From: Nitrospira japonica
GTDB taxonomy: Bacteria; Nitrospirota; Thermodesulfovibrionia; UBA6902
Direction of reading: 5' to 3'
DNA length: 53,478 bases
Assembly (NCBI GenBank): GCA_020723105.1
Contig: DYJL01000020.1
Span: 1-53,478, forward strand
Within the stretch, counting starts at the first letter, position 1. Each line of letters begins with the position of its first letter. The notes below the pieces were generated by a model. That model was not told where the DNA came from, ran no database searches, and worked only from the letters and a program-made list of their open reading frames with translations. Made by a program: the position numbers and the translations under genes. Of the stretch, positions 1 to 53,478 are shown piece after piece.

Positions 1-2
1 AA

Positions 3-179
3 AGAAACCGTTCGGACAAAACCGGATTAACTGTTCGAATAGACCGGATTAGGCAGTTAAGGGAAGAAATTGAAAAAAATGGAATTAGTGAAGGTACACT
101 TAAGCATATTAAATCATTAATTACGATACATGGAAACGAGACGTTAAACAATTTTCTTGAAGGGTTTTTGAAAAAATAA
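3..179 (+). CDS. 3' end of an unknown gene cut by the window edge
   Basis: An open frame enters from the left edge and stops with TAA at 177-179, giving about 58 C-terminal residues that are basic and helical (ending NFLEGFLKK). No family is recognised. It lies on the same strand as the element genes that follow. The first 50 bases contain the octamer CCGGATTA twice, so the extreme left part could be repeat sequence read through rather than selected protein. A longer sequence to the left would settle whether the frame continues. Confidence 0.4.
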   Translation, partial: RNRSDKTGLTVRIDRIRQLREEIEKNGISEGTLKHIKSLITIHGNETLNNFLEGFLKK

Positions 180-260
180 TGAAAGTGCGTTTTATGACTT
201 TAGGAATTATTGAAGAAAAAAGTTAAATAAACTGGATTCCCTTACCAGTATAAAAAGGAA

Positions 261-956
261 ATGAAAAAGAAAAAAAGAAATTCTATTTACTGCAAAGCAA
301 ATCATTTTCCGGTTAATAACTTTCAGAAAATCGTTACGGATAAAAAGAACGCCGATACAATAAAACTGTTACTTTTCTTTAACAAGAATCTTGTAACGGA
401 AATTGACAGCATATTAGAGCGAACGCAAAAGCCGATTGATATTATCCCTCATATATTTTTATCTCAAGGGATACAGGTCATTAAAGATGAACCGGGTATA
501 ACAAAAAAACTTACAACTGATATTCAATATTGGAACGAACTTTTAAAACAGAAAACTTTATCCGGCAAGACAGGGCAAATCAGAAAATATAAAAGGGAAG
601 ATGAAAACCGTTTATCACAGTATAAATATAAGCCGGATCATACTTTTTTACAGGCAAGGGGCATCAGAGCAAAAGCGGTATTTAATTACTTTAAAAAGAT
701 AGACGATGATATTGAAAAATCAAAATTGTATCGCTTGACTGCGGAGATAATTCATATATCGGAAAATGTTACCTTTATAGACACAAAAGAGAATCAGGAT
801 AAACTCAGGAAGAACAGAAAGGAACTTAAAAAAAAGTTACCCGGTTTTAAGGACAGCGATTTAAAAGACGATGCGCCGTACAAACCTTTAACTAAGACAG
901 AACTTGACGAACTTCAAAAAGAAATTAAAAATCAGATCGAGCAGTTACCCGCATAA
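261..956 (+). CDS. hypothetical protein of the integrated element
   Basis: This 231-residue lysine-rich protein has no motif I can assign. It starts at an ATG preceded by an AAGGA ribosome binding site (TAAAAAGGAAATG). Its second half is strongly charged and probably helical, with a run of Lys/Arg near residues 180-195, suggesting nucleic-acid or protein contact rather than a membrane role. There is no signal peptide. It sits two genes upstream of the primase-helicase, so a part in replication or early gene control of the element is possible, but this is only position-based inference. Confidence 0.6.
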   Translation: MKKKKRNSIYCKANHFPVNNFQKIVTDKKNADTIKLLLFFNKNLVTEIDSILERTQKPIDIIPHIFLSQGIQVIKDEPGITKKLTTDIQYWNELLKQKTLSGKTGQIRKYKREDENRLSQYKYKPDHTFLQARGIRAKAVFNYFKKIDDDIEKSKLYRLTAEIIHISENVTFIDTKENQDKLRKNRKELKKKLPGFKDSDLKDDAPYKPLTKTELDELQKEIKNQIEQLPA

Positions 957-990
957 ATATCATTATTTCTTCATAGATTAACCCTCAGAG

Positions 991-1344
991 TTGCTTAAAA
1001 AAAGATTTTTTGAAATTTTCAAGCAACATTCAATATTTCCGCTTTTCTCTATGTCAAGATACCTTTCAGAGGTAACAGGAATGGGAAAAGAAAAAGATTT
1101 ACTGATTCATAAACTCGAAATTGCAACGCATGTTTTTCTTCTCTCTAACGAATTTCCCACTCTAAAAAAATTAGATCGAGACATTATTTTTTCATTTAAG
1201 GACACGCCTGAAAACCGGGCCGCAATTGAATTTCATCGAAAGGGCGGGGCTTCTAATGTCAAAGAGTTTTTTGAAAAATATAAGGTGCTTAGAAATTTAA
1301 CCTATACCATGCGGGGAAGCACAGCAAACGGGGGCGGCAAATGA
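991..1344 (+). CDS. small hypothetical protein coupled to the primase gene
   Basis: This frame encodes 117 residues from a TTG start, or fewer from the in-frame ATG at 1051; neither has a strong ribosome binding site. Its TGA stop overlaps the ATG of the primase gene as ATGA (1341-1344), a typical arrangement for translational coupling, which supports a real gene. The product is basic and has no recognised domain. Its place directly ahead of the primase suggests an accessory replication function, an inference from context only. Confidence 0.55.
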   Translation: MLKKRFFEIFKQHSIFPLFSMSRYLSEVTGMGKEKDLLIHKLEIATHVFLLSNEFPTLKKLDRDIIFSFKDTPENRAAIEFHRKGGASNVKEFFEKYKVLRNLTYTMRGSTANGGGK

Positions 1345-3119
1345 ACAAACAGTCCATTTTAGACCGCCTCGACATCAAAGCTTTCTATACCTCTGAATTG
1401 CACTCAATCAGATGGAACGGAAACGGACAGGGCTTAACCCTATGCCCTTTCCATGATGATAAAAAAGAATCTCTTTCAATTAATCAGAAAACAGGGGTTT
1501 TCTTTTGCCATGCTTGCAATGAGACAGGTGATATATTTTCTTTCTATCAAAAAAAGCATAATGTTGACTTTAAAACAGCCTTAAAAGACCTTACTATAAA
1601 AGCAGGATTAAGCGCAGATGCAAAAAAGAAAATAGTCGAGGCTTATGACTATAAAGATACGGATGAAAGGCTTATATTCCAAACAGTGCGTTATGAACCT
1701 AAAGGATTTTCTCAAAGAAGGCCGGACACTAAGAATAAGAGCAGTTGGATTTACAACCTTAAAGATGTTCGTTTGGTCCCTTATAATCTGCCCGAAATTA
1801 TAAAGGCTGACAGCGTAATCATAAGCGAAGGAGAAAAGGACGTTGAAACTTTAAAGGTAATCGGTATAACTGCAACCTGCAACCCAATGGGAGCCGGAAA
1901 GTGGAGACCTGATTATAACCATTACTTTGAAGGCAAGAAAGTTGTGATCGTTCCCGATAATGACAAGTCCGGGAAGGATCATGCATTACAGGTAGCAAAG
2001 AATCTCAAAGGCATAGCTGGAACCGTCAAGATTATTAACCTTCCAGACCTGAAAGACAAAGAGGATATAACGGATTTTCTTAAGGCAGGCGGAACGAAAG
2101 AGAAGTTGATTGAGATTATTGAGGCAACGCCAGAATGGATAGCGGAAGAACCTAAACGCCTCATTGATTCCCTTCTGAAGTGGAACGATATTTTTTCTCT
2201 TGATGTAACAACGGAATATCTCCTTGAAAAGCTGATTCCTAAAAACAGCATAACTCTTTTATTTGGCCGGGGCGGGATCGGCAAAACGTCCCTTTGTATG
2301 CAGATAGCAAGGGCGATTGCAAACGGATTCCCTTTTGATGTTCTGCAAACAATCAAGACGCCGGTTTATTACATAGACTTTGAGAATCCTCTGTCAGTCC
2401 TCAAGGAGAGAGCCGGGAAAATAGGGCAATCAGATAACCTCTATGTATGGCACATTTCAAACGAAATACAGCCTCCGAAATTTGACGGGCATGAATGGGA
2501 GTTATACAAACAGTTGCCTCCGGGATTACTTATTTGTGATACCTTGAGGGCTTCTCACCTTTCAGACGAAAACGATTCAAGACCCATGAGCTTGATCATG
2601 GGAAGGCTGAAAGAACTCCGAGAAATTGGATTTACCATTTTATTATTACACCACACCCCGAAAGGAAACGAAAACACCTTTAAGGGATCGGGGGCCTTAC
2701 TGGATTTATGCGACCATGTGTTAGGGCTTGAAGAAGTGAAAGACCTTGAAGATGCTCCTGTAGAGTTTGACAAACATAACCTTTATAAATTCGGAGTAAG
2801 AATTAAAACTCGTTATGAACCTCATAGCATTTATCTAAATTTCAATCCTGACATCAAGGGATTTGATATTGCCAAGGACCCTGACCTTGAGAAAATGGGG
2901 GCTATCAAGGAACTGCTATTGCAATCGACAGAGCCTTTGAAACAGAAGGATTTGAGAGAAACGGTAAAAAAGGAATTGGACTTTTCAGACAAAGACATAA
3001 GACGGCTTTTGAAAAAAGGAACCGGGCTTTATTGGAATGCCGAGAAAAGCGATAAAAATGCGACTATCTACATACCAATAAATTCAGTTTGTCAGCCCCT
3101 TATATACCCGACAAACTGA
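1341..3119 (+). CDS. CHC2 zinc-finger / TOPRIM primase fused to RepA-like AAA ATPase
   Basis: This 592-residue replication protein joins primase and helicase-type modules. A CHC2-type zinc ribbon is at residues about 33-65 (Cys35, His38, Cys56, Cys59). A TOPRIM segment follows at about 155-250, with SEGEKD around Glu163 and PDNDKSG (Asp206, Asp208). A RecA/RepA-like ATPase is at about 295-470, with a glycine-rich Walker A loop ending GKTS (Lys315, Thr316) and a Walker B LLICD ending at Asp400. The C-terminus looks like a winged helix. Such fusions are used by phages, satellites and plasmids to prime and unwind their own DNA. Its stop is closely followed by a frame-shifted open frame with unusual coupling (see 3082-3435). 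Confidence in the domain calls is high; the exact replicon type is not proven. Confidence 0.9.
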   Translation: MNKQSILDRLDIKAFYTSELHSIRWNGNGQGLTLCPFHDDKKESLSINQKTGVFFCHACNETGDIFSFYQKKHNVDFKTALKDLTIKAGLSADAKKKIVEAYDYKDTDERLIFQTVRYEPKGFSQRRPDTKNKSSWIYNLKDVRLVPYNLPEIIKADSVIISEGEKDVETLKVIGITATCNPMGAGKWRPDYNHYFEGKKVVIVPDNDKSGKDHALQVAKNLKGIAGTVKIINLPDLKDKEDITDFLKAGGTKEKLIEIIEATPEWIAEEPKRLIDSLLKWNDIFSLDVTTEYLLEKLIPKNSITLLFGRGGIGKTSLCMQIARAIANGFPFDVLQTIKTPVYYIDFENPLSVLKERAGKIGQSDNLYVWHISNEIQPPKFDGHEWELYKQLPPGLLICDTLRASHLSDENDSRPMSLIMGRLKELREIGFTILLLHHTPKGNENTFKGSGALLDLCDHVLGLEEVKDLEDAPVEFDKHNLYKFGVRIKTRYEPHSIYLNFNPDIKGFDIAKDPDLEKMGAIKELLLQSTEPLKQKDLRETVKKELDFSDKDIRRLLKKGTGLYWNAEKSDKNATIYIPINSVCQPLIYPTN

Positions 3120-3435
3120 AAAACAGAACTTCACAGAGCCTGAAACGCTGACAAACAGGACATCATTAACCACTGAAAAAACCATTGATACTCTTGAGGT
3201 TGTCAGTTTTTCAGAGGGTGTTTGCCAAACTGAAAAACAGGAAGCCGTTGCCCTTGTACGGATAGAAGCAAAAAATGATCCGGGAACGAGCAAATTAACC
3301 CTTCCAAGATGCCCTAAAAATCATGCTGTCCGGGGTGACTGTAACGAGCGATTCGATGTAAAAGTAAGACCGGGCATTCAAGGACTGCAACGCTTCTGCA
3401 AGGTTAATAACTCATTTTGTGAGGTATCAGGATGA
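3082..3435 (+). CDS. start-less open frame after the primase, possibly its +1-frameshift extension
   Basis: This frame is open for about 117 codons and lies +1 relative to the primase, overlapping its last 38 bases. It has no ATG, GTG or TTG anywhere in frame, yet its TGA stop overlaps the ATG of the next gene as ATGA (3432-3435). The predicted tail carries a cysteine/histidine set (CPKNH, then three further Cys), reminiscent of a small zinc-binding unit. Either ribosomes shift +1 near 3082-3116, or a single-base indel (for example in the CCCC run at 3096-3099) has split the gene, or the assembly has an error there. A purely non-coding reading is less likely given the coupling and the open length. 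Confidence 0.45.
   Translation: MQFVSPLYTRQTEKQNFTEPETLTNRTSLTTEKTIDTLEVVSFSEGVCQTEKQEAVALVRIEAKNDPGTSKLTLPRCPKNHAVRGDCNERFDVKVRPGIQGLQRFCKVNNSFCEVSG
3085..3240. repeat. iteron-like repeats downstream of the primase-helicase
   Basis: Five related short motifs built on CTGACAAACTG and CTGAAAAACAG occur in about 155 bp: 3085-3095 (minus), 3110-3126 (plus), 3147-3158 (plus), 3199-3214 (minus) and 3226-3240 (plus). The 15-base word CAAACTGAAAAACAG is repeated exactly at 3112-3126 and 3226-3240. Clustered repeats beside a replication gene can be initiator-binding iterons. The exact copies are 114 bp apart, hence in frame, so protein-level repetition (QTEKQ twice) is an alternative. Confidence 0.4.
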
Positions 3436-3635
3436 ACACGCACAAACTCATGAATGACAAGTTGAAAGAGCTTCCAAAAATAATTAAAAATTCGTCTGCA
3501 ATAACAGACACACGCCTGAAAGACATTACGACGGGGCTACAACAAGCCTACTATCTCGATAATTTTGAGCAGTTTAACAAATCCATTAACACAATTAAGG
3601 TACTTCTTTCGAGGGATCAATATGAATTGTTTTAA
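3432..3635 (+). CDS. small hypothetical protein
   Basis: This frame encodes 67 residues, charged and probably all-helical, with no recognised family. Its ATG overlaps the stop of the preceding start-less frame as ATGA, so it is probably translated by coupling. It lies between the replication genes and the terminase-like gene. No signal peptide or membrane segment is visible. A role cannot be assigned. Confidence 0.5.
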   Translation: MNTHKLMNDKLKELPKIIKNSSAITDTRLKDITTGLQQAYYLDNFEQFNKSINTIKVLLSRDQYELF

Positions 3636-3662
3636 AATCAATGACATAGGAGGGCGTATCGC

Positions 3663-3749
3663 ATTCTTGGCAATTCTAATCCCTACAGCGATGGCGTAAC
3701 CACGAAAAAACTTATGTCATATTTCAACAGCAAAAATTCGGGGGAATAA
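3663..3749 (+). CDS. possible tiny gene with non-standard start
   Basis: A short frame ending LMSYFNSKNSGE stops with TAA immediately before the ATG of the terminase-like gene (TAAATG). A strong AGGAGG lies at 3648-3653, and the only codon at suitable spacing in this frame is ATT at 3663, a rare start. The preceding in-frame stop is TGA at 3642. The Shine-Dalgarno sequence and the tight junction are suggestive, but the frame is only 28 codons and the start is irregular. It could instead be a degraded gene or leader. Confidence 0.2.
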   Translation: MLGNSNPYSDGVTTKKLMSYFNSKNSGE

Positions 3750-4076
3750 ATGAAGGCACCAAAACATTTACGGAAAGCCGGGAAAAAGCACTGGCAACAA
3801 ATCATTAACGAATTTGAAATAAACGATAGTGGAGGGGCTTCAATCCTTCAGGTTGCTTGCGAATCACTTGACCGCCTGACTGAAATAAGAGAGGCCATAG
3901 ACAAAGAGGGTGTTACACAGTTAGACCGTTTCTCTCAAACCCGACCGCATCCACTGCTTGCAGAAGAGCATAAAGCGAAAGTTGCCTTTTTATCAGCAAT
4001 GAAAAACTTGAATTTAGACATCACACCAGAAAACAATTTTATAGGCCGACCACCGGGAAACAGCAAGAAGGTGTAG
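3750..4076 (+). CDS. P27-like phage terminase small subunit
   Basis: This 108-residue protein resembles the P27 family of terminase small subunits: an N-terminal PKHLRKAGKKHW segment, a helical middle with LQVACESLDRL, the RPHPLLAEE turn, then a KVAFLSAMKNLNLD helix, ending in a basic GRPPGNSKK tail. The family recognises packaging-site DNA and presents it to the large terminase ATPase. A normal prophage has the large terminase right downstream; here the following genes are small unrelated proteins. A lone small terminase is what phage satellites use to divert helper capsids. The family call rests on pattern memory, so a profile search is needed. Confidence 0.6.
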   Translation: MKAPKHLRKAGKKHWQQIINEFEINDSGGASILQVACESLDRLTEIREAIDKEGVTQLDRFSQTRPHPLLAEEHKAKVAFLSAMKNLNLDITPENNFIGRPPGNSKKV

Positions 4077-4077
4077 C

Positions 4078-4404
4078 ATGAAACGAAAGAATCGGAAAAT
4101 AAAAAAACAAGGATTACCAGATCATCTTTTAAATTATTTCTTAAACGGCAACATTCCAGAAAATGAGCATGAGGCGTTTGAAATCTTTTTAATGCTCGAT
4201 GAACGAAAAAAAGAACTTTGGAAAATAAACAGGGAAAATATTTTGAAACAATGGATAGCGGAACATCCGTTTACCAGACCCTTCGGATTTTGGCAGTTTG
4301 AGGATTTGCCGGAACGAAGAGACGAAAATGAACCCGAAAAAGAATTTCTTGAACGGTATGATCTTTTAACCAATGCCGAAAAATTACAAGAAAAAAACAT
4401 TTAA
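4078..4404 (+). CDS. phage-type small protein with RPFGFWQFE motif
   Basis: This frame encodes 108 residues and starts two bases after the stop of the small terminase gene. A central RPFGFWQFEDLPE motif resembles the Arg-Pro-aromatic-Trp-x-Phe-Glu motif common in small proteins beside phage terminase genes, whose function is not known. The rest is highly charged with a helical N-terminus. No zinc site or membrane segment is visible. The tight spacing implies one operon with the terminase-like gene and suggests a packaging-related or regulatory role, without proof. Confidence 0.55.
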   Translation: MKRKNRKIKKQGLPDHLLNYFLNGNIPENEHEAFEIFLMLDERKKELWKINRENILKQWIAEHPFTRPFGFWQFEDLPERRDENEPEKEFLERYDLLTNAEKLQEKNI

Positions 4405-4421
4405 AAAATGGAGGTAGAAAT

Positions 4422-4988
4422 ATGAAAGATTTAAAGGATTTGTCAGCAGAAAAAATCATAAACATTCTAAAAAGTAACCGGCTTACAAAAAAAATTCTAC
4501 AGGAAGCAGAGCAGGCGGAAGAACTGGTTAAGGAGCGAATAAAGATAAAACAGGAAACCGAAAAACTGAAAAAAGAAAAAGCAGAGAAATTGACAGAGTT
4601 AAAAGACCTTGTGGATTTAAGGCAGTTTGAATTTAACGAGGCAAAAGAAGCATTAAAAAAATCTCAAAAAGCATGGAGCGAAACGAACAGTCTTTTTATG
4701 AGTGAGAGTTATCACTTTGATAACGAAATTTTAAAACGGGAAAGTTTTCTCATGCAGACTGCACCGGTTAACCTTAAAGAAAAATTAAGCTATCTCCGGG
4801 ACAAACATGAATCTGTCAGGCATTCACAAATTGAAATAGGGAATGACATGGTCAATAAGCAGTTTTATAACAAAATTGTGAATTTCTCAAATGTGAATGA
4901 AATTTTAGAAAAAATGGCGGGCATCGAATCGGAAATTAAAAAAACTGAATTTAAAATCCTTAATCCTTCAACAGAAAGCGAGGTGTAA
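4422..4988 (+). CDS. coiled-coil hypothetical protein
   Basis: This 188-residue protein starts at an ATG preceded by GGAGGT (GGAGGTAGAAATATG), a strong ribosome binding site. Residues about 35-90 are nearly all Glu, Lys, Gln and Leu in a heptad-like pattern, predicting a long coiled coil, and a second helical region lies near the C-terminus. There is no signal peptide. In position it follows the packaging-type genes of the element, where scaffold or capsid-size proteins occur in satellites, but nothing in the sequence identifies it as one. Confidence 0.55.
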   Translation: MKDLKDLSAEKIINILKSNRLTKKILQEAEQAEELVKERIKIKQETEKLKKEKAEKLTELKDLVDLRQFEFNEAKEALKKSQKAWSETNSLFMSESYHFDNEILKRESFLMQTAPVNLKEKLSYLRDKHESVRHSQIEIGNDMVNKQFYNKIVNFSNVNEILEKMAGIESEIKKTEFKILNPSTESEV

Positions 4989-4989
4989 A

Positions 4990-5196
4990 ATGGAAAAAGC
5001 AATTTATCAAAAAACAGGAAAAAGCGGAGCGGAGAAAAGTTATGAAGCAGGCATCGAAGCGGGCAGGCCAACTAAATTTTCTTTTGACCACAGAACAGGG
5101 AAAGGGATTATCGTAAAAGATAATCCACTTGCAAAAAAAAGACGCAAACTAAAAGAGCTTAAAAAGAGGCAATTAAAATATTTAAAAAGCCGGTAA
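4990..5196 (+). CDS. small basic hypothetical protein
   Basis: This frame encodes 68 residues. It begins one base after the stop of the coiled-coil gene, so it is likely translated with it. It has an AGIEAGRPTKFSFD segment and a Lys/Arg-rich C-terminus (KKRRKLKELKKRQLKYLK) that suggests nucleic-acid binding. It is the last gene before the long inverted repeat at 5203-5265, probably the end of this transcription unit. Confidence 0.5.
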   Translation: MEKAIYQKTGKSGAEKSYEAGIEAGRPTKFSFDHRTGKGIIVKDNPLAKKRRKLKELKKRQLKYLKSR

Positions 5197-5202
5197 AAAA
5201 AT

Positions 5203-5265
5203 GAGGGCGGGCAGGCGGACAACGTCTATTTAGCGTACTTCCCGGCGTTAATAAAACCCGCCCTC
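5203..5265 (+). terminator. long-loop inverted repeat, possible terminator or structured RNA
   Basis: A perfect 9-bp GC-rich stem GAGGGCGGG / CCCGCCCTC pairs 5203-5211 with 5257-5265 across a 45-base loop. The loop can pair internally (AACG with CGTT). It stands out in an AT-rich setting between the small basic gene and the HTH gene. There is no long T-run after the stem, so simple intrinsic termination is uncertain; an origin or packaging-site structure is another option. Confidence 0.35.
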
Positions 5266-5317
5266 TCATTTAACGAAAAATTATCAGGCTGTCAGATTTT
5301 CAAAAGTTATTTGAAAA

Positions 5318-5638
5318 ATGAAAACAGAACTCGAAGAACAGGACATTGAAGCAATAGCGCAAAGAGTTGTAGAACTCCTGAAACCTTTACTGTTATCAGA
5401 TAACAGTCATACAGAGGATAGGCTTTTAACGGTTAAAGAGCTATCTAAATATACCGGATTATCAAAGCAGTGGATTTACAACAACAAGAAAAAATTAGAA
5501 CCGCAATACCTAAACGGTAAACCGCTTTTCAGGCTTTCAACAATAAATGCCATGCTGAAATCACAGAGAAACAATGATTCTGCATTATGCAATACTCCGG
5601 CCCTGAAAGTCAGAGATTTTAATAAACAAAAAAACTAA
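5318..5638 (+). CDS. helix-turn-helix protein, excisionase/AlpA-like
   Basis: This 106-residue protein has a MerR/excisionase-type winged helix-turn-helix at residues about 36-82: LLTVKELSKYTGLSKQWIYN followed by a short wing and a second helix. Proteins of this type act as recombination directionality factors or as AlpA-like activators in integrative elements. The N-terminus (about 1-30) is an amphipathic helix, possibly for dimerisation. It lies two genes upstream of the integrase, the usual neighbourhood for an excisionase. There is no clear ribosome binding site before the ATG. Which role it plays, excision or transcription control, cannot be told from sequence alone. Confidence 0.65.
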   Translation: MKTELEEQDIEAIAQRVVELLKPLLLSDNSHTEDRLLTVKELSKYTGLSKQWIYNNKKKLEPQYLNGKPLFRLSTINAMLKSQRNNDSALCNTPALKVRDFNKQKN

Positions 5639-5668
5639 TTGACAGTCCCTAACTAAGTTAGATATAAT
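5639..5668 (+). promoter_or_regulatory. sigma-70 promoter with operator palindrome
   Basis: A -35 box TTGACA (5639-5644) and a perfect -10 box TATAAT (5663-5668) are separated by 18 bp. The spacer contains the palindrome CTAACT-A-AGTTAG at 5649-5661, well placed for a repressor. The predicted transcription start, about 5675, falls at the ATG of the XRE gene at 5676. Confidence 0.8.
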
Positions 5669-5675
5669 TGCTGGT

Positions 5676-5906
5676 ATGAAAAACTGGACACCAAAAAATA
5701 TTCTCAACCTCAGAACTAAAATGAATCTGTCTCAACCTGCATTTGGAAATCTTTTAGGTGTCACAGGTAATTATATCTATCTCTTAGAAAAGGGGGTGAA
5801 ACAGGCAAGTAAAACATTAAAGCTGTTACTGGACTGTGTTGAACGGCAGTTCAAAGAAAACGAAAAAGGAAAGGAGAGTAAGAAGCATGGCAACCGGAAT
5901 TTATAA
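5676..5906 (+). CDS. XRE/Cro-CI family repressor of the element
   Basis: This 76-residue protein is essentially one lambda-repressor-type HTH (residues about 8-60; LSQPAFGNLLGVTGNYIYLLEKG). These proteins bind palindromic operators as dimers. The promoter just upstream has such a palindrome between its -35 and -10 boxes, so autoregulation is likely, and since the integrase overlaps its end the repressor probably controls integrase too. The ATG lies at the predicted transcription start and has no Shine-Dalgarno sequence, so the mRNA may be leaderless, as for the cI transcript of phage lambda from its maintenance promoter. Confidence 0.8.
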   Translation: MKNWTPKNILNLRTKMNLSQPAFGNLLGVTGNYIYLLEKGVKQASKTLKLLLDCVERQFKENEKGKESKKHGNRNL

Positions 5907-6939
5907 AAGAAGCTGTATTTACTGGATACGTTACACCGGACCAGACGGAAAGCAAAGGCGTGAATCTTCACACAGTGAAAAGTTTGATGTTGCAAAGTCA
6001 TTACTGATTGATCGTGAAAAATCCATTGAAAGGGGAGACGTTATTGAGAAAATCCCGGATAAGACTTTCAGGGAACTATCAGAACATTATTTAGACTGGA
6101 TTAAAGGCCGTCAGAAATCAGCAAGGACAAAAGGCTACCTCATAGGGCAGTTGTTATCAGTGTTCGGAGATACACAATTAAAAAGATTTACCACTGCATC
6201 AGTTGACCAATTACAGACCGATTTAATTAACAAAGGCTACAAACCGGCCAGTAATAACAAAATCTTGAATGTGTTAAAGCATGCATTCAATAAGGCATTA
6301 GAATGGAACTGGATTGCAGAGGACACTTTAAAGAGGATCAGAAAAGTAAAACCTTTGAAAGATACCGGAAAGCGGTTAAGATATCTTTCTAAGGAAGATT
6401 GTCAGACGCTTGTAAATGCTTGTCAGGGTTTAACAAGGGCAATCGTAATTACTGCACTCAACACAGGTATGAGAAAAGGTGAAATTTTGTCTTTAAAATG
6501 GGAACAGGTTGATTTAAAAAATAACCGTATCCTGTTAGACAGAACAAAGAACGGAAAGCGCCGGGAACTACCGATTAACAACACATTGAAGGAAACCTTA
6601 CAGGGTTTAACAAGACGGTTAGATATTCCCTATATGTTCTTTGATGCTGTTACAGGAAAGCCTATTAAGGATGTTAAGCGCAGTTTTCAGACAGCATTGA
6701 AAAGAGCAGGGATAAGAGACTTTCACTTTCACGACCTTCGACATACCTTTGCAAGTCATTTAGTCATGGCCGGAGTAGATATTACAACGGTCTCACGTTT
6801 GTTAGGACACCAGACCTTGACAATGACTTTACGGTACAGTCATTTATCAAAGGGACACCTTGATAATGCGGTGAACCTTTTAGACCGAACACTTAACGAA
6901 AATACAATTAGCACAAAATTAGCACAATTTGGGCGGTAA
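5887..6939 (+). CDS. int: tyrosine recombinase / integrase
   Basis: This 350-residue phage-type integrase carries the catalytic set: Arg196 in LNTGMRKGEI, Lys221 after LLDRT, His282 and Arg285 in HDLRHTF, His308 in LLGHQT and the nucleophile Tyr317 in LRYSHLS. The N-terminus (MATGIYKRSCIYW) is the usual arm-binding domain, followed by a SAM-like core-binding domain at about 60-150. I place the start at ATG 5887, which has AAGGAG at 5871-5876, rather than at an upstream ATG inside the XRE gene; the two genes overlap by 20 bp. The gene ends 36 bp from the 3' end of tRNA-Val, the probable attachment site, so it should catalyse integration there. Confidence 0.95.
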   Translation: MATGIYKRSCIYWIRYTGPDGKQRRESSHSEKFDVAKSLLIDREKSIERGDVIEKIPDKTFRELSEHYLDWIKGRQKSARTKGYLIGQLLSVFGDTQLKRFTTASVDQLQTDLINKGYKPASNNKILNVLKHAFNKALEWNWIAEDTLKRIRKVKPLKDTGKRLRYLSKEDCQTLVNACQGLTRAIVITALNTGMRKGEILSLKWEQVDLKNNRILLDRTKNGKRRELPINNTLKETLQGLTRRLDIPYMFFDAVTGKPIKDVKRSFQTALKRAGIRDFHFHDLRHTFASHLVMAGVDITTVSRLLGHQTLTMTLRYSHLSKGHLDNAVNLLDRTLNENTISTKLAQFGR

Positions 6940-6975
6940 GCTGAATGGGTGAGACTGGTAAGTTATTGAAAAATA

Positions 6976-7050
6976 TGGTAGGCGATGCTGGGATTGAACC
7001 AGCGGCCTCTTCCGTGTGAAGGAAGCGCTCTCCCACTGAGCTAATCGCCC
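6976..7050 (-). tRNA. tRNA-Val (CAC)
   Basis: The minus strand gives a complete cloverleaf: acceptor GGGCGAT paired with ATCGCCT (a G-U at the first pair), anticodon stem CTTCC/GGAAG with loop TTCACAC and anticodon CAC, T-arm with GGTTCAATCC, and an encoded CCA at 6976-6978. It reads GUG codons for valine. Its 3' end faces the integrase, 36 bp away, so the 3' half (about 6976-7010) is the likely attachment core, with the second copy expected beyond the left window edge. Confidence 0.96.
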
Positions 7051-7064
7051 TCAAGTGTTTATAA

Positions 7065-7093
7065 ATTATCACTTTCCCAATCCTCATTGTCAA
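7065..7093 (-). promoter_or_regulatory. promoter of tRNA-Val
   Basis: On the minus strand a consensus -35 TTGACA (7088-7093) is followed after exactly 17 bp by GATAAT (7065-7070). Transcription would start near 7058, a few bases before the mature tRNA 5' end at 7050. Confidence 0.75.
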
Positions 7094-7125
7094 CCTTACC
7101 TTGCTAAATTGTGCAGTAATTGTGC

Positions 7126-7565
7126 AGTTGACTTCTCGTTCAGGGTATTCTCCCTGAGTCAAGCGAATTTGTGGATTAATGTAAGGCAATAAAAAGGGGC
7201 AGGAATTGATTGGTTCTGGATATCAGTTGGTGTTATAAGTAGAGGCAATTTAAAAACTGCTTCAGGCTGTCCAAACAGCTTGATAAGCCTGAACGCCTTA
7301 GCTCTTGCAACATTTGAAAGTGAATCAATAAATCCGCTGCCGGTTCTTTACCGTCTTTATCTCTGTAGTATTCAACTGTCCAGTGCACGATATATTATAA
7401 CAAGATTGTTATTACAGGGAAAGCCTCTTCGAATTGGAGAAGGTTTAATTGGCTTCTTTAGTCAACCAATAAAACCAATTCAACTAACCGAACTGTTTAT
7501 TCAGTGGTTTTATATAAATTCTTATGGTATAACAGGACACAAAGACATATGGAAGGGGAGATACT
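7126..7565. other. intergenic region with inverted repeats
   Basis: No convincing gene is seen here. It holds three inverted repeats: TCAGGG-TATTCT-CCCTGA inside an outer TTGACT/AGTCAA pair (7128-7162); TTCAGGCT paired with AGCCTGAA enclosing GGCTGT-CCAA-ACAGC (about 7266-7293); and the perfect palindrome ATAACAA-GA-TTGTTAT (7397-7412). The last could be an operator for the PPC-domain gene. The others may be terminators or remnants of an earlier integration. Confidence 0.4.
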
Positions 7566-8000
7566 ATGAAATACCAGACTGGCAGGCCAGGCAGAATAAT
7601 TGTTGCGAGATTTGAAGACCATGAAGATGTACTTGTAAATCTTGCCGATATAGCAAAAAAGGAAAAGGTCCAGGCAGGAGTTTTCTATCTCGTCGGAGGG
7701 ATGAGGGAAGGGAGCATTGTAGTAGGGCCGGAGAAAGATGAAATCCCTCCCGTTCCAGTGTGGAAGAAGCTTGGTGAGAGCCATGAGGTCGTAGGCCTTG
7801 GAACTATCTTCTGGAATGATGATGAACCAAAGATCCACTTCCACGGCGCCTTTGGAAAAAAAGACATGATTAAAATGGGCTGCCTCAGGGAGAACTCAGA
7901 GACATTTCTTGTGCTTGAAGCCGTTATCATTGAGATTGAAGGTATTACTGCAAAGAGAGAGCTGGATCCTGTATCAGGGTTGGTATTGCTGAAGCTCTAA
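7566..8000 (+). CDS. PPC (DUF296) domain protein
   Basis: This 144-residue single-domain protein belongs to the PPC/DUF296 family shared by plants (AT-hook proteins) and prokaryotes. Diagnostic parts are the N-terminal RIIVARFEDHEDVL, the LVGGMREGSIVVGP turn, and PKIHFHGAFGKKD with the His-x-His pair that binds metal in structures of this family, then the GCLRENSETFLVLEAVIIEI strand region. Bacterial members are trimeric; their role is poorly known and DNA binding is often assumed. A strong AGGGGAG site precedes the ATG. It is monocistronic, convergent with the panC operon. Confidence 0.85.
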   Translation: MKYQTGRPGRIIVARFEDHEDVLVNLADIAKKEKVQAGVFYLVGGMREGSIVVGPEKDEIPPVPVWKKLGESHEVVGLGTIFWNDDEPKIHFHGAFGKKDMIKMGCLRENSETFLVLEAVIIEIEGITAKRELDPVSGLVLLKL

Positions 8001-8007
8001 ACGGATT

Positions 8008-8481
8008 TTATTTCAAATCCTTCAGCTTTATCTTTAGTTTTTTTATTTTGCTTCTTAAGGTATTGCGATTTATGCCAAGCAGCCTTGCCGCCTTTATCTG
8101 ATTTCTGTTTGTTTCTTTCAGAATCATTAAAATGAGCGATCTTTCGACCTCGGGGATGACCATATCGTAAAGATTAAATTTTTCAAACCGCTTGATGTTC
8201 TGCATAAAACCTTTGAGCCTGGCCTCGACGAACTTTCCAATGGATTTGGCGGGTCTTTTTTCCAAATCAAAGTCTTCTATTTGCAGCACCGGCCCATCAG
8301 ATAGAATACAAGCCCTTTTAATGGCGGTCTCAAGTTCTTTTTCCCCCTTGGGCCAATCATATGTCAGGAGATATTCCTCAGTTTCTTTTGAAAGCTCTTT
8401 ATGTTCGGTATTAAGCTGCTCCCCAGCTATTTTTATGAACTGATTTGCAAGAAGAAGTATTTCGTCTTTACGGTCTTTCAT
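8008..8481 (-). CDS. orphan C-terminal part of a sigma-54 activator: AAA+ lid plus Fis-type HTH
   Basis: This 157-residue protein matches only the last third of NtrC-type enhancer-binding proteins. Residues about 36-75 (YLLTYDWPKGEKELETAIKR, then ACILSDGPVLQIEDFDL) are the AAA+ lid with the [10 protein letters not shown]-like signature. Residues about 108-150 form a Fis/NtrC helix-turn-helix (NRNQIKAARLLGINRNTLRS). The receiver and ATPase core with Walker and GAFTGA motifs are absent, so it cannot activate sigma-54 polymerase by itself. It has a full-length-looking start and sits 8 bp after panC in the same operon. It could serve as a Fis-like DNA-binding or nucleoid protein, or be a degraded activator. 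Confidence 0.8.
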   Translation of the reverse strand: MKDRKDEILLLANQFIKIAGEQLNTEHKELSKETEEYLLTYDWPKGEKELETAIKRACILSDGPVLQIEDFDLEKRPAKSIGKFVEARLKGFMQNIKRFEKFNLYDMVIPEVERSLILMILKETNRNQIKAARLLGINRNTLRSKIKKLKIKLKDLK

Positions 8482-8488
8482 GGTGATT

Positions 8489-9340
8489 CTATTTGCTCTC
8501 TACAAGCAGATTGTCAATTAACCTTGTCTTGCCTATTATAACAGCAATACATATTGCCACAGGGGATGCGATTTTATCTGCTTTAGCGAGAGAATGAGGG
8601 TCTACGATTTCAACATAATCTATTTTTGCAAGCGGTTCGGCGGTGATAAGTTTTCCGATTTGTCCCTTGACAGACGGGGCTTCAACCATTCCTCCGGATA
8701 GAATAAGTTCTTCCCCGAATTTCAGGGCCCTGTATAAAACTGCAGATGCTCTTCTTTCCTCATTATTCAGATAAGTATTTCTCGAACTCATTGCAAGCCC
8801 GTCAAGCTCCCTGACCGTAGGGCAGATAATAACATTAATATCAAAGTTCAGGTCCTTTATTAACTTCTTGATAATAACTGTCTGCTGAAAATCCTTCTGT
8901 CCAAAATATGCATTATCAGGCCTGACAATATTAAAGAGTTTGGCAACTACTGTTGCCACGCCGTTAAAATGTCCGGGCCTGGAAGCGCCGCAGAGAATCC
9001 CGCCAAGGCTGCCAACGGTTACAGATGTAGAAAAACTTTCCGGATACATTTCGCTGGCGACCGGGGTAAAAACAATAACAGGATTAAGGGAAGATAACCT
9101 GTTTAAGTCTCCTTCAAGGTCTTGCGGATACTGCTTTAAATCTTCATTAGGCCCAAACTGTATGGGGTTTATAAATATGCTGACAACGGTTATGGAGTTT
9201 ATATTTTGTGAATGCCTGATGAGGCTAAGGTGCCCTTCATGAAGCGCCCCCATTGTGGGCACAAAGCCGATGGTTTTATTTTCAGCCCTAAGCCGGCGGC
9301 TTAAAGCCTGCATATCTTTTATGTTTTTTATTATTTGCAT
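8489..9340 (-). CDS. panC: pantoate--beta-alanine ligase
   Basis: This cytoplasmic enzyme of 283 residues, the usual family length, joins pantoate and beta-alanine using ATP in pantothenate and coenzyme A synthesis. Visible signatures are VPTMGALHEGHLSLIRHS with the HxGH nucleotidyl-transferase motif (His34, His37), FINPIQFGPNEDLKQYP, the pantoate-binding FGQKDFQQ segment and the MSSRN loop equivalent to KMSKS. It follows the TPR gene and precedes the orphan Fis-type protein, all on the minus strand. No other pan gene is nearby. Confidence 0.96.
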   Translation of the reverse strand: MQIIKNIKDMQALSRRLRAENKTIGFVPTMGALHEGHLSLIRHSQNINSITVVSIFINPIQFGPNEDLKQYPQDLEGDLNRLSSLNPVIVFTPVASEMYPESFSTSVTVGSLGGILCGASRPGHFNGVATVVAKLFNIVRPDNAYFGQKDFQQTVIIKKLIKDLNFDINVIICPTVRELDGLAMSSRNTYLNNEERRASAVLYRALKFGEELILSGGMVEAPSVKGQIGKLITAEPLAKIDYVEIVDPHSLAKADKIASPVAICIAVIIGKTRLIDNLLVESK

Positions 9341-9391
9341 AAAAGCAATTCAGAATGTCTGGTCCAGCCCGGATACTAATAGAGCAGACCC

Positions 9392-10114
9392 TTATTTTTT
9401 TACAGGCGCATCTTCTTTCTTGCTGCTGTCAGGAACCCTTGTTGCGGCTTCGATGCTCCAGGGTGAATTGGGGAATTCGCTTATAATAGTCCGGTATTTT
9501 TCCTGTGCTGTTGCAGCATTCCCTGAGGCTTCATAATGCCGGGCTTCTATTAATAAAGCGGTATCCTTGAAGGCCCCGTTATTAATTTTGGCAAGATTGG
9601 CAAGGGTCTCAAGCGCTTTATCGTTTTTAGCGGTTTTAAAATAAGCAGAGGCAAGCTTCTGATAAACAAGGGGCAATATAACGTAGTCATTATCGAACTT
9701 ATCAGCAAACAGGTTATATTGCTTTATTGCGTTTTCATAATCCCCGAGATTGTAGTAACAGTTGCCAAGGGAAAACAATGCGGTTGGCGTGGCCTTGATG
9801 TCAACAGCTTTTCTGTAAAGCTCCAGGGCCTTTTTCCACTTTTCCGCTTCAGGCAGGGATTTATCTGCTCTGGCTGGGTAGTAAATATTGTCAGCTTCTA
9901 TTTCAAGCTCATGGGCTTTATTAGTCTGGGAAGAAGAATAAAACTTGAAGATAGCAAACACCATGGCAAGCACCGCAATTGCCGATACGATTATTGTCAC
10001 ATATTTCTGTCTTGCCTTTACTGCATCCAATGCATGTAAGGCCGCGTTTTTTACTTCTTCAGCATCCTGAACTGATTTTTTCTTTGCAGCTTTTTTCTTA
10101 ATAACTATAGGCAT
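9392..10114 (-). CDS. membrane-anchored TPR protein
   Basis: This 240-residue protein has a Lys/Ala-rich cytoplasmic N-terminus, one transmembrane helix at about 39-60 (VTIIVSAIAVLAMVFAIF) and a periplasmic stretch with at least three tetratricopeptide units (about 95-215; for example ALFSLGNCYYNLGDYENAIK). The layout matches YfgM/Tol-Pal-associated TPR proteins that help periplasmic protein folding or envelope assembly. It is the middle gene of the PHP-TPR-panC operon; its ATG follows the PHP stop directly (TAAATG) with GGAGG lying inside the end of that gene. Confidence 0.8.
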   Translation of the reverse strand: MPIVIKKKAAKKKSVQDAEEVKNAALHALDAVKARQKYVTIIVSAIAVLAMVFAIFKFYSSSQTNKAHELEIEADNIYYPARADKSLPEAEKWKKALELYRKAVDIKATPTALFSLGNCYYNLGDYENAIKQYNLFADKFDNDYVILPLVYQKLASAYFKTAKNDKALETLANLAKINNGAFKDTALLIEARHYEASGNAATAQEKYRTIISEFPNSPWSIEAATRVPDSSKKEDAPVKK

Positions 10115-10768
10115 TTAATTCCTCCTGATTTTATCAACAAGCCTTTCTGAATTCGACAGAATTTGCTCTATATTTTTTTCTGCGAGGCCTGAAGCCTGCA
10201 AAATAATTTTTGCCTGTCCCAGTGTGATCAGGTCTTCAGGGGCATGAGAATCTGTATTGATTATGAGCTGGACGCCTGTTTCCATTGCAATCTTTGCGAC
10301 ATGACCATTAGAGATGCTGTGCCCCTTTCTGGAGGTAATCTCAAGGGCTATTCCACGTTCTTTTGCAAGGAGTGCGTCTTCCATGCTGATCAGTCCCGGA
10401 TGTGAAATAATATCTGCGCCAGCTTCAATGGCAGCCCTGTTTGTGCCGCCTGCCACTGGCTCGGCAAGGGTCTCTCCGTGTACAACTACTAATTTTGCGC
10501 CCAGGTCCCGGGCCCTCTGTACCAGTTTTGCTATAAGTTCAGGAGGCACATGAGTTATCTCAGCGCCCGGAATAACGGTGAGCTGTGAGAACTCTGAAAT
10601 TTCCTCAATCACCTCAACAATTCTTGGTATAACAAAATCAATATTAGACCTGTCTACATGATCTGTAAGGGCCAGCGCCCTGTAACCTGCGCTATAGGCC
10701 CTCTGTATCAGCTCTGATGGGAGAAGAACGCCGTCACTTAAAAGGGTATGCATATGCAAGTCAATCAT
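10115..10768 (-). CDS. PHP-domain metal-dependent phosphoesterase
   Basis: This 217-residue protein has the four PHP motifs: N-terminal DLHMHTLLSDG, ALTDHVD, PGAEITH, then VVHGET, ISHPGL and NTDSHAP, giving the His/Asp/Glu set that binds three metals. Stand-alone PHP proteins of this size include histidinol-phosphate-phosphatase-like enzymes and nucleotide phosphoesterases; the substrate here cannot be read from sequence. It heads the operon with the TPR protein and panC. It is divergent from the CCA gene, with a family A repeat in the spacer. Confidence 0.88.
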   Translation of the reverse strand: MIDLHMHTLLSDGVLLPSELIQRAYSAGYRALALTDHVDRSNIDFVIPRIVEVIEEISEFSQLTVIPGAEITHVPPELIAKLVQRARDLGAKLVVVHGETLAEPVAGGTNRAAIEAGADIISHPGLISMEDALLAKERGIALEITSRKGHSISNGHVAKIAMETGVQLIINTDSHAPEDLITLGQAKIILQASGLAEKNIEQILSNSERLVDKIRRN

Positions 10769-10911
10769 GACATTGTAAAATACAGAAATTCTGCTACGAA
10801 AGTCAAAGTTGCTGGGGCAATAAAATGTGAGCGGCGCAGCGTAAAAGGGATATTATTAAAAAAAGAAATTTCCTGCCATTTGTGCATTATAATAAGCATA
10901 GCCGTTTACAG

Positions 10912-11076
10912 ATTATCCATGGTGAACTCTGTGCAATGGTTACCGACATGGAAGGCTGTGAAAGAATTTCTATCCGACACCTTTGAAAAGGGAATAGGGG
11001 ATAGGGAGTAGGGGATAGGTAAGAAAAAGACAGTTCAATCGGTTTAACAAATAAAACGAATAAAACTAATAAAACC
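10912..11076 (-). repeat. family A repeat, copy 1 (partial) with nonamer array
   Basis: The sequence starting ATTATCCATGGTGAACTC at 10912 and running through the AAAGAATTTCTATCCGACACC segment into a G/A-rich stretch (to about 11020) matches the right end of the family A repeat in reverse orientation. It is followed by three 9-base units AATAAAAC(G/T/C) at 11050-11076, close to the start of the next gene. It fills most of the 323-bp spacer. Confidence 0.75.
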
Positions 11077-11091
11077 AGTTTAGAAAACAGT

Positions 11092-12495
11092 ATGTTTACA
11101 ATATCACTTAAAAAGTGGCTGAGCAGCAAGGACCTTAAATTTCCAGAATTGTATCTCGTTGGCGGGACGGTCCGGGATTTATTGCTTAAGGCTTCTCCAA
11201 AGGACCTGGACCTGGTCTGTAAAGGCGCTAAAGAATTTGCCGCTGATCTGGCACGAAGCAAAAATGCTGCTTTGGTCCCTATGGAGAAAAAGCCTGATGA
11301 GCCCTGCTACCGGGTGGTAGACAAAGACAACCACGATGATTTTCTGGACATAGCAGAGATGCGGGGAGAAACAATATACGTAGACCTTCACCAGAGGGAT
11401 TTTACAATAGATGCAATTGCCATTGAAGTGAAAGAAGATGGAACAGCCGGCAGCGTTATTGATCCCCTGAACGGCACAGAGGATATTGAAAGAAAGATCA
11501 TCAGAATGGTTAGCACTAAGTCTATTGTTTCAGATCCGTTAAGGATATTGCGCGCGGTCCGCCTGGCGGCTTCGCTGAATTTTATTATTAATGAGGCCAC
11601 ACTCAATGAAATGAAGAATGCTGCCACCTTGCTGAAAGATGTATCCGCTGAACGCATTACATCGGAATTCATGCTTATACTAAAAGCGTCACAGAGCGTC
11701 CATTATTTCAGACTGATGGATAGCCTTGGTATTCTGCAGGTTATTTTCCCTGAGATAGCTGCGATGAAAGCATGCGCACAGGACGGATTTCACCATCTTA
11801 ATGTATGGAAGCATTCCCTTTTGGTAATGGAAAATATCGAAAATATCATTAAGGACCCTGTTTACTATTTCGGAGATGTTGGCAGTAAGGTAGCGGATTG
11901 CCTTGGGAGTAACAACCGTCTCGCTCTTTTGAAATTGTCAGCCTTGCTTCATGATGTGGGCAAACCAGCCACAGGAAATTTACACCCCGAGAAAGAACGC
12001 ATTACTTTCTACGGGCATGATGAAGAGGGCGCAAAGACTGTTGACCTGATTGCAGAGAGATTAAAGATGTCCGGGCCGCACCGGAACTTGATAGTTCTTC
12101 TCGTAGCGGAGCATTTGCATGCGCTCAATATCGTCTCTGGCGATGTCAGGCTGTCAACTGTTATGAGATGGTTTCGCAAGATGAGAGATGATTCCATTTT
12201 GGCGATTATCCTCGGCATGGCGGATGTGCTGAGCAGTAGAGGCCCTGATTCAACGGAAGAATACAGGAGTAATTTTATTAATCGTTCAAGGCAGTGCGTG
12301 ACAGATTATTATGAAAAGATAAAGGCGCAAATAGAGAGACAGGATCTTGTTTCCGGTAAAGACCTTATTGCTCTCGGCATGAAACCCGGCCCTGAAATGG
12401 GAAGGGTGCTTGCAGAGTTAAGGAGTGCGCAGGATACAGGCAGCGTTAAGAGCCGCATAGAGGTGCTTGAACTTGCAAAAAAACTAATGAAATAA
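11092..12495 (+). CDS. cca: tRNA nucleotidyltransferase / poly(A) polymerase family protein with HD domain
   Basis: This 467-residue class II nucleotidyltransferase adds CCA (or only part of it) to tRNA 3' ends, or poly(A) to RNA. The head shows LVGGTVRDLLL and DLDLV (metal-binding aspartates), the RDFTIDAIAIEV strand and the DPLRILRAVRLAASLNF neck. The C-terminal half has an HD domain (LLHDVGKPATG, then AEHLH), as in Cca enzymes with phosphohydrolase activity. Because tRNA-Val here already encodes CCA, repair or A-addition rather than full CCA synthesis may be its task. Family members with different specificity cannot be separated by eye. There is no strong ribosome binding site; family A repeat sequence lies upstream. 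Confidence 0.88.
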   Translation: MFTISLKKWLSSKDLKFPELYLVGGTVRDLLLKASPKDLDLVCKGAKEFAADLARSKNAALVPMEKKPDEPCYRVVDKDNHDDFLDIAEMRGETIYVDLHQRDFTIDAIAIEVKEDGTAGSVIDPLNGTEDIERKIIRMVSTKSIVSDPLRILRAVRLAASLNFIINEATLNEMKNAATLLKDVSAERITSEFMLILKASQSVHYFRLMDSLGILQVIFPEIAAMKACAQDGFHHLNVWKHSLLVMENIENIIKDPVYYFGDVGSKVADCLGSNNRLALLKLSALLHDVGKPATGNLHPEKERITFYGHDEEGAKTVDLIAERLKMSGPHRNLIVLLVAEHLHALNIVSGDVRLSTVMRWFRKMRDDSILAIILGMADVLSSRGPDSTEEYRSNFINRSRQCVTDYYEKIKAQIERQDLVSGKDLIALGMKPGPEMGRVLAELRSAQDTGSVKSRIEVLELAKKLMK

Positions 12496-12527
12496 TAAAA
12501 GTAATTTCTGGTATCTTGTAATTAATT

Positions 12528-12902
12528 GTGAATACAAAACACTGGACCATACTTCCTGTCGTTCTGATAATCGGAGTTATAGCTTTTGGAACAATCGGGT
12601 ACGCAATAATAGAAAAATGGGATATTTTCGATGCGTTTTACATGGCAATTAGTACTCTTACAACAGTTGGATATATGGAGGTCCATCCGCTTTCAAAGAC
12701 TGGAAGAATTTTTACTACCTTCCTGATACTTTCCGGTGTTGGGACCATGTTATATGCATTGAGCATCGGCGCCAGGGTAGTGCTTGAAGGCGAAATGGAG
12801 TTTGATCCGACCTCAACAAGCATAATAAAAAAAGGCGATACACTCGTTGCCATGGGTGAGACGAGACAGTTGAAGGCGCTTGAGGATTTGGTAGGGGGTT
12901 AG
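12528..12902 (+). pseudogene. internally deleted K+ channel (pore joined to the RCK C-terminal tail)
   Basis: The 124 residues, from a GTG start, contain a two-helix potassium channel pore (helices about 9-30 and 62-85, pore loop STLTTVGYMEVHPLS). They are followed directly by FDPTSTSIIKKGDTLVAMGE, which matches the end of the TrkA-C/RCK domain. Intact relatives are about 330-350 residues with a whole NAD-binding TrkA-N domain between these parts, so about 200 residues are missing in frame. The filter also reads TVGYM instead of TVGYG, losing a glycine needed for K+ coordination. A working channel is unlikely; it is probably a decaying gene, although a peptide could still be made. Confidence 0.75.
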
Positions 12903-12940
12903 GCCGGGAGCTGAATTTCTGTTTTTACAGGAATGACAGG

Positions 12941-14083
12941 TTAATTATTTTTAAAGAATGCAGCAGTTTTTTCATCTGTAAAATTCTTAAATTCCTCTTT
13001 AAATCTTTTCACGCTGAATCTCTCTGCATTTTTTCTTATTTCAGAGGGGTCAAATTGTTTCTCAATGGCTTCAAATTTCTTTACTGCTTCCATTAACGCC
13101 TCAGGAGTTTGCTCATAAAAAAAAATGCCGGTAGGGTTTTGGTTTTCTGATTTCTGACCGTTGATTGGTACTACCGTTTCCATGATCCCGCCCTTTCCAT
13201 AAGCTATCACAGGGGTCCCGCAGGCCTGTGCCTCAACAGGGACAATGCCGAAATCCTCTTCGCCGGGGAATATCAGCGCCTTACAGGAAGCATAGTAAGC
13301 CGCCAGTTCTTCATCAGGCCTCCAGCCCAGAAACTCGATAGCGGGTCCAGCCATGCTTTTCAGTCTTTTCTCATCCTGTCCGGTCCCTATTATCTTTAGA
13401 GGGAGTCCCAGCCGGTTGAACGCCTCAATTGCAATATCAATTTTTTTGTAAGGGGCAAAGGCGGAAACGAGCAGGTAATAAGCGTTTGCAGTCCGGGGCC
13501 TTATGATTAGAGGACGAAAGGAATCAACCTTTACCGGAGGATAAATGACCAGGGACTCGCGGTGATAATGCTGCTGAATTCTTCCCTGTACATTTTCCGA
13601 ATTGGCAATAAAGTAATGGACTCTCGCTGAACTCTTAATATCCCACTCCTGTAAATATCTTCTCAGGAGTTTCATTATCGCCTTTATATATAGTTTTGAA
13701 TCTCCAAAGTACCGGTTATACATTTCCCAGATATAGCGCATAGGTGTATGGCAATAACAGATATGCAGGGCTTTTTCGCCAACTTTGACTCCCTTGGCAA
13801 CACAATGGCTGGAGCTGATAACCAGCTTGTATCCGGATAAATCAAATTGCTCAATGGCCTTTGGCATCAAGGGTAAATAGTAACGGTATTTCTTCTCCAC
13901 ATCAGGCAGGCGCTGAATGAAAGAAGTGAAAATCTTCCGGTTTTCTATTATCGAAGAAACACTTCCCTTAATATGAACTAGGGTATAAAGGTCGGCTTCA
14001 GGAAAGAGTTCACATAATGCTTCCAGCACTTTTTCCCCACCCCTCATTCCGGTAAGCCAGTCATGAATTATTGCAGTTTTCAT
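12941..14083 (-). CDS. GT4 family glycosyltransferase
   Basis: This 380-residue GT-B enzyme has the N-terminal HDWLTGMRGGEKVLE nucleotide-fold motif typical of WbaZ/mannosyltransferase-like GT4 proteins, a CYCHTPMRYIWE segment, and the C-terminal donor-binding GEEDFGIVPVEAQACGTPVIAYGKGG with the E-x7-E motif (Glu-Asp-Phe-Gly to Glu-Ala). It would add a hexose from a nucleotide sugar on the cytoplasmic side. Its ATG overlaps the stop of the methyltransferase gene as ATGA. It is the last gene of the polysaccharide locus. The sugar is unknown. Confidence 0.9.
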   Translation of the reverse strand: MKTAIIHDWLTGMRGGEKVLEALCELFPEADLYTLVHIKGSVSSIIENRKIFTSFIQRLPDVEKKYRYYLPLMPKAIEQFDLSGYKLVISSSHCVAKGVKVGEKALHICYCHTPMRYIWEMYNRYFGDSKLYIKAIMKLLRRYLQEWDIKSSARVHYFIANSENVQGRIQQHYHRESLVIYPPVKVDSFRPLIIRPRTANAYYLLVSAFAPYKKIDIAIEAFNRLGLPLKIIGTGQDEKRLKSMAGPAIEFLGWRPDEELAAYYASCKALIFPGEEDFGIVPVEAQACGTPVIAYGKGGIMETVVPINGQKSENQNPTGIFFYEQTPEALMEAVKKFEAIEKQFDPSEIRKNAERFSVKRFKEEFKNFTDEKTAAFFKNN

Positions 14084-14832
14084 ACTTGCGGAAGTTTTTT
14101 TGCTATGAATAAATAATTCTGGCAGAAGGGTCTTAAGATTAGCGATAGCAGCGAGTCAAGATTATTATATAAAGTGGAAACGAGAGGCCGGTTCCCTAAT
14201 TGTTTCATTAATCCCTGCGCCCAGATGTTTCGCGGCAATAACGCATACCTTTGTATTTCCACAGCGGCGAAATTCGTTTCCCCAAGGAGCCGGAAGATAT
14301 CTTGTGCCGTGTAGCGGTACGGGTGGTGATATTTCCGGTTGAAAAGCCGGCTCACAGCCTCTATCCAGCTTAGCCGGTTTGGCAGATGGAAACAGATAAA
14401 TATCCCGTGGTCCTTTAAGACACGATATATCTCTTTTAAACTCGAGGCCTCATCACCGCCTGTTGTTCTGACGTGCTCAAGCACTCCGACACTGACTACA
14501 GCATCAAACTTTTTATTTTCAAAAGGGATATGAACCGGATCTGCCTTGTCTCCTTTTCTATATTCATAGCTTTCCTGCACAAAAGGCGCACAGATTTGAG
14601 GAAGTTCGCCAAGACTGAATCCAGTTGTTCTGAATCCTGATCGGAGAAGAAAGTAAGAAAAATGACCGTTTCCAACACCCCAATCCAGCACGGCATTCCC
14701 CGGTTTTAGATATTTTTTTGAAAGACTGTAGAGCCTTATGTACTGAGATGCGCTGATTAAGCTTCTAAACTGGAGTAAGCTTTTGTTCTGGTGATGCAAA
14801 TTTATAATGTCGTTTAAAATATCTTTAAACAT
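14080..14832 (-). CDS. class I SAM-dependent methyltransferase
   Basis: This protein has 250 residues from ATG 14832, or 256 from an in-frame TTG at 14850. Motif I is LDWGVGNGHFSYFLL, followed by an acidic post-I region and the VSVGVLEHVR strand, as in UbiE/Methyltransf_11 proteins. C-terminal residues contain a few hydrophobic stretches. Located between glycosyltransferase genes and overlapping one of them, it probably methylates a sugar or caps the glycan chain. Chain-terminating methyl groups are known signals for Wzt-type exporters, an idea that fits the Wzm/Wzt genes here. Confidence 0.85.
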   Translation of the reverse strand: MFKDILNDIINLHHQNKSLLQFRSLISASQYIRLYSLSKKYLKPGNAVLDWGVGNGHFSYFLLRSGFRTTGFSLGELPQICAPFVQESYEYRKGDKADPVHIPFENKKFDAVVSVGVLEHVRTTGGDEASSLKEIYRVLKDHGIFICFHLPNRLSWIEAVSRLFNRKYHHPYRYTAQDIFRLLGETNFAAVEIQRYALLPRNIWAQGLMKQLGNRPLVSTLYNNLDSLLSLILRPFCQNYLFIAKKLPQV

Positions 14833-14876
14833 AGGATATGTCTTCCGCAATTTACAGCCGGTTCATCATTTCAATA

Positions 14877-15734
14877 TCATGAAATTATTTTTTTTAACAA
14901 TCTGGGAACGGAGCCAACCCAGGCTTGAGGCCCAAGGTGTTTTATAAGTAAAGTATGGTTGTAAATAAAATCGCTGAGCCATTGTGCTTTTTTTATTTCA
15001 CGGCTTCCTCCGGCAGTGGCTTCATGGTGAATTATTATTGCATTTCCTGAATATTGTCCATAGCTGCCGTCTTTAGCCAATCTCAAACCAAAGTCTGAGC
15101 CGAATCCCCAGGCATTCCCTTTGAAGGCACTGTTGAATCTGCCGGCTTTTAAAAAAAGCTCTCTTCGTATCCCCATATTGCCTTCCCGCGGGGAATTTAT
15201 TTTACAAGTGCCCGGCTGGTTATAATTACCAAAAAGCAGGCCGAGCCTGTTTATCCAGCCTATGATGCGTCCATTTAATTTTTTATCATTATTAATAAAT
15301 AATCCAAAGAACCATTCCGTCATGATCCGGATCCACTCAGAAAATGCAGGCCTTTTTCTTGTCAATTCAACAATACGGCCGGATGTATAAACCAAATCAG
15401 GATTGTTGGCGAAGGCCTTCACATGTTCCTCAAGCCAGCCAAAACAGGGGAATGCATCATCATCCAGAATCAAAATAATATCAGCAGCAGAGGTAGTGAT
15501 GCAGTGATTCAGTGTTTGTGTGGTGGAGGGAACAGGCAGTTCTTCTATTCTTAAATTGCTGTCGTTTTTCAGTTGTGAAAGAAAATGATTGTCAGGCATG
15601 GGCCCCTGAAGCCCCAGGCAGATTTTAGTATGAGGATACAACAGCCTGATCTTATTCAGTGTCTCCTGAAGGATATTCAGGCGGTTGTAGCTTGGAATAA
15701 CGATTTCAACTGTCAGAAGGTTTTTTGAGTTCAT
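14877..15734 (-). CDS. GT2 family glycosyltransferase
   Basis: This 285-residue GT-A enzyme has the start motif VEIVIPSYNRLNILQETL and the DXD-type metal site ILILDDDAFP, followed by an acceptor region with GNMGIRRELFLKAG. It resembles rhamnosyl- and galactosyl-transferases of O-antigen clusters. The ATG at 15734 lies 8 bp from the end of a family B repeat and has no visible Shine-Dalgarno sequence, so the repeat may have separated it from its original leader. The sugar specificity is not readable. Confidence 0.87.
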   Translation of the reverse strand: MNSKNLLTVEIVIPSYNRLNILQETLNKIRLLYPHTKICLGLQGPMPDNHFLSQLKNDSNLRIEELPVPSTTQTLNHCITTSAADIILILDDDAFPCFGWLEEHVKAFANNPDLVYTSGRIVELTRKRPAFSEWIRIMTEWFFGLFINNDKKLNGRIIGWINRLGLLFGNYNQPGTCKINSPREGNMGIRRELFLKAGRFNSAFKGNAWGFGSDFGLRLAKDGSYGQYSGNAIIIHHEATAGGSREIKKAQWLSDFIYNHTLLIKHLGPQAWVGSVPRLLKKIIS

Positions 15735-15742
15735 TAGTCTGG

Positions 15743-15912
15743 ATTATTCAAATATTTTACTATGGAGGAAGCATGGCTCGAAAACATCTTGAAAGCGATA
15801 AAATTATTGGATGTTAAGTTTTGGCTCTTGGATTTACAGAGTATATTTATTCTGTCATCACTAAGGTATCGCGCAATATGTTTTTGAGCCATGCTTCCTC
15901 CATAGTAATAAG
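15743..15912. repeat. family B MITE-like repeat, copy 1
   Basis: Terminal inverted repeats of about 30 bp bound it: TACTATGGAGGAAGCATGGC near 15759 and its complement GCCATGCTTCCTCCATAGTA near 15908. The centre is AT-rich and has no reading frame of note. It is almost identical over about 140 bp to copy 2 at 31930-32110. It separates two glycosyltransferase genes. Confidence 0.85.
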
Positions 15913-15933
15913 TAAAACAGGAATAAAAGGCTG

Positions 15934-16830
15934 TTACTTGTATTTCCATTTTATGACAAACTCTTTCATTTTAGCAGAGAAAATTTTTTTTATTATGTTT
16001 TTTAAGAAGGCAAATAAGACTAACAGCGTATAATATGCATGGACCTTAAAAGACTGATTGTATTTTCGAGAGATTCCCCATTGTTCCTTAATATTGGCGA
16101 TAACATTTCTATCTGAAAACCCGCCATGTGCAGTGGATGCAACGACAGTCTTAATCTTGTAGAATCTATATTTATTTGCATATGCTGAATAAATGAAGTC
16201 ATAATCAGCCCCTATCTTGTATGTAAGATTGAAGGGGTGTTTTTTTATGAGATGGGTTTTCACAAACAGGCTTTGATGATTAACGATAATGCCTTTCCAT
16301 AAATCTCTTGTATCTGCTGCCTGTCGGATTACAGAGAAATCATGGTTGTATCTGATTTCATTATCCCCGTATATTAAATCCGCAGAACCATAAGCGCTTT
16401 TAAATATTTCTTCTATTGTACTGGGTTGGTAAAAGGTATCACCGGCATTCAGGAAATTTATCCATTCACCCGCAGCCAGCTTGATCCCTTTGTTCATCGC
16501 ATCATAAATACCATTGTCAGGCTCACTAAGCCAGTAGGCGATTTTATCTTCATACTTCCGAACGATATCCAGAGTCCCATCCGTTGAGCCCCCGTCAATA
16601 ATTATGTGCTCGATATTGTTGCAGGTTTGGTTCAGGACGCTCTGGAGGGTCTGCTCAAGATATTTTTCACCATTAAAAACAACGGTGATTATGCTGAGCA
16701 GGGGCTTGCCGTGTTCAGCATATTTATGAGTTTTTCCGGGGACCCGCTGTCCGCCTTCGAGATGATGAGTACGGGATGGCTTCCTTACAGAATTTTCCGG
16801 CGCATGATGCACTGAATTTTTTTTTGACAA
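15934..16830 (-). CDS. GT2 family glycosyltransferase with start next to a repeat
   Basis: The frame encodes about 298 residues from TTG 16830. The GT-A fold begins SIITVVFNGEKYLEQTLQSV, with IDGGSTDGT and a DXD-like NAGDTF site, as in WcaA/colanic-acid-type transferases. A TTG start at 16830 is preferred because AGGGAG sits 6 bases upstream. That purine run belongs to the family A repeat copy 2, so the repeat seems to provide the ribosome binding site. A GTG at 16812 and a TTG at 16905 inside the repeat are alternatives. The first 45 residues before the fold look non-conserved, which agrees with a rearranged 5' end. Confidence 0.8.
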   Translation of the reverse strand: MSKKNSVHHAPENSVRKPSRTHHLEGGQRVPGKTHKYAEHGKPLLSIITVVFNGEKYLEQTLQSVLNQTCNNIEHIIIDGGSTDGTLDIVRKYEDKIAYWLSEPDNGIYDAMNKGIKLAAGEWINFLNAGDTFYQPSTIEEIFKSAYGSADLIYGDNEIRYNHDFSVIRQAADTRDLWKGIIVNHQSLFVKTHLIKKHPFNLTYKIGADYDFIYSAYANKYRFYKIKTVVASTAHGGFSDRNVIANIKEQWGISRKYNQSFKVHAYYTLLVLFAFLKNIIKKIFSAKMKEFVIKWKYK

Positions 16831-16837
16831 TACTTGC

Positions 16838-16937
16838 TCCCTATCCCCTAATCCCTTTTTAAAGGTGTCGTATAGAAATTCTTTCACAGCCTCCCATATC
16901 TGCAACTATTGGAACAGTGTTCACCATGAAAAATGTG
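16838..16937 (+). repeat. family A repeat, copy 2 (right end only)
   Basis: The C/T-rich CCCTATCCCCTAATCCC segment, GGTGTCGTATAGAAATTC and the end TTCACCATGAAAAATG match the right part of the complete copies at 37461 and 50849. The left arm is missing, replaced by coding sequence of the neighbouring glycosyltransferase gene. On the reverse strand it carries the conserved 22-codon frame of this family. Confidence 0.8.
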
Positions 16938-16939
16938 GC

Positions 16940-17920
16940 CTACGTATATGGATAATAACTTTCTTTTTTCCTGTATGCGGCTATCAGTTTTTTATAAATT
17001 TCGATATTCCCCAGACGCATGAGCGTTGATGAGAAATGATAAAATATATCCCGGAGGCTTCCTGCTCTGAGGGAAGTGATTGAATCAATCTCATTCATTA
17101 ATTCTGTAACGGATAATCCGAAACTTGTTAATATTTCCGGGCCCAGATGATTTATGTATCGTTTTGAAAACCATTTCCTGTAATGCGTGTTCAGGATATT
17201 CTTCCATTTCTCAAGTGAATCGGTTGAAACGGAATCAAACAGGTTAACCCCTGTTGTATCGCCGCATCTGCCGCCGAACTTCACATTTCTGTAGTTTTGA
17301 ATCATGGAGGGGTCAAAGGGTATATCAAGGTAAGAGCATATTTTCCGCATTTGGACCTCCGGTGATTTGACCAGCTCATTGTAGCTTACCGAAACAGCCC
17401 GCTCCTTTAACATTGCATACCCGACAGACAGGGCGCGTGGGCCGTAATACAGGTCAACATAGTGCTTATCGAGGATAAATCTGTCTTTTTTCCAGGTAGT
17501 CAGGATCGAGGAAAAGACCTCAAGGGGGTTGCGAAAAAGAAAAATAAATTTGGCGGACGGAAATACCTCGGCGAGAAAGGGTATTATCAAATAATACCTC
17601 GGAGTTTTGTCCAGAAAATACTTACAGGATTTTCCCGATGCCATTCTCCCGTAAAGGGAGAATGAGAAATTTTCTATTTCGCGATAAAAATCGGTTTTGC
17701 CGTTTGGCAGCTCTTTTATTAAATCTTCCAGCGCCTGAAAGGCGGTCTTGTGGCTGTATTGCGTTAAGGTCCCTTCTTTTTTCAGCATAAATGCAAGAGG
17801 AAGCATCAACCAGGGTTCCGCAACGGAATATATTTCAGGACTGACTGCGAGCATTTTCTGCAGCAGTGTTGATCCGGATCTGGGAAGCGATATCAGGAAT
17901 ATTATTTTTTTATCTTTCAT
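16940..17920 (-). CDS. sulfotransferase family protein
   Basis: This 326-residue protein has the 5'-phosphosulfate-binding loop of PAPS-dependent sulfotransferases near the N-terminus (FLISLPRSGSTLLQKML) and the 3'-phosphate region FIFLFRNPLEVFSS with Arg-Asn-Pro and a following Ser. It would move sulfate from PAPS to a glycan hydroxyl in the cytoplasm. I place the start at ATG 17920, which overlaps the stop of the upstream glycosyltransferase gene as ATGA; an upstream in-frame start exists. It is one of five sulfotransferase-like genes in this locus. Confidence 0.88.
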   Translation of the reverse strand: MKDKKIIFLISLPRSGSTLLQKMLAVSPEIYSVAEPWLMLPLAFMLKKEGTLTQYSHKTAFQALEDLIKELPNGKTDFYREIENFSFSLYGRMASGKSCKYFLDKTPRYYLIIPFLAEVFPSAKFIFLFRNPLEVFSSILTTWKKDRFILDKHYVDLYYGPRALSVGYAMLKERAVSVSYNELVKSPEVQMRKICSYLDIPFDPSMIQNYRNVKFGGRCGDTTGVNLFDSVSTDSLEKWKNILNTHYRKWFSKRYINHLGPEILTSFGLSVTELMNEIDSITSLRAGSLRDIFYHFSSTLMRLGNIEIYKKLIAAYRKKESYYPYT

Positions 17921-18900
17921 TTCTTGGGTGGTTTGCTGATTTTCCTGAAGGATGCCGGTATGTTCCATACCCATGTATGCTTCAGTTTATTTATTCTGTT
18001 TTTCAGACTGCTGACTGTCTGGAGTATTTTAACTATGAGCCGGGCTTTCTTTTCCGATGTATTCATGAATGTACAAACAAAGCCGGTAAGCTCTGCTGTT
18101 TCTCCAAGTATAAGCATTTTCCTTGCATGTAAGGCCGACAAGAAATTTGTTATGCTTTTCTTTGTTTTTTCTTTGTCAGTAAGCATGCTGATATCGCATA
18201 GAGTTGAGGACCTTTCAGCTATTTTTATCATGAGTTCAATATGTTCACTTTGCGGCATATTATGTATGCCTTCAGAGTGTCTTCTGTATTCATATAGCGG
18301 CTCGGGGCAATAGACAAATGAGAACCGGCTGGCTAATCGTATTTTCCATTCCCAGTCTTCATAGAATTTCAGGTTTTCATCCAAAAAACCGATTTCATCA
18401 AAACATTTTCTGTGAATCATCATCATTAACGGAGGCGGCAGTTTTCTTGTAGCAATAGCCTCAAATATATTCCCGTTCAGTTTATTGCCTTGTTTATAAC
18501 GGGTACTTATCCTGTTTAATTTTTCATCTGTATAAAATACATTTGAATATGCTATATCCGCCCAGGGGTTTTTATTGAGGACCTCCAGTTCTCTTTCGAT
18601 TTTTTCCGGCAAAAAACGATCGTCGCCATCCAGCCATGTTATACATTCTCCTGAAGCGGCTTTAAATCCGGTATTGCGGTTGGCAGCTATTCCCGAATTC
18701 CGATCCTGAAAGATCGGCTTAATCAGAGCTGGATAGCGGTCAGCATATTTTTTTAAAATCTCTCTTGTATTATCCTTTGTCGAACAATCATCACAAATAA
18801 TGATTTCATGCGGAGAAACAGTCTGCCGTAAAACGCTTTCGATTGCGTCAGGCAAATATTTTTCCTGATTATAGGAAGTTATTATTACTGAAACTTTCAT
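17917..18900 (-). CDS. GT2 family glycosyltransferase
   Basis: This 327-residue GT-A transferase has MKVSVIITSYNQEKYLPDAI at the start, CDDCSTKDNT in the nucleotide pocket and a WLDGDDRFLP metal site. A Cys and Lys-rich C-terminal part is unlike the core. The start is ATG 18900; an upstream TTG adds six residues. Its TGA overlaps the ATG of the next sulfotransferase gene, so glycosylation and sulfation enzymes are translated together. The sugar is unknown. Confidence 0.86.
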   Translation of the reverse strand: MKVSVIITSYNQEKYLPDAIESVLRQTVSPHEIIICDDCSTKDNTREILKKYADRYPALIKPIFQDRNSGIAANRNTGFKAASGECITWLDGDDRFLPEKIERELEVLNKNPWADIAYSNVFYTDEKLNRISTRYKQGNKLNGNIFEAIATRKLPPPLMMMIHRKCFDEIGFLDENLKFYEDWEWKIRLASRFSFVYCPEPLYEYRRHSEGIHNMPQSEHIELMIKIAERSSTLCDISMLTDKEKTKKSITNFLSALHARKMLILGETAELTGFVCTFMNTSEKKARLIVKILQTVSSLKNRINKLKHTWVWNIPASFRKISKPPKK

Positions 18901-18929
18901 ATCATAAGGATTAAGCAACTTTTACAACC

Positions 18930-19823
18930 TCAGCATTTTCTTAGACGCGACAATATCCTTGATATCCATGAATTTTTTGCCTTGCCCGTCTCCTGCCGGT
19001 TTTCTAATTTGTGCTTCAGAATATTTAAATACTGGGTAAAATAAATATTGCTTTCCCTGTCAGTGTATTTGCGCCATGAAGGATAAAATCTGTCCATTAA
19101 TTCACCGCACCAGGTGTCGAAACTTTGCCTCTCTTCATCTTTCCAGTCAGTCCAGTGATAAGGAATTTTTTTTGCTATATTGTGTTGACGGACCGGTGGG
19201 ATTATTTTATTCCCCAGTCCCATCCACTTTATAAGATGCGGCAATTGCTCCTGGAAATCTTCCAGCCTTAAGAGGAAATATTTGTCAGGGGCCCAGGTTT
19301 TCAGATTGTCTTCAATGGTCCTGTTTACATAACTCCAGTACCAGCAGCAACGGCTGAACCGGTCCAGTTTAGCCCATTCATCCGGAGTCATCTCGCCACA
19401 CCGGTCTCCCTGTATCCGGCCGTCAATCCAGGCTTTTTCCAGCGGAGGACAGTCTTCATAACGGGCATGGTTTTCTGAATGACCCGAATACCATTGCTTC
19501 TGATAAGCGGAGGCTGCCACATCCAGGCCGTTTCGGATAAGCCACATGTAACGTGCATTGGGGAAGACTTCCGTCAGCAGAGGAATAATCAGTGACAGGT
19601 TCTGGTTGGATTCACAGTAAATTGAATTATTAAGCACAGGTTTCCGTGTGGCTGTCAGAATCTTTATTAGATCTTCTTTTGGATATTTTCCATAATGATA
19701 AGCGCTTGCTTCCAGAATAAGCTCAGGTGATGGCTCGTGCAGACACACACAGCCGTCTATTGAAGATAGCGTTTTAGCTATGGTCATGGTGCCTGACCTG
19801 CCAGTGCTTAAAATAAAAAACAT
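18930..19823 (-). CDS. sulfotransferase family protein
   Basis: This 297-residue protein starts at once with the PAPS loop (FFILSTGRSGTMTIAKTL), then YMWLIRNGLDVAAS, the Arg-Asn 3'-phosphate site, and WSYVNRTIEDNL. These are the marks of the bacterial sulfotransferase family related to Stf0 and polysaccharide sulfotransferases. The acceptor is unknown. Spacing to the next genes is about 10-30 bp, consistent with one long operon with Wzm/Wzt. Confidence 0.86.
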   Translation of the reverse strand: MFFILSTGRSGTMTIAKTLSSIDGCVCLHEPSPELILEASAYHYGKYPKEDLIKILTATRKPVLNNSIYCESNQNLSLIIPLLTEVFPNARYMWLIRNGLDVAASAYQKQWYSGHSENHARYEDCPPLEKAWIDGRIQGDRCGEMTPDEWAKLDRFSRCCWYWSYVNRTIEDNLKTWAPDKYFLLRLEDFQEQLPHLIKWMGLGNKIIPPVRQHNIAKKIPYHWTDWKDEERQSFDTWCGELMDRFYPSWRKYTDRESNIYFTQYLNILKHKLENRQETGKAKNSWISRILSRLRKC

Positions 19824-19832
19824 GTTTATATC

Positions 19833-20852
19833 TTAGTCCACATCATTTTTTAACGTCAAATTATCAAGGCCAAGCTGAGGCGCAATTTTGTAATATTCGT
19901 CCTTTAATTCGTTTGCAATAACGGGCGGAGTATACCTGACGGTTTTAATGGCATGCTGAAAGCCATCAGAATCTACATCCAGGAATTTCGCTATATACAC
20001 AAGAGTGGCGGAAGGATCGGCACAGAGTCTTTTATGGTTGTAAACGAAAATGTTTTTTGGCGGAGCATGGGGGATTTCCAACACCATAGCCCTGAAATAA
20101 CTGGCTGCATAGATTACGCAGCGCTGAAAATCTGTGACCGTTTTCCATAACGGATGCCATTCATCCGGCACGCCAGGCGGAGCCAGCAGTTCACAGTTTT
20201 TATTTTTTTCCAGATTCCATCGTTTATGATACGAAGCCAATTGCCATTCAAACCCTTTGCGGTACATGGACTCGGCAATTTCAATTACCGGCCTGTGGAC
20301 TAACAGAAATTTTGCACCAGGCAAAGCCGCTGATAACCTGGAAAGCGCGAATACTATTTCAGGAGATTTCAGGCAGAGATGGATATCTTTTGCAAAGAAC
20401 TCTAAAGGAATACGGTGCCGGGTCAAACTCTTTTGTTTTATAAAAGGGTTTTGAATGGATGACAACCCGCGGGCGATTTTGCCTGGCACCAGTTTAATCC
20501 TGTCAGCGAGGGAGTGTTTTGCAGTATTTGAATATGGACGGACCGGCGGAGCTACTGTGGGATAATGACTTATCTTTGGTGAAGGAGCTGCTCCCCATAC
20601 ATGATTATCTTTTATAATGTGTTTCAGCAGATATTGCTTTATTTCATCCGGAGACATTTCCCCTGAACGAAGCTGCTGCACCAGTCCAATCCTTGACTGA
20701 TAATAGTATAAACTCCAGTTTTCATATACGCTGTTGTCAATAACCGTAACTATTTCCGGATGTGAATTCAAGAGCCTGGCAAGGAGAGTTGTTCCGCTTC
20801 TCGGCGGCCCGCCTGCCAATATCAATTTGTCTAAGATATGAGATTCATACAT
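19833..20852 (-). CDS. sulfotransferase family protein
   Basis: This 339-residue protein has the phosphosulfate loop LILAGGPPRSGTTLLARLL and a second motif FLLVHRPVIEIAES, where Arg-Pro replaces the more usual Arg-Asn-Pro. A Pro/Arg-rich insertion lies near residues 90-150. Four bases separate it from the preceding gene. It is probably cytoplasmic and acts on the growing glycan. Its divergence from the other sulfotransferases here suggests a different acceptor position rather than a recent duplication. Confidence 0.85.
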   Translation of the reverse strand: MYESHILDKLILAGGPPRSGTTLLARLLNSHPEIVTVIDNSVYENWSLYYYQSRIGLVQQLRSGEMSPDEIKQYLLKHIIKDNHVWGAAPSPKISHYPTVAPPVRPYSNTAKHSLADRIKLVPGKIARGLSSIQNPFIKQKSLTRHRIPLEFFAKDIHLCLKSPEIVFALSRLSAALPGAKFLLVHRPVIEIAESMYRKGFEWQLASYHKRWNLEKNKNCELLAPPGVPDEWHPLWKTVTDFQRCVIYAASYFRAMVLEIPHAPPKNIFVYNHKRLCADPSATLVYIAKFLDVDSDGFQHAIKTVRYTPPVIANELKDEYYKIAPQLGLDNLTLKNDVD

Positions 20853-20855
20853 AAG

Positions 20856-21692
20856 TTATGCAAGCTTTTTTGGCAAAGCAATTGTTGGGGTGAAGGGTTT
20901 TCTCTTAGCGCCGGTATCGAAAAGATATGACCGGAAATCTTTATCAAAAGGCCCGAACTCTGTTTCAAGGCTTTTAAATATTTTTAAGAACTCGTTTTTG
21001 TTGTGAGCAGTGAAGTCTGAATATTCTTTGCTTTTCCATATGCGTTCATTGCCGATGTGAAAGGTCAGGTGCAGATCTTTAAACTCGTTGTATTTTTCTG
21101 CATGACATGCAAGATTGCAGAGCAGCACCCTGCCGACCCAGCCGATGCCAACGCAAGCCGCACCCAATTTGTACCGCGGATACACATCTTTCCTGAATAC
21201 AAAACAGTCATATCCTTTATGGGGTGTTCCTTCCTCGGAATACATGAGCGGAATTTCGCTGATATTATTAAATTTACTGGGAATGGTCCGCCTGTTGATA
21301 ACAAAGGCATCATATCCGTTTTCTATTAAGTTGTTTACCTGAATATAAAAATCCGGTAAAACGGCGATATCAACATTAGTGTAGACAAAATACTCTGCAT
21401 CTGAAGACTCATACATGCGATCAAGGATATCCTTTATCAAAGGCAGTTTGCGTTTAACACTGAATTTGCCAAAATCCAGTATCGAGCGGCCCAGATCCGG
21501 CGTCAATATAAAACCTTCCGGAACAATTTGACGGTCTTCCTGGTATTGGGCTGTCAGCAGGGCAACATCTACATGTTTTTTGGCGTGGTCCCGTGCAGCC
21601 TTCATTGTCTCGAAGGTGACGGGTTGTGCAAAGAAAAGATCGGATGTTTTTTCAACGACAACCGGGTTTATGATATGTGCGATTTTCCTCAT
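20856..21692 (-). CDS. unknown protein, glycosyltransferase-like
   Basis: This 278-residue soluble protein has no family I can name with confidence. A segment near residues 100-125 (AEYFVYTNVDIAVLPDFY) looks like the metal-binding strand-loop of GT-A glycosyltransferases (Asn-Val-Asp in place of DXD), and the C-terminal FHIGNERIWKS could be an acceptor-side motif. It lies between two sulfotransferase genes and is spaced like the rest of the operon. A glycan-modifying role is likely; the exact reaction is not. Confidence 0.55.
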   Translation of the reverse strand: MRKIAHIINPVVVEKTSDLFFAQPVTFETMKAARDHAKKHVDVALLTAQYQEDRQIVPEGFILTPDLGRSILDFGKFSVKRKLPLIKDILDRMYESSDAEYFVYTNVDIAVLPDFYIQVNNLIENGYDAFVINRRTIPSKFNNISEIPLMYSEEGTPHKGYDCFVFRKDVYPRYKLGAACVGIGWVGRVLLCNLACHAEKYNEFKDLHLTFHIGNERIWKSKEYSDFTAHNKNEFLKIFKSLETEFGPFDKDFRSYLFDTGAKRKPFTPTIALPKKLA

Positions 21693-21716
21693 GCTTTGAG
21701 ATTGCTAAAAGAGCAA

Positions 21717-22592
21717 TCACGAAATTTTGTATTCTTCTAAAGCAAGTGTATTCGGAATAGCGATTCCTTGTGCAATGGCTTTCTCCATATATAATTCAAG
21801 ACGCTTTCTGCAGTATCCAAGATCAACCTGATTATTATAAACATCTTTTACATTTTCACGTGTATTGATTTTTTCCCCAAACAAATTCTTTGTGTTACCG
21901 GTTATTGTAATCCTCAAATCCTGAAATAATGATTCGACATTTGAATAATCATTAAGACTTTCCAGGCGGACCTGATGAACTCTAACCTCGGGATATTCTT
22001 TCTGGAACCTGAGGGCGCGTGACTCAATGTCAATCAGATATGCAATGCTCAGGTCGTATTGGTCTAAATTGCTATCGCTGTCTATGCAAGCTATTGCCTT
22101 TGTTCTGGCATTGGGACTGGACATCCACTTTGGCCAGGCTTTATTTAAATTTGTAAAATAATTCAGTTCAATAAAGCTTTTTAAAACATGTGCAAGGGAT
22201 CTGTGCAGGATAATGACCTCAATATTCTTAAATGTATCGCTTACCACATCGAAAAATGTCTTGATAAACATGTGGTTCGTTTCACAGTATATTTCATTCT
22301 GACTCATGTTTTTCAGGATTTTATATATTGCTTTGCATTTAATTTTCCGAAGGTTATAAGTCATCTTGTAATCATAACGATTAACCATTTGGAGATATTT
22401 CCCGTTCATTGCCGGCCTGGGTTCATGAAAAGCTGATACTTCTTCTGCTGTATTCAACAGAGCGGCTAAATAATTGGATCCGGCCCTTCCGGAATTAATA
22501 CAGAAAATCAGCCTCCTGTTGTCAGTTCTTGTCTCTGGAATTCGCAGAAAACCATAAAAACTGTTTATTAAATAAGTTGTGATAGCCGGCAT
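21717..22592 (-). CDS. divergent sulfotransferase-like protein
   Basis: This frame encodes 291 residues. The PAPS loop is recognisable as IFCINSGRAGSNYLAALL near residues 28-45, with VIILHRSLAHVLKSF as the probable 3'-phosphate site, where Arg-Ser replaces Arg-Asn. The rest is poorly conserved. Located directly after Wzt, it is the first modifying enzyme of the operon behind the exporter genes. The sulfotransferase assignment is likely; acceptor and activity are unknown. Confidence 0.75.
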   Translation of the reverse strand: MPAITTYLINSFYGFLRIPETRTDNRRLIFCINSGRAGSNYLAALLNTAEEVSAFHEPRPAMNGKYLQMVNRYDYKMTYNLRKIKCKAIYKILKNMSQNEIYCETNHMFIKTFFDVVSDTFKNIEVIILHRSLAHVLKSFIELNYFTNLNKAWPKWMSSPNARTKAIACIDSDSNLDQYDLSIAYLIDIESRALRFQKEYPEVRVHQVRLESLNDYSNVESLFQDLRITITGNTKNLFGEKINTRENVKDVYNNQVDLGYCRKRLELYMEKAIAQGIAIPNTLALEEYKIS

Positions 22593-22601
22593 TTTAAGAT
22601 A

Positions 22602-23975
22602 TTAACTGTTTTCCCGACAAATTTCCGCAGGTTTTGAAAGCAACTCTGCGCCTTTCCAGCCGCTTTCAACAGAGGCATTGTTTTCAGGTTTGAAAATCCA
22701 TTTATGAGGAAGCACAGTCAGCCCCCTCGTTTGAGTAACAGCGCATCCGCTTTTATATATGTCCTGCCCGTTAATATATAATGACAATACATTAATAAGT
22801 TTGACATAAAATCCTTGTCCCTGTCTGGCAAGCGCTATATCAATATAGTACATTCCCTCTGCAAATGGAATAACGGGCAGAACTAAATTAATGCGCCCCT
22901 CGCCGGACAGATTCTCAATGGGGAATCCGCTGATTGGCGTATTGGATAGCCGGAGTATTTCAGTGTTCATTTGATTCTTGAACTTGATGATAAAAGATGC
23001 AGAGGGTATTTTGACTCCCTCTTTTAGTTTGTAAGCAATCTGTAAAACAAAGCCGCCGCCAGTGAATAGTATTTTAAGAATGTTATTGTCGAGGTCGAGC
23101 AGTTTAATATCTGTAATAAGAACAGGGCCGCTGTGTGTAAATTTTTTACTGTCCAGGGCCCAGCACTCTGATGTTGGCTGGTGATTATGCAAATAACTGT
23201 TTATGACTGTAACGGGCTCATCATCAGCCATAAGTCTTCCGTTATCCAACAACATAGCCCTGTTACATAATTTTTGTATGGCGCTCATATTATGGCTCAC
23301 AAACAAAACTGTTCTTCCTTCTCTGCCGATATCTTCCATCTTTCCCAGGCATTTTCTCTGAAACTGCGTATCACCGACAGCCAGCACTTCATCAACAATA
23401 AGTATCTCCGGTTCCAGGTGCGCGGCTACTGCAAAGGCGAGACGGACATACATTCCGCTTGAGAAGCGTTTTACCGGTGTGTCAAGAAATTTCTCCACTT
23501 CTGCAAATGCCACGATTTCATCAAATTTTTTTTTGATCTCCGCCTTGCCCATGCCGAGGATAGCTCCGTTGAGGAAGATATTTTCCCTTCCTGTAAGCTC
23601 GGGGTGAAAGCCGGTGCCGACTTCAAGAAGACTTGCTACACGGCTCTTTATTTTAATTCGGCCGGTGGTCGGTTCCGTAATCCTGCTGAGAATTTTTAAA
23701 AGGGTTGATTTCCCGGCGCCGTTTCTGCCGATAATTCCGATACGGTTGCCCTGCTGGACATCAAATGAGATATCTTTCAGCGCCCAGAATTCTTCTGTGC
23801 CGGCAAGTCCGGCAAGCGGCTGTCCGGATGATGAGACAAAAGGATGCAGAAGCCTTTTCCCTATCTCTTTGCTTTTTCTGGCTATAGTGTCGCGAAGGGT
23901 CAGATACCGCTCCCGCTTTTGATGGGCAATAATGTATTTTTTTGACAGGTTTTCAACTTTGATTACAGTGCTCAC
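22602..23975 (-). CDS. wzt: polysaccharide ABC exporter ATP-binding protein with glycan-binding domain
   Basis: This 457-residue Wzt-type ATPase has Walker A IGRNGAGKSTLL at about 82-93, the signature KRFSSGMYVRLAFAVAAHL, Walker B ILIVDEVLAVGD and the SHNM switch histidine. A C-terminal beta-sandwich domain (about 280-430) of the Wzt carbohydrate-binding type, absent from capsule-only KpsT proteins, recognises the end group of the chain and licenses export. It pairs with the permease 7 bp upstream. The long C-terminal extension with the adjacent methyl- and sulfotransferases suggests a modified end group as export signal. Confidence 0.93.
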   Translation of the reverse strand: MSTVIKVENLSKKYIIAHQKRERYLTLRDTIARKSKEIGKRLLHPFVSSSGQPLAGLAGTEEFWALKDISFDVQQGNRIGIIGRNGAGKSTLLKILSRITEPTTGRIKIKSRVASLLEVGTGFHPELTGRENIFLNGAILGMGKAEIKKKFDEIVAFAEVEKFLDTPVKRFSSGMYVRLAFAVAAHLEPEILIVDEVLAVGDTQFQRKCLGKMEDIGREGRTVLFVSHNMSAIQKLCNRAMLLDNGRLMADDEPVTVINSYLHNHQPTSECWALDSKKFTHSGPVLITDIKLLDLDNNILKILFTGGGFVLQIAYKLKEGVKIPSASFIIKFKNQMNTEILRLSNTPISGFPIENLSGEGRINLVLPVIPFAEGMYYIDIALARQGQGFYVKLINVLSLYINGQDIYKSGCAVTQTRGLTVLPHKWIFKPENNASVESGWKGAELLSKPAEICRENS

Positions 23976-23982
23976 ATTTACC

Positions 23983-24813
23983 TCAAATCACATCTGCAAA
24001 GAAGCGTTCTGTTTTACGGAAATAATAGAGCCCGAACAGGAAAATTCCCAGCGTAAGTACTATTGAAAGAAGAAATCCCGGCAGGTAAAGTTTTGACATT
24101 CCCCCGAGTATGGCCCAGCGAAAGCCGTCAATGACCCCGACCATCGGATTTAGAGAGTAAAGCAGACGCCATTGTTCAGGCACCACCGAGCTGCTAAAGC
24201 CCACAGGTGAAATGTACAGGCCAAACTGGACCATGAATGGGACAATATAACGAAAGTCCCTGTACTTAACGTTTAAAGCTGATAGCCAGAATCCAAACCC
24301 GAGTGCAGCCATCAGGGCCAGTAATAAAAAGAAAGGCAGTGTAATAATCCGCCAGCCTGGAACAAACTGATACCATGCCATGAGAATTCCCAGAATGACA
24401 AAGGATATCAGAAAATCTATCAGGCTGACAATGACTGCGCTGCCGGGCACAATCAGGCGGGGAAAGTATACCTTTGAGATCAGGTTTGCATTTGTAATAA
24501 TGGAAGTGCTGCTTTCTGTCAGGGCGTTGGCAAACATCTGCCACGGAAGCATTGCTACGAAAACAAGAATAGGATAAGGAGAGTTGCCTTCAGAGGGAAA
24601 CTTTGCGAATTTGCCGAAGATAACAGTAAAGATAAGCATGGTCAGCACGGGCCGGACAACACTCCAGGCGATGCCGATGACCGTTTGCTTGTAGCGCACC
24701 AGAATATCTCTCCAGGCCAGAAAATAAAAGAGCTCCCTGTAACGCCAGAGATCGCTCCAGAACTGCTTTATCCCTTTGCCCGGCTCAATGATAAGATCAA
24801 AGCTTTCGTTCAT
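23983..24813 (-). CDS. wzm: polysaccharide ABC exporter permease
   Basis: This 276-residue integral membrane protein of the ABC-2/Wzm family has a soluble N-terminus with an amphipathic helix (WSDLWRYRELFYFLAWRDI) and the conserved RYKQTVIGIAWSVVRP, then about six transmembrane helices with the SPVGFSSSVVPEQWR loop. Together with Wzt it moves lipid-linked polysaccharide across the inner membrane. It is the first gene behind the promoter at 24823-24851, with a very short predicted leader. Confidence 0.93.
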   Translation of the reverse strand: MNESFDLIIEPGKGIKQFWSDLWRYRELFYFLAWRDILVRYKQTVIGIAWSVVRPVLTMLIFTVIFGKFAKFPSEGNSPYPILVFVAMLPWQMFANALTESSTSIITNANLISKVYFPRLIVPGSAVIVSLIDFLISFVILGILMAWYQFVPGWRIITLPFFLLLALMAALGFGFWLSALNVKYRDFRYIVPFMVQFGLYISPVGFSSSVVPEQWRLLYSLNPMVGVIDGFRWAILGGMSKLYLPGFLLSIVLTLGIFLFGLYYFRKTERFFADVI

Positions 24814-24822
24814 AAATAACCT

Positions 24823-24851
24823 GTTATACGAATCCTATTTGGTAAAAACAA
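24823..24851 (-). promoter_or_regulatory. promoter of the exporter/sulfotransferase operon
   Basis: On the minus strand, -35 TTGTTT (24846-24851) and -10 TATAAC (24823-24828) are 17 bp apart. The predicted start near 24816 is about three bases ahead of the wzm ATG (24813), and no Shine-Dalgarno sequence precedes that ATG, so initiation may be leaderless. Confidence 0.5.
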
Positions 24852-24893
24852 TTTTTGTAATATACCACCAAAAACATATTTCTGGATACGGTT

Positions 24894-25604
24894 TCATCGT
24901 TTATAATTCTCTAACGCATATTCATAGAGTGCCATTTCAAGAGGATTATTCCTGATGAATTCTTCCCGGGCGCCATCTGGAATCCCTTCTTTTCTTGGGG
25001 AGACATTCTGAAATTGAGTTTTTACAGGAGGGAATCCAAGCCTTATGGCAAGTTGCTCAACAGACCTTTGAAGGTCCTCTGCTATCCCAACATAAATAAA
25101 TTTCTCCTCAAGAATCTGGCGGTAATTATTAAGTGAAATACCGGCGGGGAGAAAGTTCAATATAAATGATTTCTTCTTTTCACTCAAATAGTTTTCTATA
25201 CCGTAGTTGTTGGAAACAATATCAGAAGGTTTTCCTGCCCATAATAAATTATCGCCTTGTGTTTTTGCATAAAAATAATTGGACAAATGCACTTGAAACG
25301 GGTCTCGCAATACGGTTATATATTGATCTGATTCAGGGTAATAATCTTCTGCGCCGTGCCCTCTTTTCCCATTGAAATGCCCATGTATGCAAAGGCCTGG
25401 ACGCAAAAGCTTTCTGTTGAACAGTTTGTATATCCTGTATTTTTTAGGTGGTTTGTTTCGCTGTTCATTATAATAATGCAGAAAAAGCCTTCTGCCAAAC
25501 CATGATTTCAGAACTTTTCTGAATGAGGTGCCAGCACACTTGGGAATATGAATCGAGATTAGCGGCCTTTCTGGATTATACTTTTTCATCAATATAGTCA
25601 GCAT
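24894..25604 (-). CDS. sulfotransferase family 2 protein
   Basis: This 236-residue protein is of the Sulfotransfer_2 type (heparan 2-O-sulfotransferase-like). The PAPS loop is LISIHIPKCAGTSFRKVL, the hallmark Pro-Lys-Cys-Ala-Gly-Thr, followed by CIHGHFNG and the 3'-phosphate region YITVLRDPFQVHLSNYFY. The family differs from the four other sulfotransferases of the locus, pointing to sulfation of another position or sugar. It is upstream of the operon promoter, on the same strand. Start ATG 25604, with ATG 25589 as an alternative. Confidence 0.87.
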   Translation of the reverse strand: MLTILMKKYNPERPLISIHIPKCAGTSFRKVLKSWFGRRLFLHYYNEQRNKPPKKYRIYKLFNRKLLRPGLCIHGHFNGKRGHGAEDYYPESDQYITVLRDPFQVHLSNYFYAKTQGDNLLWAGKPSDIVSNNYGIENYLSEKKKSFILNFLPAGISLNNYRQILEEKFIYVGIAEDLQRSVEQLAIRLGFPPVKTQFQNVSPRKEGIPDGAREEFIRNNPLEMALYEYALENYKR

Positions 25605-25807
25605 CTTTCAGATCAATTAACTCAATATCTGTAATTAATTACATCACGAAAGATGGCAGGAAATATTGTACTACCCCCTCTAAATAAAGAGCAAGGCAAC
25701 GGATGGTTTTATGTCATCAATTTCTTCTTGACATGGGTCTGTCACTGTGCTAATTTTATAGCATACTTCTAATCTTAGAACCTATCTCAAACTATTCTTA
25801 AAAAATC

Positions 25808-25945
25808 AGGGATTAGGGGATAGGGTGTAGAAACAAAAAATGGTTTGAGCGGTTTAAACAGCTTAAGCGGCTTAAGCCGATCTTTAAAAAAATGTCGTTT
25901 ATAGAAATTCTGAAACAGACTTTCATGTCTGCTAAAAGATCTTAT
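25808..25945 (-). repeat. family A repeat, copy 3 with nonamer array
   Basis: A G/A-rich stretch (GATTAGGGGATAGGG), four 9-base units of GGTTTAAGC type at 25842-25877, and the left arm TGTCGTTTATAGAAATTCTG ending CATGTCTGCTAAAAGATCTT match family A in reverse. The right-end segment is missing. It fills part of the 365-bp spacer ahead of the secreted-protein gene; the rest of that spacer shows no gene. Confidence 0.75.
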
Positions 25946-25969
25946 AATTTCAAGAAATAAGGGGGGGTT

Positions 25970-26611
25970 ATGAGCAGCAGGCTAAAATTATCATTGGTTA
26001 TGTTCTCTTTGGCAATCACTTTTATTTTTTTCATAGGTGAAGCAAGCGCCATTCTTGACGGATGTTATAATGTAGGCGGATCTCAAACAACAACAGTCAA
26101 GGTGTTGGGGAGAAAGGTTCCGTTGAGCACTGATTTTGATGATACATTTTGTTTTTATCCCGACACAGCAAGCAGAGGACATTTTGATGATAGCTCCGGA
26201 TTAAAAGGCAACTTTATACAAAATGACAATACATTCAAAGTCACATATAATAAAGTCTTGATGAAAAGACTATTCAAGCAGATGTTCAGATCCTCCGGAC
26301 TTAGAAATGTAAGTGTTCAAATTATAAAAGCACATATTAATGGAGTGCAGAGCGGCAGTACTATTTATGGAACCCTTTTTGCAAATGGAAGAGGGGCGGC
26401 AACTTATGGAGGACGGCATTTCAGCTTTACGTTTAATGCAAAAGGAAATTTTGACAGCTATTCATATTCATCGTATTCACAGCAAATTTTCCCATATGAT
26501 GCTGACACATTTAATGCGGATGGCTATGGCATGAATAACAGTACGGCTAACCGGTCAGGGATAATGATCCAGGAGATAATTAATAACATAATCAATGAAG
26601 TAGAAAAATAA
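25970..26611 (+). CDS. secreted protein of unknown function
   Basis: This 213-residue protein has a clear Sec signal peptide (residues about 1-27, LVMFSLAITFIFFIGEASA). The mature part is rich in Gly, Ser, Thr, Asn and aromatic residues, with patches such as YSYSSYSQQIF, suggesting a beta-rich exported or surface protein. Two cysteines (in DGCYN and TFCFY) could form a disulfide. AGGGGGG precedes the ATG. The gene is alone, followed by a hairpin terminator. No family is recognised. Confidence 0.65.
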   Translation: MSSRLKLSLVMFSLAITFIFFIGEASAILDGCYNVGGSQTTTVKVLGRKVPLSTDFDDTFCFYPDTASRGHFDDSSGLKGNFIQNDNTFKVTYNKVLMKRLFKQMFRSSGLRNVSVQIIKAHINGVQSGSTIYGTLFANGRGAATYGGRHFSFTFNAKGNFDSYSYSSYSQQIFPYDADTFNADGYGMNNSTANRSGIMIQEIINNIINEVEK

Positions 26612-26659
26612 TTCTTATAACGTTTGTCAGACCTTGCTTTTTTAACGAACAGGAAAATA

Positions 26660-26699
26660 AGGACTTCCTATCTTGAAACTGAATGAATCAGGAAGTCTT
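26660..26699 (+). terminator. hairpin terminator after the secreted-protein gene
   Basis: AGGACTTCCT (26660-26669) pairs with AGGAAGTCTT (26690-26699) over a 20-base loop, followed by TTATAAATTCTTT. The T-run is broken, so efficiency is uncertain. Confidence 0.45.
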
Positions 26700-26816
26700 T
26701 ATAAATTCTTTAATTCGCTTGCTTTCAAACTTTCAAGCATGTCATAATTGCCTTTATTTAAAATCATTCTTCTTGAAGTTAGTATCTACAATCTATAGAA
26801 TAGAGCAACTTCTCTT

Positions 26817-27785
26817 ATGAAAAAGACCGTACCTATAATATTCTTTTTAACAATATCGCTCATATGTTTTTCTGTTTGCCGGAATGTTCACAGTGCAACT
26901 CTGCTGGACCGGGTCGTTGCGGTAGTAAACAACGAAGTCATAACATGGAGCGAACTCAGGGACATCATCGCCCTTGAAGGTAAAAGTTATTTGGATAAGG
27001 TCCCCGAAGGCAGGAAGGAAGAAGCAATAAAGGAGCTTGAGAAGGACTTTCTGAATAATTTGATTGATATGGAGCTGCAGCTTCAGGAAGCACGGAGAAA
27101 GGGAATGGATGTGAGTAAGGCGGAAATAGAAAGTGCTATTGCAGATATTAAAAAGAAGTTTAATCTTACGTCTGAGGCCCTGTTAAATTCATTGGAAGCA
27201 GAAGGCATGACAATGGAAGATTACAGTACCAGCCTTGGAGAACAGATTCTGCTTTCAAAGGCTGTTAATTATGAAGTCAGAGCCAATATAGTTGTTACTG
27301 ACAGAGAAATTCAGGACTATTATGAATTAAATAAAGATAAGCTTGCTGGCACAGAGAAGAGAAAGATCAGGCAGATATTTTTTGCCGTACCAAAAAATAA
27401 TTCACAAAAATCTGCTGTTGAGTCAAAGGCGCATGAAGCTGTAACAAGGCTTGAGAAGGGAGAGGATTTTTCAAAACTTGCAGGCGAATTCTCTGAGGAT
27501 GCAAGCAGGCAGTTTGGGGGGGATTTGGGATATATCAGCCGGGGCAGCGTACTTAAGGAGGTAGAAGATGTTGCTTTTGCATTAAGTATCGGCGAAGTCA
27601 GCAAACCGTTCTGGAGCTCCACAGGCCTTCATATTGTGAAGCTTGAGGATAAAATTGAAGAAGAGGGATTTGATAAAGTAAAGGATAAAATAAAAGACAT
27701 TCTTTTTGAAAAGGCCTTTGCAGTAAAGTATATTGAATGGAAGGCAGGGCTAAAAGAAAAAGCGTATATTGAGATAAAATTGTAA
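26817..27785 (+). CDS. SurA/PpiC-type periplasmic peptidyl-prolyl isomerase
   Basis: This 322-residue protein has a signal peptide (about 1-27), a SurA N-terminal chaperone domain (LDRVVAVVNNEVITWSELRD onwards, to about 160) and one parvulin domain (about 178-275: KIRQIFFAVPKN, then GGDLGYISRGSV and FWSSTGLHIVKLED). It assists folding of outer-membrane proteins in the periplasm. Only one isomerase domain is present where E. coli SurA has two. Monocistronic; the REP-like hairpin at 27791-27830 follows. Confidence 0.9.
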   Translation: MKKTVPIIFFLTISLICFSVCRNVHSATLLDRVVAVVNNEVITWSELRDIIALEGKSYLDKVPEGRKEEAIKELEKDFLNNLIDMELQLQEARRKGMDVSKAEIESAIADIKKKFNLTSEALLNSLEAEGMTMEDYSTSLGEQILLSKAVNYEVRANIVVTDREIQDYYELNKDKLAGTEKRKIRQIFFAVPKNNSQKSAVESKAHEAVTRLEKGEDFSKLAGEFSEDASRQFGGDLGYISRGSVLKEVEDVAFALSIGEVSKPFWSSTGLHIVKLEDKIEEEGFDKVKDKIKDILFEKAFAVKYIEWKAGLKEKAYIEIKL

Positions 27786-27790
27786 AACTA

Positions 27791-27830
27791 TTTATTTGTC
27801 ATTCCCACTTTCGTGGGAATGACAAATAAA
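27791..27830. repeat. perfect REP-like hairpin
   Basis: An 18-bp perfect stem (left arm TTTATTTGTCATTCCCAC at 27791-27808) closes on a TTTC loop. The CATTCCCAC/GTGGGAATG core is the same kind as the hairpins at 29343-29404. It lies between the surA-like gene and guaB and may stop transcription or protect mRNA. Confidence 0.85.
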
Positions 27831-27841
27831 TAAAGGAGTAA

Positions 27842-29305
<1,464 letters not shown>

Positions 29306-29342
29306 AAAGATATCAATTACAATTACGTTGTTGATCCTAAAA

Positions 29343-29404
29343 TGTCATTCCGGCTTGTCCGGAATCTTTTTTAAGGAAGGATTCCCGACGGAGCGGGAAT
29401 GACA
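29343..29404. repeat. paired REP-like hairpins between guaB and guaA
   Basis: TGTCATTCC (29343-29351) and GGAATGACA (29396-29404) are the outer arms. Inside are two smaller hairpins, ATTCCGG-CTTGT-CCGGAAT and ATTCCCG-ACGGAG-CGGGAAT. The doubled layout resembles bacterial interspersed mosaic elements and the core is shared with 27791-27830. Confidence 0.75.
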
Positions 29405-29411
29405 AAGAAGA

Positions 29412-31034
29412 ATGAATAGGACGTCAAAAAAAATCATGAACTTTAAAGAAAAAATACTCGTACTCGATTTTGGCTCACAGTACACCCAGCTTATTGCAAG
29501 AAGGGTGAGGGAGCAGAAGGTTTATTCTGAAATCCTGCCGTACAACGTTACAATTGACAGGATAAAGGAGTTTGCTCCGAAAGGGATAATCCTTTCCGGA
29601 GGCCCTTCAAGTGTATACGATAAAGAAGCTCCCCTGCCAGACAAAGAAATTTTCAATCTTGGCATTCCAGTTCTTGGAATATGCTATGGCATGCAGCTTA
29701 TGGCTTATATGCTTGGCGGTAAGGTGGCGAAGGCGGCAAAGAGGGAATACGGCCGCGCGGAGTTGATGATTGACGATGATTCGGATTTGCTGAAGGGAAT
29801 CGGTTCAAGAGTTAAGAGTCAAGAGTTAAGAGTTAAGAAACTCCAAATTTCCACCCCTAAACTCAAAACTGTCGTCTGGATGTCTCACGGAGATAAAATC
29901 GTGAAACAGCCAAAAGGTTTCATGCCAATTGCCCATACGAGCAATTCGCCGGTTGCAGCAATGGCTGACAAGAACAGAAAATTTTTCGCACTTCAATTTC
30001 ACCCGGAAGTTGCACATACAGATAATGGCACCAAAATTTTGAAGAATTTTGTTTTCAACATATGCAAATGCAAACCTGAATGGACCATGCAGTCTTTCAT
30101 AGAGACAACAACAAGGGAGATTAAGGAGAAGGTCGGCAAAGACAAGGTGGTATGCGCTATAAGCGGAGGCGTTGATTCTGCTGTCACAGCAGTATTGATT
30201 AACAGGGCGATTGGCAAACAACTGACCTGTATATTTGTAGATAATGGTGTTCTGAGAAAAGGAGAGGCTGACAAGGTCGAGAGCATGCTGAAAAAACATT
30301 TCCGCATGAATATCATCTGCATTGATGCCTCCGGAAGATTTCTCGGAAAATTAAAGGGAGTTACCGATCCTGAGAAAAAAAGGAAGATCATTGGCAATGA
30401 ATTTATACATGTATTCCAGGAAGAAGCAAAAAAGATTAAGGATGCGAAATATCTTGCACAGGGTACATTATATCCGGATATTATAGAGAGCACATCTTTC
30501 AAAGGGCCGTCAGCCACTATTAAGAGCCATCACAATGTCGGAGGGCTCTTGAAAAATATGAGACTCAAGCTGGTTGAACCACTCAGAGAACTTTTCAAGG
30601 ATGAAGTGAGGGTTTTAGGCAGAGAGTTGGGCATGCCCGATGAGATTATCAGCCGCCATCCGTTTCCAGGCCCCGGCCTTGCAATAAGGATTATAGACGA
30701 AGTCACTCAGCAGAGGGCTGATATATTGCGTAAGGCAGATGCCATAGTTCTTGAGGAGATAAAGACAGCAGGCCTTTATAAAGAAATATGGCAGGCCTTT
30801 GCTGTTCTGCTGCCCATCCGGACCGTTGGTGTTATGGGAGATGAAAGGACTTATGAGAATGTGGTTGCTATCAGGGCGGTTAAAAGTGTAGACGGTATGA
30901 CTGCTGACTGGGCCCGGCTTCCATATGAGGTTTTAGGCATAATCTCTAACAGGATAATTAATGAAGTAAAAGGCATTAATAGAGTTGTATTTGATATCAG
31001 TTCAAAGCCGCCAAGCACCATAGAGTGGGAGTAA
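29412..31034 (+). CDS. guaA: GMP synthase (glutamine-hydrolysing)
   Basis: This 540-residue enzyme makes GMP from XMP, glutamine and ATP. An N-terminal glutaminase holds GICYGMQLM (catalytic Cys) and FHPEVAHT. The ATP-pyrophosphatase has [11 protein letters not shown], and the C-terminal dimerisation domain ends [16 protein letters not shown]. Between LLKGI and VWMSHGD there is an extra Lys/Arg/Leu-rich stretch encoded by four heptamer repeats (29807-29834) that normal enzymes lack. Start ATG 29412; ATG 29436 is also possible, as neither has a strong ribosome binding site. Confidence 0.97.
29807..29834 (+). repeat. heptamer tandem repeat inside guaA
   Basis: Four units AAGAGT(T/C) follow each other at 29807, 29814, 29821 and 29828. 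Because 7 is not a multiple of 3, each gain or loss of one unit would shift the frame of an essential gene. The same heptamer on the other strand flanks the family B repeat copy 2. Confidence 0.85.
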
Positions 31035-31055
31035 AATTTTCTCTTTTTAACCCCG

Positions 31056-31230
31056 ATTATTCATAAATTTTATTTGGAGCAAGCCACGGTTTAAAAACAT
31101 CTTGAATGCGATGGATTTCTTGAATCTTAAATATTGAATCTTGAATTTACAGAATGTATTTTTTCTGTTTTCGCTAAGGTATCGCTCAATATGTTTTTTC
31201 ACCATACTTGCTCCAAGTTTATGAATAATA
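31056..31230. repeat. family B MITE-like repeat, copy 3 (diverged)
   Basis: Outer arms ATTATTCATAAA and TTTATGAATAAT, then TTGGAGCAAGC and its partner GCTTGCTCCAA, frame an AT-rich centre with the AAAACATCTTGAA and TAAGGTATCGC words of copies 1 and 2. It lies after guaA. The rest of the spacer to 31410 shows no clear gene; an AAGGAGGTGAG at about 31306 precedes only tiny frames. Confidence 0.75.
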
Positions 31231-31410
31231 TGGGTTAATAATTTCCCTTCATAAAAAGTTCACAGTTATCATGTATAAATTTGCATGACGTCCAGATTAA
31301 AAAAGGAGGTGAGTCAGCTACTTGCGTGGACTTGTGAAAAGTGTTATATAGAAATTACATCAAATAGGCGACAGGTTTTGGTTTTTATTTTTTAATGAAA
31401 GGAGGTTCCA

Positions 31411-31827
31411 ATGAAAAAAATAATTTCAATGCTGATGGTTCTGTCATTGCTGACTCTGACAGTCGGCTGTACACAGTACCATGCCCAGGGAGCCGGAGCC
31501 GGCGGAGTTATAGGCGGAATCGCCGGAGCGCTTCTTGACAAGAAAAATCCATGGAGAGGCGGGGTAGTGGGGGCTGTGCTTGGCGGTATTGCAGGAGCCA
31601 CACTTACTGATATCTCTACGAGAGCTTCACAGGAAGCGGCGCAACAGAACAGACCTGTTGAATACAGGACCACAGATGGCCGCGGTGTTTATCAGGCCTA
31701 CCCGTTGGAGTATAATGAACAAACAAAATGCCACAAGGTTCAGGAAAGGGTATGGGAAGACGGAAAACTTGTAAAGGACCAGATAAAAGAAATTTGTGAG
31801 GGAGAAAAAACAGAGAGAAAGTATTAA
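31411..31827 (+). CDS. glycine-zipper lipoprotein
   Basis: This 138-residue protein has a lipoprotein signal peptide ending in LTLTVGC (Cys21 is the probable lipidation site). Residues about 27-70 form a glycine zipper (GAGAGGVIGGIAGALL, then GGVVGAVLGGIAGA) like SlyB/17-kDa antigen proteins that insert into membranes. The C-terminal part is charged and resembles surface-antigen tails. GGAGG precedes the ATG. A strong terminator follows. It is probably an outer-membrane lipoprotein with an envelope-stability role. Confidence 0.8.
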   Translation: MKKIISMLMVLSLLTLTVGCTQYHAQGAGAGGVIGGIAGALLDKKNPWRGGVVGAVLGGIAGATLTDISTRASQEAAQQNRPVEYRTTDGRGVYQAYPLEYNEQTKCHKVQERVWEDGKLVKDQIKEICEGEKTERKY

Positions 31828-31847
31828 GAACAGTTGTGTTTTTACAG

Positions 31848-31878
31848 GGGCTGCATCTTTGCAGCCCTTTTTGTTTTT
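31848..31878 (+). terminator. intrinsic terminator of the lipoprotein gene
   Basis: GGGCTGCA (31848-31855), loop TCTT, TGCAGCCC (31860-31867), then TTTTTGTTTTT: an 8-bp GC-rich stem with a T-run. Confidence 0.9.
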
Positions 31879-31929
31879 CAGGGTTTGTGATAATATTAAT
31901 ACCTGATTTTTTCTTAACTCTTAATCCAG

Positions 31930-32110
31930 GTTATTCATAAATTTTTATTCTGGAGGAAGCATGGCTCAAAAACATCTTGAAAGCGATAAAATTATTGGAT
32001 GTTAAGTTTTGGCTCTTGGATTTACAGAGTATATTTATTCTGTTATCACTAAGGTATCGCGCAATATGTTTTTGAGCCACACTTCCTCTATGATTATGAA
32101 TGATAATATA
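31930..32110. repeat. family B MITE-like repeat, copy 2
   Basis: It has terminal arms GGAGGAAGCATGGCTCAAAA and TTTTTGAGCCACACTTCCTC, outer ATTCATAA/TTATGAAT words, and a centre differing from copy 1 by about five bases in 142. The flanks on both sides read TTAACTCTTAA, either a target duplication or pre-existing heptamer repeats. It fills the spacer ahead of rluB. Confidence 0.85.
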
Positions 32111-32130
32111 GGTTAACTCTTAACTTTCTT

Positions 32131-32874
32131 ATGGAAGAACGGCTTCAGAAAATTCTGGCAAAGTGCGGCATTGCTTCGCGAAGGCAGGCTGAGGAAATGA
32201 TACTTGACGGCATGGTAACTGTTAATGGCGCACCTGCGGTACTCGGTATGAAGGCAGACCTTGAGAGGGATCACATCAAGGTTGGTGGCAAGCTTATTCA
32301 TACTGCTGAACAAAAGGTGTATATGATTCTCAATAAGCCGGAGAAGTGTCTCACGACAATGGCTGATTCAGAGGGACGGCCGACTGTAAAGGATTTTTTA
32401 AAAGGTGTGAAGGGACAGGTATTTCCTGTTGGGAGGCTTGATTATAATTCAGAGGGCCTTTTGATTTTAACGAATGATGGAGATCTGGCAAATGCCATAC
32501 TTCATCCCAGCCATAAGATTCCAAAGACATATCTCGTTAAGGTTGACGGCTTTCTTCAGGACCAAGATAAAGCAAAACTGGAAAAAGGGATCAAGCTTGA
32601 GGATGGTATGACAGCGCCCGCAAAGGTGAAAAAGATAAAAGAGACAGAGGCAAATTCGTGGATTGAAATGACAATTTATGAAGGGAAGAAAAGGCAGATA
32701 AGGAGGATGCTTGAAAGGGTGGGACATCCTGTTATCAAGCTGAAAAGGATTAAGATCAACGGGCTTTCTCTTGGCAGGCTTGAGCCTGGGGACTTCCGGT
32801 ATTTAACGCCGGAGGAAGTGAAGAGGCTGAAGAAGGAAGTATGCCCCTGCAAGATTTCGGACAAGCCGGAATGA
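32131..32874 (+). CDS. rluB: 23S/16S rRNA pseudouridine synthase, RluB/RsuA family
   Basis: This 247-residue protein has an S4 RNA-binding domain (ERLQKILAKCGIASRRQAEE and on to about 60) and the pseudouridine synthase core with the catalytic aspartate in VGRLDYNSEGLLILTNDGDL and the KKRQIRRMLERVGHPV motif. It isomerises a uridine in rRNA. The RluB branch is favoured by length and by the LGMKADLERDHIKVGG loop, but RsuA is not excluded. It runs into aspS with a 31-bp gap. Confidence 0.9.
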   Translation: MEERLQKILAKCGIASRRQAEEMILDGMVTVNGAPAVLGMKADLERDHIKVGGKLIHTAEQKVYMILNKPEKCLTTMADSEGRPTVKDFLKGVKGQVFPVGRLDYNSEGLLILTNDGDLANAILHPSHKIPKTYLVKVDGFLQDQDKAKLEKGIKLEDGMTAPAKVKKIKETEANSWIEMTIYEGKKRQIRRMLERVGHPVIKLKRIKINGLSLGRLEPGDFRYLTPEEVKRLKKEVCPCKISDKPE

Positions 32875-32905
32875 TGACAGAATAAAATAATAAAGGTGAA
32901 CTGCT

Positions 32906-34699
32906 ATGCTGCGTGATAAATATTGCGGTGAAATAAACGATAGCGATATCGGTAAAAATTTAAATATTGCCGGCTGGGCTAACAAGTGGCGTGACCATGG
33001 TGGGGTTGTTTTTATTGACCTCAGGGACAGGAGCGGCATTGTGCAGGTAGTATTTAATCCTGAAATCAATCAGGAGACTCATCAGACTGCGCACAAGATA
33101 CGAAATGAGTACGTCCTTCAAATAAAAGGCGAGGTAAGAAAAAGGCCTGCTGGCACAGAAAACTTATCTATACCTTCAGGACAGATTGAGGTAATTGCAA
33201 AGGAACTGAAAATACTCAATGACTGCAACCCGCTTCCATTTATGGTCGAGGACGAAACAGAAGCCTCGGAATCCTTGCGATACAAACACAGATATTTAGA
33301 CCTCAGAAGGCCGGCTATACAGAAAAATCTCATAATAAGACATAAAGCCACCAAGAGTATACGGGAGTATCTTGATACACAGGGCTTTCTGGAAATAGAA
33401 ACGCCTGTGCTTACAAAGAGCACTCCTGAGGGCGCGCGTGATTATCTTGTGCCAAGCAGGACTAACCCCGGCCATTTCTTTGCGCTGCCGCAGTCACCGC
33501 AGATATTTAAGCAGATACTGATGGTGTCAGGGCTTGAAAAATATTATCAGATTGTCAGATGCTTCCGCGATGAAGACCTGCGCGCCGACAGGCAGCCTGA
33601 ATTTACACAGGTGGACCTTGAGACGTCTTTTATGAACAGGGAAGATATTATCGCAGTTATTGAGGGGCTGATAAAAAAGGTTTTTACTGAGACAATCAGC
33701 GTCACGCTTGAGGCCCCTTTTCAACGATTGACTTATAGTGAAGCAATGGAAAGATTTGGTTGCGACAAACCGGATCTGAGATTTTCACTCGAACTTAAAA
33801 ACGTGAGCGATATTGTAAAGGAATCATCTTTCAAGGTGTTTCTCGATACCCTTTCAAAGGGCGGCATAGTAAAAGGCATTAACGCAAAAGGCCTTGCCGG
33901 ATATTCGAGAAAGGAACTTGAGGACCTCACAAAAGAGGTTCAGGGTTACGGCGCAAAGGGCCTTGCATGGATAAAAATCAAGAACGGCTTTGAATCTCCA
34001 ATAGCAAAGTTCTTTCCGGAGCAGGCCTTGAAGTCTCTTGCTGAAAGGCTCGAGGCAGAAGAAGGCGACCTGCTGCTCTTTGTTGCAGACAACAAAAAGA
34101 TTGCAAATGATTGCCTGTCCCGTTTGCGCAATGAGCTTGGCAGGAGACTCGGTCTTATAAAAGAAGGAGTTTATGCTTTTGTATGGGTAACAGATTTTCC
34201 CCTGTTTGAATGGAACGATGAAGAAAAAAGATTTGAGGCGATGCACCATCCGTTCACAAGCCCGATTGATGAAGATATAGAAAAATTATTTTCCATAAAC
34301 ACAGAGGAAATCCGAAATCCGAAATCCGAAATTCGAAATTTAGTTGCCAAGGCTTACGATATTGTTTTAAATGGCTATGAGATAGGCGGAGGGAGTATTC
34401 GTATTCATAAAAAAGACGTGCAGGACCGGATGTTTCAGCTTTTGAATATCAGTCCGGAAGATGCAAGCCTGAAATTCGGATTTCTGCTTGAAGCGCTGCA
34501 ATACGGGGCCCCGCCTCACGGAGGCATTGCCCTCGGACTCGACAGGCTTATTATGATTATTACAGGCGCTCAATCTATCAGAGACGTTATTGCATTCCCA
34601 AAAACCCAGAAAGCTATCTGCCCCCTTAGTAATGCCCCGTCAACTGTGGACCCCAGGCAGTTAAAAGAACTGAGCATCAAACTGGATATTGTGGAATAA
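32906..34699 (+). CDS. aspS: aspartyl-tRNA synthetase, bacterial type
   Basis: This 597-residue class II synthetase charges tRNA-Asp. It has an OB-fold anticodon domain (about 1-110), motif 1 ([20 protein letters not shown]), motif 2 ([23 protein letters not shown] region), a GAD insertion domain (about 280-420) typical of bacteria, and motif 3 ([15 protein letters not shown]). Just after FTSPIDED, five heptamer repeats (34307-34341) encode an extra stretch with [10 protein letters not shown] not seen in usual enzymes. AAGGTGA precedes the ATG. Whether it also charges tRNA-Asn is not visible from sequence. Confidence 0.96.
34307..34341 (+). repeat. heptamer tandem repeat inside aspS
   Basis: Five units, GAAATCC at 34307, 34314 and 34321, then GAAATTC and GAAATTT. 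They are read in frame as part of AspRS. As in guaA, a change of one unit would shift the reading frame. Confidence 0.85.
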
Positions 34700-34778
34700 T
34701 CTGTTTATCTCACCTGCTGGTGTGAAGGCCTGTGAATTCGGAATCAATTACGACTATCCGCACAGGCTTGGCTTACTT

Positions 34779-35306
34779 TTAATGTTGTCTACGCCTGAAC
34801 TCCCACGGCGGCATGGGATTCATCTGCTGCCATAACCCCCTGCGCATCTGCCGTGCCTCTGTTTCAGCGCTAATATACTCTGAAGCATAAGGAGCCTTCA
34901 GATATTCTTTGTAGGCCCATGCGTAACCACGCTTTACCATTTCCCGGTTAATATCCACACCCATTTTCCTGATGATGCAAACTTTGCGGTCATATGTTTT
35001 GTCACCCGTAAGAGTTACATCAACGGTAGTATGCAAAATGAGATTTGTCAGTTCTCTTTCGGCTGCATTACTGTGTGGCTGTCCTGGTTTTCCGTGTCTT
35101 GCTGTCTCCGGCGCATCTATGCCGTAAAGTCTGCATTTGAAGAGTTTCCCGCTGAAAGGTCTGATAATAACGGTGTCGCCGTCACTGACTCTTGTGACAG
35201 TTCCCCTGATAACAGTGTAAGGCTTGGCATACGTTAGAGAGTTGATACAGAGGGAGAGGGAAAGAAAGAAGAGAAACGCAGAAATAAATTTTTTGCTGCA
35301 TATCAA
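34779..35306 (-). CDS. secreted thermonuclease-like nuclease
   Basis: This 175-residue protein (from TTG 35306, GAGAGGA six bases upstream) has a signal peptide (KKFISAFLFFLSLSLCINSL) and a staphylococcal-nuclease domain: GTVTRVSDGDTVIIR, CRLYGIDAPETARHG, TGDKTYDRKVCIIR and MVKRGYAWAYKEY. These contain the Asp, Arg and Glu-equivalent catalytic residues of the fold. It cleaves DNA or RNA outside the cytoplasm, perhaps for scavenging. A TATAAT box lies near 35337 on the minus strand. An upstream ATG at 35351 would add 15 residues and is less likely. Confidence 0.85.
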   Translation of the reverse strand: MICSKKFISAFLFFLSLSLCINSLTYAKPYTVIRGTVTRVSDGDTVIIRPFSGKLFKCRLYGIDAPETARHGKPGQPHSNAAERELTNLILHTTVDVTLTGDKTYDRKVCIIRKMGVDINREMVKRGYAWAYKEYLKAPYASEYISAETEARQMRRGLWQQMNPMPPWEFRRRQH

Positions 35307-35551
35307 AACGGATCCTCTCAATCCGTCCCCTGCATCTGGATTATAGCACATGAGGAGTTAGAGAGGAGAACAGTGTGCCATAAACAACAATGTGCCAGCC
35401 TGTCACAGTGCGAAAAGAACAAGGAGCGCTTACCTTAGTCAATTAAATCAGTATATTAGGAGTTGGCAAGTCTTTTGCATAGAAATCTGCACGTCTTCAT
35501 TTAATGAAGTATCCCTATATCAATTTCAAAATAAAGTTAAGGAGTCTAAAA

Positions 35552-36376
35552 ATGGAATCAACAGCTATAAAAATTTTTTCAAACCATAAGATATGCAGAT
35601 TAACTTTTTTTTGGTATCTTTTACTTTTTGCTATGAGTATCCTGGTATTGCCAGTACAGGCTGATGCTGATTTTACAGATGATTTTAATTACACAAATAA
35701 GGGTCAATTAAGTCAGGCATGGAATGTAACCCGTTCGGCTGGCATGAGGAAAAATGACTGGACTTATACAGTATCCAGGTCCCAATTGGCTGTAACTGAT
35801 ATAAAAGACAGAAGTGTCAATAAAAATTTGTCTACCGTAACCCTCAGTCGCAGCATTGCTCCGCTTACAGACTTTGACGTTAATCTTGCGTTTTCATGGA
35901 GTCTGGGCAAAGGCAAAAAAATCCGCAGAGCTGTCCAGACATTCTCTTTTAATCTTTATGATACGGACAACAACTTGATTTCTTCTGTTGGCTATAGCGA
36001 TCCGAGAATGGATACTACTGGAAACAGGTTTATTTCCATATATAACCTCTCCCCTTTTGTAGAACCCGCAGGCTCAAGTGGAAAGGAAAAGATTAACCTG
36101 TCAAGAGTAGGCGATACACTAACTGTAACCTGGGATAACTGGGGAACTTTTTCCGGAAGTTCTACTGGTAATCTTGGAAGAATTGATATGCAGTTTTCTT
36201 ATTCCAGGCTGAAGAATAAAGGCGCTACTTCTTACTTTGGCACTGAGTCAGTTGATATGGTTAAGGTGGCAGGATCTCCTCCTGTAGTCCCTGAGCCGGT
36301 AAGTTCTGTTCTTTTTGTTGCCGGCGGAGTTGTATTGGCAGGAAGATACTGGCTTAAGAAGAAAAGAAACTCATAG
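35552..36376 (+). CDS. PEP-CTERM sorting-domain protein
   Basis: This 274-residue exported protein, from ATG 35552 with AAGGAG at 35539-35544, has an N-terminal signal sequence (WYLLLFAMSILVLPVQADAD), a beta-rich middle with many Thr/Ser and DNWGTFSGSS, and a C-terminal PEP-CTERM tail: VVPEPVSSVLFVAGGVVLAG followed by RYWLKKKRNS. In this system exosortase cuts near the Pro-Glu-Pro and the protein joins the cell surface with exopolysaccharide. No exosortase gene is in the window. The middle domain resembles lectin-like sandwich domains of such proteins, but no binding partner is known. Confidence 0.85.
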   Translation: MESTAIKIFSNHKICRLTFFWYLLLFAMSILVLPVQADADFTDDFNYTNKGQLSQAWNVTRSAGMRKNDWTYTVSRSQLAVTDIKDRSVNKNLSTVTLSRSIAPLTDFDVNLAFSWSLGKGKKIRRAVQTFSFNLYDTDNNLISSVGYSDPRMDTTGNRFISIYNLSPFVEPAGSSGKEKINLSRVGDTLTVTWDNWGTFSGSSTGNLGRIDMQFSYSRLKNKGATSYFGTESVDMVKVAGSPPVVPEPVSSVLFVAGGVVLAGRYWLKKKRNS

Positions 36377-36388
36377 CAGGATTAAAGG

Positions 36389-37450
36389 TTAATTTTTCTT
36401 TGGGGCCTGTTGAGGCAAGGCGTGCTGCTTTTTCCACTTCTCTCCAAGATATTCAAAAACCTGCACTCTTGCATTTAGCTGATCCACAACATATATCCTG
36501 TCTTCATTGTCAATAAAAATACCGGCGGGAAGAAAGAATTGACCATTTCCATATCCTGCCTCTCCTACAAAAAGGAGCAATTGGCCCTTCTTGTCAAAAA
36601 TCTGGAAATTCTGAAATGCAGCATCAACAACATATATATGCCCTTCTGAATCTATTGCTATGCCTTTAGGCCTGGCAAAAGACCCCGGACTGTCGCCTAT
36701 GCGGCCGATGGTTTTTATATGTTTGCCTTCCGGGCTGAAAATCTGAACTCTGAAGTTGTTTGTATCAACGACATAAAAATTGCCGTCGTTGTCAACAGTT
36801 ATATTTGTAGGAAAATTAAAATTGCCATCATTATTGCCCCGTTCCCCGATTGTCATAAGTAGGCTGAGATCAATAGTGCTGTAAGCCCTGACATTGTGCT
36901 GCTTAGTGTCAACTACGTATAATCTTCTTCGCTTTTCATCAATAGCAAGCCCGCTTGGATTTCCAAATTCCCCTTTTTGTCCAATTGCAGTTAACATCTC
37001 TCCATCAAGGCTGAAAATAAAGACCTTGTCATAGGCTGTATCTGTCACATAGATTTTTCCTTCTTGCGAAATAGCAATGCCGATCGGCATTTTGAGTTTT
37101 ACTGAAGCTGTTTCTGTTCCGATAAAGTCCACTTTTTTATTTTTTCTGTCAAAGATAAAGATTTTACCTATATCTGTTACATAGATTTTCCCTTCCTTGT
37201 CCACAGTGATGCCGTAAGGTTTTGTAAGCTTTAATTCGGTGTCTTCTCCCGAGATAATTGTCTGAAGTAAATTTTCTTCTTCAAAATCCTTGTTGGACTC
37301 AAAGGTTTCAATAAATTTTATTCTTGGTTCTTCAGGCGGAAGAGGCCACACAATGTTATGAACTTTTTTTTCGGAGGTTGGCGCACATGCTGTTATGCAA
37401 AATAGCATGGCGATAAATATAGCGGCAAATATAGAATGAAATTTTTTCAT
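36389..37450 (-). CDS. NHL-repeat beta-propeller lipoprotein
   Basis: This 353-residue protein has a lipoprotein signal (FAAIFIAMLFCITAC, Cys at the cleavage point) and six NHL blades from about residue 60, each ending IYVVDT or similar (YVTDIG, IYVTDTAYDK, LYVVDTKQHN, FYVVDTNNFR, IYVVDAAFQN, IYVVDQLNAR). NHL propellers are protein-interaction platforms. Start ATG 37450 is chosen because it begins the signal peptide; further upstream Met codons fall into the family A repeat copy 4. It is downstream of, and on the same strand as, the tetrahaem cytochrome, but a repeat and a terminator lie between them. Confidence 0.85.
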   Translation of the reverse strand: MKKFHSIFAAIFIAMLFCITACAPTSEKKVHNIVWPLPPEEPRIKFIETFESNKDFEEENLLQTIISGEDTELKLTKPYGITVDKEGKIYVTDIGKIFIFDRKNKKVDFIGTETASVKLKMPIGIAISQEGKIYVTDTAYDKVFIFSLDGEMLTAIGQKGEFGNPSGLAIDEKRRRLYVVDTKQHNVRAYSTIDLSLLMTIGERGNNDGNFNFPTNITVDNDGNFYVVDTNNFRVQIFSPEGKHIKTIGRIGDSPGSFARPKGIAIDSEGHIYVVDAAFQNFQIFDKKGQLLLFVGEAGYGNGQFFLPAGIFIDNEDRIYVVDQLNARVQVFEYLGEKWKKQHALPQQAPKKN

Positions 37451-37460
37451 AGTCTTCATC

Positions 37461-37715
37461 ATGTTATTAATCATCAAACATCTTAAAATTCATTTATGAT
37501 CTTTTAGTAGAAATGAAAGCCTGTTTCAGAATTTCTATAAACGACAAACAATATATTACATTTTTGCTTCGAGCTGTTTTTCTTATTTCTTCTTGACTAC
37601 CCCCTACACCCTATCTCCTATCTCCTAATCCCTTTTCAAAGGTGTCGTATAGAAATTCTTTTACAGCCTTCCATCTCTGCAACTATTGGAACGGAGTTCG
37701 CCATGAATAATGTAG
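37461..37715 (+). repeat. family A repeat, copy 4 (complete)
   Basis: This complete copy begins ATGTTATTAATCATCAAACA, has inverted inner arms CAGAATTTCTATAAACGACA and TGTCGTATAGAAATTC separated by a pyrimidine-rich core (CTACCCCCTACACCC), and ends GTTCGCCATGAATAATG. On the reverse strand the end carries a 22-codon frame starting MANSVPIVAEMEGC and ending RISIRHL. It overlaps the upstream Met codons of the NHL gene. Confidence 0.9.
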
Positions 37716-37742
37716 GTTAGGCAGTCTATTATAATAAAAGAA

Positions 37743-37764
37743 GGGGGGGGGTGATTCACCCCCC
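37743..37764. terminator. GC-rich bidirectional hairpin after the cytochrome gene
   Basis: GGGGGGTGA (37746-37754) pairs with TCACCCCCC (37756-37764). On the minus strand, the direction of the cytochrome gene, the stem is followed by CCTTCTTTTATTAT; on the plus strand by TCTTTTACG. It probably ends the cytochrome transcript. Confidence 0.75.
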
Positions 37765-37794
37765 TCTTTTACGTAAGTATAATCGTATAGGAAA

Positions 37795-38448
37795 TTACTT
37801 TATATGACACCTAAAGCAGAGTTGACTTCCGGAAACACTGCTTCTCAAGAACGCTCCATATTGCGGGTCATGGACATTATGACAAGTAGCACATTGAAGG
37901 GTTCCGCTAAAAAGAGGTAAATAAGGTGTAACATTATCAACCCGTGAGCTCGAATACGGAGATACCAGAGCGCCATCAGTTGATGCTAACCGAACATCAT
38001 ACGTAAAATTAATAGGGTGGTCGTCACTTAGTTTCTTATCCAGACTGTAGTATGATGGAACAGTTTTAGGTGTACCAGGGGTACCATCACTTGGCAACCT
38101 GTAAAGTTGATTTACAGCTACACTACCATCATGGCAGCCCATACATAATGCTGAAACTGATTGTGCCCCCGCAGCCTTGCCTCCAATTTCGGCATTAGTC
38201 ATATCAGCGTCGAGAGTAGGACTACTATAAACACCAAACGTGTTAGTAGAGACCTGTTTGTTCCAAAGTGGATATTGAGCGTTAGCACTTGCTGTCTGGT
38301 GAGGCGTATGACAAAATACGCATACTTGGTCGGTATCTTCATCATCTACGAAAGATCTCATGTCGTGTTTTGAGCTAACGACTGAAGCTCCATAGGCGAT
38401 GCTGGTTATGAGAAGCATCATCATTAATAAAATAGTTATTTTTTTCAA
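37795..38448 (-). CDS. periplasmic tetrahaem c-type cytochrome
   Basis: This 217-residue protein starts at TTG 38448 behind GGAGGTGAAAGGAT. After a signal peptide (about 1-20), it has four CxxCH haem sites: CVFCH (43-47), CMGCH (102-106), CATCH (186-190) and CFRCH (211-215). The conserved SKHDMRSF, HTPHQ, PLWN, CHDG, DHPINF and CHNVHD elements fit a family frequent in Geobacter and Nitrospirota, thought to carry electrons in the periplasm, though its partners are not defined. The 5' leader forms structures (38481-38578), so regulation at RNA level is possible. Confidence 0.9.
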   Translation of the reverse strand: MKKITILLMMMLLITSIAYGASVVSSKHDMRSFVDDEDTDQVCVFCHTPHQTASANAQYPLWNKQVSTNTFGVYSSPTLDADMTNAEIGGKAAGAQSVSALCMGCHDGSVAVNQLYRLPSDGTPGTPKTVPSYYSLDKKLSDDHPINFTYDVRLASTDGALVSPYSSSRVDNVTPYLPLFSGTLQCATCHNVHDPQYGAFLRSSVSGSQLCFRCHIK

Positions 38449-38480
38449 TTATCCTTTCACCTCCTTTCATGTTAAATAAA

Positions 38481-38578
38481 CTGTTCATAGTCTGATAGAC
38501 TTGTTTCTGAACAGCTTCCTGCTCTTACGGTATTGCCAATTCAGGCTTTGATGAGTTTCTTTATCGGCAATTTTTTTT
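38481..38578 (-). promoter_or_regulatory. structured 5' leader of the cytochrome gene
   Basis: On the minus strand an A-run precedes ATTGCC (38571-38566), which pairs with GGCAAT (38537-38532). A second hairpin CTGTTCA...TGAACAG (38514-38481), with inner AGTCT/AGACT, is followed by TTTATTT and then the ribosome binding site. The order, folded domain then terminator-like hairpin then Shine-Dalgarno, is that of a riboswitch. The sequence does not match a known aptamer well; only fragments (AAAGCC, GCAG...AGCTG) recall GEMM. Confidence 0.35.
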
Positions 38579-38800
38579 AAAACTTTAGTAGTGCTATAAA
38601 CCTCTTATAACCTTATAATATTTTTTAAAAGCATTAAGATAAATTCAAAACTGTAAAACTTTAATATAGATTTAGAATAAATGCAAGTAAAAAATGCAGG
38701 TCTACACCGTGAAATTGATTGTTTTTATGATATACTTGTTTTAGCTCTTAAAAGTCTGGACGGATGGAGCTAATTTAATCTCAGAAACGAGGAGGTTGAT

Positions 38801-39379
38801 ATGGTTTATACTGCAAAGGACTATTCAAAACTCGTGGGTATTGAAGGATTCAGTGAGACCTTGCTAAAAAATCACTTTACTCTTTATCAGGGTTATGTGA
38901 CAAATACAAATAAGGTCCTTGATATTTTGCAGCAGATGTTGAAAGACGGCAGGACAGGCACACCTGAGTTTGCTGAACTTAAAAGAAGGATGGGCTGGGA
39001 ATTCAATGGCATGAGATTGCATGAATATTACTTTGAAAATCTTGGGGGTAACGGTAGCATTGATAAGGGAGGAAATCTGGCTAAAGAGATTAATGAAAAC
39101 TTTGGAAGTTATGAAGCCTGGGAGAAGGACTTTAAAGCAACTGGCGCCATGCGGGGGATTGGATGGACCGCTCTTTATCAGGATACTCTCGGAGGGAGAT
39201 TGATCAATTTCTGGATAAACGAGCATGATGTCTCCCATCCCACAGGCTGCAATCTTATACTTATCATGGATGTTTTTGAACATGCATTTATGCTTGATTA
39301 CGGGTTGAAACGGGCTGATTATATAGAGGCCTTTTTCAAGAATATTGACTGGAAAGCAACAGAGACAAGGCTTAAATAA
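38801..39379 (+). CDS. sodB: superoxide dismutase, iron/manganese family
   Basis: This 192-residue enzyme converts superoxide to oxygen and peroxide. Metal ligands are His25 (LLKNHFTLYQGYV), His74 (RLHEYYF), Asp157 and His161 (MDVFEHAF). The helix after His25 reads LYQGYV instead of the usual HHxxYV, so the second-shell histidine near position 30 is replaced, which marks a divergent group. GGAGG precedes the ATG. It is cytoplasmic, with no signal peptide. It is convergent with the rubredoxin gene, three bases between stops. Iron or manganese use cannot be read with certainty. Confidence 0.93.
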   Translation: MVYTAKDYSKLVGIEGFSETLLKNHFTLYQGYVTNTNKVLDILQQMLKDGRTGTPEFAELKRRMGWEFNGMRLHEYYFENLGGNGSIDKGGNLAKEINENFGSYEAWEKDFKATGAMRGIGWTALYQDTLGGRLINFWINEHDVSHPTGCNLILIMDVFEHAFMLDYGLKRADYIEAFFKNIDWKATETRLK

Positions 39380-39381
39380 TC

Positions 39382-39540
39382 TTAAACTTTTTCAAATTGA
39401 TCTTTTCCAGCACCGCAGACAGGACACGTCCAGTCATCAGGCAATTGCTCAAATGGTGTGTTTGGCGGAATATTGCCGTCAGGGTCTCCTGATTCAGGAT
39501 CGTAAACATAACCACATATACTGCATTTCCATTTTTCCAT
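39382..39540 (-). CDS. rubredoxin
   Basis: A short frame of 52 residues with a perfect GGAGGT ribosome binding site ahead of ATG 39540. Two knuckles bind one iron: CSICGY (Cys6, Cys9) and CPVCG (Cys39, Cys42), with the family signature [20 protein letters not shown] in between and DDW before the second pair. Rubredoxins donate electrons to superoxide reductase, rubrerythrin or oxygen reductases in anaerobes. Its place beside superoxide dismutase suggests an oxygen-defence pair. Confidence 0.97.
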
Positions 39541-39616
39541 AGTTACCTCCATTTTCTATCAGCCTGCTGAAGACCAGCTCAAACCGTTTTTGTTTCTTAT
39601 CTACCCCCTATTCCCT

Positions 39617-41038
39617 TTAAACGGCTCCTTCCTGATTAATTACAGCCTTTACAGTTTTCAGAAGAATTACAATATCAAGCCACATGTTCCAGTTTCTTAC
39701 ATACCATGAATCCAGGGCAATTCTATAGTCGTAGCTTGTATTGCTCCGGCCGCTTACTTGCCATAAACCAGTGATACCGGGTGGCACCCCGAAGCAGAGT
39801 TTTGCATGATCTTTGTAATATTCATCTATCTCTTTCCTTGTAACAGGCCTCGGGCCGACAAGACTCATGTTTCCTTTTAGCACATTGAATATTTGCGGCA
39901 GCTCATCAAGAGATGTTTTCCTGAGGAAGCGGCCGATCTTTGTTATTCTCGGATCATTTTTCAGTTTCCAGTGATTTCTCCACTCATTCTGCGCATCTGG
40001 GTTATCTCCCATAAATGCATTAAACCTTTCCTCTGCATCAGTATACATGGTTCTGAATTTATAGCATCTGAAGGGCCTGTCATTTTTGCCGATCCGCTCT
40101 TGAGAAAATATCGCAGGCCCCCGGGAATTAATCCGTATGAGAAAGGCAATTATTAACATGGGCCCGGAGAGAGCAATGAGGATAAGGAAACTTACAATAA
40201 TATCAAAGATCTTTTTTATAAAGATATTTAGCGGTTTTGCAAGGTTGTTTTTTACTTCAAGCCCTATGGCCTGCTCCTGGAAAAAATGCTGAAGGTTGGT
40301 TCCGAGTACAGTTATTCCAAAGAGATCGGGGATTAGCAGGATATTCTGAGTTTTGTGCTGAAGTTTATTAATAAGCGATATGAGTTTGCTTTTTTCACAG
40401 CCCGGCATTGCAATAATGACATCTTCTATTCCGCACTTGCCAATATATTTTTGTGCCTGCTCTACACCGCCGTGTATCCTGATACCTTCTATGCGCTTTC
40501 CGATTTTTTCAGGGTCGTCATCAAGGAACCCAACAACATTGAGCCCGAAATTAGGCTCTCTCTTTAATGCCTTAAAGATAAGCTCACCTGTCTTGCCGGC
40601 TCCAATAATAAGGCCTTTGCTTTTCAGCAGGCCTATCTGTATCAGCAGTTTCTTTGCATTAATCCTGATAACTGGAATCATAGGGAAAGAAATAATACCC
40701 ATGACGACTAACACAGTCCTGGATACTTTCTCTCCAAACTTGCCAAGATACAGTATAGTAAATACGCCAAGCGTTGAGAAAAAAGCAACCTTCCATAAAG
40801 TCTTTACTTCGTCCCAGAAGGAGAATCTTTTTGAATATAAGCCTTCATATAAATAAAAGAAGACCCATACCGGAAATACCCACCAGAAAAAGGTGAAATT
40901 CTTTGCGGGGAAAGGTGGGAACTCAAGAAAATACGGCAGGATATTTTTCCTGATAAATATTGCGGTTTGAAGGATGAGGAAAATGGTCACAAGGTCTGCG
41001 AGAAAAAGTAAGCCTGTTCCCAATCTTCTTTTGGTCAT
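39617..41038 (-). CDS. undecaprenyl-phosphate sugar phosphotransferase (WbaP/WcaJ type)
   Basis: This 473-residue membrane protein has four or five N-terminal helices (about 10-125), a CoA-binding-like/Rossmann region (about 135-240: KGLIIGAGKTGELIFKAL, VGFLDDDPEKIGKR), a fifth hydrophobic helix (IIVSFLILIALSGPMLIIAF) and the bacterial sugar transferase domain (SQERIGKNDRPFRCYKFRTM, LDELPQIFNVLKGNMSLVGP, GITGLWQVSGRS). It transfers a sugar-1-phosphate from a nucleotide sugar to undecaprenyl phosphate, starting glycan repeat synthesis. It may initiate the glycan exported by Wzm/Wzt, though it lies 14 kb away. Confidence 0.93.
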   Translation of the reverse strand: MTKRRLGTGLLFLADLVTIFLILQTAIFIRKNILPYFLEFPPFPAKNFTFFWWVFPVWVFFYLYEGLYSKRFSFWDEVKTLWKVAFFSTLGVFTILYLGKFGEKVSRTVLVVMGIISFPMIPVIRINAKKLLIQIGLLKSKGLIIGAGKTGELIFKALKREPNFGLNVVGFLDDDPEKIGKRIEGIRIHGGVEQAQKYIGKCGIEDVIIAMPGCEKSKLISLINKLQHKTQNILLIPDLFGITVLGTNLQHFFQEQAIGLEVKNNLAKPLNIFIKKIFDIIVSFLILIALSGPMLIIAFLIRINSRGPAIFSQERIGKNDRPFRCYKFRTMYTDAEERFNAFMGDNPDAQNEWRNHWKLKNDPRITKIGRFLRKTSLDELPQIFNVLKGNMSLVGPRPVTRKEIDEYYKDHAKLCFGVPPGITGLWQVSGRSNTSYDYRIALDSWYVRNWNMWLDIVILLKTVKAVINQEGAV

Positions 41039-41091
41039 ATAAGCAGCCTGAAAAATTTAATCATTGAGTTATTAACTGAATAGAGATGTAG

Positions 41092-41198
41092 ATCATTCAT
41101 GGTGAATTCTGTTCCAATGGTTGCAGACATGGAAGGCTGTTTCATGTCTGTTAAAAGATCTTAAATAAATTTTAAGATGTTTGACGATTAATAACATA
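41092..41198 (-). repeat. family A repeat, copy 5 (core deleted)
   Basis: The right end (ATTCATGGTGAATTCTG, TTGCAGACATGGAAGGCTG) is fused directly to the left end (TTTCATGTCTGTTAAAAGATC, then ATGTTTGACGATTAATAACAT), with the pyrimidine core and both inner arm parts removed. The junction still forms a short hairpin of CAGACATG/CATGTCTG. The remaining spacer to 41330 shows no gene. Confidence 0.85.
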
Positions 41199-41330
41199 AA
41201 TTTTATCTTGGAGCTTATGAAAGACTAACAATACGGATATTGTAGTAATTAAATTGTAATAGGTCAATGAATCACAATACGTTCTGGTATGGTGCTGGAA
41301 AATACGCTATTGCCGTGATAAACTGGTTTC

Positions 41331-42206
41331 GTGATTTATCTTAATGAAAAACTTGTTCCGGAACACAAAGCCCTTGTTTCTGTTTTTGATCATGGGTTTC
41401 TTTATGGCGATGGAATCTATGAAACTCTGAGGGCCTATAACGGTGTTGTTTTTAAACTGGATGAACATATAGAACGCCTGTTCCGCTCTGCTTGCATGAT
41501 TGCTCTCGAAATTCCAAAGACTCATGAAATGTTGAAACAGGCTGTTTATGAAACTCTGAAAGCCAATAGTCACAACGAGGCAGTTATTCGGATAACAATT
41601 TCACGGGGCGCCGGCCCGATAGGCCTGGATCCGGCGCTATGCCCGAAGCCAACTCTTGTTATCATGTCCCATGAATTTAAAAAATATCCGGGGCCGTATT
41701 ATCGCAAAGGGGTGAAGATATCTGTAGTCAGCACCAGGAGGAATTTCCGGGATGCGCTTAATCCGCAGATCAAATCTCTTAATTTTCTGAACAATATCCT
41801 TGCAAAAATAGAAGCAAAAGACAGGGCTTCATACGAAGCAATAATGCTTAATTACAGGGGATATGTTGCAGAAGGGACCATATCAAACATCTTTTTTGTG
41901 AAAGATAATGTCCTTTGTACTCCCTGTATCAATATCGGCATTCTGGACGGAATAACCAGAAGGATAATTATTAATGCTGCAGAAGAGATGGGGATTAAAG
42001 TCCGGGAAGGATATTTCCGGAAACACGAAATCTATCGTGTAGAAGAGGTCTTTATATCAAATACAACAATGGAGGTTATGCCTGTTGCAGAGGTTGATGA
42101 TATAAGAACAGGCATGCCGGGAATGATTACAAAAGCGCTTCATAAAGCGTATAAGAAAAAAGTCGCTGAATATACAAAAGAACATAAGCAGGACCGTCTC
42201 CTATAA
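41331..42206 (+). CDS. ilvE: class IV PLP-dependent aminotransferase (branched-chain or D-amino acid type)
   Basis: This 291-residue protein starts at GTG 41331. It has the fold type IV motifs VFDHGFLYGDGIYETLRAYN, the PLP lysine in QIKSLNFLNN, and YVAEGTISNIFFVKDN, with ILDGITRRIIINAAEE near the phosphate-binding loop. These occur in IlvE branched-chain aminotransferases and in D-amino acid transferases, which are hard to separate by eye; ilvE is the more probable label. Its last bases overlap the end of the convergent HD-GYP gene by six bases. Confidence 0.75.
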   Translation: MIYLNEKLVPEHKALVSVFDHGFLYGDGIYETLRAYNGVVFKLDEHIERLFRSACMIALEIPKTHEMLKQAVYETLKANSHNEAVIRITISRGAGPIGLDPALCPKPTLVIMSHEFKKYPGPYYRKGVKISVVSTRRNFRDALNPQIKSLNFLNNILAKIEAKDRASYEAIMLNYRGYVAEGTISNIFFVKDNVLCTPCINIGILDGITRRIIINAAEEMGIKVREGYFRKHEIYRVEEVFISNTTMEVMPVAEVDDIRTGMPGMITKALHKAYKKKVAEYTKEHKQDRLL

Positions 42207-43601
42207 AAAGTATTCTGCAAGGTTAATATTATATTGTTTTGGATGCATGGTTTTTATTATGGTCCTCAAATATCCACTGTTCCCATTTTTTTCCTTAAGA
42301 TCCACAACAGGCCCACTGATCCAGTTGCCGTTGTTGTCTGAAATAATCATTATTCGGGGCCTGTGAAGGGCTTCCTGATTGTTTTCATAAACAAGTCCAA
42401 GTTCTCTGGAATTGAGCACTACAAGGGTCCCAATAGGATAGAGGCCCACCATGTTTACAAAAAATTTCAGGATAAGGGAATCCAGTTTATCGCCGCTTTT
42501 TTCCATTAATTCCCTCAGGGCTTTATCAGGCGACATGGGGTATTTAGTATACACCCTTTTGGAAATCATGGCGTCGTACTGATCAGCAATGCTCACAATC
42601 CTGCTGAACAAATCCAGTTCGCCCCGATGTTTTATCTGAGGATAACCGCTGTGATCAATATTCATATGATGCTCAAAGGCTACGAGGGCAGCGTTCATTG
42701 TAAGAGGATCAAGGCTCCTCATCTTCAATATTGATTTAACGCCCCACTTGGGATGATTTTTAACAATACTCCATTCACTTTCACTCAGTTTCGCCGGTTT
42801 ATTCAGGACTTCATAAGGTATCTTGATCTTGCCGAGATCGTGAAAAAGTGAGACCATGCCAAGGTCAATCAGCATTTTGTGATTCATCCCCATCCTCCGT
42901 CCTAAAGCAACGGAAAGGATGCTGACGTTAGCTGAATGATAATAGGTATATTCGTCATAATCTTTTATTGTTGTGATCCCAAGCAGTATTTGTTCCTGTT
43001 CAATAATCTGGCCGATTACTGATGTAATTATTCTTTTAGCCTTTTTCAGGTTTATCTTTTCATCACTCCTTACTTTCTGAAACATATCTTTATAAGAAGA
43101 GACCGCATTAAAATATGTCTTTCTGGCAATTTTTTTCCTGTCAAAATTATCTTCTGAGATATCCTGAATTTTCTTCAGCTCGATGCAGAATATGCCGGAC
43201 ATGCCTTTTCTCATATACTCAAAAGGAGCCTCTGATTGATCTGACTTAAGGAATAGCTCAATAAAAATTCTGATATGTTCGGGGCTTATTTTGCTATGTA
43301 TAATAATGGTCCCAATCTCTATTTTTTTGAATTCCCTGATAAGGTAATCAAGATTGAGCAGGTGTTCCGGGCAATAGCGTATCCGGTTTGCATTAAAATA
43401 GAGATACTCTCCCCGTATCTCAATGACTATAGTATGTTCAAGATCAATTAACTCGTTTACAAGATCAACAAATTTATCAGTAGCTGCGATAACAGCAGAA
43501 TTACTTATATTGTGTATCCTGGCAGTGCGCAAAAATATCGCAAGCTGATTTATTATTTCTACAGCTTTGCCGGCATTTTCAATATCCATGCTATATGCCA
43601 T
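42201..43601 (-). CDS. HD-GYP domain signalling protein
   Basis: This 466-residue protein has an N-terminal region (about 1-190) without a known domain that may sense a signal, followed by an HD-GYP hydrolase (about 200-400): LFHDLGKIKIP, the NKPAKLSESEW and NHPKWGVK motifs, HHMNIDHSGYP and DQYDAM. HD-GYP proteins hydrolyse cyclic di-GMP. The HHExxDGxGYP signature is altered to HHMNIDHSGYP, keeping the His, Asp and GYP but changing two positions, so activity is likely but not assured. It lies three bases after the HEAT-repeat gene, in one operon. Confidence 0.88.
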   Translation of the reverse strand: MAYSMDIENAGKAVEIINQLAIFLRTARIHNISNSAVIAATDKFVDLVNELIDLEHTIVIEIRGEYLYFNANRIRYCPEHLLNLDYLIREFKKIEIGTIIIHSKISPEHIRIFIELFLKSDQSEAPFEYMRKGMSGIFCIELKKIQDISEDNFDRKKIARKTYFNAVSSYKDMFQKVRSDEKINLKKAKRIITSVIGQIIEQEQILLGITTIKDYDEYTYYHSANVSILSVALGRRMGMNHKMLIDLGMVSLFHDLGKIKIPYEVLNKPAKLSESEWSIVKNHPKWGVKSILKMRSLDPLTMNAALVAFEHHMNIDHSGYPQIKHRGELDLFSRIVSIADQYDAMISKRVYTKYPMSPDKALRELMEKSGDKLDSLILKFFVNMVGLYPIGTLVVLNSRELGLVYENNQEALHRPRIMIISDNNGNWISGPVVDLKEKNGNSGYLRTIIKTMHPKQYNINLAEYFL

Positions 43602-43604
43602 TTT

Positions 43605-45239
43605 CTATCCTCTGAAGCGCAGCATATGAAGATTCCGCAGCAGCTTGTTAGAGATTTCTCTGTATTCATTAAGCAGCGGCACAGCCTCTTTCCTGCCGAT
43701 TAACCCGAGGCCATAAGCAGCGCAGGCCTTGTTGTCATAATCTTTCGAAGTGATGAAGAAAGATTTTTTAGCCAGTATTTTTACAAGAAAGGCATAAACG
43801 TCCTCATCTTTCCATCTTGACAGGGCTTCAAAATACAGCTTTTTCTCATCAAAAGATTTTTCTTTAAACGGCCTGCCTGAAATCTGTTCCATGATAATCT
43901 TTTTTGCCGCTGCAGAGCCCGTATTCCCCAGGGCGCTTAAGGCGGCCTTTCGGACCTGCATATCAGGGTCTTTGAGGCATTCAAGCAGGGCTGCTACAGC
44001 CTTGTCACCGCCAAGTTTTCCAAGCGTACCTATAACTTCTTTTCTAACCCGAATATCTTCATGCCCCAAGGGCTTTAAAAGGTAGGGGACTGTCTTTATA
44101 TCGCCGATCTTTCTCAGTATATATACTATATTTCTTACGACATACCATTTTGAATCGTTTAATTTGCTGTAAATAGATGAAATATCTTTCTGGCCCAGAT
44201 ATACAAGAGCTTCTATGACCAGTCTTCTTGCTTGCATAGCCTTAAGTTCACCAAGTATTTTTATAAAGGGTAAGATTGCATCTTTCTCCAGCAGGCTGAA
44301 AAATCTCTTAAAGGCCTTTTCTTCAATCTCCTGCCCGCTGTTTAACATGTTCCCTATAAGCTCTATAATGGAATACCCGCCGGTAAAAGAAAGAAGTTTT
44401 GCAGCACATTTCCTGATTTCTTCATCTGTTCTTTCATCATCAATCATCTGCTTCAGTTTTTCCTGTACATCGGTAACTGCACCAAGGTTCCCGTTTTTAA
44501 CTGAAAAACTGATGGCAGCCATAAAGTAATTAATGATATCCTGATAATCGTGGTCCTTTCCTGCTTCTGATAGAAGTTCAAACAGCATATTAAAATATTT
44601 TTCTGTCTTATCCAGAGCATAATTGTTTAATTCTTCCAATAGCAAACGAAGGTCTTTGTCTGTTATGTCCAGTATGACTTCTTGTTTCTCATCATCGTCT
44701 TCTTCGCTAAATATCTCATCGTAAACTTCTTTCAATGTATCAGGCCCGGATGCTTCCTGCTGTAATTCGTTCAGGGCTTCTTTTTCAAAATCGTCTGCTT
44801 CAGAAAGAAATGAGTTTTCAACGACATACTGTATATTGTCAAAGTCTTTTTCCCAGAACAGGATTACGATGTCTTCCTCAACAATATCTCTCTCAAAATC
44901 GAGAGCAATAATTTTTATAAAGTCTTCTGTTTCTTTGCAGGTCAAGCCCTTTTTAAAGGTCAGCTCCCGCAAACCGTCTTTAAAAAACAGGAGCGCGAGA
45001 TTGTCATGTTTTTCGGGATCATGGTAGACAGATTCAGAATCATAGAGGATATCGTTTTTAGCGATATGCAGTTGTAACAGGTTGCTATGCTGGAAAAATT
45101 CATTGAATTGGTCTGATAAGTCTTTGAGGGTTTTAATGTATACAGGGTTGTTTTTAGGGTATATTTGCACGATTTTTTTAGCCTTCTGCATGCCTTGTAT
45201 TATATTTTTTATAAGTATCAGTTCGTTATGAATTTCCAT
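43605..45239 (-). CDS. HEAT-repeat protein
   Basis: This 544-residue protein has an N-terminal half (about 1-170) of mixed alpha/beta type with no recognised domain and acidic runs (about 160-195). Its C-terminal half has several HEAT repeats (about 310-480; KPLGHEDIRVRKEVIGTLGK, CLKDPDMQVRKAALSALGNT). HEAT solenoids hold partner proteins. The stop is three bases from the HD-GYP start, so the two products probably act together in cyclic di-GMP-linked signalling; no structure for this pairing is known to me. No signal peptide. Confidence 0.8.
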   Translation of the reverse strand: MEIHNELILIKNIIQGMQKAKKIVQIYPKNNPVYIKTLKDLSDQFNEFFQHSNLLQLHIAKNDILYDSESVYHDPEKHDNLALLFFKDGLRELTFKKGLTCKETEDFIKIIALDFERDIVEEDIVILFWEKDFDNIQYVVENSFLSEADDFEKEALNELQQEASGPDTLKEVYDEIFSEEDDDEKQEVILDITDKDLRLLLEELNNYALDKTEKYFNMLFELLSEAGKDHDYQDIINYFMAAISFSVKNGNLGAVTDVQEKLKQMIDDERTDEEIRKCAAKLLSFTGGYSIIELIGNMLNSGQEIEEKAFKRFFSLLEKDAILPFIKILGELKAMQARRLVIEALVYLGQKDISSIYSKLNDSKWYVVRNIVYILRKIGDIKTVPYLLKPLGHEDIRVRKEVIGTLGKLGGDKAVAALLECLKDPDMQVRKAALSALGNTGSAAAKKIIMEQISGRPFKEKSFDEKKLYFEALSRWKDEDVYAFLVKILAKKSFFITSKDYDNKACAAYGLGLIGRKEAVPLLNEYREISNKLLRNLHMLRFRG

Positions 45240-45313
45240 ATAAATATATCCATCTATAAAAAAACTATATAGTTATATCGGTATAATGGTATAAAAGCTT
45301 AACATGCAATACT

Positions 45314-45390
45314 TAAGGGAATAGGGGTCAGGGGGTAGGAAAATATCGTTTATAGAGGTTCTGAAACAGGCTTTGCTGTTAAAGAAATAA
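45314..45390 (-). repeat. family A repeat, copy 6 (short)
   Basis: An AAGGGAATAGGGGTCAGG segment is joined to ATCGTTTATAGAGGTTCTG and AAACAGGCTTTGCTG, matching the core and left inner arm of family A in reverse, with a shortened middle. It lies in the divergent spacer between the HEAT gene and the PAS-GGDEF gene, and may carry promoter signals. Confidence 0.65.
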
Positions 45391-45444
45391 TACTAAAAGC
45401 CGTATTACATTAGTATAGAAACATAATCAATCAGGAGATGCGCC

Positions 45445-46359
45445 ATGAAAAAAGAGAAGGCTAAAAAGCTATCCGTCAAAAATTCAGAAGAAGATTCCAT
45501 GGAAACCATAGCCCTTTACCGGGACATTGTTAATGCAGCCAATATCCTTATATGGCGTACTGATACCGGCGGACGGTTTACCTTTGTCAATCCGGCCTGG
45601 CAAAATGGTTACGGTTATAAAACAGCGGATATGCTCGGCAAACCCTTTTCTGATTTTCAGATACCCGAGGCTGCAGAGTATTATATCAACGAATTCAGAA
45701 ACTGCCTTATCGGCGAGTCAGTGATAGGACACGAGGTAACCTTCTTCTCCAAGGACGGAAAAGAGATACATCTTGTTATCAACATGATTCCGCTTTACGA
45801 CGCCAAAGGTGTTATTGTCGGCACGCAGGGCGTGGCCTATGATATTACAGAAAGCAAACATGCTGATGAATTGCTGCAGTATATTAGCGCAAAAGACGAA
45901 CTCACGGGCCTCTATAATCTCCATACCTTCCGGAACATGACCGAACAACAGATAAGGAGCGCTCACAGGGAAAAGAAAGAAATGCTGATTATATATGCCA
46001 GTGTAGACCACATGCAGTCCATAAATGATGAGCATGGCTATGATACAGGCAATCAGGTGCTAATTGATATTGCAAATATACTCAGGAAGACTTTTCGTGA
46101 GGCAGACCTCCTGGCGAGGCTCGGCGGAGATGAATTTGTAGTTTCCACGCTGGTGTCCTCAAGAGATACAGAAAAAATGATCATGATACGTTTAAAGGAA
46201 AATCTCGATAAATATAATGCGGATAAAAGCGGTTCTCTCCGGCTGTCTCTGAGTTTTGGCACTGCATTTAATAATCCTGAACATGCGGAGTCAATTGATG
46301 AGACCCTTTCACATGCTGAATCAGGGATGTACGAGCACAAGAAAAGAAGAAAGAGATAA
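45445..46359 (+). CDS. PAS-GGDEF diguanylate cyclase
   Basis: This 304-residue protein has a PAS sensor domain (about 25-140: ILIWRTDTGGRFTFVNPAWQ, DITESK) and a GGDEF domain (about 148-300) with an intact GGDEF active loop (227-231) and an RxxD product-inhibition site (Arg218-Asp221, exactly five residues before it). It should make cyclic di-GMP from two GTP and be feedback-inhibited. No transmembrane segment is visible, so it is cytoplasmic. It is divergent from the HEAT/HD-GYP operon, so making and breaking of the signal may be jointly controlled. Confidence 0.93.
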   Translation: MKKEKAKKLSVKNSEEDSMETIALYRDIVNAANILIWRTDTGGRFTFVNPAWQNGYGYKTADMLGKPFSDFQIPEAAEYYINEFRNCLIGESVIGHEVTFFSKDGKEIHLVINMIPLYDAKGVIVGTQGVAYDITESKHADELLQYISAKDELTGLYNLHTFRNMTEQQIRSAHREKKEMLIIYASVDHMQSINDEHGYDTGNQVLIDIANILRKTFREADLLARLGGDEFVVSTLVSSRDTEKMIMIRLKENLDKYNADKSGSLRLSLSFGTAFNNPEHAESIDETLSHAESGMYEHKKRRKR

Positions 46360-46395
46360 CTGTTATCTTAGCGAAGCCAGGTCAAAGCAATTTTT

Positions 46396-46902
46396 TTAAT
46401 GCATTTCCTTCAGCGTCTTTTCGTATTCCCGGGCTGTCTCTTCAGGCACTTTCCTGCTGATGAGAAAAAGGATATTGTCTTTTATAAATATCCACCAGAC
46501 AGGGGATATTGCATCTCTGTTCATGGCCGAATAATACACTGTTGCTTCTTTGAGGGCCTCTTCTGAATCATAGCTCGATACAATACCGCCGATGTCTTTT
46601 CCAAAAGAAGGTATAAGAAATATGATGCTCTCCTTTGCAGCAGGAGCGCCAATGATTAAACCCTCATTCAGTTCAGAAAGCTCCAGGCCCTTATTTTTAA
46701 CGGCTTTTGCAACGTCATCAGTTTTCCATTTATAAAAAGATGTGTTCTCTGAATAATGCGGCGGCGGGCCGGGCCAAACCTGTATAGGCGGAGGATGCAC
46801 ATGCTGGAGAGATCTTGCCAGCGCTAAATAGGGATAAGAAATTAAAAGTGTAAATACAGCAATAGCAAGAAGGAGAATTCTGCGATTGTGGCAGTGTTTC
46901 AT
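46396..46902 (-). CDS. exported protein of unknown function
   Basis: This 168-residue protein has a signal peptide (LLLAIAVFTLLISYPYLALA) and a Pro-rich start of the mature part (HVHPPPIQVWPGPPPHY). The rest is a compact alpha/beta domain with VWWIFIKDNILFLISRK, perhaps related to small periplasmic domains; no family is recognised. It is convergent with the PAS-GGDEF gene and divergent from lptF. Function unknown. Confidence 0.6.
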   Translation of the reverse strand: MKHCHNRRILLLAIAVFTLLISYPYLALARSLQHVHPPPIQVWPGPPPHYSENTSFYKWKTDDVAKAVKNKGLELSELNEGLIIGAPAAKESIIFLIPSFGKDIGGIVSSYDSEEALKEATVYYSAMNRDAISPVWWIFIKDNILFLISRKVPEETAREYEKTLKEMH

Positions 46903-47006
46903 ATATTTTGTGTTAATTAAGCTGTTATAATTGTTACGCTTAACTGGGTTAACTCAGAAATAAACTGGATTAGAATAATTCAGCTTTATAATATATTACA
47001 CATATA

Positions 47007-48083
47007 ATGATTATCCACAGGACTATATTAAAAGAGCTTTTTTTAAATTTCATCATTATTGTTTTTTCCCTTTCCGTTATCCTTTTCATGGAGAAATTTG
47101 TCAGAATTACCAGGCTCCTGATGGGAAAGGGAGCCGATCTTAACGACGTTCTCAGAATATTCATTTATCTGCAGCCCTCTATTTTATTGCTCTCTGTTCC
47201 AATGGCGATTCTTATTGCCATATTTATTACTTATGGCAGGATGTCAACTGACAGCGAGATGGTGGTGTTGAAAGGCTGCGGCATGAGTTTTCTGGGCATA
47301 TCCAGAGCAGCGCTTATGCTTTCAACGGTACTTTTCCTGGCCCTTTTGTTCGTCAGCCTTTATTTGTTGCCTCGCGGTATGGTTTCGTTTAAAAAAGTTC
47401 TGTATGAAACAATAATAAGGAAGGCCTCTATGACATTTGAGGAAGAGGCTTTTTCTGATGTCTTTAAGGGTAATGTCATATATGTAAAAGAAGTTTCTTT
47501 GGCGAATCACTTTAAGGGGATCTTTATTTACAGGGAGGCAGACCAGACAGTTAAGGAGCCTATGGTAATTGTTGCCGAACAGGGGATGATCAGCTCTAAC
47601 CCGGAGGAGGGCCTGATAAATTTGAGTATGCATAACGGATTTATTCATACATTTAACAAGAACACATCTTCTGAAATTATCTTCTCTAAATACGATCTCG
47701 TGCTTACTTCAGGCATAGGCACAGAGAAGACAAAACCAGATGAGGTCAAAACCGCAAGGCTCTGGAAGGGCCGAAAAAAAATAACCCACTGGGCCATCGA
47801 GTTGCACAGGAGGATGGCCTTGCCCTTTACCTGTATTATTTTTGGGTTCCTCGGCCCGGCCCTCTCTAATAGGATGGGGAAGATAGGAAGGCTTGGCGGT
47901 CTTTCTCTGAGCCTGGCAATTCTTATATTCTATTATCTGTTCCTTATTATTGGAGAATCTCTTGCAAAAACCGGAAAGATACCGGCCTTCTGGGGAAGCT
48001 GGGCCCCGAATTTATTGTTTGGCGCTCTTGCCGCACTGTTTTTTTATAACGCCTATAAGGACAAACCAATTAAGAGATTTTAA
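47007..48083 (+). CDS. lptF: lipopolysaccharide export permease LptF
   Basis: This 358-residue inner-membrane protein of the LptF/LptG family has an N-terminal amphipathic helix and three transmembrane segments (MIIHRTILKELFLNFIIIVF, then about 48-80 and 95-120), a periplasmic beta-jellyroll domain (about 130-245), and three C-terminal transmembrane helices. It forms the LptBFG transporter that pulls lipopolysaccharide from the inner membrane to the Lpt bridge. Its partner lptG follows five bases on. This confirms a Gram-negative envelope. Confidence 0.92.
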   Translation: MIIHRTILKELFLNFIIIVFSLSVILFMEKFVRITRLLMGKGADLNDVLRIFIYLQPSILLLSVPMAILIAIFITYGRMSTDSEMVVLKGCGMSFLGISRAALMLSTVLFLALLFVSLYLLPRGMVSFKKVLYETIIRKASMTFEEEAFSDVFKGNVIYVKEVSLANHFKGIFIYREADQTVKEPMVIVAEQGMISSNPEEGLINLSMHNGFIHTFNKNTSSEIIFSKYDLVLTSGIGTEKTKPDEVKTARLWKGRKKITHWAIELHRRMALPFTCIIFGFLGPALSNRMGKIGRLGGLSLSLAILIFYYLFLIIGESLAKTGKIPAFWGSWAPNLLFGALAALFFYNAYKDKPIKRF

Positions 48084-48088
48084 ATTTT

Positions 48089-49159
48089 ATGAAGATTCTC
48101 AGAAGATATTTTTTAAAGGAATTCATCAAATTTTTATTTATATTCCTTCTTGCCTTTACGGCTATATCAATTGTAGCGGAATTTTTTGACAAGGCCAGCG
48201 AATTTTACAGCCATGACACTCCTGTACTCATAGTAGTTCAATACCTTTTACTGCAGGCCCCGGGCGTTATGCTGTATGCATTGCCGTTTGCAATATTGTT
48301 TTCCACGCTCATCATAATTGGAATAGCTTCAAAATGGAGAGAGATAATAATTATTAAGGCCTCTGGAGGCAGTACAAAAAAACTTTTCACAAACCTCCTT
48401 CTGCTCGGAGTCGGGTTTACTCTTCTGTCGCTGGTTTTGGGGGAAACAGTGGTCCCGGATCTCACGAGAAAGGCTGTATGGATAAGGCGAGTCAAGATTT
48501 TAAAGGAATCACCTAAAATCATTTATCGAAAAGAAGCCTTGTGGCTGAAGGGACCTGATAACAGCCTGATTCGTATTGACAGTTTCATAGCAGATGAAAA
48601 TAAAGTTCTGAAAACGAGCATCTTCAATTTCACAGATTCTTTTGGACTGGAAAAAAGGATAGAGGCGGATGAAGCAGTCTGGACCAACGGCGCCTGGGAA
48701 CTTAAGAATGTAAAGGTCTTTGACTTTGCGAATAATAGCACAAAAAAATATAAGACCCTTATTTCTACTGTTATAGAGGAACCCAGAATATTCAGAGAGG
48801 AAATGAAAAAGCCTGAGGAGATGAATTTTGCCGAACTTTATACATATTACAAACGCCTTGAGAAGGCGGGCTTTAAAAATCTCAAGTATGTTGTGCGCCT
48901 GTACGAGAAGCTCTCTTATCCGGCAATAAATTTCATCATGATGCTTCTGGGCCTCTCACTCGCATTGCATTCGAGATGGGGCGGCGGAATTAAGGCCGCC
49001 GGTTTCGGAGTTGTTGTGAGTATAATCTACTGGCTGCTTTATTCAACAGCCATATCGCTTGGCAATATTGGGATTCTCCCCGCGTGGCTGGCTCCGTGGA
49101 TTTGCCCTGTCATATTTGGCCTCACAGGCGGCATAATGTATTGGAACATCAAGGACTAA
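48089..49159 (+). CDS. lptG: lipopolysaccharide export permease LptG
   Basis: This 356-residue protein of the same fold has KILRRYFLKEFIKFLFIFLL at the start, the FPFAILFSTLIIIGIASKWREI-like coupling helix region near 65-95, a periplasmic domain (about 130-260) and C-terminal helices (INFIMMLLGLSLALHSRWGG). It is the second permease half of LptBFG. The five-base spacing to lptF and identical order to other genomes support the name; the split between LptF and LptG rests on order and local motifs. Confidence 0.9.
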   Translation: MKILRRYFLKEFIKFLFIFLLAFTAISIVAEFFDKASEFYSHDTPVLIVVQYLLLQAPGVMLYALPFAILFSTLIIIGIASKWREIIIIKASGGSTKKLFTNLLLLGVGFTLLSLVLGETVVPDLTRKAVWIRRVKILKESPKIIYRKEALWLKGPDNSLIRIDSFIADENKVLKTSIFNFTDSFGLEKRIEADEAVWTNGAWELKNVKVFDFANNSTKKYKTLISTVIEEPRIFREEMKKPEEMNFAELYTYYKRLEKAGFKNLKYVVRLYEKLSYPAINFIMMLLGLSLALHSRWGGGIKAAGFGVVVSIIYWLLYSTAISLGNIGILPAWLAPWICPVIFGLTGGIMYWNIKD

Positions 49160-49227
49160 ACCATATTATCTATTGATAATGACTATGATAAAGTTGATAT
49201 TAGTTTAATAATAAAGGACATTATCAA

Positions 49228-49503
49228 ATGAAACCAAAGGTATATTTAGAAACAACTCTTATCAGTTATCTTGCTGCAAAACCGAGTAGAGATATCATCA
49301 TTGCAGCTCATCAGGAATTGACAGCTGTAGAGGATGCTTTACATATTGCTGTTGCCGTGATTCATGGCATGGATTATTTATTGACATGTAACTGCAAGCA
49401 TATAGCTAATGCCGAAAAAGGGCATGCCATAGCAACAGTATGTCGCAGTAATAATTATGAGCCTCCGATAATATGTACGCCGGAAGAACTCATGGGAGGA
49501 TAA
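49228..49503 (+). pseudogene. internally deleted PIN-domain (VapC-like) toxin
   Basis: The 91 residues begin with the PIN start PKVYLETTLISYLAAKPSRD, where Glu replaces the usual first Asp, and end with the second half DALHIAVAVIHGMDYLLTCN and CTPEELMGG. Relatives of this subfamily are about 160 residues; the middle, with further acidic and helical parts, is missing in frame after AAHQEL. Loss of the central part should abolish ribonuclease activity. The neighbouring antitoxin-like gene is intact. It is a decaying toxin, not a normal short family. Confidence 0.7.
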
Positions 49504-49507
49504 AACG

Positions 49508-49693
49508 ATGTGGAAAGATACCATAGTAGAAGACGTGAGGAAAACTCGTGATAAGCATGCAGCTAAATTTAATTACAATCTGGATGCGATGTATCACGAC
49601 TTAAAAAAACAACAGAAAAGAGGCGGACGAAAGTTAGTATCGCTACCGGCAAAAAGGGCTAAGGTTGCCGTAAGAGCAAAAGCATCTTTATGA
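49508..49693 (+). CDS. antitoxin-like protein of the PIN toxin pair
   Basis: This 61-residue protein starts four bases after the toxin remnant. WKDTIVEDVRKTRDKHAAKF then NYNLDAMYHDLKKQQ, followed by a basic tail, matches the small antitoxin partner that sits beside this PIN subfamily. It keeps its length, suggesting that antitoxin was retained after toxin loss, or that the loss is recent. Confidence 0.65.
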   Translation: MWKDTIVEDVRKTRDKHAAKFNYNLDAMYHDLKKQQKRGGRKLVSLPAKRAKVAVRAKASL

Positions 49694-49875
49694 ATTTTGA
49701 ATTTGGCTCCACATCCCATATTCAGCGATTTCTAAGGTCTATCAAAAAAAACTAAGATTGATATTGGAAAAAACAGGAAGCTGAAAAAGAAGGTCTTAGA
49801 GCTCAAGAGAGGTTTGGAGAATTTCAAGGGCTGACCCCGTTCCTCCGGGGGGTATTCCCCAAGGACTAAGATAGC
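49694..49875. other. intergenic region without clear gene
   Basis: About 180 bases with short frames only, such as one ending LKKKVLELKRGLENFKG. A GGGG...CCCC hairpin is near 49838-49860. It may be the remnant of a lost gene; nothing recognisable. Confidence 0.5.
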
Positions 49876-50742
49876 CTATAAAAGTATCAAATAATCAAAC
49901 AGGGTAAATAAAAACACAGTAATGCTGATGTAGCCGTTCATATTGAAAAAGGCCATGTTGAGTTTACTCAGGTCTGTAGGTTTGACCAGGGCATGTTCAT
50001 AAAGCAAAAGCCCGGAGGCTATTATAATTCCCATGAGATAAATGCCGCTTAAATTAAACAGGGGAATGAGTATAATAAGCAGCCCTATCGTGATTAAATG
50101 AAAAACCCTTGCGGTCCAGAGAGAGGCCCTTATGCCGAAAATACTGGGGATAGAATAGAGGCCGTGTCTCTTATCAAAATCAATATCCTGCAAGCCGTAA
50201 AGGGCATCAAAGCCTGCTACCCAGAACATGACTGCAAAGCACAAAGGCAAGATCCTGAAGTCGAAGCTGCCTGTTACAGCAATCCAGGCACAGAGAGGTG
50301 CCAGTGAAAGCGCTATTCCAAGCACTATGTGGCAGAGCCATGTGACTCTTTTTGTATACGAATACGAAATTAAAACCAGAAGAACGAGAGGAAACAGCTT
50401 GACGCAAAGAGGATTGAGCTTGTAGGCTGCAAGCAGTAAAAAACCGAAAGCGGCAATTGTAAAAATAACTGCCTCCCGTGTTTTAACAATCCCTCTCGGG
50501 ATTTCCCGGCAAGCAGTCCGTGGGTTAAGCGCATCAATATTTCTGTCAACAATCCTGTTCATTCCCATAGCGCCGGACCGTCCGGCAACCATAGCTACTG
50601 TTATCCAGAATATCTGGTGAAGGGACGGGATGCCATCAGAGGCAATGAGCGCTGAGGTAAAAGCGAAAGGAAGTGCAAATATGGAATGCGAGAATTTAAT
50701 GAGCCTTAAATAGTCTGCAAATTTATTAAAGATAATGGTCAT
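49876..50742 (-). CDS. UbiA-family prenyltransferase
   Basis: This 288-residue membrane protein has eight or nine helices and the two aspartate-rich motifs of UbiA enzymes: MGMNRIVDRNIDALNPRT and YGLQDIDFDKRHGLYSIPS. It attaches a polyprenyl chain to an aromatic ring in quinone synthesis. The first motif matches MqnP-type enzymes of the futalosine menaquinone pathway as well as UbiA; the menaquinone route is more likely in an anaerobe. Single gene on the minus strand, divergent from the repeat and trmJ. Confidence 0.85.
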   Translation of the reverse strand: MTIIFNKFADYLRLIKFSHSIFALPFAFTSALIASDGIPSLHQIFWITVAMVAGRSGAMGMNRIVDRNIDALNPRTACREIPRGIVKTREAVIFTIAAFGFLLLAAYKLNPLCVKLFPLVLLVLISYSYTKRVTWLCHIVLGIALSLAPLCAWIAVTGSFDFRILPLCFAVMFWVAGFDALYGLQDIDFDKRHGLYSIPSIFGIRASLWTARVFHLITIGLLIILIPLFNLSGIYLMGIIIASGLLLYEHALVKPTDLSKLNMAFFNMNGYISITVFLFTLFDYLILL

Positions 50743-50848
50743 AAATCTTCAGGTATGGGTAATCTTTGATAAGCTTTATTGTAATTTTTAGGAGTGCTAA
50801 AAGCAACCACAGGATTCGAAACGGCCTCTGTGGTAATATTCTACATGG

Positions 50849-51094
50849 TTAATATGTTATTAATCGTCAAACATCTCAAAATCTATTTAAAATCTTTTTA
50901 CAGACATGGAAGTCTGTTTCAGAATTTCTATAAACGACAAACGACATATTACATTTTTGCTTCAAGCTGTTTCTCTTATTTCTTTTTCCCTACCCCCTAC
51001 CTCCTATCCCCTACTCCCTTTTCAAAGGTGTCGTATAGAAATTCTTCCACAGCCTTCAATGTCTGCAAGTATTGGCACAGAATTCACCATGAAT
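50849..51094 (+). repeat. family A repeat, copy 7 (complete)
   Basis: This complete copy begins AATATGTTATTAATCGTCAA, has inner arms CAGAATTTCTATAAACGACA and TGTCGTATAGAAATTC around a core of CCCTACCCCCTACCTCC, and ends GAATTCACCATGAATAAC. Its last bases hold the ATG of trmJ. Inner arms plus core can fold into one long hairpin. It fills the 346-bp spacer between ubiA and trmJ. Confidence 0.9.
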
Positions 51095-51823
51095 AACTGG
51101 AAAGACAACGTATACTTCGTCCTCGTGGAACCCAGGGAGCCAGGCAATGTCGGCGCTGCAGCGCGTGCAATAAAGAACATGGGTTTTCGTAACATCTCTC
51201 TGGTGAAGCCGCCTTCTCTTGTAAACAGCGAGGCCCGATGGTTTGCGCGAAATGCCCATGACGTCCTGGACTCTGCCGGGATATTTGCCACTATCGGGGA
51301 TGCGATCAGTGATAAAACTGTTGTAGTAGGTGCTTCCCGGAGAACAGGAAGAAAACGAGGAATTTTTATCCATGCTGAACTGGGCGCAGGAAGGCTGTTC
51401 GAGATTGCATCGGCGAATAAAGTCGCTATTCTCTTTGGCAGGGAAGATAAGGGGCTTTATAACGATGAAATTGCGGAATGCGGCTTCCTTATGACTATTC
51501 CATCAAGCAAAGACCAGCCTTCTCTTAATCTGGCCCATGCGGTTTTGATAATAGCCTATGAACTTTCAAAGGCTGAACACAGGGCCGAAGCCGTTGCTTT
51601 CCCGAGACTGGTTAATCACAAAGAACTTGCGCCACTGTTTGAAAGGGCCGAGGAGGCCTTGACACAGCTTGGATATATCCGGCAAAGCGACAAAGATCTC
51701 CGCAAGAAGATAATGCAGAATCTAAAGCACTTCATGGGCCGCGCAGGACTGACGGACTGGGAGTTGAAAATGTTTCACGGAATTTGCAGCCGGATAGAGA
51801 AGAAGGCAGGAAGTAAGGAATAG
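51089..51823 (+). CDS. trmJ: tRNA (cytidine/uridine-2'-O)-methyltransferase, TrmJ-like
   Basis: This 244-residue SpoU-family enzyme has REPGNVGAAARAIKNMGF (motif 1), FGREDKGLYNDEIAECG and IPSSKDQPSLNLAHAVLI (motifs 2 and 3, the SAM knot), length and C-terminal helix as in TrmJ. It methylates the ribose of position 32 in tRNA. The ATG at 51089 lies in the last bases of family A repeat copy 7, and the repeat contains no good Shine-Dalgarno sequence, so the start is set by the repeat end. It ends exactly where the convergent NifA-like gene ends. Confidence 0.88.
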   Translation: MNNWKDNVYFVLVEPREPGNVGAAARAIKNMGFRNISLVKPPSLVNSEARWFARNAHDVLDSAGIFATIGDAISDKTVVVGASRRTGRKRGIFIHAELGAGRLFEIASANKVAILFGREDKGLYNDEIAECGFLMTIPSSKDQPSLNLAHAVLIIAYELSKAEHRAEAVAFPRLVNHKELAPLFERAEEALTQLGYIRQSDKDLRKKIMQNLKHFMGRAGLTDWELKMFHGICSRIEKKAGSKE

Positions 51824-53356
51824 TCAACTCTTTTCTTCCAATCCGTATTTTTTTATTTTGTACCCTATCTGACGTGGCGTAATTCCAAGCAGTTTTGCAG
51901 CCCGGGCCTGAACCCACCCCGTTTTTTCAAGGGCCTCGCGGATATTTATTTTTTCTATTTCCTCAATGTTGGTAATTAATGAAACGGCCTTGCTCAGACC
52001 CTTTAACCGGCGCACACTCAATGCATCCGGCAAATCCGGCGGGGCTATTATATCTGAGGTTGACATGATTACCAGTCGTTCAACTGTATTTTCCAGTTCC
52101 CGGACATTGCCGGGCCACTCATAGTTCATCAGCACTTGCAGGGCATTTTTATCGAGATGTACAGAACGATTGTGCTCGTTATTGAATTTTGTCAGAAAAT
52201 ATTCTATCAATGCAGGGATATCCTCTTCCCGTTCCCTGAGAGGCGGGAGGAAAATAGGAATGACATTTAACCGGTAATACAGGTCCTCCCTGAATTTGCC
52301 CTGTGACACAAGGGATTCCAGGTCCCTGCTTGTTGCGGTGATCAGCCTGACGTCTACCTTGATTGTTTTTTCGCTGCCAACCGGCTCAAATTCTCTCTCC
52401 TGCAAAACACGTAAAATTTTTGGCTGAAGCATCAAGGGCAGGTCACCGACTTCATCAAGAAAAATGGTCCCTTTGTTTGCGAGTTCGAATCTCCCTTTTC
52501 TTGAAAATATGGCGCCTGTAAATGCGCCTTTTTCGTGGCCAAAAAGTTCTGACTCCAAAAGCCCTTCGGGTATTGAGGCGCAGTTAAATTTAATGAAGGG
52601 CCCCTTGTTTCTGGGACTCATATAATGGAGGGCCCTGGCGATAAGCTCTTTTCCGGTTCCGCTTTCCCCCCGTAAAATTACTGTGGCCTTTGTAGGCGCT
52701 ACTCTATGAACAGCAGCAAACACCTCCTGCATCCGGTCTGATTGGCCTATAATGTTATCTATGCTGTATCTTTCTTTTAATTCTCTTTTCAGGTTTTCCT
52801 TTTCCTTCTCTATTTTTTCATAGCTTTCCCAGAGCCGGACAAACTGTGCAATCAAGGAGGCGACGATTGTCAGGACCCTCAGATCATCATCTACATTTCC
52901 ATGTTTCTTTGAATAAATCCTGTCCACGCTCAATACGCCCAGTACCTCGTTTTTAAATTTAATAGGCACGCTAAGGAAGGATATTCCGTCTTTTTCAGGA
53001 CGGGAACCTGTCTTGTTTAAGAAGAGCGGTTCCTCGTCTATATTGGGAATTACCATGGGTGTTCTTTTTTCAAGGACCCGTCCCACAATGCCTTCTCCAA
53101 TACGGTATTTGCCTTTTTCGATATTCTGCTTTGTAAGTCCGTGGGCTGCAGCTATGCGGAGTTCCTGTGACAAGGGATCGAGGAGAAATACACAGCCCCT
53201 CTGCATCTCAATGAGATTGCCGAGAGTCGCCATTGCTGATGAAAGATTTTTTTCAAGGTCAAAGGATGCCGTGAGGACTTTGCTGACTTCAAGGATGGCA
53301 GCAAGTTCCCGGTTTTTGCGAACTATCAGTTCTGTTTTCCGGCTTTTGTCAGTCAT
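51824..53356 (-). CDS. nifA: NifA-like sigma-54 activator with GAF domain
   Basis: This 510-residue protein has a GAF sensor (about 15-175: [33 protein letters not shown]), a full AAA+ domain (about 195-430) with [15 protein letters not shown] Walker [11 protein letters not shown] for sigma-54 contact, LDEVGDLPL Walker B, and a C-terminal HTH ([20 protein letters not shown]) typical of NifA. The name rests on the HTH and GAF layout; no nif genes are in the window, so a general stress or metabolic activator is possible. Convergent with trmJ, zero gap. Confidence 0.8.
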
Positions 53357-53401
53357 TAATAAATTTTACCTGAATCTGCAAAATCTGTGGTTATATTTTT
53401 C

Positions 53402-53478
53402 TAGCAGGCTGCTGAAAAAGTCAGTAATTGTCATTGCGAGGAGCGTATTTTGCGACGAAGCAATCTCAAACTTATTGA
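53402..53478. repeat. dispersed repeat cut by the window end
   Basis: AGCAGGCTGCTGAAAAAGTC followed by TGTCATTGCGAGGAGC and GCGACGAAGCAATCTC is a commonly dispersed palindromic type in anaerobic bacteria. A related GCCTGCTGAAGACC fragment is at 39562. It is truncated at the edge. Confidence 0.6.

Follow-up and report, generated by a model that had tools for sequence, protein, structure and literature searches.

A probable PICI-like phage satellite with its own small terminase at a tRNA-Val gene of a Nitrospirota genome

We regard with high confidence an integrated element of ~7.9 kb at a tRNA-Val(CAC) gene of a Nitrospirota genome as a PICI-like phage satellite; it encodes an integrase of its own, is split by an IS, and very probably relies on the particles of another virus to spread. 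The window, i.e., the whole stretch of DNA analyzed (53,478 nucleotides), is the entire contig C50 of a genome of 3.13 Mb in 94 contigs, rated 100% complete, and its positions 56-7022 represent most of the element (Table 1). This reading follows from attachment sites at which element and native tRNA halves can be told apart, a small terminase (TerS) recognized by profile and fold, the absence of PF03354 and PF05065 from the genome, a sister element with the same layout, low dN/dS and iterons at the same place, and tRNA-bounded lone-TerS relatives, usually with a capsid gene and with no TerL seen. What the sequences show directly is that the element is integrated and has both ends, which genes it carries, that TerL, portal, capsid and tail genes are lacking from it, that its genes are under purifying selection, and that a sister copy and bounded relatives of this signature exist. 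As expected of phage satellites in general, the element combines genes for its own mobility and for packaging selection without a full set of particle genes.

Table 1. Features of the element and its attachment site in the window.
Feature	Position	Strand	Remarks
IS right end	1-55		Forms an imperfect terminal inverted repeat with the left IS end, at which contig C6 stops; outside the element proper
Small ORF, 3′ part	56-179	+	Cut by IS; start on C6; 61 aa in sister element
231-aa protein, function unassigned	261-956	+	100% identical in tRNA-Ala element
117-aa protein, DUF5659-like	991-1344	+	E 2.8e-4, below cut-off; 89% identical in sister element
CHC2-TOPRIM-AAA_25 primase-helicase (replication module)	1341-3119	+	CHC2 E 1.6e-15, Toprim_2 1.6e-4, AAA_25 1.3e-23
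Primase-helicase C-terminal segment, other frame	3082-3435	+	Single ORF in sister element
Iteron cluster CTGACAAAC/CTGAAAAAC	3083-3240	both orientations	Putative replication origin
67-aa ORF, no function assigned	3432-3635	+	
Lone small terminase TerS, P27/HK97 type, 108 aa	3750-4076	+	Terminase_4, phrog_83
Small protein after TerS, putative packaging adaptor	4078-4404	+	Family resembles phage TerL N-terminal module
188-aa all-helical protein, long helices	4422-4988	+	Conserved in sister element
68-aa basic protein	4990-5196	+	74% identical in sister element; dN/dS about 0.16
64-nt noncoding stretch	5203-5266		100% identical in sister element (L022 13007-13070)
AlpA/excisionase-like HTH protein	5318-5638	+	HTH_17 E 2.9e-5, below Pfam cut-off; phrog_66 1.1e-5
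Small XRE-type HTH regulator	5676-5906	+	Weak match
Tyrosine integrase	5887-6939	+	PF00589 2.2e-34; 5887 likely start
tRNA-Val(CAC)	6976-7050	-	Attachment gene; adjoins integrase; 3′ half element-derived
Attachment core CGGCCTCTTCCGTGTGAAGG	7003-7022, inside tRNA-Val		Second copy on C6 (L057 5475-5494)

The original prediction had placed the element at the 3′ end of tRNA-Val, which held, and had given it positions 1-6975, which needed correction at both sides: the first 55 bases belong to the IS, and on the right the element extends into the tRNA. To the left, the tRNA 3′ end was indeed found a second time when a genome search with the tRNA region matched the last kilobase of contig C6, where the other end of the element is located ~1 kb left of the window start (IS discounted). 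This end consists of a tRNA-Val 3′ half followed by foreign DNA. The uninterrupted tRNA-Val of another genome of the genus (G399) has exactly the 3′ half found on C6, and the 3′ half in the window differs from that of G399 and is common to an element remnant in a third genome of the genus (G158); the element thus arrived with a tRNA 3′ half of its own, and the native half was displaced to C6, with a crossover within the attachment core. An empty site joining both flanks was not found: the native tRNA of G399 is uninterrupted, but the genes beyond it differ from those on the C6 side.

Read from the native 3′ half, C6 continues with a TumE/HVO_A0114 toxin-antitoxin (TA) pair and then with element DNA 98.6% identical to the sister element, ending with GTTAAG and the IS left end. 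The same six bases recur in the window directly after its 55 IS bases, and an IS insertion that duplicated this 6-bp target accounts for the break of the contig (contig C60 shares this IS end). C6 and C50 are placed next to each other on the strength of the 6-bp duplication, an ORF common to both and the att halves rather than by an IS-spanning read, and a mix-up of left arms between the two elements of this genome is conceivable given that window positions 56-1084 are identical in both. On C6, the left arm contains only TA and small ORFs, and from core to core the element comes to 7,937 bp once the IS is subtracted, shorter than the 10-20 kb first expected.

Just outside tRNA-Val lies the remnant of a Gp49/HigB-type toxin gene (window 7233-7400, 85% to the toxin of the sister element), perhaps the trace of an earlier insertion. 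In G158, an eroded similar element at tRNA-Val (L080 2009-2919) retains the TumE/HVO_A0114 pair. Dispersed short repeats, about 80-94% identical and in both orientations, occur at window positions 15744-15903, 31047-32116, 37461-37710 and 50854-51096; they are probably MITE-like or intergenic repeats, and those at 37461 and 50854 recur on contigs C73 and C7.

Within the element, the integrase, AlpA-like HTH, XRE HTH, CHC2-TOPRIM primase and TerS genes originally proposed are all present on the + strand (Pfam, PHROGs), and every gene from 261 to 6939 is oriented this way, a one-strand layout also seen in the sister element. The AlpA and XRE assignments are weak, which counts against our reading, as does the primase-helicase C-terminus being out of frame (through a frameshift, a split gene or an assembly error). 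In the primase, the predicted CHC2 and TOPRIM domains were recovered, and the third domain, predicted as RepA, matched AAA_25. No match of note to Pfam, PHROG, NCBIfam or PADLOC was obtained for the 231-aa protein. The 188-aa protein occupies the position at which the Kmv42 relative (see below) has its capsid gene, and its single-sequence model consists of a few long helices; it is tempting to speculate that it could be a capsid-assembly or interference factor, and a scaffold role would have this position and modeled shape in its favor, with no support beyond these. As a candidate known phage protein it was rejected (no phage match, no family), and an alignment scan yielded no matches, probably due to a poor pattern.

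When each element was analyzed separately, the most clustered 8-mer fell at the 3′ end of the primase-helicase gene in both, the iterons of the sister element having another sequence there, CTTGTTCCC. This position fits an origin right behind pri-rep, the arrangement described for PICIs (PMC6092414), and the iterons would mark a putative origin. Different iterons, together with different TerS, would let both satellites share one cell. Downstream, the 64-nt noncoding stretch is identical between the two elements although synonymous sites of the surrounding genes are near saturation, and a three-way-junction fold is predicted for it (z -4.55), making it a candidate packaging site, regulatory site, RNA, or product of a recent micro-exchange. 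A known RNA was rejected (no Rfam match), and the stretch was not found in 395 other genomes of the phylum (≤3 mismatches allowed) or in viral contigs.

The packaging argument centers on TerS. As the original prediction proposed, the 108-aa product is of P27 type: it scores above the cut-off of Pfam Terminase_4 (PF05119, 26.4 bits for a cut-off of 24.7) and matches phrog_83 (1.6e-7) and TIGR01558 (2.2e-9, yet below the equivalog cut-off). Its predicted model (pLDDT 84.7) retrieved HK97 TerS as the top five PDB chains (probability 0.77-0.99, with weak E-values of 0.11-0.34) and a TerS among viral models (BFVD, 6.8e-5), so that profile and fold both indicate a P27/HK97-type TerS. The ~7.9-kb element (window part and C6 left arm) lacks genes for TerL, portal, capsid, tail and lysis, and a full prophage with such genes farther left, the alternative considered at the outset, is thus not borne out by the C6 stretch. 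PF03354 (TerL) and PF05065 (capsid) are moreover absent from the whole genome as assembled (controls worked), from which we conclude that an HK97-type helper is not resident (the search for a resident helper was confined to these two HK97 families). That the sequence data examined yielded neither a helper phage nor an excised circle or particle is a further point against the satellite reading.

The small protein encoded after TerS occurs in the window, the sister element, Kmv42 and most relatives. Its family profile aligns to residues 11-78 of the TerL of a phage contig (L070), ahead of the ATPase (score 47.7, P 3.7e-6), whereas none of 70 other proteins from these loci scored above 19.3. Based on this resemblance, the protein may be a detached TerL N-terminal module and is a candidate adaptor, its role in packaging being speculative.

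A related element is integrated at tRNA-Ala(GGC) on contig C73, with its far end on C7. Gene order is shared between the two, from the 231-aa protein through a 117-126-aa protein, the primase-helicase, TerS, the small protein, a 184-188-aa protein, the 68-aa protein and the AlpA-like and XRE regulators to the integrase, and the C73 left arm includes a Gp49/HigB-type TA pair. Identity is 44% for TerS and about 57% for the integrase; the TerS, adaptor, AlpA and integrase genes have reached saturation at synonymous positions, and dN/dS ranges from 0.11 to 0.31 for genes where it was measurable. To judge from these comparisons, the element genes are under purifying selection, i.e., selected genes rather than debris. 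One stretch of 1,029 bp (window 56-1084) is 100% identical to C73 although the elements are otherwise diverged, which points to a recent exchange between them or an assembly effect.

These data bear on the possibility of a decayed prophage remnant, in which integrase, replication genes and TerS would have been retained by chance. Lone phage genes at tRNAs are often remnants, a true eroded one exists at tRNA-Val in G158, and the primase C-terminus is frame-shifted; however, two copies with the same gene order and low dN at saturated or high dS, intact boundaries at both ends, and the presence in other genomes of complete bounded elements with this TerL-less set of genes render such a remnant very improbable. 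Two copies, purifying selection and bounded relatives instead portray a recurrent and selected element, as expected for a phage satellite.

Relatives of this satellite were recovered from genome and viral scans with a three-sequence TerS alignment (a two-sequence alignment gave no matches, probably owing to a poor pattern). TerS relatives were detected in Nitrospirae bacterium Kmv42, from the same class as the window genome, in 8 of 395 genomes of the phylum of ‘Deltaproteobacteria’ HGW-1 (HGW-1 and seven others), and in contigs of IMG/VR. In many of them, direct repeats of tRNA sequence form the boundaries (53 bp around a 10.5-kb element in L062; 48 bp in L098, 64 bp in L102, 49 bp in L103 and 60 bp in L104), and they carry an integrase and TerS, usually with an AlpA-like HTH, a primase and an HK97-type capsid, the latter found in L062, Kmv42, L098, L102 and L103. 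No TerL was seen in the stretches examined of lone-TerS relatives, and PF03354 was absent from the four relative source genomes or records searched whole; the phage contig L070 is the only locus in which TerS is followed by TerL and portal. In a TerS tree, satellite and phage sequences were not separated.

Some loci differ in what adjoins TerS. A tape-measure-like tail protein directly follows TerS and adaptor in L100 (6597-8849), L069 (3449-5638) and L104 (3734-7342, with weak tape-measure evidence); L100 also has a capsid gene and L069 a gene for a neck protein; neither TerL nor portal was seen at these loci, and satellites of this kind may set their own tail length. In the Kmv42 element, a direct repeat CTGCGYGATGTAG that occurs four times between the adaptor and capsid genes (L030 3000-3180), spotted by eye, may represent TerS-binding iterons. 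On plasmid pMNOD03 of Methylobacterium nodulans (L106, 6970-9321), a P4-family primase lies beside a lone P27 TerS, possibly a plasmid-borne satellite; the 94-aa protein after this TerS was rejected as an adaptor by the profile.

The primase-helicase, iterons and TA modules of the window element are also plasmid-like, and with the lone TerS on pMNOD03 would suit a non-viral integrative element (a cryptic plasmid or integrative mobilisable element) whose TerS-like protein serves as a DNA-binding regulator only. Profile searches found no relaxase among the element genes, however, TerS retains a downstream adaptor resembling the TerL N-terminus, and a capsid gene adjoins TerS in most relatives, all of which make a non-viral element very improbable. 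Within the satellite reading, we tentatively consider, as a possibility short of an even chance, a separate family of tRNA-integrated satellites, hosted by Nitrospirota and the HGW ‘Deltaproteobacteria’ phylum, that redirect packaging with their own TerS and a detached TerL N-terminal module. This module would plug the satellite TerS into the helper motor or titrate the TerS of the helper, and members would add their own capsid, their own tape-measure protein, or neither (as in the window element).

The life cycle that we propose, with helper dependence, induction, origin function and packaging inferred, would run as follows. An incoming helper phage would induce the satellite, which its integrase and AlpA-like protein would excise and its primase-helicase would replicate from iterons at the 3′ end of that enzyme's own gene. 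Helped perhaps by the TerL-N-like adaptor, the satellite TerS would then steer the helper TerL and procapsid to satellite DNA, and helper particles would carry it into new cells.

Satellites of this kind are known; the variant and the host phylum (Nitrospirota) look new. A literature search, with preprints and most subscription papers outside its range, found none joining phage satellites with Nitrospirota or Desulfobacterota, the one co-mention of satellite and phylum terms having an abstract that concerns HipA kinases; priority for a Nitrospirota satellite is not certain. Phage satellites have so far been characterized mostly in a few cultivated groups (staphylococci, enterobacteria, Pasteurellaceae and vibrios), and a bounded satellite with a sister copy and capsid- or tape-measure-bearing relatives extends them to uncultivated environmental bacteria. 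The relatives form a graded series with which to ask which particle parts a satellite supplies itself, and the TerS-adaptor pair offers a direct biochemical handle on how a satellite captures a foreign packaging motor.

Among known systems, cfPICIs have their own packaging and portal gene set. They share an HK97-type capsid with relatives L062, Kmv42, L098, L102 and L103, whereas we did not see the packaging and portal set, and a capsid gene is missing from the window element itself. HK97-type phages with P27-family TerS have the same TerS fold (HK97 TerS being the top solved structure), but the window element is without their TerL, portal, capsid and tail genes. PICMIs are likewise minimal satellites with int, alpA and a primase but no capsid genes; they insert at fis and use other primase families, and no terminase is named for them (PMC10803314), whereas the window element sits at tRNA-Val rather than downstream of fis and has its own TerS.

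Closest are the PICIs, which have int, a regulator, pri-rep-ori and sometimes terS (PMC6092414). Like SaPIs, EcCICFT073 and PmCI172, the window element has an integrase, an AlpA-type regulator, a primase module with putative ori, and terS, and is devoid of lysis, tail and TerL genes (PMC6092414); the PICI trio of integrase, replication module and master regulator is thus present, the regulator weakly so. It differs by its TerL-N-like adaptor after TerS and its Nitrospirota host, and the capsid-bearing EcCICFT073 and PmCI172 are resembled by the relatives with a capsid gene, not by the window element. A canonical PICI of the Gammaproteobacteria/Firmicutes family, which would narrow our reading rather than exclude it, could account for the int, AlpA-like, pri-rep-ori order, for terS and for the capsid gene in relatives (PMC6092414), but is unlikely given one-way genes without a divergent regulator pair, a size of 8 kb vs. 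12-15 kb, and a sister-element TerS only about 34% identical or less to phage-collection TerS. Since the divergent regulatory pair by which PICIs are defined, with int opposite the replication module, is absent and 7,937 bp falls below the ~12-15 kb of PICIs (PMC6092414), we file the element as PICI-like rather than as a strict PICI, a label that the original prediction had fairly chosen.
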